Assembly (NCBI GenBank): GCA_937862565.1
Contig: CALMFT010000033.1
Coordinates: 1 to 64,000, forward strand
Source of the DNA: an uncultured bacterium
GTDB lineage: Bacteria > Patescibacteriota > Gracilibacteria > Absconditabacterales > Absconditicoccaceae
Direction of reading: 5' to 3'
DNA length: 64,000 nucleotides
Position 1 is the stretch's first letter. The number at the start of each line of letters is the position of its first letter. The position numbers and the translations under genes were made by a program. Shown here piece by piece: positions 1-64,000 of the stretch. The notes beneath the pieces were generated by a model. It was not told the DNA's origin and ran no database searches. It was given only the letters and a program-made list of their open reading frames with translations.

Positions 1-233
1 TGAAATATGATGATGAGATAGTTTACAATGCTACAAGATTTTATATGCACATACTTATAACACGACACGTAAGTGAAATGATAGCTATGTGAGTTGATGT
101 AGAAAGTTATGCAGATAGCAAGTATGCAGACCAGATTGAAGAAAAATTAAGCGAATTAATATCGCTTTGTACAGGTAGAACCTTTTTAGAATTAACAGAA
201 ACATTTATATGAAAATCATTGACTGAAAACTAA
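1..233 (+). CDS. Unknown protein, 3' part of gene
   Basis: The reading frame is already open at base 3 and ends at TAA 231-233, so only the last 76 codons are present. It contains in-frame TGA codons read as glycine. The visible part is mostly helical-looking and polar, with alternating acidic and hydrophobic residues. I recognise no domain. The next gene starts 11 bases downstream, so the two are probably co-transcribed. Confidence 0.6.
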
Positions 234-244
234 TACACCACGCA

Positions 245-1756
245 ATGAACGTTGGTGATATAGTTGTTCTACAAAAACACATATCAGGTAAAAAAAGTCT
301 ATTCTATGGACAGACAGTTATATATCTAGGAAACACTAGTCAGTGAATATCTCTATTCAGACTTAAACGAAACGTAAATGTACGTGAGAATAGACATAGA
401 ACAGATTATGTACCAAGACTACATCATATTGTGAGCTTTCCACTTGGAATCAACTGATCATTTACAGATCCACAAGGAAGAGATATTGGACAAACAATGC
501 CTAGTATACACAAAATGGGTTGAGAATACTTTGCACAAGATTCATACGTAGATGTGACGCCTGAATGAGAAGATAAAGATTATCTTGAATTAGATATAGA
601 AATACCAACTACGGACTTTGCATTTATTAAAAACCAAGACTTTAATGACTTTATCGAAAGACAAAGAGTATTACAATTCATTGAAGCAGAACCTTGGATT
701 GAATTATATATGCCAGTAGCAAAAAAAGTAAGCCGTGTACCAGATATGGTATGGGGAAGAAAGGCAACTGTAGAACTAGAACAAGTATTTAATGAAAACA
801 CAACATCATACTTACCAAATTCCTGAATGGCATCATACTTTCAAAAAGATATCATCTATAAGCTCCACAACGGAGATATGGGTAATATGAATGTAGCAAC
901 AACAGGAGCAGCATATCCAATGACATATTGTAGATGACAAGCACCAAGAGGTAAATTTACGCATCAAGAACTCACTTTTGATATTCATAATGATCCAGCT
1001 TATGATGAGTGTCTAGTGTCAGTATGACAAGTAATTAACTTCGTATACTACCCTACACTACCAGGTTACCCATCATCTGAACAAAATATACCAAGAGAAT
1101 TCTATATTGGAACTAGCCCACAACCTGCTTCGGAAGATGTAGAATACATATCAGAATGAGAGTCTTGGACAATTGTACAAGCAAGAACACATCAATCATC
1201 AGCAGTATCGCCAGACTTTCCAAGATGGAGATCAATAAGATCAGATGATCCACAAACAGCAGAAAACTTTGTAAGCACATATACATTAAACTACGATAGT
1301 GGTCCATTACCAACATCTGGATTTAATAGTACATCAGAAATGTTAGCCCATATCACAGCATTAAAACAACCTTCAATGAAACCATTAAAGTATGATTTAG
1401 AACAATGAGATATTGTTTATATTAATCCTGAACATATTGGTAATAAAATGCACAGAAAATATAGAGAATACATTGTAATCTCCTTCTGGTGAAACGATTG
1501 AGCAGGTAATCAAGTATACAAAATACAACCAGCCAACAAAAAAACATTCAATTGAGAATGAGCGATAGAGATGAGAGCAAAGCACTTATTAAAAGCAGAG
1601 AAGATTACAAAACGTAAATTCACTCTTGCTGAAGACTTTGGAAAATACAAAGCAGGACAAACATTCACCAGAGATGAAATGATACAAATATTTGGTAAAT
1701 TCCAAGATGCTCGTGACCCGTTTATACTTAATAAATTATACATATGTGCTGAATAG
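245..1756 (+). CDS. Unknown 503-residue protein upstream of amidotransferase cassette
   Basis: The frame runs from ATG 245 to TAG 1754-1756 with about a dozen TGA codons read as glycine. An alternative in-frame ATG at 209 would overlap the previous gene by 25 bases; 245 is chosen because it clears that overlap, but the choice is weak since neither start has a Shine-Dalgarno sequence. I recognise no family. The N-terminus (M-N-V-G-D-I-V-V-L) and a segment near residue 385 (Q-G-D-I-V-Y-I-N) look like beta-barrel openings. The C-terminal 60 residues are basic and helical. The last 13 bases overlap the start of the glutamine amidotransferase gene, suggesting translational coupling and a possible role in the same pathway. 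Confidence 0.75.
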
Positions 1757-3048
1757 CTTTTAGAAAAATAGAGACATTGAAAAATATGCTAGAGACACAA
1801 TCAAGTAGAGGAATGGATTGAGTAGGACTTATTTATGAAGGACAAAAATGAATAACATTACATAAACTATTCGTAGAAAAGAATTATAAAAATTGGCTTG
1901 AATGGAAATCAGGTGACAAAGAAGCAATGTCATACTACTTTACAGACAACAGAACATACACATACGCTAAACTCGAAGAATTCTATCAAGACATTATAGA
2001 GCTTACAACGAGAGGGTTTGACCAACAAAAGTATGTATTTGCACACCACCGCAAATGAACTGTAGGATCAAACTCAATTGAAAATACTCATCCGTTTGAA
2101 ACAGATAAATTCATTCTTGCACAAAATGGTACAGATCGTAGATTGCACGAATGGGGAATTGTAGAAGGAATTGATCCTGACAGATCAGATACATTCGTAT
2201 TACTACAATACCTTGATATGCACTGTAATACTCTCGAAGAGTGTTTAGGACGCATTGCGATACTTCTTTCACGTAAAATCACAATTGGAACAATAATGAT
2301 TTATTCAAAAACTGAATGAAAAATGATGTTCTTTGCAGACGGAGAACGTTCACTCTATATTGAAAAAAATACAGATGGTACTATCAACTATATTCAATCA
2401 CGCAAAGATGATACAGTATGTGACTACAAAACAAAAGGTTATATAGTAACAGACTTTAGTGGTAATATATTTGTTGAAAAGTTAGAAAATCTTAACGAAG
2501 TTAAAGTTGTTCACAAAACATCAACAGCAGCAGTTATAAACTATTACACAGCACCAATGCTTTGAGCTTCGCAACAAACTTTCCCCCCAGCCCGATGAAA
2601 CTACAATATGTATTGAGACGATCCAGAAGATATGAATTGGGGCGGAATTGATTGAGGTTTTCAAGAAATAGACCCAGACGTCAATGACGTAAACGAAATA
2701 GAGGCGGACAATGGTTGGATTAACGATATGCCACTTTCGGATGTAATGGAACTTCTTGAAGATGCAGACGAAAAGTTATTTCATAAACTGAAAGCAAAAT
2801 GCTCAAACGGGTCTGCTACAGCAGAAGAACAAACAGAATACATTAACATAGTAATCTATGTAGGTATGTTAATCAAACGATGAGTACTTCTTACAGAGAA
2901 ATTCATCAAAGAAATTGAATCAACTAAAAAATGATTTCTGAATCTCTGAAAAGATGAAATTCATACAACAGAAAGAAACAAACGTATCGCTCAGCTCCGT
3001 ATGCAAATGATGGAACTAAGCTCTTATAAAGATATTTACAAACTATAA
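1744..3048 (+). CDS. Class II glutamine amidotransferase (Ntn-type) protein
   Basis: The product (434 residues) starts M-C-G-I, with G encoded by TGA: the hallmark N-terminus of class II (Ntn) glutamine amidotransferases, where Cys2 becomes the N-terminal nucleophile that releases ammonia from glutamine. Further family features follow: R-G-M-D-G at residues 22-26, H-H-R at 101-103, N-T-H-P at 114-117 and N-G at 128-129. The C-terminal half is acidic, then helical and lysine-rich, and is not recognised. The start at 1744 is fixed by the M-C-G-I motif and overlaps the preceding gene by 13 bases. The next gene begins 1 base after the stop and encodes an amidoligase, which could use the ammonia or amino donor. 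The glutaminase role is firm by motif; the substrate is unknown. Confidence 0.88.
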
Positions 3049-3049
3049 T

Positions 3050-4111
3050 ATGCTAATTTGAATAGAACACGAGGTTTGAGTCTTAGACCAACAAAAAAGC
3101 TTACAAAAAGCAATGTGAACAGTAAGACCATCTGACCACTATAATGAGTATAAAGAAGTAATGAAAGGACTACACGTAGCCTACGACAAAGAATACTACA
3201 ATACTCAATACGAGGTGAAATTCCGCTGATTTGAACCATCAGTAGTCAATATAGCAGGAGTATCAGATTACTTCTGAATGCTATACTGAAAACACGATAC
3301 AATACAAAACAAATGACCTGACTTCGTTGGTACACATATTCACTTATTCAATTGATATGGACCAACTAATAAAGGACACATACAAGTAGTAGCCAGAGTT
3401 TTTGCTGAAATGGCAACATTCTGGAAAAAATACTACGAAGATGACCGTATTGCCGATATATATAAAAACTACGAACTCAGACGATTATCAACATCAAACA
3501 ATCTACTAAAGTTTCTAGATCATAATGTATTTTTCGGTAAACTAAGAAGTATTCTAGACTACAACTGACAGTCATATCAATACAAAGACATTGGATATGA
3601 TAGACCTAAATACGCTCCAGTAATATGGTCTCACGCACGTTGAGGTAAAGAATACTCTCTTGAGCTTCGATATATATCAAACACATACTACCTACTAGAA
3701 GATCCAGTGGTAATTAAGCAATTAATTGATGACTGTGAAATGATAGTAAACAATGCTACTGCTAACCCAGTAGAAAACCTAGAAGAAACTAAAGCTACTT
3801 TAGAATCAATTTATAAAAACTACTTAACTATAACAACACTTTCATATGGAATCCAAAATAATATGAGTTTACGGGACGTTGAAGACAGGATTTGGAAATC
3901 ACTACCTATTACAGCCGTTGACCTCAATCAAGACAGACTACGTTTTGTTTCACAAATTAACTTGAGTATGATTCCCGATAACGACATTTGCTCCAGAAGC
4001 AATGCTATTGTCAGATGACGCAGAGATGAATCAGAAGATGATTGATACTCAGATGAGGATGGATGGGAAGATGACGAGTCAGACAGCTGATCAGAAGAAG
4101 AAAGCAATTAA
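3050..4111 (+). CDS. Amidoligase-family (glutamine synthetase-like fold) ligase 1
   Basis: 353 residues. The N-terminus carries G-I-E-H-E (residues 4-8, G from TGA), then E-V-K-F-R-G, then G-T-H-I-H at 94-98, and E-L-R at 205-207 followed by a Y-I-S-N-T-Y stretch. This order matches the amidoligase family, COOH-NH2 ligases related to glutamine synthetase that form amide or peptide bonds using ATP; the Glu and His residues are expected metal/ATP ligands. The last 50 residues are highly acidic (D/E/S-rich) with no evident fold. That tail, and the region before it, are encoded by DNA that also encodes the cyclotransferase in another frame. Flanking amidotransferase and cyclotransferase genes support a gamma-glutamyl or similar amide chemistry. 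The substrate cannot be read from sequence. Confidence 0.8.
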
Positions 4112-4340
4112 AATTGAGCTATACAAGGTTACAGATGAGAATATGCTAGCACGCCTAGACTCTCTCGAATGACACCCACGTTGGTACCGTAGAACACCGA
4201 TTAGAACACTTAGTGGAGAATCTATAGAGATATACAATATGCCACTAGACCAAAACACTTCTCCATCATCAGAAGTATATATGGCACAAATGTTTGAGAA
4301 AGAAGATGATGATTTTATTTACTATAACTGGACTAGATAA
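3846..4340 (+). CDS. Gamma-glutamylcyclotransferase (GGCT/AIG2)-like protein
   Basis: 164 residues in a frame different from the amidoligase. The start is set by the canonical GGCT opening: V-Y-G-T-L-K at residues 8-13 with G at 15 and N at 18. Later come G-F-P, I-E-L-Y-K-V, L-D-S-L-E-G and W-Y-R-R-T-P, the conserved GGCT/AIG2 core. The family cyclises gamma-glutamyl amines or peptides to 5-oxoproline, releasing the amine. A polar insert rich in Met, Gln and Lys lies between G-F-P and I-E-L-Y; it is encoded opposite the acidic tail of the amidoligase. The first 266 bases overlap the amidoligase gene. The stop overlaps the next start (TAATG). A gene start at 4143 would miss the Y-G-T-L-K core, so 3846 is preferred. 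Confidence 0.85.
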
Positions 4341-5281
4341 TGACAACAGCACCACTCGATATATGTTTCGCTCTTCAGGATATGACTCCAGACGAAATAT
4401 TTGCAGACAAAAAGTTTGCACAAGAACTAGAACTCGCTAACGTAGCCTACTTCGATAACCAGATGCCATCACAATGTAGAAATCATAGTTGTTCAACAAG
4501 AATTACTGAAATTGATTGACTATACAAAGCAACTAAAGAAAAGCGACTCGCTTACTATAACTTAGTAAAAGAGCACTACAAAGACAAACTTCCACTCGGA
4601 TGAGATAGATACCTTTCAGGTTGAAATCACTTCCATATCTTCTTTAATACACAAAAAGAAGTATCTTCTCTCATTGAGAAATGAGCTCCAATAACACCTG
4701 ATATGTATACATTCATTCGGGCAATACCACTCTTTGCTAAATTCAAAAAGTTTGAAGATGGTACAAAGAAATTTTTCTCACGAAGATGTTGGTGACATAG
4801 AGTAAATACTGTAATTGCTCAAAGCAAAAGTTACGGTATTGCTGGTAAAACCTCTTACTCATCATCTGAAAATCGTTCATCATATTCATACAACAGTCCA
4901 GATGCAGAAACAGGTACAACAGTTCAGTCTCTTGAATTCCGTATGAACGGAACAATAGATAACCGTATCTATGGTCTGTACCAAGCATCAATGCTGTATG
5001 CACTTGATAAAACTTTCTGAGAAGTAACTCCATTACGAAGCTCCACTTCAATATACGATGGAATTACTGCCCAGTTTTCTGGAGAAGACTATGATAGTCC
5101 AGGATGTATCAGTTTAAATAAACTACACGATATGTGACACGGATTTAAATTGTCTAAGCCAGATGTAAAAAAGCTTACTACTAATATAAATATTATGTTA
5201 TCTTTACTCAATAAATATGGTTTAACAAACTCTGCAAATAGTTTGCAATCCTATATAGATGAGTATAATATACTCGCTTAA
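4340..5281 (+). CDS. Amidoligase-like protein 2
   Basis: 313 residues, starting in the TAATG overlap with the cyclotransferase gene. It repeats the spacing of amidoligase 1: H-F-H at residues 97-99 (H96/H98 in the first) and E-F-R at 199-201 (E205/R207 in the first), with E-L-E-L at 29-32 as a possible equivalent of the N-terminal G-x-E-x-E motif, although the glycine is replaced. A serine/tyrosine-rich loop precedes the E-F-R motif. I infer a diverged second ligase acting with the first; a catalytically weakened partner subunit is also possible. No recognisable terminator follows; a promoter for the next unit lies at 5337-5363. Confidence 0.65.
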
Positions 5282-5336
5282 CCGCAACGCAAATATGTTT
5301 ATTCTCATACAGAAGCCTCCCTAGTGAGCAATAAAT

Positions 5337-5363
5337 TTGTTCTATTTTTTTATTTACTATAAT
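5337..5363 (+). promoter_or_regulatory. Sigma70-like promoter before 5375 gene
   Basis: TTGTTC (5337-5342) and a perfect TATAAT (5358-5363) are separated by 15 bases. The ATG at 5375 is 11 bases beyond the -10 box, so the leader would be only a few bases long. Confidence 0.55.
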
Positions 5364-5374
5364 TTTTTATTATT

Positions 5375-5926
5375 ATGTCTCCTAATACAATCTTCGTTCT
5401 CAACCGTAACTATCTCGGTGAAGCTGAAGGATCAATCCTTGAATCAACATCAGTACCTGGAATCTACCGAATCCAAGGAACAGCTAAATTCGTAGGATCA
5501 CAATACGCTCGTGAAGTTGAAGTTGAAGTTGTTCAGGTAGTAGCTACATCAATCCCTGCACAAGCAGAACAAGTACAAGAAACGTTCAACGCATCAAACT
5601 TCTTTGATATGATGACTCGTGGAAGTTTATCAATCAACAGTGTGTTATCATCAAGCGAAATAGCATCAATCGAATACCTCCAACAACACGTTCGTGGTCT
5701 CTCTATTAACGTAGGTGATTCTTACCGTTACTACACTCGTTCAACAAACCGTTGGGATCTTGCTACATTTGAAATGACAGGTACAGACATTGGTCGTGTA
5801 GTCTCAGGATTCGCTATCAAGTCTCCTTCACGTAAAACTGCAAAGAGAAAACTCCTTAAGGCACTTAACGATGTATACGGTCTTCTTCTCTCAGCTGACG
5901 AAATCAAGGAATCTGCAAACAACTAA
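5375..5926 (+). CDS. Unknown 183-residue protein with no UGA codons
   Basis: The product has no recognised domain. It has an acidic, valine-rich first half (several E-V-E-V repeats, beta-like) and a basic C-terminus (K-S-P-S-R-K-T-A-K-R-K followed by a helix). All glycines use GGN codons and not one uses UGA, unlike most neighbours, which suggests high expression. A perfect TATAAT lies just upstream. It begins the replication block, 22 bases before the DIPF-tailed protein, so a DNA-binding or replication accessory role is possible but unproven. Confidence 0.75.
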   Translation: MSPNTIFVLNRNYLGEAEGSILESTSVPGIYRIQGTAKFVGSQYAREVEVEVVQVVATSIPAQAEQVQETFNASNFFDMMTRGSLSINSVLSSSEIASIEYLQQHVRGLSINVGDSYRYYTRSTNRWDLATFEMTGTDIGRVVSGFAIKSPSRKTAKRKLLKALNDVYGLLLSADEIKESANN

Positions 5927-5947
5927 TCACTAACGCTTATACACACA

Positions 5948-6661
5948 ATGGCACTTACACTACCAGGTAGCAATCAATCATCAGGGTCTTCTTATCTGAA
6001 GACTCTTGATATTGACTTCAAGGCTACAGAATGACTCTTCGCATACTACGATGGAGAATCAATTGAAGAATCAAAAATTGAAGGTATCATTGTAGGAGAA
6101 GGATTCGAGTTCCGAGGAACTATGGGTCGTCCTACAAAGGCTAAATCAACGAACTATATTTCAGAAACATTTGGTTACGATCAAATGAAAGCTGGAACAA
6201 TTCGTATCCATCAATTCGTACGAGAAGGTTCAAACAACTCTAATTCATCTCTAGGTAAGAAAACTTACCAAGAATGGAAAGATCAAGGTATGAAGCTCCA
6301 TAGAGTAGTATTCCTTATGCAAGGAGAAATTCTTGCTAAAGTTATCTTCTCTCCAGTAGCAACAAAACCTGTAGGAGACCTCATCTCTAAGAATCGAGAC
6401 CTTCCAAACTTTTATTCAACAATTACCGTCAAAACTGATGCAGCAGGGAAACCTGAAATGTATTCAAACGATAACGGAGAATTCTTTGTTCCAGATATCA
6501 TTAAAAACAAGCCTATTGAAACAGCTGATGAAGCTAGAGTAATGGCTCGTATTAAAGAAGTTGACGCTGTAGTTAACAAGAAAGAAGATATGACTCTTCC
6601 TGAGCCAGCTCAACCAAGAACAAACGCTCCAATATCTATCGAGGACATTCCTTTTAGATAG
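5948..6661 (+). CDS. Candidate ssDNA-binding protein with DIPF-type C-terminal tail
   Basis: 237 residues from ATG 5948 to TAG; one TGA (codon 31) is read as glycine. The central part is beta-rich. The C-terminus runs through a Pro/Thr-rich linker to I-E-D-I-P-F-R. A terminal acidic D-I-P-F tip is the partner-binding tail of bacterial SSB and of several phage ssDNA-binding proteins; here one Arg follows the Phe. A separate OB-fold SSB is encoded at 7494, so this may be a second ssDNA-binding or recombination protein. Function is inferred only from the tail and the replication context. Confidence 0.6.
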
Positions 6662-6689
6662 CAGTAGGAAATCTGCTATAAAATTCCTT

Positions 6690-6741
6690 AAAACGGATTT
6701 GATTTCTTAATAAAAACAAGTAAACTGAATCCGTTTTAATT
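6690..6741 (+). terminator. Long-loop inverted repeat, possible terminator
   Basis: AAAACGGATT (6690-6699) and AATCCGTTTT (6728-6737) are perfect inverted copies around a 28-base loop and are followed by AATTTT. A smaller hairpin (TAGCAG 6659-6664 with CTGCTA 6673-6678) lies just before. The loop is long for an intrinsic terminator, so an operator or RNA element is the alternative. Confidence 0.45.
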
Positions 6742-6750
6742 TTCCACTAT

Positions 6751-7245
6751 ATGTTTAAAGACTGCAAACAATGTAACCAAAATAAACCTATAACAGAGTT
6801 TTATTCACACCCACTTACTAAAGATGGAACAATCAATCGATGCAAAGAATGTGTAAAACTAGGTAGACGTTCAGAAAAAGAAAGAAAAATGGCTAGAGAA
6901 CACGATATATTAAGAGCTAAAACTCCAAAACGTATCGCTAAATCTAAAATAATCACAGAACGCTTTAGAACTGCTAATCCATTAAAATGGAAAGCAGAAT
7001 GTATAGTTAACAACTATATTAAAAAACTAAAAAAAGCGTGATGGGAAAAACCAAAAAAATCTTTCATATCTAACGAACCACATAATTATATACATTTACA
7101 TCATCCTGACTATGAAAAGCCATTTGAAGTTGTACCTTGCACACCATCAGAACATAGAAAAATTCATCTATGAGAAATAATAGTGGAAAACAAACATATC
7201 CTTAATCTAAAAGAAATATGCTTACTATCTACTACCACGAAATAG
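6751..7245 (+). CDS. HNH-type nuclease with N-terminal zinc motif
   Basis: 164 residues. The N-terminus has C-K-Q-C (residues 5-8) and, about 20 residues later, C-K-E-C, a four-cysteine zinc module common on phage HNH proteins. The C-terminus reads H-L-H-H-P-D-Y followed by E-H-R-K-I-H, the H...N/H pattern of an HNH core. The middle is strongly basic, consistent with DNA binding. TGA at codons 97 and 145 is read as glycine. Its end overlaps the XRE regulator by 28 bases. It could be a homing nuclease or a phage DNA-processing enzyme. Confidence 0.72.
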
Positions 7246-7469
7246 GCGATTCAGTCAAGAATATTCGTGAATGGATAGGAATGTCACAAAAACAGTTAGC
7301 TTTAGAGGCAGGAATATCACCTGCCTCTATTTCTTTACTGGAGAATGGAACTTCAACTAACATTGGATTAGAAAATCTTCAATGAATATTCAAGGCTTTG
7401 TCACACAAACCCATCAAGAAAAAAGAGTATTGAGAAAATACAGGAACACTAGTTCTCTCATTCGAGTAA
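7218..7469 (+). CDS. XRE/Cro-type helix-turn-helix regulator
   Basis: 83 residues. Residues 14-45 form a classic HTH_3 fold: V-K-N-I-R-E-W-I-G-M-S-Q-K-Q-L-A followed by E-A-G-I-S-P-A-S-I-S-L-L-E-N-G. It is encoded between an HNH gene and the ssb gene and probably regulates transcription of this early block. No operator could be assigned with confidence. The C-terminal 30 residues are short and polar. Confidence 0.85.
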
Positions 7470-7493
7470 ATACAATAATAACCAACCACAACA

Positions 7494-7907
7494 ATGCTAG
7501 ATGACGCTAATCAGGTCAAGCTACGTGGTACAGTTGCTGAAACATACTATATGCAGACAGCAAAATGACACGATAGACTTACCTTCACACTACAACTCCA
7601 ATCAGAGTTTAAAGACCCTTTCGGAGATACAGTTTACAACAAGACATTCATTACTTGTGTAGCCTGGGCAGGAGCTGCTAAGCTCTTCAAAGATAAACTT
7701 GAACAAGGTACACGAGTTCAACTTATCGGTGAACTTACTACCTATACATCTCCAAACAAAAAAGATCCTTCAATCATTATGTACAAGTCTGAAGTTCGGA
7801 CTCATAAAATTGAAATCGTTGGATTTGATGAAAATTTTAAACCACGATCATTTAATAACGAGAAAGTAGAGTTCTCAATTACAGACGACTTTTCTGATCT
7901 AAATTAA
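7494..7907 (+). CDS. ssb: Single-stranded DNA-binding protein (OB fold)
   Basis: 137 residues. The N-terminal 110 residues follow the SSB OB-fold layout: V-K-L-R-G-T-V, then L-T-F-T-L-Q-L, then C-V-A-W-A-G-A-A and G-T-R-V-Q-L-I-G-E-L. The C-terminus ends in an acidic tail (T-D-D-F-S-D-L-N) but lacks the usual terminal Phe. It protects ssDNA during replication and recombination. The stop overlaps the next ATG (TAAATG, no gap), and primase-helicase and nuclease genes follow. Confidence 0.8.
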
Positions 7908-8267
7908 ATGATAGCAGAAATCCAAATACCTATAGAGGGAATACCTTACGCATTTGCTAAATATCATATCGAAGTAGATAACTTACTTGCTCTACAATGA
8001 CTTTGAGCAGTACACGCTAGTATATCTCAAGATGTGAAATCTGCACCAAAAGAACTCTCTACACAAAACGTTCTTGAAGTAAAACAAATGCAAGAGCTAT
8101 TAGAAGATACAGTAGAGAAATCCGAAATGAAGTCACGACTAATTGAATCATTAAAACAAGAACTCTGAGAAGAGAAGTATAATGCTATTAGAGAACAGAC
8201 TCTTAATTCGGCTGAGTTCCAAGCCATAACCAAACACAGCTCTAAAAATGCACCAATCGAAGCCTAA
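7908..8267 (+). CDS. Unknown 119-residue helical protein
   Basis: The protein begins directly after the ssb stop codon. It has an N-terminal beta-like segment and a long charged helical or coiled-coil region (residues 50-100, rich in Glu, Lys and Gln). Three TGA codons are read as glycine. No family is recognised. Position between ssb and a PD-(D/E)XK nuclease suggests a recombination or replication accessory role. Confidence 0.65.
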
Positions 8268-8937
8268 CAAACCATCTGTAAGTAAAATCGTTGCGGAAAT
8301 GTTTCCAACAGACCCAACGTTCTTTCAAATGGCACTCAGTGCAGAAGTTATACAAAAAAAGAAAATAGATTGAGTAATTAAACCTGGCTCCATTGCGGAC
8401 CAGGTTACTCATCTTGTTGCAAGTGATGTTATGTTTATGCTTAACACATTTGGAACAATCATACACAGTGTAGCATTCGACCGAGGACTACTTTGAATTA
8501 GCTATCCAGTTAAAAATAATGTACTAGCTAGACATATTCGCTGAATCGAAGAGTTTTTTATAAAGACTTGAGCACGACTCATTATGTGAGAAACGTGTGT
8601 AGAAACAGATGAATACACAGGTACTCTCGATTGAGTGCTAGAATGGAACGGCAAGTACTATATTATAGACTGGAAAACCTGGACAGCATATAAACATATC
8701 TACGGATTTGAAAATGCTATTTTGAAAAAGAATTGAGAACCTTATTCAAGAACACCAGATATAAAAAAAGTAGGGTTTCAACTCTCTTTATATAGAGAGC
8801 CCTTAGAAAAAAGAATTAAAATAGACGGAATGCTTGTGCTCTGGGTAACAGAACATTGAGTATTCTATTGGGAATGTGAATACAATTTAGGTTTATTAGA
8901 TGAATGGAGAAAACGACACAATTGACTTTCACTTTAA
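8248..8937 (+). CDS. PD-(D/E)XK nuclease (RecB/Cas4-like exonuclease)
   Basis: 229 residues, overlapping the previous gene by 20 bases. The core reads G-T-L-D-G-V-L-E-W (about residues 130-138), then Y-Y-I-I-D-W-K-T-W and V-G-F-Q-L-S-L-Y: the D...D-x-K with a following Q-x-x-x-Y that marks RecB-family phage exonucleases. A conserved E in the first helix and H in A-R-H-I-R-G may complete the site. It likely processes DNA ends in phage recombination with the SSB. About ten TGA codons are read as glycine, including the one in the L-D-G motif. Confidence 0.8.
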
Positions 8938-8950
8938 CCGCCTATTACAA

Positions 8951-9568
8951 ATGACAACCATAGCTGCATTACGCAACACAAAAACAAAAGAAGTAGTCCT
9001 CTGTCACGATGGAAGACTTACTACAACAACACATCAGCTCTGTTCTGATAAAGCTAACAAGCTTATAAAATTTACCTATTTCGCTCTACTCTGGTGTGGC
9101 TCAGAACATATGAAAACACTTCTAGAGCACAAACATCGAAAGCTGTTTGATAACATAACCATTGAAAACGAAGAAGATGTACTCTGATTTTACCAAATAT
9201 ACTTTGACAATGTTCTTAACGATCCAGTTGCAAAAGCAGGGGACGTTGGAACAGAAAGACGCCATTCCGCAGACTTTATTATCATAACTCCAACAGATGT
9301 TTATGGAATTAATACTCTCTGAGAATTTACTGATGCAGATTTATCTCACACTAAGTACTCTGATGATCTAGTTTTGTATACAAACTGATCTTGAGGAGAT
9401 GTCACACGTGACTACATTGAATGATATCTTCATAATACTGAAATTGAGTCATTCACTCCAGAAATTATGGCAGACATACTAAAAGCCTGAGCTGAATACG
9501 CAGGAAGAAGAATAGTAAGCTGTAACTCAAACATAACGCTCTATAAAGCTAGAGATCTATTCTTATAA
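8951..9568 (+). CDS. HslV/proteasome-beta-like Ntn peptidase
   Basis: 205 residues. After Met the protein starts T-T-I-A-A-L-R, the N-terminus expected of HslV and 20S beta subunits, where Thr1 is the nucleophile. C-H-D-G-R lies at the place of the conserved Asp17 region and S-D-K puts a Lys at mature position 33. Later A-D-F-I-I-I-T and N-G-S-G-G (both flanking G from TGA) match the HslV A-x-L-I-I-T and G-S-G-G strands, followed by a helix ending A-E-Y-A-G. The start at 8951 is preferred over an in-frame ATG at 8900 because it exposes Thr1. No HslU/ClpX-type unfoldase gene is seen nearby. It might process virion or host proteins. Confidence 0.72.
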
Positions 9569-9594
9569 AAACTTGCTTTCAAAAAAGTTTTTAT
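9565..9594 (+). terminator. AT-rich hairpin terminator
   Basis: ATAAAAACTT (9565-9574) and AAGTTTTTAT (9585-9594) form a perfect 10-bp stem with a 10-base loop, overlapping the stop of the HslV-like gene. The second arm carries the T-run. It also overlaps the promoter that follows. Confidence 0.5.
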
Positions 9595-9600
9595 TATATT
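9573..9600 (+). promoter_or_regulatory. Sigma70-like promoter before 9623
   Basis: TTGCTT (9573-9578) and TATATT (9595-9600) are separated by 16 bases, the same spacing seen at other promoters here. It sits 22 bases before ATG 9623 and would drive the primase-helicase operon. Confidence 0.5.
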
Positions 9601-9622
9601 AATTCCACTTCTTAACAACGCA

Positions 9623-9958
9623 ATGAGTATGAGTAGTAAAAAAGTATATCCAAAACTCTCCACAGATGAGAATGGAAAAAAGTTTCACTTCGATGAAGGA
9701 AACACCCACTTTACAATACGTTTCGCTGGTAATCCAATGTTACTATTAGAGTATCTGTTTATTAAACGATGAGGTTCCGATTTTACAAATGCGTACCAAT
9801 ACGCTAAAGAAGGGAAGACTCACGAAGGACATCCCCTCCTTAGAGAATGTCGTGACGACTTATCCGAACTACTAGAAGTCATTGACCTTATCCACTCAAA
9901 CGGAAAAAATTCCTTAGTCGTTTACATTAACGATCTAGTATGAGTCAGAAAGAATTAA
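9623..9958 (+). CDS. Unknown 111-residue protein before primase
   Basis: The frame runs from ATG 9623 (or ATG 9629) to TAA. The product has mixed alpha/beta character with no recognisable family and few glycines. Its last 19 bases overlap the primase-helicase gene, so it is probably expressed with it. Confidence 0.65.
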
Positions 9959-12750
9959 TGAATAAATGGTTGTCTCTGTTCGGAGAATCAGCCACTTTTT
10001 TGCTCCCTGACATTAAATGAAGCCAGTGAATTGACTGGTCTTTAGCAAACACACTAGACGACAATCTAGCCGCAAATGCCGAGGCTCCTTTTGGTATGTA
10101 TTTTACTCCAAACGGTAACTTCGGACGTAAGCAAACTATATGAGAAAAACTCGTAAGACGAGCAGCTGACGCTGAAAAATACATCTCTTGTTTCTTCTTT
10201 GATATTGATATTAAGTCCACAGACTTTCAATCAGTTGATGAAGCATTTGATAAAACAATCGAAATATTAAAAGAACGTAACCTACGATTCCACTTCCTAA
10301 CCAAATCAGGAGGATGAGTACACGGTTATATCTTTGTTGAGCCATCACAACGTTACAACGTATGAGAAGCTCACATTAGAAATTTTAATGGTATAATGAA
10401 AACTATATCAGAATTCTTTCCAGGATGAGACCCGTCCGTAGGGACTATAGAACGCCTAATGCGTCTACCTTTCTCAAATCACTGGAAAACAGGATTACCT
10501 ATTAAAGTTGAATTATACAGATTAGATTGGGAAGAATGAGTTGAAGTAACAAAAGTGAAAGACGAAGACGATATATTCATAGGAGAATACACTTACTTAC
10601 AGTCAGAGCATATTACTTCAATGGCATATTCTATCAAAGAAGATATAGATGTTAAAAGAAATCTCGGTGGAAAGCTATCACTTGGTACTAGTAGTCTTAT
10701 TGACCAAATTAATAAGATTCCAATTGCTAATATACTAAACCACATTAAAAAATACCCACGTGTGAACTGAGATACTTCTACACAATTCGTATACAAAAAC
10801 GCATTTATCAGCTTCTTACATACCAACCTTAAAACTGGTGAAGTAAAAGAAGAAGATACAATGGGTTACAGAATATGGGAAGACAGAAACTGTGTAAACA
10901 ATTTCACTAACCATAACCACGATATATACGATAGACCACGATGAGGTCCATATTCATTCTTATATTATTACTTCCAAAAAGATCTAATAAAAATTAATGA
11001 GTTTCTAAAAACTGAGTTCAAGATTCAATTTGAAGAAAAATCAGAAGAATATATGATGCCAACAATCGTGTCTAGTGCAGGAATAATTCAGTTTACTAAA
11101 ACAAACGTTATCTATAAGAAGGAACAAGTGGATAACAAATGAAAGGTAAATGTAGTCAACAGGATACTCTTTGACAGTCCAATTGTCGTAAAAGGAATAA
11201 TGGAGAGTAAATACTCTTTATTCTGAGAAAAAGAGAACTCCCAAAAATACTATATCCTCCACAGACCTGATGCTTTTGAAGATAAAGATGTGATTATAGA
11301 TTTTAACGAATCAAGATCCAAATTTAACCAAAAGTACTGAGGAACGTGATTAGTATTTAAAGGTCAAGAAGAAGACCTACTAGACTTCTACGTAGCACTT
11401 AATCACGCAGTAGGAGCCTGACAAATAGAAAAGTACCAGCTTCGTTACCTTAATTGATTCTACCCAGAATACTTCCTGCTTGGTAATACATTCGTTACGC
11501 CTGACTTCCAGATCCACAAAGACTGGCAAGGAACAATACTAAAAACTCAAAAGGTTGAGGTGTTAGTCACAGGACGTGAATATGTAACAGCAGTAGAGTT
11601 CTACGATATGATGTGTAAGATATTTTCAAAGAGAGTAACTACTCTTTCTTTACTATCTTATATGGCTCTATTCTTAGGACATAACTTCTGGGAACCAATC
11701 AAACGAGTTAAGCAACAATTTATGATGCCAGGTCTAATCCTCTCAGGATTAACACGTGTTGGTAAATCAACACTGATCTCAATTCTTAAAGAAGGTTCAG
11801 GTATCAGTATAGAATCAAAACGAATGGCTATATCTGCCACAATGCAACCTCTACGCCAAATGGCTACCGATGCTTTTATTGTCCATTACGATGAATTTAC
11901 TGGTATTATTCCACTTGAAAAAGAACATATGATACGAGATATCCTTAACAAAGCTAACTCAGCTCGATGAACTATTACAGGAGATAATATCAACTACCAC
12001 TACAGAGCCTCTCTAATGATTGACTGAGAAAGATTACCAGCATCAGCATCAGTACTCAATCGTATGATTGCAGTGCCAATGTTTGAAGAAGATAAGCTAT
12101 GAAGTGAACTAAAACTGGAAGATATCCGTCATATGTCATATATGAAAGATCTCATCACGTCAGCATATAAATATGTTGATGAAGAATCTAGAATTGAATT
12201 ATTTAGAAAAGCAGAAACAGCTCTTCTTGCAGAATGAATTGGATGACGTAACTTAATGTTGAATACGTACTTATACGCTATGGCTATGATGTTAGGGTTT
12301 AAAAACCTTAAAGAGATAGCCAGCATAATTAAATACAATGTATGAGTCATTGAGGCATCATCAGCTCAGCAAGATGAACTGTCATCAGTACTATCCGATG
12401 CTATTCTAACTAAACGATTCATTCCAGTTAAAAGACATTCATTTGCTAACGGTGAATATACTATCGAGTTACCGCTTACATCAGAATTTATTAATGAAAA
12501 AAGTGTACATCTTATTGCAATTCAGAAAAAATATCCTAATATTACACTCTATTGAAATAGACTTACAATTGTTATTCCTGAAGAAGATACTAAAATGATG
12601 AGTCTTGTAGACCATTATGAACAGTATTTCAGAAGTGAAACAATAATGAAAGAAGATGTTCTTAAGATTCCTCTATCTCCTAATATTAACACCAATGCAG
12701 TACAATCTAGTTCTCGCAAAGCACCCAGAGATTATACTGGGTACTCGTAA
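9940..12750 (+). CDS. Primase-helicase: AEP-type primase fused to SF3/AAA-type helicase
   Basis: 936 residues. The N-terminal half resembles archaeo-eukaryotic primases: F-D-I-D-I-K with catalytic Asp88 and Asp90, then K-S-G-G-G-V-H-G-Y (third G from TGA) as the s-x-H motif, then R-L-P-F-S-N-H-W-K-T. The C-terminal half has Walker A G-L-T-R-V-G-K-S-T at residues 603-611 and a Walker B-like H-Y-D-E-F ending at Asp651-Glu652, typical of phage primase-associated helicases. Together they would unwind and prime phage DNA. No DNA polymerase is seen in the window, so the AEP domain might also polymerise, or a polymerase lies outside. The start overlaps the previous gene by 19 bases. Confidence 0.85.
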
Positions 12751-13057
12751 ACAAAACGCTATGATAACCGATAACATCGAGTTATCTGAAGAAGAAATGG
12801 ATATACTCAAGGAAAGCGATGCTGACCTTGATGTTCTTATCCACGTTCAAATGATGATGGAGTTCCAACAAGAACTCAAGTTCAAAGATCCAGCATACCA
12901 GTTAGGAATACTAGCTGAGCTATTCCACAAAATTGGTAACTCTAGAATGGAAAAAGCCTGTATGCAAGCTGAAGTTAAAAAGATAGATAAGTATACTTCT
13001 ACTCCAAAATTCGGTGAAATGCTAATGAAACACACAAAACTCTTGAAAATAGATTAA
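12695..13057 (+). CDS. Unknown 120-residue acidic-helical protein
   Basis: The gene starts inside the end of the primase-helicase gene (56-base overlap). ATG 12695 is chosen as the first ATG that leaves a reasonable overlap; a start at 12761 is possible. The protein is helical, Met- and Glu-rich (M-M-M-E-F) with a lysine-rich C-terminus. No family is recognised. It has no UGA codon. Confidence 0.6.
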   Translation: MQYNLVLAKHPEIILGTRKQNAMITDNIELSEEEMDILKESDADLDVLIHVQMMMEFQQELKFKDPAYQLGILAELFHKIGNSRMEKACMQAEVKKIDKYTSTPKFGEMLMKHTKLLKID

Positions 13058-13070
13058 CCTTGTGTATAAT
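13043..13070 (+). promoter_or_regulatory. Strong sigma70-like promoter for dps
   Basis: TTGAAA (13043-13048) and perfect TATAAT (13065-13070) are 16 bases apart, 23 bases before the dps ATG at 13094. It is among the best matches to a bacterial housekeeping promoter in the window. Confidence 0.65.
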
Positions 13071-13093
13071 CCGTTAGCACTAACCTTTCCAAT

Positions 13094-13579
13094 ATGTCTG
13101 ATACACGTATCGCATTCCTAGATACTCTGCTCGCTGAATGTTCAGTCTACGCACAACAACTTAAACAAGCTCATTGGAACTTCACTGGTCCGAACTTCAT
13201 TGAGATGCACTGATTCTTCGGAGATAAATACAATGAAGCAATCGGTTGGGTTGATTTGCTTGCTGAACAAGAACGAAAACTAGGTCAGTTTCCAACAGGA
13301 GTACTATCTAGGTATCTACTTGTATCAGGTATAAAAGAAGAAGAAACAACTGTTCCAGAACAGCTAACCGCAATGATCTTAAGGTCATCACAAATACTCT
13401 GCTCACACCTAGATAAAGCTATTAAAGGCACAAATGACGATTTAGTTACACAGAATCTGTTTATCGAAATCAAAGCTTCAATAGATAAAACAATCTGGTT
13501 TCTTAAATCAATTTGTCCGTGTAATTCTATTGACTTACAGGATAAATCTATAGAATGAAAAGCGTCCAGTGAGAGATAA
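13094..13579 (+). CDS. dps: Dps/ferritin-like DNA-protection protein
   Basis: 161 residues, the usual Dps length. The ferroxidase-site pattern is complete and correctly spaced: A-H-W-N-F-T-G-P with His27, M-H-G-F-F-G-D with His39, then D-L-L-A-E with Asp54 and Glu58 (His to His 12, His to Asp 15, Asp to Glu 4, as in bacterial Dps). TGA codons give the glycine after His39 and one near the C-terminus. Dps 12-mers oxidise Fe(II) with peroxide and can coat DNA. It has its own promoter and a strong terminator, so it is a stand-alone unit; it may protect phage or host DNA during infection. Confidence 0.85.
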
Positions 13580-13600
13580 TTGCGTTGCTGTAGCTGGACA

Positions 13601-13628
13601 AAAGAAACGGGAAACCGTTTCTTTTTTA
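13601..13628 (+). terminator. Strong intrinsic terminator after dps
   Basis: AAAGAAACGG (13601-13610), loop GAAA, and CCGTTTCTTT (13615-13624) form a perfect 10-bp GNRA-capped stem followed by further T residues. Confidence 0.9.
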
Positions 13629-13634
13629 TTTACC

Positions 13635-13651
13635 TTTTTACCTACATTAAG
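13635..13651 (+). promoter_or_regulatory. Variant of the TTTCCTCTACATTAT motif
   Basis: TTTTTACCTACATTAAG directly precedes ATG 13652. It matches the CTACATTA core of the motif found at 14385, 49263, 50798 and 52836, but differs in its first half. Confidence 0.35.
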
Positions 13652-14365
13652 ATGTCAGACACTAATTATGAAGTAGAGCTAAAAGTTTTACTTTGAACAG
13701 CATTTCCACCAGAAATATTTATCAAAGCACTCGCTAAAGATTTTAAATCTGTTAGAGAAGCTACAGAAGAAACTCATCGTAACCATTACTTTGAAGTACC
13801 ACATAGAGTTAAAATAATGCCTGCATTCGAAGAACGTCTTCCAATAGACCACGAAGATAAACTCAGGATACAGGAATTCCGTAATTGAAACGATATTGTA
13901 GTACGAAGTAGAGAAATCAAAACAGTAGCCTGAACACAGGTATTACTTGTTATGAAATCAACTGTAGACTGAGGAAGATCCCAAAACGGAACAATCCGTA
14001 AAGAGCTAGAAATACCTATCCCAATGTCTATAGAAGATCTCGATGCAATATTAACAGCTCAAGCTGAGATTAGACCACAAGCTAAATGGTCACGCATCAG
14101 AAAAACATTCGATGTAGTAGATAAAGACGGATTCTACTTCACAGTATGCCTTGATAAAAATGCAGGATACTGATACATTGTAGAATTTGAAGTAGTAGTA
14201 ACCAATCCATCTGTGATTGAATCTACTAAATTTAAGCTACAAAACTGCATCAAGACTATGTGACTCACAGAACTTCCAGCAGATCAATTACACCGTATGT
14301 TTGAGTTCTATACTAAAAACTGGGAATCATTCTATCAAACAGAAAATTACTTTTTCATTAAATAA
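13652..14365 (+). CDS. CYTH/triphosphate tunnel metalloenzyme
   Basis: 237 residues. The N-terminus carries Y-E-V-E-L-K (residues 6-11), the E-x-E-x-K signature of CYTH proteins. Later strands supply the expected basic/acidic tunnel residues: V-V-R-S-R-E, L-V-M-K-S-T, R-K-E-L-E-I, W-S-R-I-R-K-T-F, V-C-L-D-K and V-E-F-E-V. CYTH enzymes bind polyphosphates (thiamine triphosphate, tripolyphosphate, RNA 5' triphosphate, or ATP in class IV cyclases). The actual substrate cannot be told. The gene stands between the dps terminator and the giant-protein promoter, with a variant of the phage motif at 13635-13651. Confidence 0.75.
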
Positions 14366-14384
14366 ACTTTCTCCACAATAGACG

Positions 14385-14404
14385 TTTCCTCTACATTATT
14401 TTAC
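14385..14404 (+). promoter_or_regulatory. Phage motif TTTCCTCTACATTATTTTAC (putative promoter)
   Basis: One of four close copies of a roughly 20-bp element found in front of rightward transcription units. It is followed by a hairpin, CCCTCT (14412-14417), loop TTCGT, AGAGGG (14423-14428). A possible phage-specific promoter whose mRNA would begin near the hairpin. Confidence 0.55.
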
Positions 14405-14489
14405 AGATAAGCCCTCTTTCGTAGAGGGGTTGAGTTGAAGATTCACCTTCTTCCACGCAATTCCTTTATGAATAACCATTACATTCTTT

Positions 14490-14517
14490 TTGACACAAGA
14501 CTCCAATCCGATAGAAT
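14490..14517 (+). promoter_or_regulatory. Consensus sigma70-like promoter for giant protein gene
   Basis: Perfect TTGACA (14490-14495) and TAGAAT (14512-14517) are 16 bases apart, 29 bases before ATG 14547. The gene may thus have two promoters, this one and the upstream phage motif. Confidence 0.65.
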
Positions 14518-14546
14518 AACTCAAACTATATTTTAACTTATTCAAT

Positions 14547-17500
14547 ATGTCTTTCTTTGGTCAGGACCCACTTCAATCTTTTCTTAAAAAAGAACCTACT
14601 AATCCTATTGTACCAGAACAAGTAACTAAAGAACAAAAACAGCAAGCTCAATGAGAGTGAGCATCTTTCCTAGACGAATATGTATACGATCCTGGAGCAA
14701 AAGCCTTAGGTGCAATTGGTACTGGACTAAAATACGTATGACAAGGATGGGACCTATTCTCAGGTACATTCACTTGAGATATGGACGGATCAGAAGCTGA
14801 AAAAAAATGGGCTGCTGATGAAAAAAAAGCTAAAGAAGCTCAAGCTAAAATGGAACAAACACAACGTTCCGTTCAATCTACATTTCTCTCTGGATTAAAG
14901 AGTGATTTTCAAACACGCAGTCCAAACAAAAGAGTTGTACTTGCTAACCAAGTTGATGAAGCTACTAAACAATATTCATCTCTATATGATACAATTGATA
15001 CAATGGATTGAATTGATCCAACAAAAACTAATAAAGCTCTAACTGAGAGTGGTGATCCTATTGCAAAATATATGGGAGCTGGTTATACATTTGGTTCAAA
15101 AGATGAATACAAAAGATACCTGGAATCCGATATTATACCTGCTCAACAAGAGCTACTACGTAGACAAGCTAAGTATCTTAACGAAGGAAAAGGTTCTGCT
15201 TATGCTTACGACAAAGCTATGGAAGAACAAGGTTCAGATGAACTCGCTCAAAAAATATCAGACTTCTCTAATAACTTACAAGCAGACTCTAATAGTGCAG
15301 CTATTGCTAAATTCAAAAATGATTGAAGTTACTTTAAAGCAGGACTAGCAGCAATCGGAAAAGTATTCGATGTAGCTCGTTACGCTGCAACTAAAACAGG
15401 ACTTGGATGACCAGATATCGCTAACGAATTCAAATACACAGTAGGTGGAGCAGAACAAGACGCAGGTGAATGGCAAAAAGCTTGATACGGAGCTGTTCGT
15501 AATCTATATGAACTATGGGACGGAGCACCATCAATCGTTTCACAAATCCCTGCCTTTATAAGTGGTACAGCGGTAGAATCAGGTGTGTCTAAAATACCTT
15601 GAGTATTAGAATGAATGGCTGCACTATCTAAATCAGAAAAAGTTATAGACTTCACTGATGATATGTTATGAGTTGCTAAAGCATTCGGAGATAAACATTC
15701 AGTAATGAAAGCGTTCTCTAAAGAAATGCTTACAGACACAATGGTATATGACCCAGCATCACAAGTATTTATGTGAAAAGGTATGACAGATCAAGATATT
15801 CAAGACAATATGATTATGAACCTACCAATTAATCTTGGTATTGGATTAATGGCTCGTAGCACCAAAACAGCACAAATGCTCGCTCAAGAATATGATATTC
15901 AAAAGACATTTGCTAAGGATGGTACAATAAATCTCACACAAATGGAACTTGATCTCATCAAAAATGGAGAGTACGACTTAGCACAACTTAGCATTCTAAA
16001 CCGTAACAAAGTATGAGCTAACGTTCCTGAAAATCTTATTAACCTAAGAAATATTACAGGAGATAAGACTCTTGCTAAAAATGCAAACAGAGTAGCTGAA
16101 AACGTACAAGCAATGCTTGAAAGAGTAGCTAAGAAAACAGAATCAACTGCTGACACACATATGCTCGGTACAGCTCTTGCTGATAACCTAATATCTGCTA
16201 ATAGTGAAAAAACTATGGCAAATTTTATGGCATTTAAATCTCAACAAGCAGCTAACGCTTCAATAGAAAAATCAATGATGAATGGAATGGAAGGAGAAAA
16301 TAGTAACAAGTTCTGGAGTGCTAAAGTAACAGAAGCTGGTAAAAATTGAACACTAGATATAGATACTGCTCTCACTAATTATATTAAAGCTAATCCTGAA
16401 TATAGTGCAGCTGCTCAACTCTACCGTAAAATATCAGGTGTTGCCCCAAGTAAAGACTTCAAATTCAATGCTAATACAATGAATGAAAAGACAGTAAAAC
16501 GTCAGCTTGGTAAAATGCTAAGAGATATTTACCGTGATGATGTAGCTTGAGCTGGTAAACTTGTAGAAGGAGAACGTCTATCTCCAGTTCACGTATTCTC
16601 ACAATGACAAGTACTTAATATTGCTACAGGAGAAAAGCAAGACGTAAGCAAATTCTTCGGTACAGTTAATCGTTCAACATATCAAAAGAAAGCACTTAAT
16701 GCTACAGTACTCGATGATGTTGCGGCTAACGCTCAAGTATTCGAATACTTTACTAAACAGCTTCCAGGTTGAACTCAAACAGAAAAACTACTTAACATCT
16801 TCAATAAGAAATCATTCGATAACTTATCATCTGAAGAAGTAACTCTTATTAGAGCTGCTCTATCTAATGAAATGCTCACTGACCTAGCTTCTCGTGGTAA
16901 AAAAACTACGCTACAGGCTCTATTCGGTCATCCTGCCTACAGAATGTTTACTAAAAATGAAGACGGTACATACTCAATTGCACTCAAAAACCTAGACTGA
17001 AAAGAACTATCTGAGACACTTGGTAAAATGTTTAAGACAATGGATGAAATGTCTATAGTTAAATACTTAGCAGATATTAAAGCTCAAGATGAAATTATAA
17101 CAGGACTTAAAACAAAATGAGTTAAATCAACTATTACAGAAGTAACAATGAATCAGCCAGACTACTTAAAAAATATCTGGAGCGGATTCTCAGAAATGCT
17201 ACTACGTAAAACTACACCTAGACTTAATACAAATCTTGCATTACCAAAAGTTCCTAAAGTAGAATGAATGAGAATGATGATGCAACTTCAAAAAGCATTT
17301 CCAAACATACCTATTGTTTACGGTAAGCTTCCAGAATGAATGAAAGGTATAGTATCACCATATCAAGGCAAACTCATCATAGATGACTCAAAAATGACTG
17401 AATTTACATCACTACACGAGTTCGGTCACGTATGGATTATGCACGCAAAAGCAGATGAAAAAGAGCTCTATGACTCAATGTCAAAAGCAGTTAAAGATAC

Positions 17501-20500
17501 TCCTTACTTTGCTAGAGTTAAAACTGAATACGGAGCATTCTATAAAACAGATGAAGAATTCATTGATGAAGCAATCGCACACGCTATTGAAGATTCAGGA
17601 GCTAGATTCTTAAACAAATTAGAACGTCAAAACTTTATAGATAAATTTATGGCTCTAGTTCAATCAATATTTGCTAAACTACGTAAAACAGACCTAACTG
17701 GAATGACTGATGATGTAGTTAACAAACTATTCAATACAAAAGGTAAACCAATATCAGAAAAAACACTAGCAGAATTAGATATACTTCAATTTACTAAAGA
17801 AGATTTCGATAAAAATAGTTACTTTATTAGACACATTATGCAAAAGATTAGTGAAGATGAGTTATTCAACCGCTTCGCTAAATCAGCTAAAACAGCAGGA
17901 GAACAAGAATTTATTTACCAAATTATCAACTCTATGATTAAAAATACTGTCCCATCTAGCCAACTTAAGTCAACTGTAGAAAATTACATCCACGGATTCA
18001 ATGATTACATTGGACTCGTAAATAAAGATCAATTCACTGAACAATATATTAAATCTGAAATAGCTAAGCTCGAAACAAGTTCTATTCTACGCTCAATGGT
18101 AACAGATTCTACAAAGAATCAGTCAACACTTGGTAGACTTCTTAAAGAAGGTGTAGCTACAACTGATACATTCATCAATCAACTCGATACAGCTATAGTA
18201 CAGATGGGGAAAAACCTTGGACTAAAAAGAGTATTCTTCAATGGCTCACTTGGTAAAAACTTCGTATCAGAACTTCAGAATACTATTGATTCTATTAAAA
18301 ATAGTGATATGAGCATTGTTCAAAAACAAAAAGCTCTCATAGATCAATCTATTGCTTACTCAAATGACTTTGTAACAAGTCTTTATGAAAAAGTAGTTAA
18401 ATGAGATGACATTGGATTCTCATACACAATCAATGGTAAAAAAGTATCAATCCAGCCAGAAATGCTCTACCAAATGCTACAAGTTATGCGTCTTCCAGAC
18501 TTTGCTGGATCACAACTTGGAATCAAAGCATTCCTTGGAAACAAAAATGTACGAGCTAATCTAAAAAAGTATTACGATGTTACAGCAGCTAAAATCGGAG
18601 AACTTAATGTAAACAATCAAGAAAGAAGAAGAATTGTTTCACAAGTTCCAGTAGATGAAATCCCTGCAAACAAAAATACTATTATTTTAGTGTCAGAGTC
18701 TAAAAATCCTGATATCACATACGCTGAATTCTCAGATGAAAACGGTAAGTATATGACAATCAATAAGTTCCTTGAATCTGAAGTAGATGCTAATACTAAC
18801 TACCTCGTTTCATCAAACTTCTTTGCTCGTAGTACAAACAATCCAGAAATGACTGCATTCCTTGATAAAGTTCAAGATACTAAAAATGTCTACCCAGTAG
18901 CATTCTCAGTAGTACAATCAAACGGTAAAAATATGGTAGAAGTAAATGGTTATGATCAACTTAAAAAGCATTTTGCTATTAAGTATACTTCATTCGAAAT
19001 GCCAGAGTTTAAATTTGATTACGCACCATCTGTTAAGTCTCTATCTCGTCTCTCAGAAAACTCAATCAATACAGAATCTCGTAAAGAATTAGGAGATATT
19101 CTCGATGGTACATACATAGAAAATCCTAAAGCCAAAGAAGTTCTAGAGGGTATGGGAGCTAATCCAGTTAACGCACCTACAGTAGATGAGTCACAACTAA
19201 TCCACTCATTCGGTGAAATTGGTAAAATTGGAGAAATGTACAGACAAGTACTCTCTGAAATTGTTCGTAAGGCAAGTGCTATCAAAACTAAAAAAGGAGA
19301 ACTCACTGAAGGATCATACATTACATCAGATAAACTCATCATTACAGATGATATTAAAAATGAATATCTTGATGCTATTACTGGTTCAGAAGATCTTGAC
19401 GCTATCTATATCAACGGTAAAACGCTTACAGAAAACATTGATGATGAACTAAGTGCAGTAGATAGCAACGATTACCTACGCAATCTTACAGAAGACCTAG
19501 ACGCTCTTAAAGAAACAGATATTGATAGTACAGACTTTGAAACTCATTCTGAATTCAATACTTGGAAGGAAAATGGAATCCGTGTTCTTGAATCTTCTAT
19601 CTCTGATGTTAAAAAAGCTATCGAAGCTTCACGTAAAGAAACACTTGGTAATGCTATTAAGGAAACTAAATACGCTACAGGTAAAGAAGCATTCGATGCA
19701 ATTACTACAATGCTAGTAGATGCTGGGTACAACTACACAAAGATCTCTGCAATCATTAAAACAGTTGCTACAGAAAATCCAGGATGGAAAAATGATATTC
19801 TTAACTCACGTGCATCAGAATTCCTTCCTTCATTCGATGGATTCGTTGCAGCTAGAATGGCTAGTCCACTTCTTGAAAAATACGCTGTTACTCCAGAAGC
19901 ATTTAAAACTGCAATGGAAGCAACATACGAAAGAGTTCATTCTGCTACATTCCGTAAGCATTACCCAGAAAACGATACAATCCTACAGCTGTTCCTTAAA
20001 TCTCTTCAAAAGTTTGAAGTTCTCGATGCTACTGATGATGTATTTGCTATTGCTACAAACCTTGCACCTGATACTAAAAAATCACTACACGGTCTAATAA
20101 ATAATATCTACTCAGGTGACTTCCAAAAGATCGCACTTGATGATAATACTGAATCATATGCCACATCTACATTCAACCAACTCTACCGTCAATTCGCTCA
20201 AGGTATGAAGAAAGATATGTCATCAAATGATAAACAGTCGCTTAGAGAAATGGGTGGTATAGACGAAGGAGAAGATGGAATGTTTACTACAGATACTTCT
20301 GTAACTACATTCGAAGGTAACGCATACAACCAAGTGATGAAAGATTTTGTTTCACAACTATCAGATTACCATCAATTCGAACTTAATGGAATACTCCCTG
20401 AATCATTCTCATTCCGAGACACTAAAGGTAACCCACTATACGAATCAACAATGAATCTAAATGTGTGGGCAACTCAACCAGAACATAAGGTTGCAAACGC

Positions 20501-21890
20501 TACTCCAGCAAACATTGCTGCTCCAGTAACAGGAGCTACAAAAGAAAAACTATCAAACCGTTCAACAATGAACAAAGCTTACGGAATCTTCAATAGTAAA
20601 TCAGTTGATACAATCAACAAATACATTGAACTCAATAAGTTTGATACGTTTGAAAAACTTCCTTTCAAAACAAAAGAGGGTCTACAAGATGCAATGCAAA
20701 AAGCTAACATCCGTATCCAAACAGAAGTAAACGATATTACAGAAGAAGTTCTATCTAAATCACTTAACAAAGCTGAAAAAGATATTAGTAAAGATAAGAT
20801 AGAAGAAATTAATGAATTCATTAAACAATTCCCTGGAGATGAATCTAATATTGGAATTGCACTTAGAGAACGTATGAAAGATGACTACGCTTACCTTGCA
20901 GAGTATTACGCATCTGATGCAGTAAAACATCTTGATAAAAAATCAGAAGTTATCGGACGTATTATGGGAAGAAATAAAAAACTAGAAAGAGAAGGAGCAA
21001 ATGCTGTTAAAGCAGAAATCAACTCAAATCTTCTTGGTAAAATTCTTAATAATGTAGTTCAAACTCTCGAAGCATTCCGCCTTAGAAAGATTACAGACTG
21101 AGCGAAAGATATTGAGCTTACTCCAATCTTTACAATGGTAACTGAATCAGGAGCTAAACGCAACTACTACCTTAATACAATTAACAACTCACCGATCTTC
21201 CGTACTCTTATGGCTGATGCAGGAGATGTTAAGTTTCCTAATCCTCTAATGCAAATTCTTGAATATGGTAAATATATTGAGAAAAAGATCTTAGAAATTG
21301 CTCCAAAAGATAAGGCTATAGTAGGTACACTTCCTTACCAAGGACTCGCTAGAAAGATTCGCAAGATTCAAAAACTCTATGGAGAAACCATTGGTAAAGA
21401 TACAATCGACTCATACCAATATACAAATGCTCAGGGAGAAGTTATTAGTAGGTATACAGGAGATGACGACAACATCAATGCAGCAAAGGATTACCTTGGT
21501 AACATCCTCGCTACAGATATGAAGATGACAGTAGCTATTGAAGATATTACAGGGTTCAGTCCAATCAAAATTGAAGGAGAAGGATTCGATTTCAAACTTG
21601 AAAAAGAATCACTCACTCCAATTGATCAAATTGATTACGCTCGTATCAATCCAGCATACCTTGATTCATATGACTTCTCATTCGTATATACAGATTTAAC
21701 AGAATGAAGTCCTACATTTGGTAAGACATTAGAATCAACATTTGGATGGGAATGAGACTCTGTTAAGCTTACAAATACTAGACAAGTCGTAGAAGACGTT
21801 GAAATTCCTAAAAAACTTAGTAAGATAGATGAAGAATTCAGTACACTCGCAGACACAGCAACCTGTGAGATATCTTCTAACCTTTTCTAA
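14547..21890 (+). CDS. Giant 2447-residue protein with zincin metallopeptidase domain
   Basis: The frame stays open for 7.3 kb with dozens of TGA codons read as glycine. The N-terminal 170 residues are Ala/Lys/Gln-rich and helical. Near residue 920 a segment reading I-P-I-V-Y-G-K-L-P-E-G leads to T-S-L-H-E-F-G-H (His957, Glu958, His961), and D-E-A-I-A-H follows with Glu1008 as a likely third zinc ligand, a gluzincin layout. The rest is alpha-helical and low in cysteine. Size, composition and the embedded zincin resemble the large 'polyvalent' proteins of phages, thought to be delivered into the host with the DNA. I see no RNA polymerase motifs. It ends 1 base before the second giant gene. Confidence 0.8.
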
Positions 21891-21891
21891 T

Positions 21892-24800
21892 ATGAGTGCT
21901 TGTGCTAAAACAAAAGCTTTTACAGACCACTTCTGGAACAACCGTTCCCTACAACTCGATCATTCAAATCTTAAACTGAATCCTGTTGTAAAAGCTGTAA
22001 GAGCATTACACGACTCGCTTAAGGATGCCCTCTATAATGGAGGGCTTTCTGAGCGTTATAATGTATGGAAGAGAACCATAAAATGACCAGACTTAATCTC
22101 TCAAGCAGACTTCGATGCTAAAATGGCTAATGGGTTAATAACTCATTCACCAAAAGAATCACCTGCTAGCTTACTATTCACTAGAATAAAAAAAGCTGAA
22201 AGAAATCTTCTTGCAGGAGAAAATGCTTTCGATTTCAATAAGCAATGAGGATTAATTGATTATGAAAACATCGATCCAGAAATTAAAGAGTTCTTCTCTA
22301 GTACTGCTGAATTTCATCAGTATATGGATTCAAGATACTCTCTATACCAAACACTGCAAAACACAGGAATTGATCTAAGAAAATACTATGCTCTCAGTAA
22401 TGCTCAGTCAAAAGATTTTGCTTTAAATCTACTTAAAGATCTAGAAACAAACGAAACTCTAGCTATAATGACACACTTCAAAGATGTGCCTGCTACAAAG
22501 TTTAACGACTATGAAGAAGCTCTTACTGAATCAATGTGGAATGAAGTTCCTACTCCATTAAGAACAGATGCACAACGAAAAGAAGTAGAATCTCTAGCTA
22601 AAGATATGCTATTTCAATCTCGTCCAGACAACCAGCTAGTTCAATTAATGGAACAACTTCACCACGCTGTTCGTAATATTGTTATCCCTCTTAAATATAC
22701 TGTAGGTGTTACAGCAGGGCAAGTTCTGTTAGTATCAAATACAGTAATGGGGGCAGTACAGCTCTTCTCACGTAGTAAAGGACTTGAATCAATTATTAAC
22801 TCTGAATTAATTAAGCTACTTCAGGATGACGCTGGTATTCTAAAATCAGAAATGAGACTAGATGCTAATGTTGAATTCGGAGAAGGTTGGATTGATACAC
22901 TCGGAGCAATGGTAGCTAACCTACGTAAAAATAATGAAACACTTAACACTGTTACAAAGGGTACAGCTCGTGTACTTCAATGAGGATGGCATAACATATG
23001 GGACCTAGCTTCAGACCCTTGGGCTAAAAGAACTGCACTAGCAGAAGCTATGGCTGAAATGGGAATTGACGGTTACAATATTAAAGAATTTGAACGCCAA
23101 TACAAAGCTTGAAATATGATGCCTAACTTACTTGATGAGATTAGGGTTCGTGCTCACGATAAATACTCTGCATTCTACACCAACTCAAAAACAGCTTCTC
23201 GTACCACAAATAGATTCTCTTCATCAATGTACCTACCAGTTAACTTTATGCAGGGTTATACAATGAAAAGAGCTGCACAGATTATCACATCTGTAACAGA
23301 ATTATCTAACGCAATCAAAGTTGGTAAAGTAACAGACATTAAATCATTTAAACGTTGGATAGACGGACCAGATGGATGAGAACTTAGAAATATTATTATG
23401 ACAAGCTTACTCGCTTGAAAAGTGGCAGTATATGTTGAAACAAATCAATCTGAAAACCAATATCTTCCTCTTGAACAACGTCTTGAAAAGATTAAAAACT
23501 ATATGTACGGACTTAACGATTACGTTAACGCTGGACAAGGGTCTCTACTTGGTAGACTAATAACAAATACCATTAAATATGGTACATCAGAGTACGTTTA
23601 CGTTGACTCTCAATGAAACGCAGTAACTGAATACGGATGAATCTCTGGTGCAACTCTAGGATTCTTAGAAGAATCTATAAACTCTATGTATCGAGAGTTC
23701 AATGTATTTGCACTAGCACCTACATTACTAAACGGTATGAGAACATCAGTAGGATTTGATTTCGCTATTGAAGCAACTGATAAAGAACTTGGTAGAGTTA
23801 TTAATGGTATCGGAAGATACTCTCTCAGTCCTGGTACAGAGGTCTACGGTATGAAACCATATCCTGAAGCAGGAGATGATGTATCTGAATGGCTAATGAT
23901 AAAGAATGAAACTAATCAATCAATGAAACTTGCAGATAAACTTCGTACAACAGAAGATATCTCACAATTCATTGAGGCTCCAGGAGAACACACTTGGAAG
24001 TACTTAATGAAGAATCTTGTTCCATTTAAAGTTGCTGGTAAGTTCTTTAATACTCCTCAAGACATTAACAAAGAAGCAGCTTACGAACTATTCCAAAAAT
24101 CAGTAGAACGTGATCCAGTTGCAAAAGATTTCTATAACGGAGTCTTCAATGCAGATGTACTATACACTGCACAAGAAGCAATGGATATGTGAAAACCAGA
24201 ACTAAACAACGTAGATGGTCTATATAAATCACTTACCGCATTCAATAATATTGAAATGTGAAATGATACATTAATGAAACTTGGATCAGAGTACGGTATC
24301 AGTGATGGAACATTTGATGCTATAATGCAAAAGCTGGTAGAAGATGTCGGTCCACAAACATACCAAGCAATGATAGTTGAAACTAATCCAAAGATAAAAG
24401 ATAGACAAGCAGCTATACTTCAAGCAACAGCAGAAGCTAAGCTACCTTGAGCAGGAAGAATGATGCTATGATTCATAGCTAATAAAGAATATATGGCAGA
24501 GTTAAAAGAAAGATACAACGTAACAGACGACAGACTTATTTCTCCTATAGCTAGAGAAAACCTACAAAAAGCAATCATTGCTGAGTACGGTAACCAACTA
24601 ATGCTTACTGATAAATACGCTCAAGTTCAATACCTCGGTCTAAGGGCTAAACAGCTACACCCAGGATTAATAGATGAGAATCCTGAACTAACTAGAGTAG
24701 TAAACTCTACAATGATAACAGATATGTTAATACATCAATCTGCTAAAAATGGTGATCTCAATGCTAGATATCTTGGTTCAGTATTATCTCTCGCAGGTAA

Positions 24801-25521
24801 ATATATGCCAGATAATCTTCGTTTACCTATAATTGAAAAAACATTCTATGGTATAGATAAAATGAATGTATCAGAAAACGCTAAAAACGTGCTTAAAACG
24901 GGCGTTTGACTTTGAAACGTAGACTTTATCGGAAAAATAGCTAAAGACCCTGTAATGGGCAAAAAATATGCTTCTACAGTGAATAATGTACTTAACTTAA
25001 TATACAATACTCAAGAAGCTAACTCAAAACATCCAAATCCACTTGCACTTGATACAAATGACTTCGATAAAAAAACTGGTAAAGCTTACGGTAAATGAGC
25101 TTGAAGTTACGGATCATTTAAAAAAGACAACAAGTCTATTGGAGCTGCAACTAATAACAGAGAAGAACCAGGAGATAAAAATGTTCAAGATAATGCAACA
25201 GCAAGAGAAGTATTGTCAAAAAAACTAGTATGACTAGCACCATTTAAAAGAAATAAAGTAGTAAATCTTACAAATCATAATGTAGATTCATATAAAAATT
25301 CACCAAAAAATCCACTTGCAGAGTTCTATGTAAAGACATTAGAATCGCAAAAACAGGGTGCAGAATCAAAAACACTTGATAATTCTGTAGACGTGAGTAA
25401 ACTAAGTCAACAACCTAAGCCACATTCAGCTAAAATTGGATACAAATCCAAGAAATGGAAAACAGCTAAACTTGTTCTTCCTAAGGCTAAAAAGGTTAAG
25501 CCTATTACTTACAAATGATAA
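21892..25521 (+). CDS. Giant 1209-residue protein, partner of the 2447-residue protein
   Basis: The gene begins at ATG 21892, right after the preceding TAA, in another frame; both ends of the junction look normal, so these are two genes and not a frameshifted one. The product is long and mainly helical with hydrophobic stretches near residues 260-280 and 570-600, and a very basic Lys/Pro-rich C-terminus. No catalytic motif is recognised. It is probably an ejected internal virion protein like its neighbour, though located outside the leftward structural block. A hairpin lies inside the coding sequence at 22027-22045. The stop overlaps the next ATG (TAATG). Confidence 0.75.
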
Positions 25522-25820
25522 TGTCTACAGAACTTACTACAACAGATACCGCAACTTCCATAGTTCGCAACGATGGTCCTAAAAAAGATTCAATCGTAGT
25601 AGCTATGGAAGATCACGGAATTACTGATGATTACATCGCAGAAACAATGAAAGATATAATGGATAACGCTGTTACAGCTAATCCTAAAACAGGTGACTTA
25701 CTTGTTGATTATGGTGTTAGATTACAAGCTGTAAGAGCTTGGCACAAAATAACAAGTGGTAAACCAGATATCTCAATTCAAATTGCTAATGTATTTCCAA
25801 CTGGTGCCAACATTCTTTAA
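25521..25820 (+). CDS. Unknown 99-residue protein
   Basis: The gene starts in the TAATG overlap with the giant protein gene. The product is acidic to neutral with no TGA codon and no recognised family. A helix-rich middle (Y-I-A-E-T-M-K-D-I-M-D-N) precedes a segment resembling D-Y-x-x-R-L-x-A-x-x-x-W-x-K. That order recalls small phage proteins with terminase-small-subunit-like helices, but the similarity is too weak to assign. Confidence 0.65.
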   Translation: MSTELTTTDTATSIVRNDGPKKDSIVVAMEDHGITDDYIAETMKDIMDNAVTANPKTGDLLVDYGVRLQAVRAWHKITSGKPDISIQIANVFPTGANIL

Positions 25821-25831
25821 CCCCCTCTCTT

Positions 25832-26080
25832 ATGTCTACTATAGCAGAACCAACATCTCTTACCGAAGAAATGGATGACGCATTCTTTAACTTTATGTTA
25901 TCAGAATGATTCTATATCCGTGAAGGTACAGGTGTAATAACAAATCCAAGTTACCCTTATGATCTAGCCTACGTCACTGGAAGGTGGATGGCTCAGAAAA
26001 AAGAACAATTCGGTACTACTACTAACAACCCTACACAATGAACGATGACCTCAAAATCAAAAAAGAGTTCTTCACGTTAG
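25832..26080 (+). CDS. Unknown 82-residue protein
   Basis: The frame runs from ATG 25832 to TAG 26078-26080 with two TGA codons. It has an acidic N-terminus, aromatic-rich middle and a Ser/Lys-rich tail (S-K-S-K-K-S-S-S-R). No family is recognised. Its end overlaps the helicase gene by 43 bases. Confidence 0.55.
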
Positions 26081-27339
26081 AGTCAAAAGAAGAGAGTAGA
26101 TACACGGACTTCAAAAAAAAGTATAGACTATATACTCGTAAATGAGAATTCCTACCATCAGCTCGCTACATCTATGACCGATTAGAATGTCCCCAAGTTA
26201 AGGGACTTTCTTTTGGTATAAAATATTTAGGTAAACCAACGGAAGAACAATACCACGTTATCAGAACAATCCATAAAAGAAATCAAGAATATAAATATGG
26301 ATGTGGACTTATAATAATGGGAACAGGTAAAGGTAAGTGACATATAGCAATGCAAATAACAACGCTAATGCACACTAGCACACTTATCCTATGCCACAAT
26401 ATACAAACACTTAAAGAAATGATTCAGAAATTTAAAGAGTTTACAAACATAACACCAGGAGTTTTCTACGGAGAAAAGAAAGATCTACAAGAAGTTACTA
26501 TTACTACTCACAAATCATTCATTCAAGCTAACTGACAGCTAGGTGATTTTGAAGTAATTATATACGATGAATGTGATTATTCGTTGGACAAAAATATGTT
26601 TCAAGCACTAGCACAAAGCTGAGCAAAATATTTATACTGAATGACCTGAACGCCTTATAAAAAAGAACTTAGTACAGAAGATTTTGAAAAGATTTTTGGT
26701 AAGCGAATAATCTGCCAGACTATAGAAAAATACAACATAGTACCAGAACATATACACGTCTACAGATACAAAGCACCAGAGCCTTACGTTTACGAAAACT
26801 GGGCTGAACAAAGAGCTGAAATGTTTAATAACAAAGAACGATTAGAATACCAAGTTAGATTAATTGCTCACCATAGTAAAACTTGAAATGGCTCACTAAT
26901 ACTCTCAGAGAGAATAGAGGAGGTTAACAACATCTACGAAGCCCTCTTAAAGAAATGACTTAAGGTAGCAATGATAACAGGAGAAACTAAACCAAAAGAC
27001 GATAAAATAGTTATAGAAGCTCTTGAAAAAGGAGAGTTTTCCATTATAGTAGCGACAACAGGAAAAGTAGCTCGCTGAGTAGATATTCCTATTATAGACA
27101 CAATCTTTATGTTCGCTTGAGTACAATTTGAATGAACTATCGTTCAAGCAGTATGAAGAGCATTACGCAAACATCCTAAAAAAGAGCGAGTTCATATAAT
27201 TGACTTCTCTGATGATGAATGTAAGAACCAAAGATATCAACGTGTTAAGGCATACCAAAAAGAGTACTGACTTAATCCTAATAACATTACCATTAACAAA
27301 CCTCCTAAAAATGCTTCCCGTACTCAACTCTCATTATAG
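26038..27339 (+). CDS. SF2 DNA/RNA helicase (UvsW/DEAD-like)
   Basis: 433 residues with the full SF2 motif set: Walker A G-T-G-K-G-K-G at 95-101, D-E-C-D at 177-180, G-M-T-G-T-P at 201-206, A-T-T-G-K-V-A-R-G-V-D-I-P around 345, and Q-A-V-G-R-A-L-R at 370-377. Four invariant glycines in these motifs are encoded by TGA; reading TGA as Trp would break motifs III, V and VI. It probably unwinds or anneals phage DNA in recombination or replication restart. It is followed by a homing endonuclease gene overlapping its end by 29 bases and a resolvase-like nuclease. Confidence 0.9.
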
Positions 27340-27829
27340 TATAACAAAAGAATGAGTAATTATTAATACTGAAACTGGTCTTATAATGAAATCAAGAATA
27401 GTAAATGGGTATAAAGTAATAACTCTAACTATACTAAAAAAACGTAAAACTTATTATATTCATAGACTATTAGCATTTGCTTATATTCCAAATCCAGATA
27501 ATAAACCACATATTAATCATAAAGATAAAAATAGACTTAATAACGACTTAGACAACTTAGAATGGGTAACACAATCAGAAAACAACAAACACTCTTGGAT
27601 ATGAAGAGTACAATCAACTAACCAAAAAATTGCATCATCAATAAATTGAAGAAATAATTGAATTACTGTATATCAATTTTCAAAACAATGAATATTAATA
27701 GCACAATATAATTCAACAAGAGAAGCATCAAAAATAACCAATATAGCACACACATCAATATGATACGTATGTAATTGAAAAAGAAAAACTGCTGGAAAAT
27801 TTACTTGGTCCTATATTCTTAATCCTTAA
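27311..27829 (+). CDS. HNH homing endonuclease with NUMOD-type DNA-binding repeat
   Basis: 172 residues. The N-terminal part (Y-I-H-R-L-L-A-F-A-Y-I-P-N then I-N-H-K-D-K-N-R-L-N-N-D and N-L-E-W-V-T) is the HNH_3 homing nuclease core with the H-N-H residues intact. The C-terminal part (V-Y-Q-F-S-K-Q-G, Y-N-S-T-R-E-A-S-K, W-S-Y) is a NUMOD1-like DNA-recognition module. ATG 27311 is chosen because it gives the complete N-terminus; it overlaps the helicase end. A selfish free-standing element inserted between two DNA-repair genes. Confidence 0.88.
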
Positions 27830-27833
27830 ACAT

Positions 27834-28229
27834 ATGCTACCTATAATTGAATGTAAAAATATTAAAATCCAAAACGAAAAAGCCTTCCAATGATTTCTCA
27901 CTGAGAGGCTCCGTAAAAATGGATGGTTCGTAGCTAAGTTCTCTGACCAAGCAATGGGCTACAAGCCGTATGACTTCGTATGTGAATACAAAACAGGTTG
28001 TTACCACGTTGAACTAAAATACGTTTCTAAGACAGATAAGGTCTTCTATAAGTCTAAGATACGTCCTAATCAACACGCTTCGATGCAACTTATATCAAAG
28101 TATAGACCAGAATGAGCACTAATAGGCATATACGTAGCAGAAGATAAACGCTACTATATGTTTACATATAATGATCTTATGGCACTTATGAAAGATAAAA
28201 CATCTCTAGATTTAAAAACTCTAGCATAA
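27834..28229 (+). CDS. PD-(D/E)XK nuclease resembling Holliday junction resolvases
   Basis: 131 residues. After an N-terminal helix, the sequence reads Y-K-P-Y-D-F-V-C-E-Y then Y-H-V-E-L-K-Y-V, the D...E-x-K active-site pattern, and later R-P-N-Q-H-A-S-M-Q-L, the Gln-containing helix seen in RecU/Hjc-like nucleases. It could resolve recombination or replication intermediates before packaging. It is the last rightward gene before the bidirectional terminator. Confidence 0.7.
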
Positions 28230-28232
28230 ATT

Positions 28233-28263
28233 AAAACCGCACCAATTAAGGTGCGGTTTTTTT
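28233..28263. terminator. Bidirectional terminator between convergent units
   Basis: AAAACCGCACC (28233-28243), loop AATTAA, GGTGCGGTTTT (28250-28260) form a perfect 11-bp stem with T-runs on both strands. It separates the rightward block from the leftward virion/lysis block. Confidence 0.93.
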
Positions 28264-28357
28264 AAATGAAAGCGTACGAACAAGGAGTAGCATAACTCAT
28301 AAGAGTTATAAAGCTAATAAGACAATAGAATCATAAACGCATAAGTAAGTTTTAGGA

Positions 28358-28903
28358 CTAAAACACAGTGTTAATTACTGTGGTTAGTGACGCTGCACCT
28401 TTACTCCATACATCATCAATGTCATCCATATTAGATATAAATCCAAGCTCAATAAGATAAGCTACAGGAGTTGTATCACGGCAGAAGCCAAGACGACCAA
28501 AACGAGTACTCGTATCAGGTTTAGCACCACGTGCTATGACTCACATTCATTTTTCAAGTGTCTTAGATATCTTATCACAAGTGCTAGCCATCTTAGGATA
28601 ATCTCAGTGATAAAACACTTCGTTACCAGAGGCTACAGCAGGACCAGAGTTCATATGTAGTTCAATACAAATATCTCAGGTCTTTGCGTTCGCATTGATA
28701 AACTTTATACGGTCCTGTAGATTTAATCCTTCAGGGAGAATAGAAAGTTTATGCTTACCAGCATATGTTTTTAAAAGTTGATTAGCAACTTTTCGTACCA
28801 CCTGATACTCAGTGAATCCATTGCCAACGGCTCAGTTATCACGAGTTACAGAGTACCAAGATGTTCGAGCATTGTTATGCCCACAAGAAATGAAAACAGT
28901 CAT
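28358..28903 (-). CDS. N-acetylmuramoyl-L-alanine amidase (Amidase_3), endolysin
   Basis: 181 residues. Motifs of zinc-dependent Amidase_3 enzymes are present in order: F-I-S-C-G-H-N-N (zinc His), G-F-T-E-Y-Q-V (zinc Glu), C-I-E-L-H-M-N-S-G (zinc His and substrate Asn), and Y-L-I-E-L-G-F-I-S-N (catalytic Glu). No signal peptide is seen, so export would depend on the holin-like protein at 30775. It cleaves the stem peptide from MurNAc and would act at lysis. It is the last leftward gene and lies just ahead of the bidirectional terminator. Confidence 0.9.
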
Positions 28904-28928
28904 AGGACAAATAGTATAAGGGTAAAAA

Positions 28929-30332
28929 TTATTTTTGCAAACGTTTGAATTCAAAATCAACCGTTCAGTGCTTATTGGTGCGGATTACTAAAAATCAAGT
29001 TTCAGAGTGTAAATTCATACTTTTATCGTAAGAACCAACTCAAGCAAGTGCTGGTACTTTAATATTAGTGAAATTACGTCATTCAGAGGCTCGTAGCGTG
29101 TGTTTATCACCAGAAAGGATAACATTATAGGCTGAGAGGTTTCAATACGTTATAACGACCTTTTCTGGCTGTTGACGATCCATATTGCCATCTCAGTGAT
29201 GAATAATATAATGTATTCCATCAGCTTCAAATGTTGCAGCGTGTGAGTTATAATAATTCACTGTAGCAACATTATTCAGTCATCGCTTTAACATTTCATA
29301 GATTACAAGACCACCAACACGTTCTTGATCCTTCTCTTTTTCAATAGACATTCTATCGTGGTTACCAGTGATACCAGTAAAGATGACTTTCTTGTCACCT
29401 TTTTCAACAATGAATCTAATCATACGTTCAAAGATTTCAGATACTCTGACTAGTAGATTGAATCCATACATACCAAAGTCGTGGTCAGTACCAAATGCAA
29501 TCTGGTTAGAGTGCATACCATCTCAGGTAAATGCTTCAGCAAGATCACCAAGACAAGTAATATAAATAGTATCAGCAGGTGATGCGACACAATAGTCAGC
29601 AACCTCTCATAATCTATTTAGAATCTTATTCGTCTCAAGTTTACCAATATGTATATCAGAGATAACAACGTGTTCAATATTAGATGAATGGCGTTCTAAT
29701 ACTTCTATAAACGTTCAGTCGTACATCGGAACGTAGTCTTGAACAGCTTCCTGAATTCTTTGAGTAAAGTAATCCAGATTACCTTTAGCCTTAAACGCAG
29801 CTTTCGCTTCTTTCTTAAACTTACGATCGTGAGTATAAGTAAGTCGTTCAACTAAAGTATCGTGATGAGTCTCAATAGCATCATCGATTCGTCCATCTAA
29901 TTCCTCTTCAGTAGAGTTGTCAGCAGTGAATGGTGATACTACGTGTGAATACTTATTCAATCGGAACGCTCTTTTTATTGCGTCCCAGGCTTCTGGCTTA
30001 AATTTATACTTGTGCATAATCTGTTGTTGAGACAAATTATTACCATATATAGAGTAATCAGCAAAGATACCGTCTATTTCATCAATAGAGAATGAAAAAG
30101 GTCACACAACATAACGATTACCATTAACTTCATATAAAGGATTATCCTCTACGGCAGCATTAACAGAAACGGAAATATCTTGTGTAACCAATGATATATA
30201 GTCATCATAAGCACAGCCAGAACCAAAATGTTCAACCATTTCATTACGAATGATTCAAAAATGTGTTCGTTTATGCTGAACTTCAGGATAACGTGCGAGA
30301 ATGTAATCAATTTTGCGTTGCTCGATAGCCAT
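28929..30332 (-). CDS. Calcineurin-like metallophosphoesterase
   Basis: 467 residues from ATG (28929-30332, reverse). The C-terminal two-thirds has the metallophosphoesterase set: S-D-I-H-I-G-K, C-L-G-D-L-A-E, G-N-H-D-R, H-H-G-D-G-N and S-G-D-K-H-T, the last replacing the usual G-H-x-H by G-D-K-H. The N-terminal 150 residues look like DNA-binding or helical accessory sequence (R-R-N-E/K-rich, with N-N-L-S-Q-Q-Q). Phage enzymes of this type often act as DNA exonucleases or phosphatases. An internal TTG at 30033-30035 could be taken for a start, but upstream sequence is clearly coding. Confidence 0.82.
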
Positions 30333-30514
30333 TACTTGGTTGTGTTAATCGGAGTAAAGTTTGGGATAGCTCAATAGTTCTGACCAGGTTCCATTTCCCG
30401 TGCCTCAGCATCATCAAGTATTTTGCTAGCCCTTTGACGAGCTACTTCTCTCCAGTGATGTTGTATAGCGGCAGGAACAGTATCATCTTCATACTCTAAT
30501 CGTTCAGTAGACAT
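30332..30514 (-). CDS. Small 60-residue protein
   Basis: ATG at 30512-30514, stop overlapping the phosphoesterase start by one base. The peptide is acidic at first and then helical (H-W-R-E-V-A-R-Q-R-A-S-K-I-L-D-D-A-E-A-R). No family is recognised. Tight coupling to neighbours supports it as real. Confidence 0.6.
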
Positions 30515-30518
30515 ATAA

Positions 30519-30734
30519 TTATATGTTAGGAAAGTAAGCATCAACAACCTGTCTATAAGAAATATTCATTATTTTCTGATACTCTTCATAAACAAAATCT
30601 TTAATCTGATAAGCATCAATAGGTCTTATTTTTAAAACCTCTGGCTCATTAGCGTGTTCCCACCCAATTTGGGTAAGAATATGCTTTTCTCAATTAGAAA
30701 ATTTTGTAAAGTAAAGCGTTGCAGTGTTAGGCAT
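30519..30734 (-). CDS. Small 71-residue protein
   Basis: ATG at 30732-30734 to TAA 30519-30521 with one TGA. Mixed composition with aromatic residues (I-G-W-E-H, Y-E-E-Y, Y-F-P-N-I). No family is recognised. It lies between the holin-like gene and the 60-residue gene in the same operon. Confidence 0.6.
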
Positions 30735-30774
30735 AAAAAGATTATAGAAAAGATAATAAAAAAAGCAATATAAA

Positions 30775-31110
30775 TTACTTTTTGAGAGACATTAAATCAG
30801 CAAGAGCCTGTTTAGGATCTTTACGATAACGTGCAATAAAATGTTGTACAATATCAATAATTTGTACATAGAAAATACCTAGTGTGAACCCAATAACCGC
30901 TTCCATTCACCCTGCATTAGTACCAAAATAATGCTCAACTAAAGTTTGAAGAATAGGAGTAGTATAATAAGTACCAGACGCAGATATAAAAAATGCCATA
31001 TATCTTTCGGTAGGGGTGGCATTTGGACGTAAATAACGAAGCGATGCAGCTCATCCAAGTATTGAAGCAATTGCGAGAGACAATTTAAAAGTTGAGAAAG
31101 GTTCTTGCAT
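30775..31110 (-). CDS. Holin-like small membrane protein
   Basis: 111 residues with three predicted hydrophobic segments (about residues 9-22, 35-55 and 67-85) and a positively charged C-terminus (R-Y-R-K-D-P-K and L-K-K). Size, topology and position a few genes before the amidase fit a holin that permits endolysin access to the wall. Holins share little sequence, so this rests on topology and context. Confidence 0.65.
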
Positions 31111-31169
31111 AACAAAAAAACGTAATGTGTAATTACGTCTAGGCTAAGAGTTTTCTAAAAAAAAGCAAA

Positions 31170-31538
31170 TTATTTTACAAAGTTTCAGGCATCCTTTCAC
31201 TTGAAGTGTAAGCCAATAAACAGCCCAAAACAAAAAATATTTCTAAACCAAAATCAGGTCCAGTCAATACGATCCTTTACGTAAAAGGAAAACCAAAGAT
31301 CTGCATATAATTTCATTGTACGAGTACCTCAAAATTCACATAAAATATCGTGAACTCAGCAACCATATTCAATCTCTTTAAAACAGATTTTTCCTTTATC
31401 AGGAATAAAATGAGGAACACTTTCAAGTCATAAAAAAAGCTCAGAAAATGATAATTTTCATTTCTGTCAGCATCAGTTTATAACTCATTGCGTGACACCA
31501 AATTCATAGATGCGTTTAATAGAATCAAAGATCTGCAT
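31170..31538 (-). CDS. DUF1353-like phage protein
   Basis: 122 residues with many TGA-encoded glycines. The segment S-V-P-H-F-I-P-D-K-G ... G-C-G-V-H-D-I-L-C-E ... Y-A-D-L-W-F-S-F-Y resembles DUF1353 phage proteins, in which S-V-P, H-D and A-D-x-x-F are conserved; the match is partial. The C-terminal 40 residues are aromatic and hydrophobic and may insert in membrane. Position beside the holin-like gene suggests lysis or tail-tip association. Confidence 0.5.
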
Positions 31539-31539
31539 A

Positions 31540-32334
31540 TTAAAGAGGAATAGAGATATCACCAAGATTAAGAATAGTATCACCAGTTTTAACAGTAGCT
31601 TCAAGTTGAGCAGCCTGAGTAGGACTTAATCATCCACTCTCCGTAAGACTTCTAACAGTATATTCCCAAACAGCTTGAGCAAGAGCATTGAGGTCAACTC
31701 AACCAGATGAAGCAGTATTAAGTTTAGCTCACATAGTATTTGCTATATTATTTTCTGTAGCAAGTGCTGACCATACTGCATTCGCTAATCATTCAGGAGA
31801 TAATTCCGTAAATGGATTCATCGAACCAGACATAATTCATAAAGCAAATATATTCCCAGAGCCACTAACCGCTATAGTGCTAATACCTGTTCAAAACGCA
31901 TTTGCTCATATAGTTCAAACAGCTCATAAAGTTATTCAACTAGTTCCTGTAGCATATAAAGATCATACAATTTCACCAGTAGAAGTAATAACAATATTAC
32001 ATATACCTGTTGCTGAAACTACTAAAGATAGATCAGCAAGACCAGTAAAACTAAAACTAGAACTACCTGTTCAATTAACTCACATCACAGCATTACCAGT
32101 ACTAGACAATTCATTTTCAGAAAAACCAACTACATAACCAGCCTTTCTAGGTAACATCCAACCAGAGTAATACCCCACTGGAAGTCCCCACTGGTCTGGT
32201 ACACTTACCTCGGAAGAATAAATAGCTCGCATTTGTCCATTCTTTTGAAAATTAGCAGGAACATTTGAAATAATATTCCCTCAAAAGAACATACCAGGCG
32301 ACTTATGGATGACAGAGTAGTTTCAGAGTAACAT
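31540..32334 (-). CDS. Virion structural protein (264 residues)
   Basis: A glycine-, serine- and threonine-rich beta-type protein. The C-terminal 80 residues read N-A-V-W-S-A-L-A-T-E, then L-N-A-L-A-Q-A-V-W-E-Y, a pattern common at the ends of phage appendage proteins, and it finishes I-L-N-L-G-D-I-S-I-P-L. Fifteen or more TGA codons are read as glycine. It belongs to the leftward structural operon and overlaps the next gene upstream by one base. Probably a minor tail or appendage protein. Confidence 0.65.
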
Positions 32335-32492
32335 TAGTCGTTTTCGATTAGTGGAATTATTCAAGGAAATCGTAATTCTGTTGCTTTTGTTGCAAGGAAT
32401 AATCTTTCTTCTTGTTCGATAATTTTAGCAAAAGCATAACGATCAGTATCGATATTCTCTGCTACAAGTTCGAGAAGTCTGTGTGCATTCAT
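32334..32492 (-). CDS. Small 52-residue protein
   Basis: ATG at 32490-32492; the stop overlaps the next gene's start by one base. The peptide is helical with heptad-like spacing (L-L-E-L-V-A-E-N-I then F-A-K-I-I-E-Q-E-E-R-L-F-L). No family is recognised. Confidence 0.55.
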
Positions 32493-32502
32493 ATAAGTAA
32501 AG

Positions 32503-33402
32503 TTAATCTCACCAAGCTAAATCTAAGTGCCCATATAAGGCAGAATTGACAGGAGTAGCTGCTCCGTGATAAATCATCCATACAAGATTGGCTCAATCCA
32601 CAATCTGTGGCATAGAAGGAACCTGATTCATTAAATCTCTTTCGCTAGCTACACCAAGAGTAGTAATAGGAAGAGTTAAAATAGGCTTACATAGTCCAAT
32701 TGAGAACTCACCTGATACATACGAAGTCGATATAGTAACTGATTGTATTGAGCGAATACCTGCATCGCCTGATTGAAGAGGCATAAATGGTCAATATTTT
32801 CCTGCACCAGTTCCAGAGTAGAGAATTTGTCCATTTGGGCAAGCTGTTTTCCCTACTGGCAGAACTGCTGGTGTTGCTCTACCTGCTGTTCCTGCACTAT
32901 TCGTATATCCAATAGAAAGATTAGGAGTTGCAGCACCCATTGCTGTAGTATTAGTATTCCACATAAATGCCTGTACTCCTGCACCATCAGTATACCTTGG
33001 TAGAGTAACAGAATTGTTTAGTGTTTGAGCAGTAGTTGTAGTAACTGTTGAAACACGATAGAACCCAAGTAAATCTACAAGCATAAGAATACAAGGAGCT
33101 GTTGTAGGGGCTGCTGTGTATGCTGAGGCATTTATAACGTGTTTAGTAGCAGGAGATACATTACCCCCGTGCTGTATACCACCTGCACCTACTGTACTTC
33201 CAGAAGTAGCTTGGAATGCAAGATTAGTTCCTGTATTGTATATAGAACCAGAATCTGGATTACCAGCTCATTTAGCAAGAAAAGACCATTCTCAAGCAAC
33301 AGCTGCGGAAGTAGGTAACATATTCTTATTCCAGTCAACTCGTTTAAATTGACCAAGAGTAGAGGTTTTATTGATGAAGTCATCCATTGAAGAGAATCAC
33401 AT
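32503..33402 (-). CDS. Virion structural protein A of a tandem paralogue pair
   Basis: 299 residues. It has a small-residue-rich body with H-G-G-N-V-S-P, R-Y-T-D-G-A-G-V, G-Y-T-N-S-A-G and L-Q-S-G-D-A-G-I-R-S-I. The neighbour at 33411-34271 has the same landmarks in the same order, so the two arose by tandem duplication. The beta-rich composition and location next to the tail-fibre genes suggest a baseplate, tail-tip or capsid-decoration role. The start codon at 33400-33402 follows the previous stop by 8 bases. Confidence 0.7.
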
Positions 33403-33410
33403 ATAAGAAA

Positions 33411-34271
33411 TTAGTTAAAGATAAAGGTAAAATCACAAAGCAGTGTATATCAAAGTCAGGATCACGTTGGCATCATTATGAAATTAAGAAATGCGTCAGT
33501 TTCTATTTGAGGTAAAAGTTTTCTATCTTTAAAGTATTCTACTTCCACTGGAGCATCCACTCAAACCAAACAAGTCTCTATAATCGGTTTAACAAGAACA
33601 AGTGTAAATAATCATACATCTGCATCTAGCATTGTAACAGATTCAATCTTCCTAACTCAAGTATCTCATTCTTGCAATGTTAAAAAAGGTGAAGTTCTGT
33701 TTCAATTAGTTGCTCAAGTAACTTGTGTAGTTATAAGCGATCCATTAGATGTAGCATTACTTGTAATATGAATAGGAGTTATTCTTCCTTCAATTCAATC
33801 TTGATTAGTATATTTAACTTGAAATCTTGCTCATCAAGTTCTGGCAGCAACCGAAACAGCCATTATGTTTACTCATCATCAATCAACATACCTAGTAACA
33901 GGATTTGTATTATCAAAAAATTGTTCATCTGTTATTCATTCATCTATAAAAGGATAAAAATATAAATAATCACATAACAAAAAAGCTCATTGAGGTACCG
34001 TTGAATTACACTGTAAACTCGTTCTATGTAAATATTTTTTCATTGGACTTACATCTCCTCAATGAAATATTCATCAGTCTGTAGACTGCCTTAAAGGTAT
34101 ACCAATCATAGGAGTTGCAGCATAGTACTGTGGGATAGGATTACCTGGACTCATTGATAAATCGTACCAAACACCAGTTACAGTAGTTTGAGTTGGTACC
34201 TTTCTATACGTAGTATACCTTGTTTGCCCCCTATTAAAGGCATCAATGATGTCTTTAAATTTAGTTATCAT
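33411..34271 (-). CDS. Virion structural protein B of the paralogue pair
   Basis: 286 residues. Shared landmarks with protein A are H-G-G-D-V-S-P, R-Y-V-D-G-G-G-V, K-Y-T-N-Q-D-G, G-R-I-T-P and L-Q-E-G-D-T-G-V-R-K-I-E-S-V-T. The N-terminal 65 residues are unique (T-R-Y-T-T-Y-R-K-V-P). About 18 TGA codons are read as glycine, many inside turns. The start at 34269-34271 overlaps the stop of the upstream gene by one base. Structural role inferred from composition and location. Confidence 0.7.
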
Positions 34272-34678
34272 TAGTCGATTGTAATAGATAGTGAAGCAAT
34301 TGGAAATTGTGGCTGAATACCATTTGAGATAGCAAGAGGTGATCCTAACACTCCTGATGCAAGACGAACTCCTGCACCTGATGCAGCAGTACCTATTGAA
34401 AAATGAGTAGCTGTAGCAGAGCCACCTGTACAAGTAGGAAACTGTTCAAGATTAGCATTAGTAAATGTAGACCCAGCATCTGTCCAATCAGATGCTTTAG
34501 TAAGAGCAACACGAGCATACGAAGTGTAAGCTACTTCATTAGTAGTTTGATCTCAAGTTTCTCCTGGATCAGAAGAATGTAGTGCAAGATAAAAAGTAGC
34601 ACCTGCTCTCCAAGATGGATCAGTACCTTGTAAAAGGCACTTTAAGAAATCGTTTTCAGCTATATTAGATAGAGACAT
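34271..34678 (-). CDS. Small virion protein (135 residues)
   Basis: The sequence F-Y-L-A-L-H-S-S-D-P-G-E-T-G and T-N-E-V-A-Y-T-S-Y-A-R-V is typical of a widespread phage virion protein that forms part of tail or neck appendages. The rest is glycine/serine-rich beta sequence (F-P-T-C-T-G-G, H-F-S-I-G-T). The family name is uncertain; the structural role is likely from the pattern and operon. Confidence 0.68.
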
Positions 34679-34687
34679 AAATAAGAA

Positions 34688-34924
34688 TTAATAAGTATAT
34701 GAAGTTCTGTTCTCCCATATACTATCGAAATAAATTCAATTTTCAATAGTATATTTTAAATCAACTCAACCAGCTCATAAAGTGACACGAGAAATCTGCC
34801 AAGTATCATCGGAATCCTGAGCTCAAGCTAATCATTTTCCAATATAAAGAAATCACGGACTCGTTACCGAGTCAGTGACTAATCTCATTCATTCGGGATT
34901 TACTTTGAAGTAACGTTTAGACAT
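34688..34924 (-). CDS. Small virion protein (78 residues)
   Basis: Y-F-K-V-N-P-E, F-L-Y-I-G-K-G-L-A-G-A and W-Q-I-S-R-V-T-L resemble short beta-structured proteins found beside phage tail-fibre genes. Seven TGA codons are read as glycine. It lies 1 base upstream of the fibre gene stop in the operon. Role inferred. Confidence 0.6.
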
Positions 34925-34925
34925 A

Positions 34926-36374
34926 TTACGTTTTTATAATGTAATTAAGAGTAATATATGGCTGAAGGTTATTATGTGCAGCTCATCATCCTTGTGATGG
35001 AACAGCAGAACTCACTGGAGCCATATTCATAGCAGTTGCAGGAAATGTTGATGATGGATGTGTATAGTTACTAGAATAATACGTCCCAGCGTGGTCGTGG
35101 GCTGGTATTTCTGATATTGAAAGAGTATGAGTTTTAGCTCATCCTGAAACACCAAGTGCTTGAAATTCAGCCTGTGAATTATCTAATCATACAATTGTTC
35201 TTCATTTTATATTTGGTATATTAAATGTAGTTGATCCATTTCATAATCCATATGGACAGTATACAAGAGTGTGTACCCCCGATTGACTACCAGTTGTATT
35301 TATAGAAGACCCTCAACGTGATCCTGAAAATTGGAATGTATTTGCTGTAAGTCCTGTGGCACTAACATAATACAAAGTATTTGCTACCATACCAGTTGAT
35401 AATGCACCAGTAGTTGTAGCATAAAAAGCATCTCAAGCAACTAAACCGTGAGCTGTTAATGTAATAACTCAAGGAGTTGCTATAGTAACTGTAAAAGTTC
35501 ATTTAGTTGGAGCAATAGCAGCAAATAAAATTGAATACGTAGTACGTGATACTGCTGCCCCATCACATAACAAGTAACCACTTGGTGCAAAAGCACCAGC
35601 ATAAGGAGAAATCATAGCAGTTGCAATAAAACCAGCACCAATAATGACTACCTCATTTCAAGATCAATCACTGCTCATTAAACCATTCGGTATTAATCAG
35701 GTTCTATATCATCCTGCTTTATCTAATTTTGTAGTAAGCTCACCATATGTCATTGCAAAACCAGGACGAAGATCAGTAATTGCACCAATAACTCAACCAG
35801 TAACAACAACGCTACCAATACACACAGCAGCTGCAAGTGTAGAAGACGCAGTAACAATAAATAAGCGAGTAGCAATATCAAAATGAACATAATTTGTTGT
35901 ATTATCAACAAGTTGACCAACAGTAACAATTAATGTTTGATTAGCAACATTGTAAACAGTACCACCATTATTAAATACACCACCCCAAACCTTAATCGTT
36001 TGTGTTCCGTCAATCTGATTAATATCACCAAAATTATCAATATTATCTGACATTTCATTAAGAATATCAGCAACATCATTAACACGAATAGAGGCTCAAG
36101 CAGCGTGAGTAGGTTTTACATAACCTCATACTGGAATACGTTTATCATATGTAAGAGTATCTCCAGAAGTATTTATAATACGAAAGATTTCTTCTTTCCC
36201 TGTCTGTGCAAAATCAGCCGTTACAAAATAAGTAAAAGCTCATTGTGGTAAACTAAATCAAGCAACAGAAATATCTTCCACCTGGAATGTTCCAGAAGAA
36301 GATATTCAATCTATTGATGAAGTAGATTTTACTTTCGAGATGAAGCGATTTACCGCACGAAATTGAGATTTCAT
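34926..36374 (-). CDS. Tail fibre with C-terminal collar domain
   Basis: 482 residues. The N-terminal 170 residues are beta-rich and end in a V-W-G-G-V-F-N-N-G-G segment. The C-terminal domain is a clear Phage Tail Collar domain: G-Y-L-L-C-D-G-A-A-V-S, Y-G-L-G-N-G-S-T-T-F-N-I-P, G-R-T-I-V-G-L-D, G-G-A-K-T-H-T-L, H-D-H and a final L-Q-P-Y-I-T-L-N-Y-I-I-K-T. Several invariant glycines come from TGA. The protein probably binds the host surface. The collar domain's metal-binding His motif (H-x-H) is present. Confidence 0.88.
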
Positions 36375-36379
36375 AAGTG

Positions 36380-38092
36380 TTATTTAATATTATTTGCCGC
36401 TTTATAAGCTGCGACATCAGCATTCTGTTCGGCTTGAGTTCTACCAGTAGTAAGAGGAGCCTTCCATCCAAGTTCTTGTTTAAAGGCATCAGTAATCATA
36501 GTTTTCTGCTCAGGAGTAAGATTTTGAGTACTTAAATACTTAGTGAAGTTTTCTAGTGTGTTATAACCTTTTGAAATAGCACTCTGAGCTATAGTTTTAG
36601 CAGTAGCCAAAGATTTAGCATTTGAAGTTCAACCTGAACCAGAAGTGGTATTAGCTTTTGTGAGATTCTTTGCAGAAGCAGCCAACATAGCGACAGCCTT
36701 AGTGATATCTCATTCTTTAGCGGCTTTATCAAAATCATCAGAAGAAAGTCAAGCACGAGAAATAGAAGGATCATAATTATAGAGAGCATCTTTAAGCTTA
36801 GCAACACGAGCAGAAGAATCCATACCAGTCCAACGATATTGGGCTTCAGAGTTTTGTTTAGATGAAAGTTCAGCGTTATTAGAATCCTCAAGACGTTTGT
36901 CTTGAAAAGTTTCAACTGGTTTAAACATTTCATCAACACCAGCTTGTTTAATAGTACTGATTTTTTCAGTATTCTCATTAATCTTAGAAAGAAGTTGTTC
37001 AGCAAGTGCTCTCTTAGATTCAGTAAGATCAGTTTTAGACTTCATTATATTATCGTACATACCTTGATACTCTTTTGTAGTACTAGCAAGTGTATCAATG
37101 TAATCTTTTTGAAGTTTAGATTTCTGTTCTTGATAAACAGGATTATTACGAATTTCATTCTGTGCATTAGCCATTACTGTATCATTCGCACCAAGTTTAC
37201 CAAGTTTTTGAGTAGCCTCAGCTTGATTCCCCATCTGACGATTTGCAAGTGCATCATTTTGTTCTTTATTCCAAGCTTCAATCTTAGAACGTTGTTCAGC
37301 TTCAAGAGCCTCAAGTTTAGTTTGACGACCAGCATACTCATCTTTTATAGCCTGAAATTCTTTTTCATATTCATCCTTATAAGCAGTAGTATCCTTTTCA
37401 GTTTTATCTCAAGCCGCATCAATAACTTCAACCTTTTGATTGTTCTTGTCAGCGGCAGTATCAATACGATCTTTTTGTAAATTTTCATTACGATCAGTAA
37501 CTTCCATTTCATCAACACCTTTCTTAGCAGCAGATGTATCAATCTTAGATCAAAGAGCAGTTTCATCAGGAGTTTTAACTACATTTCAAGTAGAATTATC
37601 AGCTCTAGATTTTTTTAAATCCATAAGCTTTTGAATTTGTTGTACACGTGGGTCAGAAGCCCCATATTTGGTCTTTGCCGCATCAAGACGACCCTCTAGG
37701 GTAGTAGGAGTCGTAGAAACAACTCAACCCTTGCTAGGGACATTAAATTGAGACGTAGAAGACGCATTAGTAGATTTGGCAACAACAGGAGCTCACGCAG
37801 TAGCAGTATATTTCTTAGCATTTGCTTCATTAACCTTGTCTTGAGCTAATTTTGCAGCTCTAGCTCTACTATCAGCAGCATCCTGTTCTGGACTATATCC
37901 ATTAGCACGAGCATTCTCAAGTGTATAAGGACCAGTAGTAATATTTTGAAAAACCTGACCAGTTTGCTTATTAGTAGTAGTTCACGCACTAGAAGCCCCT
38001 GGAGTAGGAGCTTTTGGTGCTGGAGCTGTAGGAACAGGAGTTGTAGCTTGTTTTTGTGCAAGAGCAAGACCTAGTTGATTAGTGAGAGCCAT
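36380..38092 (-). CDS. Coiled-coil virion protein (570 residues)
   Basis: The N-terminus is Ala/Pro/Thr-rich (P-V-P-T-A-P-A-P-K-A-P-T-P). Residues about 130-420 form long charged heptad-rich helices (Glu, Lys, Gln, Asp) with few aromatics, a clear coiled coil. The C-terminal 130 residues are Ala/Lys-rich and helical. No Cys. The pattern fits a rod-like structural component such as a tail needle, tape-measure or internal core protein. The frame contains only 7-8 TGA codons, most in the N-terminal third. Confidence 0.7.
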
Positions 38093-38095
38093 AAA

Positions 38096-39943
38096 TTATG
38101 AGTAAGAAAGTGTATTTTCGGTATCAGTTACCTGAGGTTCAAGTAATTCATAACCAGTTAAGAGTCAGCCAAAGTGGATTATATCAGTATTACTTCAAGT
38201 AATTTCAATGATATCCATATTTGTAAAAAATCAAGTAGGAATTTCAACTATACAAAGCGGAGAGATTCAGGCAAGTCATCTATTACCAGAATAATATTGA
38301 GATATACCTACAAGTGAATCACTATATAGTTCCTCATCATTAGAACCAGCAAGATAATCAAAATATTTAGCACCACTAAGTGCGATAGAATACTTATCAA
38401 TATATCATCCAATATAACTAGAGTGAACGACTTCTGTAGCAGGAGTTGTATTATTACCAATAATAAGCTTAGTAAAGAACATACGCTTAACTTGAAATAT
38501 ATTATCCTCACCACCTACAATCTGTATATTCTGAGAATATCAAACAGATCATCAATCAACAGTAGCATTCGGAGTAGCATAATAGATATTAGTTCCAAAA
38601 TACTTCCCGAGTTTAAATCCATTAAGAAATAAATTTGTAGTCCAACGAATCCATCCTTGATAAAAGTTCTTATATACAAATATATTTGTAAACGTACCAT
38701 TCCAATGAAGAATATATATATCTTGGTCGTATACCCAGAATCTTACCTTGTCTGTCGATACAATAGCATCAAGAAACTTCTGAATATACATTCCTTGTGG
38801 AGTAAGAGTAATAGTATACTTATCATTCGGTTGCGGAGTAATCGTAACTGACAGAAACCTCTTATTATTTGAAATAATGTAAAAACCTTGATTATAGATA
38901 AGAAAATAATTCTGTGCATAAATAGCAATATCACGAGTCATCGTAGAAAGTACTTCAAATGTGTATACTGTTCCTGAAACATTAGTAGAAACCGTTAATA
39001 TAACGTCTATACCTTTACTATTCAGTACTAGTATATAATTTTGAAATGCAGTAATGTTAAATACTGATAAAGAAGAACCAATTAAAGACCTTCAACCATA
39101 ATAGAGAGAAAAATAACCGACATTGCCAACATAGACGTTAGAAGAAGGAGAACCAGCAACGAGCGGTTGCTGTACGATGTACAGTCTGTTGTTTTCATAA
39201 ATAGCATCAAGAGGAGAAGGAACACCTGGAACTGGAATTAAATCATCTGGAGTAGAAGCAATATCTTCATAATCGTGTATGACCATAATATTGTCTGTAT
39301 CTATAAAAGCAAGAGTTGACCCAAATCAATCATAAATTTTATAGTCACATTGGTTTGGAGAAGCAATCCAACCTGTAGAAGCAACATTTAATTTACCACC
39401 AGTACTGTAATCAATCTTAAATACTTGTCATATCCCCCCAGGGGCTGTAGCAGCGGCATTCTTCTGATACAGATATATAAATTTACCATCTAACCCAGTG
39501 GTAGCAAAACCAGTACCAATTGTTTGTTCTCAAACATTTTGAGAGATATTCGTTCAAGGAGTATTCGTTGTACCTTTAGCTGTATTAACATAAAGAAATT
39601 TATAATTTACTCAAGCCTTATAAGTTTGAGAATTACGAATTGTAACAACAGTATCAGTAGATATCTGATAACGTTTTACGTGAATAACAGTACCAATACG
39701 ACCTATCATATATAAATAGTCCGTACCATATTCCTCAATATCAAATATTTCAGTAAATCAAATAGCATTAAAATTGGTACCTTCATACTTTTTAGCAAAA
39801 CCATCTCTCTTGTTAAGAAAAAACGTATGAGGAACTTCTCATTGAAAATATGGAGGTGGAACAATCTTACAATTCACTATATCAGAATATAGCTTATTAA
39901 AGTCCTGTCCAAGAGGATATGATGAGTATTGTAAGTCAGCCAT
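38096..39943 (-). CDS. Tail tubular/nozzle-type virion protein (615 residues)
   Basis: The protein is beta-rich with recurring blade-like units (F-I-Y-L-Y-Q-K, Y-K-I-Y-D-G-F-G-S, I-Y-E-N-N-R-L-Y-I-V, I-Y-I-L-H-W-N-G-T), suggesting a propeller or nozzle fold. It follows the adaptor-like gene directly (their ends overlap by one base), matching the order portal-capsid-adaptor-nozzle of short-tailed phages. Assignment to a nozzle rests on order and composition, not a family match. Confidence 0.6.
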
Positions 39944-40569
39944 TATTTGATTGAAATTACGAGATTAGAATTTTGAGAGCTATTACTCTTTAATATACCA
40001 GCCATCTTGTCTCACGCACGTTGATAAAAGCTTTGATCTTTTCATTCACCATACTGACCAAACGGAAGCATAAGATATGACATACAATAGTCAAAAAGAG
40101 CAGGAAGGAAAAAATCGGGAATAGGAAGAGTATCATCAAGAGATACTAATGTCTTAAATCAAACAAAGTACGATATTGTATACGTAATTGGAGACCCTGG
40201 ACTATCCATAACAGTTACAGTAGAATCACCAAACCTGAAATGCACATCGTGCATATATTGCAGTTTAGGAATAGCTTTTACAGATAATGCAGGCAAAACA
40301 TTACCATTCACTTCAACAGAAACAATTCTACGAACAAATTCTGTAGAAGAAGTAGGAATAGTATGTACAAATGTATCAGAAGCTCCAGTAGTTGTAAAAG
40401 TGTCATTTACACGTAACTGAAATCCCCAGTTTACACCTTCGTAATTAAGAACATCCTTTACTGCAAGGTCTACTGCACGAAGAGTATTCGTAGGTGTAAT
40501 AAATAAGTTAGCTCCTCTTTGAGATAATGCCCCGTAGATAAGCTGTAGAAAATCATTAACAGAAGACAT
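39943..40569 (-). CDS. Head-tail adaptor / tail tubular A-like protein
   Basis: 208 residues. N-terminal helix (V-N-D-F-L-Q-L-I-Y-G-A-L-S-Q-R-G), a beta-sandwich-like middle, and a C-terminal helix pair (L-P-I-P-D-F-F-L-P-A-L-F-D-Y-C, S-F-Y-Q-R-A-G-D-K-M-A-G-I-L) match the layout of gp11/gp4-type adaptors. It lies between the capsid gene and the nozzle-type gene. Role inferred from fold layout and order. Confidence 0.6.
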
Positions 40570-40616
40570 AGAAAAAAAGTTATAGAAACATAATATAGGA
40601 AAGAAGACTAAAAGTC

Positions 40617-40641
40617 AAAAAAAAATCCAACCGAAGTTGGA
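40617..40641 (-). terminator. Terminator after the capsid gene (leftward)
   Basis: On the minus strand TCCAAC, loop TTCG, GTTGGA (40626-40641) is followed by nine T residues. It sits 18 bases after the capsid stop and would give abundant capsid mRNA while limiting readthrough to tail genes. Confidence 0.88.
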
Positions 40642-40658
40642 AATTTTTATACAAGCTA

Positions 40659-41999
40659 TTAGATAGCAGGAGTTACGAACTGTGTAACTAGACGAACTGG
40701 ACAACGATTACCAAGTGACATACCACCAACGATCATACCTAGTTCAAATTCCATATCGTAAGACTTAGTTTCACGGATATTAGTAATTCTTTCGTAGAGA
40801 CGAATAGATTGGTCAGCACGAGTAATTCCTCCCTTAGGATTGAATTCTTGGTTTTCACGAACCCAAAGTTTAATCATTGAACGAGGAACGATATACGCAG
40901 TACCAGTCGTGTAAAGCTTATTAAGCATTGGGTCACGAACGATATCTACTTCACCGAACACTGTTGAAAGCTTAGGAACATTGAGTTTGAGTTTATCAAC
41001 GAATGCTGTGTAACGAATCTTATCCATATTGATCTTAGAAAGTTCAGAAAGGAATGAGTCATTACATAGAAGCATTACTGGCTCGTCAGAAGTAACAGAA
41101 CCTGATTGGTGAGCGATGTTGATTTCGTTAAGAAGTTCACCATACGCTACAGATGCACCAGTGATAACTTTACGAGTACCACATTCAGTAACAACCTGTT
41201 CAAGACCAAGCATTTCCATTTTTTGGAGAGCACCACCACCTGGAGATTCATTAGAACCCTTATAGATAGCTTTATTTACTTCTTGGAATAGGATACCAAG
41301 GTTGTACATAAATTTCTTTTGAGCTTCCATCTTAGCATCACCTTCGTAAACATAAACCTTATTAAGTTCAGCTTTCGTAAATGAAATTTGACGAGAGAAA
41401 TGTTGAACGTAAGACTTAAATTCTTTGTAGTTGAATGTAGAAGATGAACGAGTAATGTCATCATTATCATTACGTCTCCAGTAACCACGTTCTACAGTTT
41501 GAGCCGCAAGTACAGCAACTGTACCAGGAATAGTTGTAGATGTATTTACCTTAGTAAGTGTTACAACCATAGTTGTAGCATTTGTAATTGATGAAACCAC
41601 ACCGTTAAGTTCATCTGAAGTACCAGATGCAGCCTTAATAACGAAGATTGTATCATTTTGTGCAAATCCAGAAGTGTCACCAACTACAAGAGTAATTTGG
41701 TTAGAAGTTACAGTAAGAGCAGCATTTGTAGAAGTAACAGTTGTGTTAAAGTCAAACATTGAGTAATCAAGCCATTTTACAGCGTAACCATCAACAGTAA
41801 CAGTAGCATCAATACCTGGAATTTCACGAGGTTTAAGAGAGAGCCCACCTTCACCAGCGAGTTGTTTAACATCGAAGAAAGCGTATTGGATGTGCTTAAA
41901 TTGTTTGAAGAGGATTGGGAAGAGACGAAGGTTTTTACCAACGACATCTTGTACAACCTGTCCTAGGGTATAAGTAGACCCTGTTCATACAGCAGACAT
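40659..41999 (-). CDS. Major capsid protein
   Basis: 446 residues. It is the most obviously highly expressed virion gene: only 1 of about 34 glycines (codon 5) is UGA. The N-terminal arm is Lys/Gly-rich, followed by a Thr/Val-rich beta insert (residues 80-165, T-T-V-T-S-T-N-A-A-L) that may be an Ig-like or P-domain decoration, then an HK97-like alpha/beta body (F-S-R-Q-I-S-F-T-K-A-E, D-I-V-R-D-P-M-L-N, L-W-V-R-E-N-Q-E-F-N). It lies between scaffold and adaptor genes and has its own terminator. Name based on order, codon bias and composition. Confidence 0.82.
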
Positions 42000-42026
42000 A
42001 TATAAAAAAAAGAAAGGAATAAATTA

Positions 42027-42839
42027 TTACCAAAGATTATTAGTAGAATCTTCGTATGACACGCCAATGCTTTCACGAGAGTCAGCATTAACTTGTGATC
42101 CACTAGATTTACCAGCACCTAAAGCAGCAGCCATTTTATTGTTCTGAGATTCTTCTGCAAGAGAAGTAATATCAATACCAGTAAGTTCAGAATACATATC
42201 TCCGAGAAGTCTTGCATATTTTTGTTTAGCAGCTTCATCCTGATTACCTGAGAGATGTATAATTGCACGGAGCTTCGGGTCAGCTTCAACTTTGGAAATG
42301 AGAGGCTGATTCATTACTTGGTCCGTATCTTTCGATGCGTATTCAAGTAATCGATTTTGTAGGGATTCGTTTTGTTTAGACAGAAATGCCATTTGAGTAG
42401 CATCTTCAGCAGACTTCATACGAAGTTCGTTGATGATGTCATCCATTACATTCTGTTCAGGGTTTTCGCTACCAGCTTCTGATTCAAGTTGTTTGAACAG
42501 TGCTTCCATTTCAGCGTCAACAGGATCAGCTGCATTAGCATCTGTACCAGTATCAGCATCGGCAGCAGTTCATTCAGAACCAGCATCACCCGTAGCAGAA
42601 TCTTCACCTTTTCATTCACCCACGTCTGCACCTTCAGCATTTTCATCGCTAGGAGTTTCACCAGCAGCTTCACCAGCAGTTTCAGCTTCATCAGCACCGA
42701 ACATATCTGTTCCGTCATCAGAAACTCATTCACCAGCTACATCACCAGCTCCGAAAATATCATCAGAAGCATTCATAGACCCTTCGTCTTCGGACTCTCA
42801 AAAAATATTGAGGTCTCGATTTAAGTCGTTAGTACCCAT
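42027..42839 (-). CDS. Scaffold-like acidic protein
   Basis: 270 residues. The first 110 residues are very acidic and rich in Asp, Glu, Gly and Ala with no order; the rest is helical (M-E-A-L-F-K-Q-L-E-S-E-A, L-S-K-Q-N-E-S-L-Q-N-R-L-L-E-Y) and ends in a Ser-rich tail. Composition and position just before the capsid gene fit a scaffolding protein. UGA codons cluster in the N-terminal part and are absent from residue 110 onward. Confidence 0.75.
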
Positions 42840-42864
42840 ACCCAAAAAGAAAGTTAAAGAAACT

Positions 42865-42896
42865 AAAAAAAATTCTCCACGTTATACTATGGAGAA
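42865..42896 (-). terminator. Leftward terminator before the scaffold gene
   Basis: On the minus strand TTCTCCA, a 10-base loop and TGGAGAA (42873-42896) are followed by eight T residues. It separates the upstream small genes from the scaffold-capsid unit. Confidence 0.82.
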
Positions 42897-42902
42897 ATAG
42901 GG

Positions 42903-43133
42903 CTACTGTCAAATCTTTTTGCGTAAATCGAAGAGAAATTCAGCAACTCATCGCATTTTTGCTTCAAACTCAGGGTCAAAATGTTGTCATTCATAGATAA
43001 CCACATTATTTCGTTCAAGAGTTTTAATCTGAATCCAATGTTGCGTAAGATCAATAAATTCAGCAATCATTCGGCTATCCATCTTAGAAATATGTAAATT
43101 CCAAGTATCGATTTCAGTTGGTAAACTAATCAT
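42903..43133 (-). CDS. Small 76-residue protein
   Basis: ATG at 43131-43133, TAG at 42903-42905. Mixed alpha composition (W-N-L-H-I-S-K-M-D-S-R-M-I-A-E-F, F-E-A-K-M-R) with a basic C-terminus. No family recognised. It overlaps the DUF5664 gene end by 8 bases and precedes a terminator. Confidence 0.6.
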
Positions 43134-43431
43134 TGGTTATAAAAGAGTTACGTTTAGAATGGTAAGCATAAAACATTGCATTACACTGAATAAGACCGAT
43201 ATGAGGAACTCCTGATTCAGGATCAACCTCTTCTCAATCCATTAGTGCAATCATATGTCTCATCATTGATTCAAGAAGCTTTTCACGAGGAAAACCTTTT
43301 GTCCAATTTCTAGGAGCATATTTCTTGGCTCCATATTCAAGACCACGAACCATAGGCTCTAGTGAACCAAAGTCAACTAGAGACCATTGTGGTTTTCATT
43401 CATTATACCTGAGAGCTTGCGTTGCTGTCAT
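43126..43431 (-). CDS. DUF5664 / MazG-related nucleotide pyrophosphohydrolase-like protein
   Basis: 101 residues. N-E-G-K-P-Q-W-S-L-V-D-F (G from TGA), then Y-G-A-K-K-Y-A-P-R-N-W-T-K-G-F, then M-R-H-M-I-A-L-M-D-G-E-E-V-D-P-E-S-G, matches the DUF5664 (dATP/dGTP diphosphohydrolase-like) family of phages, which hydrolyse nucleotide triphosphates to monophosphates. The conserved acidic E-E-V-D cluster would bind Mg. It might bias nucleotide pools. Placed among virion genes, which is unusual. Confidence 0.78.
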
Positions 43432-43443
43432 TTTAAGAGAGAG

Positions 43444-43542
43444 TTATTTGTTAAAGAATGATCTCATTCTATTCAATTTTTCAGGAATTTCAAGTGTACG
43501 TTCACCGAATTCATAGATGTTTCAAGTAAAAGCATTTGCCAT
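43444..43542 (-). CDS. Very short 32-residue protein
   Basis: ATG at 43540-43542 to TAA. N-I-Y-E-F-G-E-R-T-L-E-I-P-E-K and a basic tail. It follows the portal gene stop by 1 base. Too short to assign; kept because spacing and codon pattern match its neighbours. Confidence 0.4.
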
Positions 43543-43543
43543 A

Positions 43544-45439
43544 TTATGATTGGTAAGCGGCTTGTAAAATCTGAGACTGTTCAGGAGATTGTTCTTCAGG
43601 AGGCATTCACATTGATTCAGGATTAGATGCTACAGCACCAGGATCTACAGCAGGAGCAGCAGGTGCAGCTCAAGCCATAGCTTTCTGAGATTTAGCTACT
43701 TTCTTCGCTAGATCTTTAGTATCTAAAATGATATCATCGGTTTCAAGGTCGTGTGCACGAAGTAAACCATCCCAAAGTGTTCTCATATCAAGGAAGAATT
43801 CACCAGTAGAAGGATCTTGACCTGTTTGTGCAGCAAGTTGAATCATATCAAGGAATTGTTTCTTGCGAACGTCACGTGTAGAGGCTTTCAGAGAACGTGG
43901 ATCAATTTCAACATCATATCTACCAACAAAGTCAGCAGCAGTCATAGTTGTAAAGGAAGCATTCCCATCTTCATTAAGAACACGGATATCTATTTCATCT
44001 TCCATCATTGTAAGAGCAATGATTCACCAGAACTCAGAGATTCGAGTAAGTGCACCATTAACTGAGTCCATCATTGGAAGAAGACGTGATTTAAACGATT
44101 CTACCATAGCTGTAACACCAGCAGCAGAACGTTCTACTTTATTCTGATATCCAGTAGCGTACGAATTTATACCTTCTCCCATTTCTGCTACTTTCGTAAG
44201 AAAGTCGAGAAAATTTGGACCAGAGAAATCTTGTACACCAAGATCAAGACGTTTAATTCCATCAGGAGTATTAACTTCGTGAACTTTAAATGGAGAATAA
44301 GTAAGAGTATCAGTTCCGTCACCAAATGAATCACCACCTCTCATCTTCGTAAACATCGGAGCAACCAGCATCTTCACATTATCAATAGAAAGATTCATAA
44401 TTGTATCAGACACATTTTGGATACCTTCTAACGAAGTACCAATACCGTGAGAAAATCCAATACCTGGGATTTTTCCGTAATGGATTCCAAAGTAAGGTTT
44501 TTTCTTGATAGGAAACGGGTTGGAACCATTGTACACAGTTTCACCATCAATGATTAACTTAAAGGTGTTATCTTCCCAATATTCAAGAACTTCACTATAT
44601 CAACCTTTATAGTCGATAGTAAGAAAATTCTTATAGTAGATATTAAAATCATTAGGAAGATTAGTAGTAGATGTTCCTGTAACAGGATTACTATTAATAA
44701 AATCACTAATAGTATCGTTATTCCAGAATGATGTTAATTTAACACGATTATAATCGTGAGTATTAAAATAATAAGGATTTTTCTGTGCTTCTTTAATAGC
44801 ATCAGCCTTATTTCCTATGAACGGAGCATATTCTTGCAGAATATCATCTAAGTGCATTATCTTTCTTTCGATAACATAACGTGATGATTCAACATCTTGT
44901 GCAGTTGGATCGTAGAAGATATCAAAACAAGAAACATATCTAATTTTTGGGTACTTCTCGCCTTCAACTAAATACTTAACTGATTTCCCATTCTTAACGT
45001 ACGAGATTTCCTGATTACCATCGTGAAACGAGATACGACCAAATCCTCGACCAACAATTAACGTTTCTTTGATAACTTCCATTAATTGGTCATAAGAACC
45101 AGAGATAGTAAAAGCCCAATCAAGAAACTCGTTAAAAGACTTAGCTTTTTTAAGATCTTTCTTATTACGAGGTGTAACACGAAAAGCAATATCGTTATCA
45201 TAGATCGCAGCAAACATAGTATCAACATACTGTTTGATTACAGGAACTTTCATATTCGTTTGAAACTTCTCAATCTGAACCTGACGGTCCATAGTGTAGA
45301 GAAGATAATTCTTATATGCAAGAATTTCCTTATCATTCACATATCTTTGGAAGTAATCACGAACATACACAAAGATTCTACGGAGTTCTGAATCCATTTT
45401 TGAATCTTTTATATCAGTAGAGACTTTCTGAGTAGACAT
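43544..45439 (-). CDS. Portal protein
   Basis: 631 residues with about four TGA codons. N-terminal helices (R-R-I-F-V-Y-V-R-D-Y-F-Q-R-Y), then W-A-F-T-I-S-G-S-Y-D-Q-L-M-E-V, V-G-R-G-F-G-R-I-S, Y-V-S-C-F-D-I-F-Y-D-P-T-A, then a long helix-rich C-terminus and Ala/Pro-rich tail. The F-D-x-F-Y-D-P pattern and the order directly after the terminase are typical of short-tailed phage portals. It would form the dodecameric DNA channel. Confidence 0.82.
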
Positions 45440-45442
45440 ATA

Positions 45443-47755
45443 TTAGAAGGTGTAAGTAGGTTTTGAGTTATTATCTTTTTTTGGTGCCCTAAGTCAAGCA
45501 AAAGAGTAAATGAGGTTTGTATCAGGATTGATATTGCGTCTTAGTTCACGTATTTCTTCAGAATTCTCTTTAGAAATATTATGGAAGTATCAAGCAATAA
45601 ACCCAAAGTAGAATCCACATAACATCATTGCGTTTATTATATCATCGTGTCCAGTAACCGCTTCATATTTCACATTCCCAGATGCAGTTTCAAATGATTT
45701 GAAATGTTTCAGTTCTTCAAGAAGCCCAGAAAGCGTATTATAGGCTTGTAACATTTTAAGATCAATCAGTGACTGATTCATATGTACAAGATTTTTCTTA
45801 GCAAACTTCCAACTTCCCCATTTATCCATTTCAGGATGTGATGAACTTCCGCTTCAACCAGTGTACCAAAGTTTATGGTCAATAATAGAACCAAACGATT
45901 CAGCAACTACGTCACCTACCATCGTTCCATCAATAATTACCGATACCTTCCACTTCTTATTGATATACTTCTGCTTTAGATTGAAGATAAACTCCTTTTG
46001 GTAAATAGAGTAGTCACCCTGAATTGCATATTCTTCAACAATAAATAACTGTTTCTTATAAATATATCCAACCACAACTCCACCATAGTCACTTCTTTTA
46101 GCAGGATCGTAACCAATGATAACTTCATCAGGAATAATCTCTCCCATTGGTAAACAGAACAATGACTGCGTAGCAAATACTGAATGTATCTGGGGAAATG
46201 TCGCATAGAGTTCTGCAAAGTAGCGTTGTAAATTTCCTTTAAGTGCAACCTTCATACGTTCCTTAGACGGAGCAGATAAGATATTCTCATCAATATCATC
46301 AATAGTCACACGTTGTGCATATCATTCTGGATCTCATTCCTGTTCATAATGACATAGTAGTTCATAGAACCAATTCTTTGGAGTGTTCCAGTCAATAGTA
46401 GAAATAGCAAACAGCTTAGCGTTTTCATTTTCCACAATCGGAAGGATATTGAAGTACACGTCTTCTTTAATAAACCCAGCTTCATCAATAATAATAAAGT
46501 CAGAACCATTACCACGGGCAGGTTCATAACCTTTACCAGATGCAAAGTCACAAGTAGCAACCGTGACAAGCATACTCTTATTTCATCTCCCTAAATGTTC
46601 ATCTACAAGCTTCAGACGCTTTTCATCTTTACTCCACTTGAACACTTTAAGTATACGGATTCTTTCAGACGCAGTATCAATATAGTCAAGAACTGACTTG
46701 TATTGTTCTTCCTTTGGAGCAATATATAACGCCTTAATTTGTCTACTCTTATTTCTAGCAGACGGATTTCTATACAGTTCTCTCATTATGAGGTAACTCG
46801 ATAACAGAGTTTTTCATCATCTACGTACTCAGGCAATAGTATCCAATCTCTTTTGTGCAAGAAGAAACTTCATCTGCCAAGATTGCGGAGCAAAACCGAG
46901 AACTTTTCTGAGAAGATGAGTATATGCACCATACAATTTATAAGTCGTAGTGCCATCTCCATTGTTTATAATCTCAATCGGTTTAAATTTATCAATCTCA
47001 GTCTTTCTTCCTTTCGGATCAGTCACTATCCAGTTTGATTCTTCCTTTGTAATATTGTATTCAGTCTCCTTAGAGTCAACATTTAAAATCTGTTCACCTC
47101 TCATCGTGATCGTTAAGTCCTGACCAATCTTGTATCTCTGTTCAGTCTTGTTTCCTTGTGAATCAGTATTCACAATCGAGTGACTACGAAACGAAAAGTA
47201 ACCATCACTCACTTCTTTCATTACAAGCATTACATTCGTGTAGCGAAAATCGTCCGTTGAAAGTTCCCATACTGGTGTATGCGTGTTAACACTCATCGTA
47301 TTCTCACCAATCTTAATATCAACAACTCCTGAGAAAGGAATTTCACTCTCAAGAACTTTCTGAAAACAATAGAACGTTCTATTTTCTTTCTTATCAACAA
47401 CCTTCACAACTCTTAAGTAATGAAAAACCTTCTGTAGGAATTGAAAGAACTCATCCGATATAATTCCACCTTTAATAAATGTTCTGATAATCTGATTCGC
47501 TTCGTTCTGACAATCCGTGACAGTAACATTCTCATTATCCATCACTTCCTGTGTAACTACATAGGCTCTTTTCTTCCTAATAGAACCAAATAAAGACACA
47601 TCAATATAGTGTTGTTCACAATATTTACGTGCCGTCAGTTCCCATCTCGAAGCAGAATCTTTGTTGATTACTTGCTTTAATTGTTTTTCCTGACCAAAGT
47701 AGTTCAGGTCTCCTCATTCAATCGTAGGAATGAGTGATGAAATAAAATTAATCAT
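45443..47755 (-). CDS. terL: Terminase large subunit with unusual N-terminal extension
   Basis: 770 residues, versus about 450-600 in most phages. Walker A is A-G-V-R-R-G-G-K-T at residues 308-316, with three glycines from TGA, and Walker B is I-I-I-D-E-A-G with Asp424/Glu425. The RNase H-like nuclease follows: Y-D-P-A-K-R-S-D-Y-G-G (Asp about 550), V-I-I-D-G-T-M-V-G-D and H-D-D-I-I-N-A-M. The ATPase adenine-binding Gln is in P-Q-S-W-Q, about 25 residues before Walker A. The first roughly 250 residues are additional, beta-rich and of unknown role. No small-subunit gene is recognised; an HNH gene precedes it. Confidence 0.9.
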
Positions 47756-47774
47756 TGCGTGCAGTTAAAAATAC

Positions 47775-48242
47775 TTACCATCTATCTCCGCTCGATATGC
47801 GTGAGATTTGTGCTTCTGAAACACCGTACTTTTTAGAAAGTGCAGAGTGTTTAACTCCACTTTTACTCGCTCTTTTGATAGCCTGTACATTACCTGCGTT
47901 CAGTTTAGACTGTGAGTTTTCTTCACCTTCAGGACGATGTTGCCTATTCTTATTCACCTTATCCTGAGTATTACTGGTATTAGTACCAAGTGTTAGATTA
48001 GATGTGTTATCATTTTGTTGGTTATCATCATTATGTTGTACAAATGTTTTCTCATCATTGATATCCATACCAAGATAAGCACTCGCAACAAGTCGGTGGA
48101 CTAGATAAGTCTTACCGTTGATTTCACACTTCTTACCACCAAACTGGGTTTCATTAATGGCAATAGGTTCACCATTCTTGTAAACTTGTCAGGCTCTAGT
48201 GATAGAATATTCGGGAGCAAATGAGAGTTTCTTTCAGTTCAT
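47775..48242 (-). CDS. HNH homing endonuclease with C-terminal helix-turn-helix
   Basis: 155 residues. The N-terminus has Y-S-I-T-R-A-G-Q-V-Y, then K-T-Y-L-V-H-R-L-V-A-S-A-Y-L-G, V-Q-H-N-D-D-N-Q-Q-N-D and N-L-T-L-G-T: the HNH_3 homing nuclease plan, with variant residues. The C-terminal 50 residues (N-A-G-N-V-Q-A-I-K-R-A-S, H-S-A-L-S-K-K-Y-G-V-S-E-A-Q-I-S-R-I) are a resolvase-type HTH. It occupies the place of a small terminase and is the first gene of the leftward unit. The promoter lies only 6 bases upstream of its ATG. Confidence 0.82.
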
Positions 48243-48248
48243 ATCTGC

Positions 48249-48276
48249 ATCTTATCGCTTTAAGTTGATCTGTCAA
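48249..48276 (-). promoter_or_regulatory. Leftward sigma70-like promoter of the virion block
   Basis: On the minus strand TTGACA (48271-48276), 16 bases, and TAAGAT (48249-48254). The -10 box ends 6 bases before the ATG at 48242, so the mRNA would be leaderless. No other promoter is evident for the long virion unit. Confidence 0.7.
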
Positions 48277-48351
48277 AAAATAATTTACGATTGCAACATA
48301 AACCGTGACAGTTGTCAAGGCTATAAGGTGATTTATTGGAAAATATGGGAA

Positions 48352-48546
48352 ATGGCTAGTTTCCACCACCACTACCACCACTGGGTCTACCACCCCCCTA
48401 CACTTACCTCACCACTGTACGTACCTTCTCCCTACGGACCTACACGCACTACTCATAAGAGGTCTATTCAATTTTCTCTAACCAAAGATGCGGACCTAGA
48501 CCCTCAACGATATACAACCTTAGATCCCATCGAAGAGTACACCTAA
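48352..48546 (+). CDS. Possible 64-residue His/Pro-rich protein
   Basis: The frame from ATG 48352 gives a His-, Tyr- and Pro-rich peptide (H-H-H-Y-H-H-W-V-Y-H-P-P, then D-L-D-P-Q-R-Y-T-T-L-D-P-I-E-E-Y). It contains a degenerate copy of the CTCGTATACG element. A 115-residue extension upstream crosses the leftward promoter and is unlikely. Weakly supported, since the region is otherwise non-coding. Confidence 0.3.
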   Translation: MASFHHHYHHWVYHPPTLTSPLYVPSPYGPTRTTHKRSIQFSLTKDADLDPQRYTTLDPIEEYT

Positions 48547-48588
48547 GCCAGATCAAACCGTGACAGTCTAACCGTGACAGACAGAGAA

Positions 48589-48770
48589 GCCGTAATAAGT
48601 TAGCCGTAAATTGTGTACACATTATGTATAGATTATTTGAGACAGTACATTCTGAGACCAGAGAATCCGTAACAAGTATGCCGTAAAATATATGTTACCT
48701 CGTTCGTATACGTTGTGACCAGTAAGACTGTGGCAGACTACAGAGGTGCCGTAATATGGGTGCCGTAAAA
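48589..48770 (+). repeat. Paired CCGTAA repeats at about 80-bp spacing
   Basis: Three units: GCCGTAATAAGTTAGCCGTA (48589), TCCGTAACAAGTATGCCGTA (48666) and GCCGTAATATGGGTGCCGTA (48748). Each has two CCGTAA elements about 15 bases apart, and units recur every 77-82 bases. The second and third units are followed by CTCGTATACG-type elements. The pattern resembles iterons. Confidence 0.65.
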
Positions 48771-48881
48771 TACACACTAATCACATACCTCACTCGTATC
48801 CGTAACAATGTCAATAGACTTATTCAAATATTATGTTCATTACTTCTACTGCTACACTCGATATTGATACTATACACTATT

Positions 48882-49160
48882 AATCTATAGTATTATGGTA
48901 CCGTTTTATTCGTCACGGTTAAATCCTACACTGAATTACTTAATACAATGGAAACATTTTCTCTATATACTACTACTTATTATCTATAGTATCAATTCTA
49001 CTTATATCAGTAATCTATACAAAGGACCTATAATCTGCATAAAGATATATTCCTCACACAAAATAATCTTTGTACAATTTTATCATCAAACAAATATCAT
49101 CTTGATTCGTACAGTTATCAACCCTCAATACAAACTACCTCATAAGCTATAGTATCAATA
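48882..49160 (+). repeat. AT-rich CTATAGTAT repeats
   Basis: CTATAGTATTATGG (near 48885), CTATAGTATCAATTC (near 48992) and CTATAGTATCAATACC (near 49147) recur at uneven spacing in an AT-rich stretch. Such AT-rich repeated tracts are common at unwinding elements of origins, but no function is shown here. Confidence 0.4.
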
Positions 49161-49262
49161 CCCTGTATACCAGTAACGCTTACCTCGTACCTATACGTCT
49201 TACCCAGAGCATCCTGATGCGGATACTTACCTCGCTCGTATACGTCTTACTAAAACCTTACC

Positions 49263-49303
49263 TTTCCTCTACATTATTCTTACACTATATCTCAATTGAG
49301 ATA
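49263..49303 (+). promoter_or_regulatory. Phage motif plus palindrome TATCTCAATTGAGATA
   Basis: TTTCCTCTACATTATTC at 49263-49279, then TTACAC, then the perfect 16-bp palindrome TATCTCAATTGAGATA (49288-49303). The same order and spacing recur at 50798-50838 with a different palindrome. The palindrome could be an operator, or a 5' hairpin of the transcript. The gene at 49326 follows. Confidence 0.6.
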
Positions 49304-49325
49304 ATATTCTTTACCCTTTTCTCCT

Positions 49326-49472
49326 ATGACTATCTACGGAATAGTACCAGTATCTGCTAAGAAAGCAGCCATCTATAACGCATCTTCAAAACCAAAGAAG
49401 ATAGCAACCAAAGTAATCCGCATCGAAGGTACTAACAAATTTAAATCTGTACCTCTAACTCAAGCAGTATAA
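49326..49472 (+). CDS. Small 48-residue basic protein
   Basis: ATG 49326 to TAA 49470-49472. Basic (K-K-A, K-P-K-K-I-A-T-K-V-I-R) with no UGA codon. No family recognised. Its stop overlaps the next ATG (TAATG). It directly follows the promoter motif. Confidence 0.6.
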   Translation: MTIYGIVPVSAKKAAIYNASSKPKKIATKVIRIEGTNKFKSVPLTQAV

Positions 49473-50017
49473 TGAAGTATTTCATCGGCATCCTCGTGTT
49501 CCTTACAATAACGCTACACTATTGTAATAACCAACAGACATCCTCAACATCATCTCAAGCTGAGAGAATGCGAAGCGAAAGCTGAGCCTACTCTCGCACA
49601 CAGTATCCTCACATTGAAGTCAAGATACTAGACTGAGATACATTCGTCTACAACAAAGAACACATACGCCTTGCATCAATCAACGCACCTGAGATTGCAC
49701 ACAGTGGCAAGCCAGCAGACTGCGGTTGATACAGAGCAATGTCACGCCTTGAGTATTACCTCACTCGTATACGTCCAGCATCTATGCTCCGTATCGAACG
49801 CCTCGGTCAAGACAAATACTGACGTACTCTAGCCACAGTCTACATTGATAACGAACCAACATCCGTTAATCAACATATGGTTAGAGATTGATACGCTCAG
49901 TCATACAATCCTTGATTCGGAATCACAGTACCAGACTACAGTGCAGACTATACACAAGCAATCAATCAACAAGCAGGTGTATTAGATATCTGTTCTCTTG
50001 CTAATAAATCTAACTAA
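49472..50017 (+). CDS. Exported SNase/thermonuclease-type nuclease
   Basis: 181 residues. The N-terminus (K-Y-F-I-G-I-L-V-F-L-T-I-T-L) is a signal peptide or lipid-anchor leader. The rest follows the staphylococcal nuclease fold: V-K-I-L-D-G-D-T-F (D-G-D from TGA), I-R-L-A-S-I-N-A-P-E, G-Q-D-K-Y-G-R-T-L-A-T-V and G-Y-A-Q-S-Y-N-P. The conserved Asp, Arg and Glu of the active site are present. It cuts DNA or RNA outside the cytoplasm. A copy of the repeat element lies inside the gene at 49754-49776. Confidence 0.85.
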
Positions 50018-50024
50018 TACCAAT

Positions 50025-50297
50025 ATGAAACCAATACTCTTCATCATCCTAATACTTACCTCACTCGTATACGTATCCGAGTGTGAAGCGGCACGCTGAA
50101 CACAAGTAAGCGTACCTACTACAGAAGCTCACACTATCAATCACGATTGGTGTGATGCTATGTTCTCGGCACTACGATTCGAAGAAGTTCCACCATCAAT
50201 ACATCTTGAATGCAAATCACGCTTCAGGTGGAATATTAACCGTGAGAAATCTTCAATGCGAGCATACTCAAACAAAGTTAACTCATTTAAATACTAA
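50025..50297 (+). CDS. Small exported protein (90 residues)
   Basis: A hydrophobic leader (M-K-P-I-L-F-I-I-L-I-L-T-S-L-V-Y-V-S) ends before C-E-A-A-R. The mature part has Trp and two Cys (D-W-C-D-A, L-E-C-K-S) and a basic tail. No family recognised. Part of the leader is encoded by a copy of the 20-bp repeat element. Confidence 0.55.
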
Positions 50298-50310
50298 GAA
50301 TATTATCCAT

Positions 50311-50478
50311 ATGAGACCAATAGACATATACGATACAAGACATAAGCCTGCCAAATATCTTTGAACAGGCTACTTCGCAAACAGAACAGAAGCCAAGACA
50401 GAATGATCTAACTTCTTCCAAGTTCCAGAGTCTAACATCAAGGCATCAACTGCTCTCCCATTCAAAACCCTTTCTTAA
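50311..50478 (+). CDS. Small 55-residue protein
   Basis: ATG 50311 to TAA 50476-50478, with two TGA codons. Begins M-R-P-I-D-I-Y-D-T-R-H-K-P and contains K-T-E-G-S-N-F-F-Q-V-P-E-S-N, a pattern seen in small phage proteins that modify host processes, but not assignable. Confidence 0.5.
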
Positions 50479-50489
50479 CCCCACCAACA

Positions 50490-50756
50490 ATGAAGACTAC
50501 TAATCTTTTTGCTGACAACACTGTCATCCAACATCTCAAGACCCTTCCTCAAAACCAATGGGGTGAGGAAGAAATACTCCATATGTACACAGAACTTGAA
50601 AGTATCAAGACTGAAATCTCTATCTGTTCAGTAGTACCAACTACTATCGGACACAGAGTACAACTCCAACTGATGTATGCTTGGCTCAACAACCATAGAC
50701 TTACATACGAAGAACACTTGAACAAGATGCTACAGAGACAAGCTCTCTTCGCATAG
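50490..50756 (+). CDS. Unknown 88-residue helical protein
   Basis: Helical, Leu- and Gln-rich (V-I-Q-H-L-K-T-L-P-Q-N-Q-W), with no UGA codon. No family recognised. It is followed immediately by a repeat element (50757). Confidence 0.6.
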   Translation: MKTTNLFADNTVIQHLKTLPQNQWGEEEILHMYTELESIKTEISICSVVPTTIGHRVQLQLMYAWLNNHRLTYEEHLNKMLQRQALFA

Positions 50757-50797
50757 AGTTACCTCACTCGTATACGTACCTGTTACAGACCTAGACC

Positions 50798-50838
50798 TTT
50801 CCTCTACATTTTTTATTACACTTGTATCATTTGATACA
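50798..50838 (+). promoter_or_regulatory. Phage motif plus palindrome TGTATCATTTGATACA
   Basis: TTTCCTCTACATTTTT at 50798, TTACAC, and the palindrome TGTATCA-TT-TGATACA (50823-50838) precede ATG 50863 by 24 bases. Architecture parallels 49263-49303. The gene downstream appears highly expressed by codon bias. Confidence 0.6.
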
Positions 50839-50862
50839 CTATCTTTCTAACCATTATAAGAT

Positions 50863-51270
50863 ATGACTACTACTTCTACAAAGTCTACTAAGGCTTCAGT
50901 TGCTGCTAAATCAGCTTCACTTGTTCCAGCATCATTCGGTTCTAACGGACAATTCATCCGCTACAATCTTAAGCTTGCAACACCAGCACTCAAGAAAGAG
51001 TTCCCTGGTTACGATGAAGTTCGCATCACTGCGTACATCGGAGGACATATGTTCATCCAACCAGGTGCAACAAGAGACGACACAGTTGCTCCAATCGTAA
51101 AGAAATCAGCTGACTCAAAAGTATGGCTTGCTAAACACAACCTTCAAGATATCACTAACAACCACACATTCGGTATCAGCCGACAGATTGTTGGTCAGAA
51201 ATCTAAGAACCCTGCTAAGGCAGCAGAACTCACAGCTGAGTTCAACTCATCTCGTGCTACAATTGGATAG
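50863..51270 (+). CDS. Unknown 135-residue protein with no UGA codons
   Basis: Lys/Ala/Thr-rich N-terminus, then a beta-type middle (F-I-R-Y-N-L-K-L-A-T, V-R-I-T-A-Y-I-G-G-H-M-F-I-Q-P) and helical tail. All glycines use GGN. It has a promoter motif, an operator-like palindrome and a strong terminator of its own, so it is probably abundant. No family recognised; a DNA- or RNA-binding protein is possible. Confidence 0.7.
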   Translation: MTTTSTKSTKASVAAKSASLVPASFGSNGQFIRYNLKLATPALKKEFPGYDEVRITAYIGGHMFIQPGATRDDTVAPIVKKSADSKVWLAKHNLQDITNNHTFGISRQIVGQKSKNPAKAAELTAEFNSSRATIG

Positions 51271-51276
51271 CACACA

Positions 51277-51306
51277 AAACCCCAACCTAAACAGTTGGGG
51301 TTTTTT
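51277..51306 (+). terminator. Intrinsic terminator after 50863 gene
   Basis: CCCCAAC (51280-51286), a 7-base loop, GTTGGGG (51294-51300) and T6. It separates the rightward unit from the leftward gene at 51366; A residues on the far side make it possibly bidirectional. Confidence 0.88.
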
Positions 51307-51365
51307 CTTGTTCATACTACCAGCCTAGGAACTTACCTCACTCGTATACGTATCCGAGTGCAACG

Positions 51366-52757
51366 TTAGTTGGCATCAGTATACGGAATACTACGGAGCA
51401 CATCATAGTGTGCCGTTCGGAAATCTCGTACTGATAGACCGCCTAACAGAGACTCATACGATTCCCAGAACTCCTCACGAGAACTATATCCATTAGCTTC
51501 ATACTGATTCCAATCTGGTTCATCTTCCAAAAAATGTTCAACATAATTAATCATCTCGGAGGCAGAGGCACTGCCAGATTGAAAGTCTCACATACAATAA
51601 TCATACAGATTAATAAGTTGCCAATCAGATAAATCAAAGAATGTCTTCTCAACAGATTGAACTCATACATTTCTAAGAACACAAGGAACTCATTCCATAA
51701 CCTTAACCTTCTTAGGCATACGAGCTGCATTAGCTTTCACATACTTATTATACTTGTCTAGATCCCAACATCTATCACCTGATATTACCCAACCATTAAT
51801 ATAATCAATCAATTCCTCTACATTATCTATATATTCTGAATTCATTTGAACCCACCGACACATAAGCTCTCGTGATACTCTTGGATCTCTTCCATACTTC
51901 TCTTCCCAATCTCTATATCACATATACCCCTTAGAAGCACGACCACTCTTATTTCATTGAGAACAATATTCTTGGTACTGAAAGTCATTTGACCAAGCTA
52001 CCATTACACGGTTAATGAAATCAAATGGTAACTCCCAAGGATAACAAGTGATGCCATAAAATGATCCACGGCTTGATCTAATATTCAAAGCATACTGATC
52101 TCGATCTCATAATGATTCATATCCAAACTTACCTAAGATAACTCTACTTACGGTAGCCCTTCAAAGATCAAGAGCTTTAGCAATATACTCGCTACTATAA
52201 GAACCACAGTTAGCAAGAATAGTATTTATAACTCATAGTGGTAATTTCTTTCTTCATCCAGCATTCTTGAATCATTTAAAATCTTCACAAATCCAATTAG
52301 CAGTATGTAATCTATTACTAGGTACATTATCTACATAAGATATAAATCTTCATTCAACCTTAGCTCAATACCAATATTGTAAAACAATACTACCGTGTGA
52401 TACATAGAATCTCTTCCAAGATCATCTCGCTGTAGGAATAGGCATAACAGGTGGAGTTATATCTCGTAAACTGTTAGTGATAATTCATCCAACTGGACCT
52501 GTAGTAACAAGAGACTCTCGTCTTCGGTTATATTCATCAAGCTTCTTGTCATAAGAAACAAGAGCTAAACTATTATCCATAGCCCAATCGTGCTGAGGAT
52601 CATACAAAGCGTATCGTAAGTATTCCTTACCACTCATCGTAATCTTCTTAGGCACAACTTCTATCCATTCATCCTTAGAAACAGTAAACACATACAGAGT
52701 TCCTTCAACAGTGAGACGATAACTACGATTTCGTAATTCAAATGACTTCATATCCAT
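51366..52757 (-). CDS. Solitary leftward 463-residue protein with HTH-like segment
   Basis: One frame joins residues 1-463 with about 20 TGA codons. The middle has a helix-turn-helix-like segment (S-E-Y-I-A-K-A-L-D-L-G-R-A-T-V-S-R-V-I-L-G). Other parts are Trp- and Asp-rich (Q-H-D-W-A-M-D-N, W-V-I-S-G-D-R-C-W-D) and the C-terminus is acidic. No family is recognised. It is the only leftward gene in the right arm and ends against a repeat element at 51331-51365. It could be a regulator or replication initiator acting on those sites, but this is inference. ATG 52755-52757 is chosen; 52749-52751 is an alternative. Confidence 0.65.
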
Positions 52758-52835
52758 ATTATATAGGGGTTAAGAGATATACAGTATATCCATTTCTTAA
52801 TTTTATGCAAACTTTTCTTATATATCACGTAGACC

Positions 52836-52860
52836 ATTCCTCTACATTATTTATTATATG
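52836..52860 (+). promoter_or_regulatory. Phage motif before 52858 gene
   Basis: ATTCCTCTACATTATTTATT ends at the ATG of the 52858 gene. It lacks the downstream hairpin seen at 14385, 49263 and 50798. If it is a promoter, the mRNA would be leaderless. Confidence 0.5.
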
Positions 52861-53145
52861 AGCTTTACTTCTAACCCATTTTTTATGAGACAATTACTTT
52901 ATGCAATACTCCTATTCATTTGATCCTACATCATATGATTCGTAAGTGGATTCCAGTACCTGAATCAACAGGACCGATACCAGATATGATATGATACCTG
53001 AGACAATGAATGATACTCTCGATGATATGAACAATGAGCGTGTTGAATTGTACGATCAGTAACAGGCAGACTAAATTGTCAGATTAAAGAGATCCAAACA
53101 GCATCAGGAAAAACTATCAGAGCAGCTATTTCTTTACCAGAATAA
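52858..53145 (+). CDS. Membrane-anchored glycine-rich protein (95 residues)
   Basis: One membrane span (residues about 12-32, L-L-Y-A-I-L-L-F-I-G-S-Y-I-I-G-F) with many glycines from TGA, and Q-I-G-Y-D-T-G-D-N-E-G-Y-S-R-G-Y-E-Q-G repeats after it. No family recognised. Confidence 0.6.
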
Positions 53146-53148
53146 TCT

Positions 53149-53541
53149 ATGCCTACTAAAGCACACATAAAAAACAGACAGATACTTGGATATCTTATGC
53201 AACACCTCGAAGACGCACCAGGTTATAGTGTATGGTTAGACCAACACGGTGGATGATTTGAATCAAATATGGCATATCTTGAAGATGTTAAAGATTGCTT
53301 AGATTTAACACCAAAAGAAATGTGGCTATCACACTTAGCAGTACATAAATTTGTTGAAACACATTTACTATCATTAGAAGATATAGACATTGGAGACACA
53401 TCTCAAGTAACAAGAGTAGAAGTAATAGATGAAAATGGAAGACAATACACAAACTACAATTGCTTTACTGTAAATCCGTGCCTTCAAGACAATAGAAAAA
53501 CTTTAAAAATATTCCTAAGCAATAAAACTAATGATAACTAA
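53149..53541 (+). CDS. Unknown 130-residue protein
   Basis: Alpha/beta composition with acidic regions (L-E-D-V-K-D-C-L-D-L-T). No family recognised. Its end overlaps the next gene by 11 bases. Confidence 0.6.
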
Positions 53542-53917
53542 GCCTTGAAAAGCAAATAGACCACGAGGTCTCGAATATGAATGCGAGGAACCAACGCTCG
53601 CTCTTATTCGCTCTGGTGACCCTGATGAAAGAGTATGGGAACACGATGTACTTCGAGATACACTATGATGAAAAGATTACTTCTACATCGCAGTATTCAG
53701 TGAAGCAGTAAATTGTTTCATAGCTTACCCACTTGGATGACATTCAATCGTAAAGAAACACATCTGAGATACTATGGAAGTATATGAGAACATCTTTGAC
53801 TTCTATATTAAATACGAAGAACATCGTAAACAACTCCCTATTCAATGACCATACAAAACATTCATAAAGAACTTAGAATTTTATCTCAATAACGCTGGAT
53901 TCAGCCTTTATCGTTAA
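53531..53917 (+). CDS. Unknown 128-residue protein
   Basis: Basic N-terminus (K-A-N-R-P-R-G), then acidic (E-Y-E-C-E-E-P), Asp/Trp-containing middle (E-R-V-W-E-H-D-V) and aromatic C-terminus. Several TGA codons. No family recognised. Confidence 0.55.
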
Positions 53918-53918
53918 T

Positions 53919-54224
53919 ATGACACCACTATATCAAAAAGCAAAGAAATATGATGAGATGACCAAAGAATATTGGAAAGAATATAAAGCATTTCAGAAAG
54001 AAAAATGAACAGAACTAAGAATAATGCCAAAAGATTTTTCAGTAAAGTTAAAAATGCTTTACGATGCACTACCAGACTTCAATGAACATTTTGAAGAAGA
54101 AATATATGAACCACACGGACTATTCCAAGCAAAAGTATGAGACGTTGAGATTCATATTCTATATGGACACGAAGAAATAAAAGTGATAACACCAGAAGAA
54201 ACATTTGCAACATCTACTCGTTAA
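53919..54224 (+). CDS. Unknown 101-residue protein
   Basis: Helical and charged (Y-D-E-M-T-K-E-Y-W-K-E-Y-K-A-F-Q-K-E-K), then beta-like C-terminus. Follows the previous stop by 1 base (TAATATG). No family recognised. Confidence 0.55.
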
Positions 54225-54234
54225 TAAAACACTT

Positions 54235-54699
54235 ATGAATACATTCATTATACCTATTGGAGATTGGTCAGACGATTGACACGGAAAATACGACCAATAC
54301 ACAGTAAAAACACGACTAACTCTGCAAGAAATGGCAGAAGCATACAAAGTTATAGATGATAAAGTAAAAATATCAGAAATAGCTAGTGAGTATGAACATA
54401 ATACAATATCTAAAGAACAACTAGATCTCCTATCTACGATATGAATCATTAATTGGAAATGGCTATGATATCTTAATAAAATAGCTTATGAAAATGATAT
54501 TGCAAATCTTACACCAGATGACCCTGAAATATACATTGATGACTCAAAATCCTTAGCAAGACTCATTATACAGGCAATAAATCTTGTGCATACAGATTCA
54601 ATAAAGCTAGCAACAGCAAAAACACCATCACAGTTTAATAACTGGACAGTAAACATACCAGGATCATTACATTTACCTTGATACGGCTTATTTGATTAA
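54235..54699 (+). CDS. Unknown 154-residue protein
   Basis: A mostly helical protein with conserved-looking W-S-D-D-G and L-P-G-Y-G turns. TGA codons read as glycine. No family recognised. Confidence 0.55.
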
Positions 54700-54708
54700 C
54701 AACATTCT

Positions 54709-55092
54709 ATGTACTCACAAACTACATTCGGACATAAGTCAATGAAAGCACTCAATGCTATTACATCAGTACTCAACAATATGGAGAACAAAAAAGCCAG
54801 CAGATATTGGGCAAGTATGCTCTCAGATATAAATGAAGTATTCTCTGACTTGTCAGACCAATCATTCAAAAGCAGGCAGACAATTACAGTAGCAACAGAT
54901 CAAATAGAGAAATACTTCCAAGACAAGATTGATGTACAAGTATTTAGAAAACTTGAGTACCAAGAACGTACTCATACTGGAAACTCAATAGTGTTACAAA
55001 CACATACTAAAAACATACTCCGAGCAATAAAGAATAATGCTCAAAACCATTTACTTAAAAAATTAGCTAACAACCTATGAACACAAAAATAG
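54709..55092 (+). CDS. Unknown 127-residue helical protein
   Basis: Helix-rich (A-L-N-A-I-T-S-V-L-N-N-M-E-N-K-K, A-I-K-N-N-A-Q-N-H-L-L-K-K-L). Overlaps the next gene by 16 bases. One TGA near its C-terminus. No family recognised. Confidence 0.55.
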
Positions 55093-55439
55093 ATATCAGA
55101 TACATCGTTGTATGAGATACGAACGATGGTGACTACGAAACACAGATCTTCAATGCAACAGATCACTGTAAAGCAGAATGAATTACTATGCAAGATTTTC
55201 AAGCAAAAGTAAAAAAGTTTACAGAAATGCTTAAAGATAATGAAGATGGACACAACTGGTCTAATGAATACACAGATATATCACTAGAAGATATGTATCC
55301 TCAGTTATTCGAAGAAGGAGACTTCAAGCCAGAATGGGAATTCTTGTACGAATTTGTACCAATGGGGGAACCTGGAGTACACTCAATAACAAATATTGAT
55401 GTCAGTGTCGGATCAACGGAAAATATTTATTCTAACTAA
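55077..55439 (+). CDS. Unknown 120-residue acidic protein
   Basis: Acidic with short beta strands (I-R-Y-I-V-V-G-D-T-N, W-E-F-L-Y-E-F-V-P-M-G-E). No family recognised. Confidence 0.55.
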
Positions 55440-55445
55440 GTAACT

Positions 55446-55685
55446 ATGTCTAAAAAACTAACACCAGATCAAAAACGTAACCTTCACGTACTCATCGTTG
55501 CGTGTGTATTAAACTTCTCATTTGCTATAGAAAAACTCTGTAACATCACAGGACATCAACAATCAGACTTTGTTTGGTTCTGTGTCTACGGATGATTCTG
55601 ACTATACTTAGTGGCAATAGCAGTCTATGATTACATTCACGATGTTAAAGAAGGTTCATCATCTAACAATAACGCACTTATCTAA
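55446..55685 (+). CDS. Small two-span membrane protein (79 residues)
   Basis: Two hydrophobic segments (residues about 13-32 and 46-64) with a charged loop and a Ser/Asn-rich tail. A candidate membrane-modifying or superinfection-exclusion protein. No family recognised. Confidence 0.5.
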
Positions 55686-55686
55686 T

Positions 55687-56175
55687 ATGTCTACTAAAAT
55701 AGCAATCCAAATAAACAGTCTCGAAGCTTTAGAAAAACTAATGTGAGACAGTAACTGAGAAATAACACTAGAACTAAAACAAGCAGTCGTTCAAGAATTT
55801 GTAAAAAAACATCTCAAAGCTGTAGCCAACGAAGATATAGTAAGAAAAGCAGAAATAGCCACAAAAGAATGGATAGAACAAAACTATTTTGATAAAGTTA
55901 AAGGACAATGGGGAAGAGAAACACTAGTGTTCAAAGAATCAACAATGACGACAATGAAAGAAATTCTAAAAAGAATATGAAATGCTTCAGTATGACATTG
56001 GGTAGAAGAAATTGTTTGAATAAAAGTAATGAAAGAAAGAGTTGACGCAGCATTAAATAATGCAACAACAGTTATTACTACAGCATTAACTGATGCTCAC
56101 CTAGAATATAGACTCAAACAAATGGTAGATAAAAAACTGCAACAACTATCAGACCTAGCATCTAAACTAAAATAA
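55687..56175 (+). CDS. Unknown 162-residue helical protein
   Basis: Charged helical protein (A-V-V-Q-E-F-V-K-K-H-L-K-A-V-A-N-E, A-L-N-N-A-T-T-V-I-T-T-A-L). Nine TGA codons. No family recognised. Confidence 0.55.
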
Positions 56176-56176
56176 A

Positions 56177-56323
56177 ATGTCTACTGAAATAAAAGTTAAT
56201 TGCCATTGTTGATACAATGATAACCAAGAAATTGGTAACGATTGATTCGATCAAGAGTTTCCATTTTGCCCAGAATGCTGAGATGAACTTACTTATAACC
56301 CATCTACTAATGATTATCGTTAA
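56177..56323 (+). CDS. Small zinc-ribbon protein (48 residues)
   Basis: C-H-C-G near residue 9 and C-P-E-C-G near 33, with both glycines encoded by TGA: two canonical zinc knuckles. Probably a small DNA- or RNA-binding or protein-interaction module. Overlaps the next gene by 14 bases. Confidence 0.7.
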
Positions 56324-56438
56324 TATCTCTAAAGAACTCATTGCTAACGCATTCAAACACGAAGAAAAAACCCTATCCCATTACTCCAGAGAAGCAATCC
56401 TTGCTACCTGTGCCAGAGCCGCTTGAATTCTTAATTAA
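56310..56438 (+). CDS. Small 42-residue protein
   Basis: Overlaps the zinc-ribbon gene by 14 bases. The peptide is helical (N-I-S-K-E-L-I-A-N-A-F-K-H-E-E-K) with a Cys. No family recognised. Confidence 0.4.
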
Positions 56439-56443
56439 CACTT

Positions 56444-57082
56444 ATGACTACTATAAGATACTGGGACAACGTAGAAGAAAAACTTGTAGTCAAAGACTTA
56501 TGACCAATCGAAGAACATCACGCTTCTAAAAATAGAGTAGTAAGATTAGACTACATACGATGAGAATTTAATGAACCATTGGACTGATACTACTTCACTT
56601 TCTATCTTTATACAGAATGGGATCTAACAACACCATACAAAATCATTCCATTCTTTGATAGAGAAGTTATAGATTCTAAAACAGTACCAATGATTGCAAT
56701 GAAAATGAATCGAATAATTGTAACACACGCAACAGATGCTCTAGTAAAAAATAATATAGCATCACTACAAGATGCAAAATATCTAAGAGAAACAATGCAC
56801 AAACATATTACAGCATTCGATGTTCATCTTGCTAAAGTCAAAGATCCAGTAGAACCTGAACCAGACTTAAGACCTTATGTGTTCTTAAGATTTCTACTAA
56901 CGCTACCGATAATACCAGAAGAGAACTTACATAGTATTTATGTGCAACAAGAAGCGATGGCAGCAGAAAAAAGAATCTTAAAAGATGCTGCTTACATTAA
57001 ATCTTTAAGCGATGAACACTATAAAAAGTACTGAACCCTAGCCGAAAAAACAAAAGTTTACCTATCTAACTTCTTCAAATAA
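56444..57082 (+). CDS. Unknown 212-residue protein
   Basis: Beta-rich N-terminus (T-I-R-Y-W-D-N-V, Y-Y-F-T-F-Y-L-Y-T-E-W), helical middle (A-L-V-K-N-N-I-A-S-L-Q-D-A-K-Y) and charged C-terminus. Five or so TGA codons. No family recognised. The stop overlaps the next ATG by one base. Confidence 0.6.
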
Positions 57083-57210
57083 TGAAAAAGACTAAAACCG
57101 TCCTGACCTGCCCTGTATGCGGATGATATGATGAATACGATGTTCGCACCAACGGACAGAACTCATATCTCAATCACCACTCTACCGCTTGTTCACTTGT
57201 TACTAAATAA
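57082..57210 (+). CDS. Small zinc-finger protein (42 residues)
   Basis: T-C-P-V-C-G-G (second G from TGA) followed 20 residues later by N-H-H-S-T-A-C-S: a compact C2HC-type zinc site. Likely nucleic-acid or protein binding. Confidence 0.65.
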
Positions 57211-57225
57211 TAACCTTTCATACTT

Positions 57226-57909
57226 ATGAAATTAAGATCAATTCTTGCTATCATTTTTATAGCATTGCTCGCATTCGGAACAACCGTTGAAGCTAAATGA
57301 AGTAGTGGTGGAGGAAGAAGTTCATCTTCTTCATCATCACGAAGTTCATCATCAAGTTCTTATTCTAAGAGCTACTCAACGTCAACACCGTCAACTACCA
57401 CAAGCTCATACTCTAAGAGTTATTCAACTCCTACAACATCAGCTTCAACAAGTTCATACTCTAAAAGCTATGGAACACCAACATCAACTACAAAGGTTGG
57501 TAATACTACCACATCTACCTACACTAAGCCTAATCCAAGCTACACACCGCCAACAAAACAAACAGCTACAAGAACAACTGTAGTTAATAATCGGACAGTT
57601 ATCTACTCTAACGGAGTGGGAGGTGGAGGGTCAACAATGATGGATTCAATGATAGGTACAATGGCAGGTATGGCTATCTATGATGCTATCACAAACGACA
57701 AATGAGAAACAGTTAAAGTTGTACCATATTATGTTTCAGGGGAAGAACGTATTCCAGTATGAACTGGTAAAGTTACACCTAAAACAGTTACAGAAACACA
57801 AACTACTACTGAGACAGATTGGTGAACATTCTGGGCTTGGTTCTGGTGAATAACTGGAACAGTACTTGTAATCGGATTCTTTGCATCACTTATTAACCCA
57901 AACTACTAA
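57226..57909 (+). CDS. Exported Ser-rich protein with C-terminal membrane segment
   Basis: 227 residues. N-terminal signal peptide (L-A-I-I-F-I-A-L-L-A-F-G-T-T-V-E-A). Residues 24-90 are Ser/Thr-rich with a repeated Y-S-K-S-Y-S-T-P-type unit (at least three copies), a poly-Ser run and a Gly-rich stretch. The C-terminus has W-G-T-F-W-A-W-F-W-G-I-T-G-T-V-L-V-I-G-F-F, a strong membrane span. Such layouts are known for cell-surface or lysis-related proteins (spanin-like) but no family fits. Confidence 0.6.
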
Positions 57910-58121
57910 TGCTTACCTACGTATTTTCAATCGAAGAACTTGTATCAAAAGATACTCAAACAATCTTAATGGAGAACACTACAATTGAACTAGCACTCGA
58001 TGACCTATATGGTCGTGGACTTCCACAGTTCAAAATTCTCTCAATGTATAGCGAACCAACCATTAACCCACACACCAATGGACAAAAAACAGATACAGGA
58101 GCGAACACAAGCAGCATTTAA
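57909..58121 (+). CDS. Unknown 70-residue protein
   Basis: Starts in the TAATG overlap with the Ser-rich gene. Contains F-S-I-E-E-L-V-S-K-D-T and Asp/Gly-rich turns. Its end overlaps the nucleotidyltransferase gene by 44 bases. No family recognised. Confidence 0.5.
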   Translation: MLTYVFSIEELVSKDTQTILMENTTIELALDDLYGRGLPQFKILSMYSEPTINPHTNGQKTDTGANTSSI

Positions 58122-58950
58122 ATATGTTCAGTCACTCGGTTACAGACCAGTCTATATAGGACTATACGGATCTCAAAACTATGGACTGGATGTACACGAT
58201 AAAGATTACCAATCTGACTTAGATTGGAAATGCTTAATACTTCCTACACTCACTGACCTTATTCAGAACTCTAAACCAGTATCAACTGTATTAGAGTTCG
58301 ATGGAGGACAGATTGATCTTAAAGATGTAAGAGCATTCACTGACTCAGTAGTAAAATGTAACGTTAACTTCCTAGAGATATTAACTACAAACTACTTCCA
58401 CTGTGAAAACCAATCAGTATTAGAGCTACGAAAACAAGTAGTTCCACTAATGAAAGAGATGTGATTCTTATATCTCAAAGCTTGCTTCGGTATGATGAAA
58501 GAAAAAGAAGCCGCACTCAGACATCCTTATCCAAAGACTAAACATCGAGTAGACCAGTTCTGATACGATCCTAAACAATTGCATCACGTAGCACGACTCA
58601 AAATACTTATTGAACGCTACGTAGCTTGCTCTAAAAAAGATTATATCTGGAACGTTGCAAACTTTGCACACTATGGAAATGAACAAGAACAACTTGTTGC
58701 ACTTAAGAAATGACTTCTAACTAATGAAGAAGTAGATGAAAGTGTTAAATTCCTATTAGAGAAAGCAATAGAAGCAATAGAAGACTTCAAACGACCAATG
58801 ATTTTCACAGCTAAAGCTAGAACAATACAGCTTGCTCGTGATCTAATTCTTAACGAAATCATCAAATGAATAAGAGAGAACGAATCTTGGCTGAACTCGT
58901 CAACGCCAGTATTGCCAAATGATTCTGCGAACACTGTGGAGACCCCGTAA
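58078..58950 (+). CDS. RlaP-like nucleotidyltransferase
   Basis: 290 residues. Y-I-G-L-Y-G-S-Q-N-Y-G-L then S-D-L-D-W-K gives the G-S...D-x-D pattern of pol-beta-type nucleotidyltransferases; the surrounding pattern fits the RlaP family found in phages. C-terminal helices carry the rest (H-H-V-A-R-L-K-I-L-I-E-R). Known relatives act on tRNA or unknown RNA ends. ATG 58078 is preferred over 58000, which lies in the previous frame and gives an unusual Thr/His leader. Confidence 0.78.
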
Positions 58951-59258
58951 GTGATAAACAGTACACACTTTGTACTAAACACTACGATATGTTCAGATCA
59001 ACAAATGATTACCAATACCTTTGCTCTAAGCAATCATCGCCTGAGTACAGAAGTCTACTTGGTATTTGAGACATATATGCAAATGCTATAGAATGTAAAA
59101 AATGTAATAGCATAGCAATATCAACAAACTGACATCATATGGCTTGGTGTAAATGCTGAGCCTGTGCAACAGATGGTGGTTCATACTACCTACGAAGAAT
59201 AGGTCACCCAGAAAACTACATAGACAAATCCATTTCATTTACTCACCTATCAAAATAA
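58866..59258 (+). CDS. Zinc-ribbon phage protein (130 residues, DUF7695-like)
   Basis: F-C-E-H-C-G-D-P-V (G from TGA) with C-T-K-H later, then E-C-K-K-C-N-S and W-C-K-C-G-A-C-A-T-D-G-G-S. The second half, ending Y-L-R-R-I-G with an I-D-K-S-I-S-F-T tail, resembles a widespread zinc-ribbon family of phages. Probably nucleic-acid binding; partners unknown. Confidence 0.65.
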
Positions 59259-59261
59259 CTT

Positions 59262-60671
59262 ATGATTTACCTCATTCCAATCGCAATCGTAATTGCAGCA
59301 CTCGTTGCACTCACTCTATTCGTTGCAGCTGCATTCCGTGTAGTAGTATCTACTAACGAAGTACACATCATTCAGAAAAAGAAAACATCCATCTCATATG
59401 GTAAAGGACAAGAAGCTGGTAACGTTTACTACGCATTCCCCTCTTGGATACCAATAATCGGTATATCACGTATCGTACTACCAGTATCAAACTTTGATAT
59501 TTCACTTGATGCTTACGAAGCATTCGATCAAAACAAAGTTCCATTCCGTGTAGACGTAGTAGGGTTCTTCCGTATCGCAAATCCTATTGAAGCTGCTGAA
59601 AAGATTGAAAGCTTCGAACATCTTCATAATCAGCTCAAACTCATTATCAATGGTGCTATCCGAACAGTTCTCTCTTCAAAGACAATCATAGAGATTATGG
59701 AGGAACGTTCAACAATCAGCCAACTCTTCAATCAAGAAGTAGAACCACAACTCAAAAACTGGTGAGTTGAAAACGTACGTTCAGCAGAAATTATGGACAT
59801 TCAAGACTCACAAAACTCTAAGGTTATTCAAATGATTAAAGAAAAGAAGTCATCAGCAATTGAACGTGACTCACGTGTAGAAATTGCAGACAACCTCAAA
59901 ACCGCACAGATCGCTGAAATTGAAGCAGTTAAAGAAGCTGATATGAAAAAGCAGAATGCAGAACGTGAAGTTGGAGAAAAACAAGCTGAGAAACAAAAAC
60001 TTGTAGGTATTGCACAACAAGTATCTCTACAAGAAGTAGCAACTGAAACTAAGATCACTCGTGAAAAAGAGATGGAAGTTAAGAAAGTTGAACAAGTAAA
60101 CCAAGCTAACATTAATAAGGAACAAGCACTTATTGACGCAGATAGAGAAAAACAAATGAGAACTATTGCTGCTGAAGCTCTCAAGCTTGAACAAGAACAA
60201 AAAGCAGAAGCTGATCTTATTACCCAAAGTAAAAATGCAGAAGGTAAACTCGTTGAAATGACTAAGAATGCAGCAGGTATCAAAGCTGAAGGTGCATCTA
60301 AAGCAGAAGCTGAGAAGTTAATGCAAGTTGCTATGGTATCAGGTGCTATTGAGCTTGCTTCAAAGATTGCTCAAAACCCTGAATATATGGCATACCTTCA
60401 AAATATTGAGGCTATCAAGGCTTCACAAAATGTTGGTACAGCTAATGCAGAAGCTCTCAAGTGAGCAGATCTCAAGATCCTTGCCAACGGAGGAAGTGTA
60501 GACAAAGGGATGACCTCTCTTCTAGATGTATTCTCAGGAAAGGGATGAGCGTCAATGGCTGCAATGCTTGAGAATCTCAATAACTCAGACCTTGGTAAAG
60601 ATCTCATCGGTAAGTTTCTAACTCCTAAAAAAATGGATACTAGAACAGAAGCAGAACTTAAAGCAGAGTAA
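59262..60671 (+). CDS. SPFH/flotillin-like membrane protein
   Basis: 469 residues. N-terminal membrane anchor (residues 2-25, I-V-I-A-A-L-V-A-L-T-L-F-V-A-A-A-F), then an SPFH domain (V-V-V-S-T-N-E-V-H-I-I, D-I-S-L-D-A-Y-E-A-F-D, G-A-I-R-T-V-L-S-S-K-T-I), then a long Glu/Ala/Lys coiled coil (residues 190-380) and a Gly-rich tail. This is the flotillin layout: oligomeric scaffolds of membrane microdomains. Only about four glycines use UGA. A phage-encoded flotillin could reorganise the host envelope. Confidence 0.85.
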
Positions 60672-60707
60672 TCACTCAAATGCTAACTTTATTCTTAAAA
60701 ACTAATA

Positions 60708-61859
60708 ATGACTAATACAAATCCAGAACCATCATACACTACAGAAACAGTTAAAATTACAGTAGACTTCAAACGTTTACTAATCATTCTTGCAATCGTA
60801 GTTACACTTTGAACTTTATTTAGAATTGTGTACACATACGCTTTTCCAGAAAAAAGCCCACTTCAAGTATGTCAGGAATCATATATGGAATCAGTCAATA
60901 CAATAGCTAGAGAAAATGAAAAAACAGCACAAAAATGTGCAGAAGACTTCGGTAGCGACATATACAAACTAAACAAATGTACATCATCACCACTACCAAC
61001 ACCAAACAACAACTGTTGAGTAACATTGAACGGTACAGGAGCCAAATCTCCTGTACCCCCCAGTGGTCCAACATTAAGAAAAGAATTCTGACTTGAAGAT
61101 TGTCGCTTTGTTAACAAAGACCATCGGATGAATAAGTATCACCTTAACTGGACTGCTTACGATATAGCCTGTGTAAAATGAGTTGCATTCGATATTAAAT
61201 CTCCTTGAGATTATAAAATAGAAAAAATATGATTCTGATATAATATGGGCAACTATATTATTCTTAAATCAGATTGAGACTTTAGAATTGTATTAGCTCA
61301 TACTCAAACAAGTAGAAAAGTTGGAGAACAACTAAAAAAATGAGATATAATTGGTCAAACTGATTTATCTTGAACCTCTACTTGAATGCACGTCCATATC
61401 GAGCTATGGTATAAATATTTTATACTGTCTAGTGAAGCCATCTACGGATGAGAACACACTAGAGAAAATCAATGGGCACTACTACAACACAGAAAATGGG
61501 ACTTCGGACAACCAAAAGAACAACCTTATTACTTCACTGCTTACAACCTATGAGACGTAAATCAAAATGATTCCACCCCTTGTATTGGAGCATCGGGGGT
61601 AGACTTATGTGCACTAGAAGCCTCGGGAGTGCGTACTATGGCTCTTACCGCTGACATCAGGAAAAAATACAAGGTAAGCTTAGGAGAGAAAGTCAGACTT
61701 ACTGGAGAACCTGGTTGCGAAGGCGAGTATGAAGTTCACGATGAAATGAATATAAGATTTAGACAAGACCCAGGAATACTCAGACCTTGAACGCCTTATT
61801 TTATCAAAGGAGACTTGCCATCCAAACCAGGATGAACTTGTTTCGTAACCAAACTTTAA
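60708..61859 (+). CDS. Membrane-anchored M23 (LytM) peptidase with extra C-terminal domain
   Basis: 383 residues. A single membrane span near residues 25-45, then cysteine-containing linker, then an M23 domain: G-N-Y-I-I-L-K-S-D-G-D, L-A-H-T-Q-T, G-E-Q-L-K-K-G-D-I-I-G-Q-T and G-T-S-T-G-M-H-V-H-I-E-L with zinc His228 and His230. Nearly all motif glycines are TGA-encoded. Residues 290-383 form another domain with Y-E-V-H-D-E-M-N-I-R and conserved Gly, perhaps a 3D or wall-binding domain. It cuts cell-wall cross-links and could act in lysis or entry. Confidence 0.85.
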
Positions 61860-61863
61860 ACAT

Positions 61864-62202
61864 ATGTACGAATTTTTATCAACAGTACCTGTATGGGCGT
61901 GGGTAATTGGAGGACTTGTAGTCTTCCTACTACTGGCTCTTGTAATTGGTGATGATGTAGATGTTATTGACCCAGAAACCTGACTACCAGAATCAGATAA
62001 CACAGATATTATTACCTGTTCAGTACCAGGACAAAAAACAATAGTGTTTAATCCTGAACAGTATCAATACTACAGCGTAGATTCATATGAAGGATTCGTT
62101 GAAATACAATTAATTAACTGAAATCTCTGTTACGTACCATCTATGTACACAACAGTAATAGACCAATCATTTCGAAGTGTATCAGAGAAAAAAGCAGTAT
62201 AA
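61864..62202 (+). CDS. Membrane protein (112 residues)
   Basis: N-terminal segment V-W-A-W-V-I-G-G-L-V-V-F-L-L-L-A-L-V-I-G spans the membrane; the rest is acidic and beta-like (D-D-V-D-V-I-D-P-E-T). Follows the M23 gene by 4 bases and may work with it. Confidence 0.6.
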
Positions 62203-62279
62203 CTTTACCTATATGTAGGCTTGCGTGGAGCTTCACTACATACAAGGTTCCAAATTTATTGGGTAAAAATTTATAACGT

Positions 62280-62285
62280 TATAAT
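62280..62285 (+). promoter_or_regulatory. TATAAT box giving a leaderless mRNA
   Basis: A perfect TATAAT at 62280-62285 with TTGGGT 15 bases upstream. The ATG at 62291 is 5 bases further on, so the transcript should begin at or next to the A of ATG. Confidence 0.5.
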
Positions 62286-62290
62286 CTTTT

Positions 62291-62545
62291 ATGCTACCTA
62301 TAGAAATCCACTCAGATCCAATACCAGAAAAGAAATCTGCTGGTACATCACCATCAAAAGAAGTTGCAAATGCAATGCAACGACTAGAGATATCTCAATG
62401 TTTTTATTTGCCTTATACAAAAGAAACATATAATATACTCTCAACCCAAGCCTCATTCATTAAACGCAAAACTGAAAAACGTTTTACAATACGTAAAATT
62501 AGTAAGGATGCAGAAATGATAATAGGAATTTGGAGAGTTAACTAA
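62291..62545 (+). CDS. Small phage protein (84 residues)
   Basis: 84 residues without UGA codons. E-K-K-S-A-G-T-S-P-S-K-E-V-A-N-A-M and F-T-I-R-K-I-S-K-D-A-E-M-I-I-G-I-W-R-V-N resemble a common small phage protein that ends in an I-x-R-x-W-R motif, but no name is certain. Confidence 0.6.
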   Translation: MLPIEIHSDPIPEKKSAGTSPSKEVANAMQRLEISQCFYLPYTKETYNILSTQASFIKRKTEKRFTIRKISKDAEMIIGIWRVN

Positions 62546-62570
62546 ACACTTACACTTAACATTCATTATT

Positions 62571-62864
62571 ATGAAGCTTATCATCGCAACACTTATCGCA
62601 GCACTCACACTTGTAACAACAGTATCAGCTGCAACAGGTTCTACTTCAACAGGTTCTACTTCAACTGGAACAACACTCTCAACATCAGTAATTGGTGGAG
62701 GAGGTGTAACTCGTGGATTCAATGTAACTACTAACCAGTACGAAATTGTACCACAATGCTTCCCTTGGGCGTGGCTCGTTGACTTCTATAAAGGTAATAT
62801 CTTTATGATCTATGAGAACCAAAAAGCTTGCCAAAAGCAACGTTCAGTAGACTTCGGAATATAA
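62571..62864 (+). CDS. Small exported protein with Thr/Ser repeats (97 residues)
   Basis: Signal peptide (K-L-I-I-A-T-L-I-A-A-L-T-L-V-T-T-V-S-A) then T-G-S-T-S-T-G-type repeats and an aromatic C-terminal domain (W-A-W-L-V-D-F-Y-K, F-M-I-Y-E-N). No UGA codon, suggesting good expression. Secreted or envelope role; no family recognised. Confidence 0.65.
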   Translation: MKLIIATLIAALTLVTTVSAATGSTSTGSTSTGTTLSTSVIGGGGVTRGFNVTTNQYEIVPQCFPWAWLVDFYKGNIFMIYENQKACQKQRSVDFGI

Positions 62865-62868
62865 TTCC

Positions 62869-62997
62869 ACCCTCATCGTGAGGGTAGTATAGTAAGAATC
62901 CAAACCAGGATAGGACAGTACTCAGCACCCCCTGTTAGACAGGTTCTTTGCTGACTAGAAACGCTGGCTTAGAGGACGCTGTTCATTACTATACTAC
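62869..62997 (+). ncRNA. Candidate structured non-coding RNA
   Basis: A perfect 12-bp closing stem joins GTAGTATAGTAA (62884-62895) with TTACTATACTAC (62986-62997). Inside, ATCC/GGAT (62898-62911) and TCAGCA (62922-62927) with TGCTGA (62949-62954) around CCTGT/ACAGG (62931-62943) add further stems. A separate hairpin ACCCTCA-TCG-TGAGGGT (62869-62885) overlaps by two bases. The 166-base gap has no gene. It is neither a tRNA nor a known packaging RNA by sequence. Confidence 0.55.
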
Positions 62998-63030
62998 TCT
63001 CTTTATGAGATTAAAACTTAATTAAAAAAT

Positions 63031-63246
63031 ATGGAACTATACAGATATCAACTTAGTAGAGATTCTTACGATCAACCAAAACTTGATCTAATTACTTTCC
63101 CAGTAGTACGTGAAAGTCAAGCATCATACTGGATTCAACTCAGTGAATGGTTTCCAGAAAAACAAAAAATTGTACGCAAAGATGCTAGAAAAACATACGC
63201 TTACTCAACACAAAAGAAAGCATTATATTCTAAATTACACACCTAA
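63031..63246 (+). CDS. Small phage protein (71 residues)
   Basis: 71 residues, no UGA, basic C-terminus (K-I-V-R-K-D-A-R-K-T-Y-A-Y). The K-T-Y-A-Y-S-T-Q-K-K-A-L pattern resembles small conserved phage proteins. Its last base overlaps the first of the next gene. Confidence 0.6.
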   Translation: MELYRYQLSRDSYDQPKLDLITFPVVRESQASYWIQLSEWFPEKQKIVRKDARKTYAYSTQKKALYSKLHT

Positions 63247-64000
63247 TGTTAACAATCACAGCTTGTATCGGTTTACCTGGATCAGGAAAGACTACATACG
63301 CACTTAAAGAAGTAGCAAATAATCCTTACTGACTCGTTAGAGTTAATAAGGATGATCTTCGTGCAATGACTAGTAACTCAGTCTATAGTAAATGAAATGA
63401 ACAATTCATACTAGAAATAAGAGATACTATCATTACAGAAGCATTGATGAATGGAAAACACGTTATAGTAGATGATACTAACTTAAATCCAATACACATA
63501 CTCCGCTTCAAAGAAAATGTTCAAGTAGTTATCAAAGATTTCAGAGATGTACCTATTGAAGTTTGCATTCAAAGAGATGCAGCTAGAGATAAACCAGTAG
63601 GAGAAGAAGTCATTCGTAAAATGGCAAATGATTTTATGAAACATCATACGCCAGAAGATAAAATGATCATTAAAAATGATAGCACAAAAGAACCAATTAT
63701 AATTGTTGATATAGATTGAACAGTAGCTAATAAATGAAGTAGATCACCATACGACTACACTAAAGTATTAGAAGATACACCATATAGAGATGTAATAACT
63801 CTACTAGGTATTCCTACACTTGATCGATCAGACGTTACTCCAAAGCCTGGATTCAAAATAGGATTTGTAACAGGAAGACCAGAATCTTGTAGAGAAGATA
63901 CAACAAAATGGCTTAAGACTCATCTACCGTTCGAATTCGAATTTGTTCGTATGCGTGCGACAGGAGATACTCGCTGAGATGATATCGTAAAACACGAGAT
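63246..64000 (+). CDS. T4 PseT-like polynucleotide kinase/3'-phosphatase (5' part)
   Basis: The frame is open to the window edge, so 251 residues are visible. Kinase: G-L-P-G-S-G-K-T at residues 9-16, N-K-D-D-L-R-A-M, V-D-D-T-N-L-N. Phosphatase: I-V-D-I-D-G-T at 154-159 (G from TGA), S-R-S-P-Y-D-Y and V-T-G-R-P, the HAD set. The arrangement equals T4 Pnkp, which repairs RNA 5'-OH/2',3'-cyclic phosphate breaks left by host anticodon nucleases. The C-terminus is off the edge. Confidence 0.9.

Follow-up and report, generated by a model that had tools for sequence, protein, structure and literature searches.

A candidate 'peptidoglycan modification' cassette of divergent, pared-down form in a phage genome reading TGA as glycine

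Gene layout and genetic code of the locus

The window, that is the whole 64,000-base stretch analysed here, corresponds to the first 64,000 bases of a contig of 66,494 bases from a Patescibacteria bin and contains the following features:

209..1756, + strand: 515-aa protein, overlapping the start of the amidotransferase gene by 13 nt
1744..3048, + strand: class II (Ntn) glutamine amidotransferase/glutaminase, 434 aa (table-25 translation, residues, profile)
3050..4111, + strand: probable amidoligase-superfamily (GCS/COOH-NH2 ligase-like) protein, 353 aa, with an acidic tail (signature, full-length score)
3846..4111, + strand: stretch of 266 nt read in two frames, for the C-terminus of the 3050-4111 protein and the N-terminus of the cyclotransferase (codon usage)
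3846..4340, + strand: gamma-glutamyl cyclotransferase of the GGACT/AIG2 family, 164 aa (PF06094, PHROG 2520)
4340..5281, + strand: probable second amidoligase-superfamily protein, 313 aa, nearest Amidoligase_2 (signature, full-length score)

The four contiguous or overlapping genes delimited by the first-pass annotation are real at these coordinates when TGA is translated as glycine, and the compactness and recoding that it described are both borne out, the former by the 266-nt out-of-frame overlap. At the other junctions, the amidotransferase gene overlaps the upstream ORF (1744/1756), its end lies one base from the first ligase gene (3048/3050), and a TAATG occurs at position 4340. The upstream 515-aa protein has no confident match in Pfam, PHROGs or NCBIfam and is without relatives; its gene shares the strand, and possibly an operon, with the cassette. 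An SSB gene and a putative primase-helicase gene are both located downstream of the cassette.

Recoding of TGA alone raises the proportion of the window covered by ORFs of at least 200 aa from 16% to 73%, and all four ORFs are open at their coordinates only with TGA as an amino acid (table 25), the in-frame TGA codons numbering 12, 13, 4 and 7 in the order of the genes. Several of these codons occupy conserved glycines, in the MCG and RGxDG motifs of the amidotransferase and the LEGxP motif of the cyclotransferase, which rules out tryptophan as their meaning; on this sequence evidence TGA is glycine (genetic code table 25). Reading the frames with table 11, with TAG recoded or with TAA recoded was tried and rejected in each case. 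The rpoB gene of the same bin has three in-frame TGA codons. A putative major capsid gene (40659-41999) contains one TGA in 446 codons, whereas TGA is frequent in the early genes.

Profile scans identified a tailed phage in the window through its portal protein, TerL, tail collar, Amidase_3 lysin and M23 peptidase, the portal matching both P22-like (1.2e-15) and SU10-like (6.6e-14) profiles. A search with TerL retrieved two remote relatives only. Terminal repeats were searched for on the contig and none was found; the contig is perhaps incomplete. Other observations along the window include an HslV-family (Ntn-hydrolase) peptidase-like phage protein at 8900-9568 (PHROG 1040, 1.8e-4), a ferritin/Dps-like protein at 13094-13579 followed by a CYTH (triphosphatase) protein at 13655-14365, a 2447-aa protein without PHROGs match at 14547-21890, and a Band 7/SPFH membrane-scaffold protein (59262-60671) whose gene adjoins that of the M23 peptidase (60708-61859).

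Amidotransferase and cyclotransferase

The product of 1744-3048 carries the features expected of a class II amidotransferase: an N-terminal nucleophile (Cys2, in MCGIA of the table-25 translation), an R-G pair near position 22, HxR/T, HPF, an N-G oxyanion pair and a glutamine-binding Asp. The corresponding residues (R22, G23, H101, R103, T106, G108, HPF 116-118, N128-G129 and D149) align in register with the amidotransferases of phage cassettes, whose profile matches the protein with an E-value of 1.5e-14 and itself matches the glutaminase domains of GlmS, PurF and AsnB in the PDB; in PHROGs it matches an 'aminotransferase' entry (6e-5). Judged from these residues and scores, the protein is certainly a class II glutamine amidotransferase, as first proposed. 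It has the Cys2 nucleophile and glutamine-binding residues in common with GlmS, PurF and AsnB, but its chain contains no recognised synthetase domain and its partner enzymes are encoded by separate genes; its C-terminal half of about 210 aa lies outside the assigned class II family region.

The GGCT-like call for 3846-4340 was likewise upheld, with matches to PF06094 (1.7e-11, 45.2 bits for a cut-off of 22.8), to PHROG 2520 (1.1e-14) and to the cassette profile (9e-18). Both marks of the GGACT/AIG2 family, the YGTLxxG..NH loop and a catalytic Glu in LxxLEG, are present, as VYGTLxxGxxNH and as E108 in LDSLEGHPxWYxR, so that its sequence places this protein in the gamma-glutamyl cyclotransferase family with certainty. 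The protein matches the family in full, catalytic Glu included. The protein differs from other members by an insertion of about 35 aa ahead of the ELYKV strand and by sharing the DNA of its N-terminal half with another gene. Over the 88 codons of this shared stretch (3846-4111), the codon-usage score is +14.6 for the ligase frame, +6.5 for the cyclotransferase frame and -50.7 for the third frame; by this measure both frames are coding-like, and the cyclotransferase frame is real because the N-terminus that it encodes is conserved. The acidic tail that the ligase frame encodes there has no known relatives.

Two candidate amidoligases

Neither 3050-4111 nor 4340-5281 matches an amidoligase profile in Pfam, PHROGs or NCBIfam at E<=1, so that the result formally named in the first-pass annotation as refuting its two amidoligase calls, the failure of profile searches to assign them, is what the curated libraries give. 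Such a failed search is a weak test, since an accepted phage amidoligase barely clears Pfam (22.8 bits for a cut-off of 22) and since catalytic residues are kept in both proteins. We defined an amidoligase signature as ExE (or DPE), HxH and ExR in this order and spacing. In a set of 547 ORFs, each 150 aa or longer and taken from the window and 27 phage loci, it was found in 26 of the 27 amidoligases and, beyond these, in the two window proteins alone, whose genes flank the cyclotransferase gene and are the only ones with the signature among window ORFs of that size. Its first version having been set after both proteins were known, the signature was retested on 49 later-fetched loci, a few phages of which were shared with the first set: it was present in 37 of 47 amidoligases, in none of 46 COOH ligases and in none of 605 other ORFs.

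Full-length scoring, with profiles built without the window and with 1500 shuffles and 425 natural ORFs as decoys, ranked the two proteins differently. For 3050-4111 no decoy scored as well against the COOH-ligase profile (0/1500 and 0/425, z 5.8), and against Amidoligase_2 only two shuffles and none of the natural ORFs did. All six of its signature residues (E6xE8, H96xH98 and E205xR207) fall on family-invariant columns of a MAFFT --auto alignment with 59 amidoligases. From full-length profile scoring, it is probably nearest to the phiEco32-type COOH.NH2 ligases (PF14395, COOH-NH2_lig, COOH.NH2 ligase-type 2), with which it shares a GxExE start and HIH, its YSLELRYISN aligning with YGVEYRTLSN. 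It has 13 of the 33 invariant residues of that family, and about 107 residues separate HxH from ExR, compared with 56.

The support for 4340-5281 is weaker over the full length, only its score against Amidoligase_2 standing out, with one of the 1500 shuffles and three of the 425 natural ORFs as good. It ranks first among 384 window ORFs in an hmmsearch, yet with an E-value of 0.75, and five of six catalytic residues fall on family-invariant MAFFT columns. Its signature residues (E29xE31, N48xS..E57, H97xH99 and SLEFR at 197-201) reproduce the order and approximate spacing of ExE, NxS..E, HxH and S-L-E-F-R..GT.D in PF12224. From full-length profile scoring, Amidoligase_2 is its probable nearest family, although there is no Pfam match and only 4 of 17 family-invariant residues agree in a full-length alignment.

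Other approaches were less informative. Single-sequence profile-profile comparison with ligase families placed neither protein above decoys, and the proposed check by structure prediction gave AF2 models too poor for use (pLDDT 32 for 3050-4111 from its single sequence, 56 for 4340-5281 with an alignment of phage amidoligases) and no significant Foldseek match. No close relative of either protein was found in viral contigs, genome contigs, phage records or Patescibacteria genomes; weak matches (L007 and L009-L011) sit in unrelated genes and were discarded as chance.

Gene context adds to the case. Among 75 phage loci with a relative of the amidotransferase, an amidoligase is found in 73, a COOH.NH2 ligase in 72, an ATP-grasp enzyme in 70 and a cyclotransferase in 32, a common order being amidotransferase, then COOH-ligase, with the amidoligase further on. 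The window matches this order, which fits the assignments of 3050-4111 and 4340-5281. The opposite reading, a stand-alone glutaminase and cyclotransferase beside two genes unrelated to amidoligases, would agree with the silent libraries, the decoy-level profile-profile scores, the negative AF2 and Foldseek outcomes and the three natural ORFs equalling 4340-5281. It would have to accommodate the absence of the signature from the 605 non-family ORFs of the new loci, the scores of 3050-4111, above all 1500 shuffles for COOH ligase, 1498 of 1500 for Amidoligase_2 and all 425 natural ORFs, the alignment of its six residues with amidoligase-invariant columns, and the amidoligase neighbours of the amidotransferase relatives; we regard it as improbable. 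Signature, full-length ranking and context together make the original amidoligase calls probable, even if no library profile assigns either protein, and we are fairly confident that both are amidoligase-superfamily enzymes, with the higher likelihood for 3050-4111. The presence of a cassette-type gene set in the window depends on this assignment.

Possible roles of the gene set

Gene sets of this type were described as a 'peptidoglycan modification cassette' in RIO1-, LUZ24- and phiEco32-like podophages (PMC5498523, PMC11945000), including PSA-HP1, phiEco32, LUZ24, PaP3 and CW02 (PMC5498523), with a variable number of genes. The peptidoglycan target and a block of superinfection are predicted roles (PMC5498523, PMC11945000, PMC10580990); the prediction goes back to Iyer et al. 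2009, and these papers also cite Hardies et al. 2013 (PMC5498523, PMC11945000). No biochemical proof for any phage cassette was found in the papers searched, which did not include Iyer et al. 2009. Our preferred reading, which we give about an even chance of being right, is that the window carries a divergent, pared-down cassette of this kind, in a phage that reads TGA as glycine and has an SU10-like portal, and that early in infection it remodels peptides of the host wall in a glutamine-dependent manner.

According to this scheme, the class II amidotransferase would hydrolyse glutamine at Cys2 to release ammonia, and two ATP- and Mg-dependent ligases of the GCS/GS fold would activate carboxylates (gamma-Glu or a peptide carboxylate), which could react with ammonia or an amine to form unusual amide or gamma-glutamyl links. 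The cyclotransferase might then trim or remove gamma-glutamyl groups as 5-oxoproline, in a deprotection or recycling step. The likeliest target would be the stem peptides of the host's peptidoglycan, or precursors of these peptides, early in infection, and the wall so altered could resist competing phages or premature damage. What the enzymes act on, which way the chemistry runs and what the phage gains are deduced here solely from published work and context. A wall with peptides would make a plausible target, given the Amidase_3 lysin and the M23 peptidase encoded by the phage and the Mur-ligase-family genes of the bin. Gamma-glutamyl chemistry fits with a Peptidase_C26 gene, of a family including gamma-glutamyl hydrolases, found at 8732-9412 between the amidotransferase and COOH.NH2 ligase genes of a relative cassette (L058). 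These genes are consistent with the wall reading and do not prove it. The locus L058 had seemed recoded from its coverage but uses the standard code.

Some form of protect/deprotect logic is also suggested by the association of a ligase with a gamma-glutamyl cyclotransferase, as known from butirosin biosynthesis (BtrJ/BtrG), and the cassette could instead make or recycle a soluble gamma-glutamyl compound or amide (for nitrogen scavenging or as a protected amine) rather than act on a macromolecule. Reduced-genome hosts may indeed be short of precursors, but beside the cassette we recognised neither a carrier protein or transporter nor any additional biosynthetic gene, and the gene set is kept across phages with widely differing hosts, which leaves this explanation unlikely. 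Modification of proteins, such as host RNA polymerase or ribosomal proteins, with glutamyl or amide groups during host takeover seems a little less likely still. It would suit the immediate transcription of the cassette genes upon infection in phage PSA-HP1 (PMC7082346) and the occurrence, in most other cassettes, of a RimK-like ATP-grasp enzyme annotated as ribosomal protein S6 glutaminyl transferase. That enzyme, the one most suggestive of protein tailing, is however the one not found here, and no known substrate tag corresponds to the acidic tail carried by the 3050-4111 protein. Modification of phage DNA bases, included among the possibilities first raised, is very improbable and finds no support here. 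The phage does encode a dATP/dGTP diphosphohydrolase N-terminal domain protein (43126-43431, PF18909, 1.5e-25), which would be in keeping with this reading, but no DNA-hypermodification enzyme was recognised among the scanned window proteins and the cassette members show no DNA-binding domain.

A bolder extension of the wall-remodelling reading, held only tentatively, is that phages of TGA=Gly Patescibacteria have evolved a minimal, ATP-grasp-free form of the wall-peptide cassette, its ligases invisible to libraries and one of them sharing overlapping frames with the cyclotransferase. If true, such a cassette would alter the cell wall of a bacterium that itself depends on a host, by a route not known from other phages.

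Comparison with known phage cassettes

A cassette amidoligase was found in 306 of 50,697 phage records; the phages that carry the cassette infect widely differing hosts, and its transcription is immediate in the one phage studied. The phage-borne nature of the set, pointed out in the first-pass annotation, is true but not new, since the same set is widespread and already published from many podophages. The present locus would extend it to a virus of code-25 Patescibacteria, a group with little-known phages and cell envelopes; its reduced set of an amidotransferase, two ligases and a cyclotransferase shows which parts may be core, and it warns that profile libraries overlook such ligases in recoded genomes.

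In LUZ24-like phages, Bjorn, BroderSalsa and CW02, a COOH.NH2 ligase, an amidoligase, an ATP-grasp ligase and a GGCT are encoded upstream of the primase-helicase, together with a class II amidotransferase that is annotated or detected by profile. The window set is alike in combining a class II amidotransferase, two probable GCS-fold ligases and a GGACT cyclotransferase on one strand of the replication arm, as in RIO1-, LUZ24- and phiEco32-like cassettes, and it also lies ahead of a putative primase-helicase gene, an arrangement that LUZ24-like phages share. It differs from these podophage cassettes by the lack of a detected RimK-like ATP-grasp ligase, searched for in the window and in the remaining 2.5 kb of the 66.5-kb contig, and of the companion protein of about 190 aa, on a contig that is perhaps incomplete. 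Both ligases are too divergent for library profiles, and the cyclotransferase gene is located between them, overlapping the first out of frame. The window holds a real cassette of a largely known kind, in a new reduced form and not categorically new; as far as its sequence can tell, what sets it apart is the TGA=Gly code, the absence of a detectable ATP-grasp enzyme, the extreme divergence and the 266-nt overlap.

Follow-up and report, generated by a model that had tools for sequence, protein, structure and literature searches.

Nine same-strand copies of a 19-bp element in and downstream of a divergent control region of a phage that reads TGA as glycine

What purpose might be served by a short word that is written nine times within 3 kb of a phage genome, always on the same strand, both in noncoding DNA and inside genes? 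The word (TTACCTCACTCGTATACGT, 19 bp) lies in a contig of 66,494 bp, the first 64,000 nucleotides of which constitute the window analysed here. Translated with TGA as glycine, the contig yields a large terminase, a portal and other phage proteins, and since the host RecA gene also has in-frame TGA codons (five), phage and host both use code 25. To our knowledge, little is known about the control of transcription or replication in phages of TGA-glycine bacteria, and a set of sites that can be counted exactly, with copies inside genes, provides a concrete handle on a regulator or initiator and on the control region.

The array spans a divergent spacer and a plus-strand unit with its terminator. 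The large terminase gene is also found at the left border, beside the HNH gene, and the order within the unit is ORF 49326, the SNase-type nuclease, the signal-peptide protein, two small ORFs and ORF 50863.

47775..48242, - strand: HNH_3 endonuclease (I-HmuI-like), C terminus HTH-like; borders the spacer on the left
48243-49325: divergent spacer of ~1.1 kb, holding five copies of the 19-mer
49326-51270, + strand: transcription unit of small genes between the spacer and the 51366 ORF
49472..50017, + strand: SNase-type (staphylococcal nuclease) protein with a signal sequence (PF00565, 1.4e-12, code 25)
50025..50297, + strand: 90-aa protein, signal-peptide-like N terminus, no family match
50863..51270, + strand: 135-aa ORF, no family match
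51276-51304: intrinsic-terminator-like hairpin after ORF 50863..51270
51366..52757, - strand: 463-aa ORF, no family match, HTH-like stretch by eye; right border

A search of both strands of the contig at up to five mismatches returned exactly nine matches, all nine on the + strand (range 48404-51351). An earlier sequence-only reading had already listed nine copies in a single orientation, and both count and orientation were correct, while its start positions were 1-2 bases off. It had also placed the copies around the divergent control region, and they are located within that region and downstream of it.

48404..48422, + strand: copy 1, four mismatches, in the divergent spacer
48695..48713, + strand: copy 2, two mismatches, spacer, directly after the second GCCGTAA-type pair
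48785..48803, + strand: copy 3, two mismatches, spacer, directly after the third GCCGTAA pair
49180..49198, + strand: copy 4, four mismatches, spacer, right of the AT-rich stretch
49227..49245, + strand: copy 5, one mismatch, spacer, followed after 18 bp by the promoter-like motif of 49264
49756..49774, + strand: copy 6, no mismatches, within the SNase-type nuclease gene, translated as (Y)YLTRIR
50056..50074, + strand: copy 7, no mismatches, within the signal-peptide gene, encoding LTSLVYV
50759..50777, + strand: copy 8, no mismatches, 2 bp past the stop of ORF 50490-50756
51333..51351, + strand: copy 9, no mismatches, beyond the terminator of the + unit

Chance accounts poorly for this set. 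The uniform orientation alone has a two-sided probability of 0.004, and at ≤3 mismatches the window holds seven copies against 0.01 expected from shuffles. When each site was scored with a position weight matrix built from the other eight, the nine copies reached 17-31 bits and the best non-site in the whole contig no more than 12.4. Random density elsewhere in the genome, which the sequence-only reading had named as grounds for giving up its claim, was not seen, the rest of the 1.27-Mb MAG having no match at ≤3 mismatches; nor did any other word of the contig (every seventh 19-mer scanned) have more than three local copies at that threshold. Neighbouring copies are irregularly spaced (47-703 bp apart), and none of the four perfect copies is in the AT-rich spacer, where the copies are the degenerate ones.

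The two copies inside genes are read in different frames (phase 2 for 49756, phase 1 for 50056, code 25), as had been noticed before, and because the frames differ it is a nucleotide word and not a peptide that they have in common. With the peptides held fixed, the chance of synonymous codons yielding the consensus is 5e-4 at 49756 and 9e-5 at 50056, and the codons over the 19-mer are not unusually rare. The earlier statement that the DNA itself is conserved thus stands as far as shared nucleic acid goes, with the repetition seen within one genome only. We conclude that the 19-mer is a solid cis-element in which the nucleic acid is repeated and not a protein, in which direction matters, and whose sites are confined to this region alone. 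Recent dispersal of a small mobile or recombinogenic sequence with no regulatory function would explain why four copies are identical and why copies 7 and 9 have 30 nucleotides in common (copy 7 extends into a near-palindrome, CACTCGTATACGTATCCGAGTG). We consider it most unlikely, as boundaries are fixed at ~19 bp with flanks otherwise unrelated between copies, and the contig has no copies elsewhere. Moreover, alignment of the nuclease with solved SNases revealed no extra residues at copy 49756, so this copy was not added by insertion, and its interpretation as an inserted mobile piece was rejected.

The contig also has six copies of a second motif, TTCCTCTACATT, again always on the + strand (6/6), and five of these lie just upstream of genes or of the tRNA cluster (14386, 49264, 50799, 52837 and 64530). 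Elsewhere in the MAG the motif is nearly absent, and, judged from sequence, it is likely to be a phage promoter motif. Two of its positions belong to the + unit:

49264..49275, + strand: promoter-like motif TTCCTCTACATT before ORF 49326
50799..50810, + strand: promoter-like motif TTCCTCTACATT before ORF 50863

At both, a 19-mer ends a short distance upstream (18 bp for copy 5, 21 bp for copy 8); random placement of nine elements reproduced this 18/21-bp pairing in 0.46% of trials, in a test that was framed post hoc. The five gene- or tRNA-proximal sites have the form TTCCTCTACATT(W)TTT, and at three of the five a short hairpin can be seen by eye ~10-15 bp downstream. The 19-mer itself was considered as a sigma-70 promoter and dropped, the hexamer spacing not fitting.

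A repeated nucleic acid whose direction matters and which is restricted to one region is best explained as a protein site present in multiple copies, and since the sites are found at promoters and throughout the + unit, transcription control with stoperator-like action fits them. Our tentatively preferred reading is therefore that the 19-mer may be the asymmetric recognition site of one phage-encoded DNA-binding protein, used as dispersed operators; that a protein binds it, which protein this is and that transcription is what it controls are things we infer. Such a protein would cover both the divergent control region and the small + unit (49326-51270) driven by it, the 19-mers beside the two promoter-like motifs acting as ordinary operators and those inside or between genes as direction-dependent roadblocks or looping partners, in the manner of repressor-bound stoperators. 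The product of 51366-52757 is a candidate binder. The contig's only match to HTH_3, an XRE-type protein of 83 aa (7218-7469, + strand), is ~41 kb away from the array. Against the operator reading, the motif copies at 14386, 52837 and 64530 have no 19-mer, no repressor was identified, copy 9 lies beyond the terminator and copies 1-3 are upstream of any recognised + gene.

The last two of these points also weigh against a role in RNA, in which UUACCUCACUCGUAUACGU in the + transcript would be bound by an RNA-binding protein, an antitermination complex or a small RNA. All 19-mers run in the sense direction of the + unit, as such a role would have it; no hairpin is common to the copies, however, and no Rfam match was obtained, leaving this explanation unlikely.

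The closest parallel to dispersed operators is found in the stoperators of Cluster A mycobacteriophages (L5, Bxb1, Trixie), which are short, asymmetric and numerous in each genome, mostly in one orientation relative to transcription, with some at promoters and most not, and which block elongation when bound by repressor (PMC6550527). The 19-mer is likewise one-directional, with 9/9 copies on the + strand, as is the unit 49326-51270. Stoperators are, however, 13 bp long, number up to ~30 per genome and have a known repressor, against 19 bp and nine copies here, and they are spread genome-wide whereas the 19-mers are all within 48404-51351 of a 66.5-kb contig. Lysogeny is unsupported, since no repressor was identified and the contig, which is not closed, has no match to Phage_integrase, although a temperate phage could also rely on a serine recombinase or persist as an extrachromosomal prophage. 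Given the lack of genome-wide spread, and with repressor and lysogeny unestablished, we have not filed the 19-mer as a stoperator system. Repeats and promoters also go together in halovirus HF2, whose intergenic repeats are reported to be regulatory and to carry promoters (PMC8707807); they differ from the 19-mer, which stands apart from the promoter-like motif and is found inside genes as well.

The spacer has further features that bear on its function, among them three more repeat families, all on the same strand:

48302, 48557 and 48571 (48302..48580), + strand: ACCGTGACAG, three copies
48589..48769, + strand: three CCGTAA pairs with a 14-bp offset, in degenerate ~80-bp units
48811..49160: AT-rich stretch (72.6% AT, 99.4th percentile of 350-bp windows), containing three CTATAGTA repeats

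GCCGTAA occurs five times in the whole contig, all on the + strand and all within 48589-48769. Among 500-bp intervals of the contig, 48838-49337 has the strongest GC skew, and it overlaps the AT-rich stretch; the most extreme 3-kb skew starts at 48952. GC skew had been proposed beforehand as a check for an origin, and although the contig's strongest skew is indeed here, it keeps its sign across the element region. On a broader scale, 47000-53000 shows the contig's strongest negative GC skew, and as this interval spans genes on both strands together with noncoding DNA, coding direction does not explain it.

These features suggest an origin-like spacer, and the main rival to dispersed operators is that 48243-49325 is the phage origin, with the 19-mers as iterons bound by an initiator and the downstream ones as extra titration or handcuffing sites. 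Iterons are typically ~19 bp and uniform in orientation, and P1 has a second set of them beyond its origin (incA), which the downstream 19-mers would resemble. The 19-mer matches the 17-22-bp direct repeats of such origins in length and in its single orientation (9/9 +), and as in P1 (oriR and incA) and the lambda ori its copies adjoin an AT-rich stretch, here accompanied by the other same-strand repeats and the skew. In contrast to those iterons, it does not form a regular tandem array, some copies are in unrelated genes, and the perfect copies are the ones outside the AT-rich spacer. Furthermore, no DnaA-box match was present in the spacer and no Rep_3 initiator match in the MAG, replication-type genes are about 7-28 kb away, and the skew does not change sign. 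On balance an iteron-type origin is possible but doubtful. A 936-aa protein encoded at 9940-12750 (+ strand) had no family match; inspected by eye, it shows AEP-primase-like motifs together with a P-loop (GLTRVGKS), and is possibly a primase-helicase.

Packaging is another function that might be assigned to repeats in this position, given that the spacer adjoins the HNH gene and the large terminase and that other phages are known to have repeats to which small terminase binds. A pac or cos recognition array is nevertheless very unlikely: no small terminase was identified, nine sites over 3 kb with two in unrelated genes are unlike described sites, and four of the nine are 1.5-3 kb from the terminase side.

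The operator and iteron readings are compatible. A combination of them, rather unlikely in our estimation, would make the 19-mer an undescribed directional site whose binder couples the start of replication, at an AT-rich origin with multiple repeats, to control of the adjoining unit.

The search for the element in related phages that the sequence-only reading proposed covered viral and genome contigs, and gave neither a match beyond chance nor a close relative. Neither IMG/VR contigs nor GTDB genome contigs contained an exact match to TTACCTCACTCGTATACGT, and degenerate forms (R/Y-degenerate in IMG/VR contigs, degenerate in GTDB contigs) returned nothing above chance. At ≤2 mismatches, 353 genomes of the class, its own included, contained two single matches in other genomes, which is chance level, since a reversed control pattern gave two in the same genomes as well. 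Searches of IMG/VR contigs with TTCCTCTACATT or with the terminase, portal, P0004, P0006 and 9940-12750 proteins yielded nothing closely related to the phage, and neither did those with the terminase in GTDB genome contigs and 98 relatives; phage records gave no more than terminase and portal matches of ~23% identity.

Two other features of the contig deserve mention. The 2447-aa ORF at 14547-21890 (+ strand) is without Pfam or PHROG match and without T7-type RNA polymerase motifs. At the end of the contig, a cluster of seven tRNA genes includes one with the anticodon TCA (contig 66420-66493, L008:2420-2493); ARAGORN calls it SeC, but in a phage that reads TGA as glycine it is probably a tRNA-Gly(UCA).
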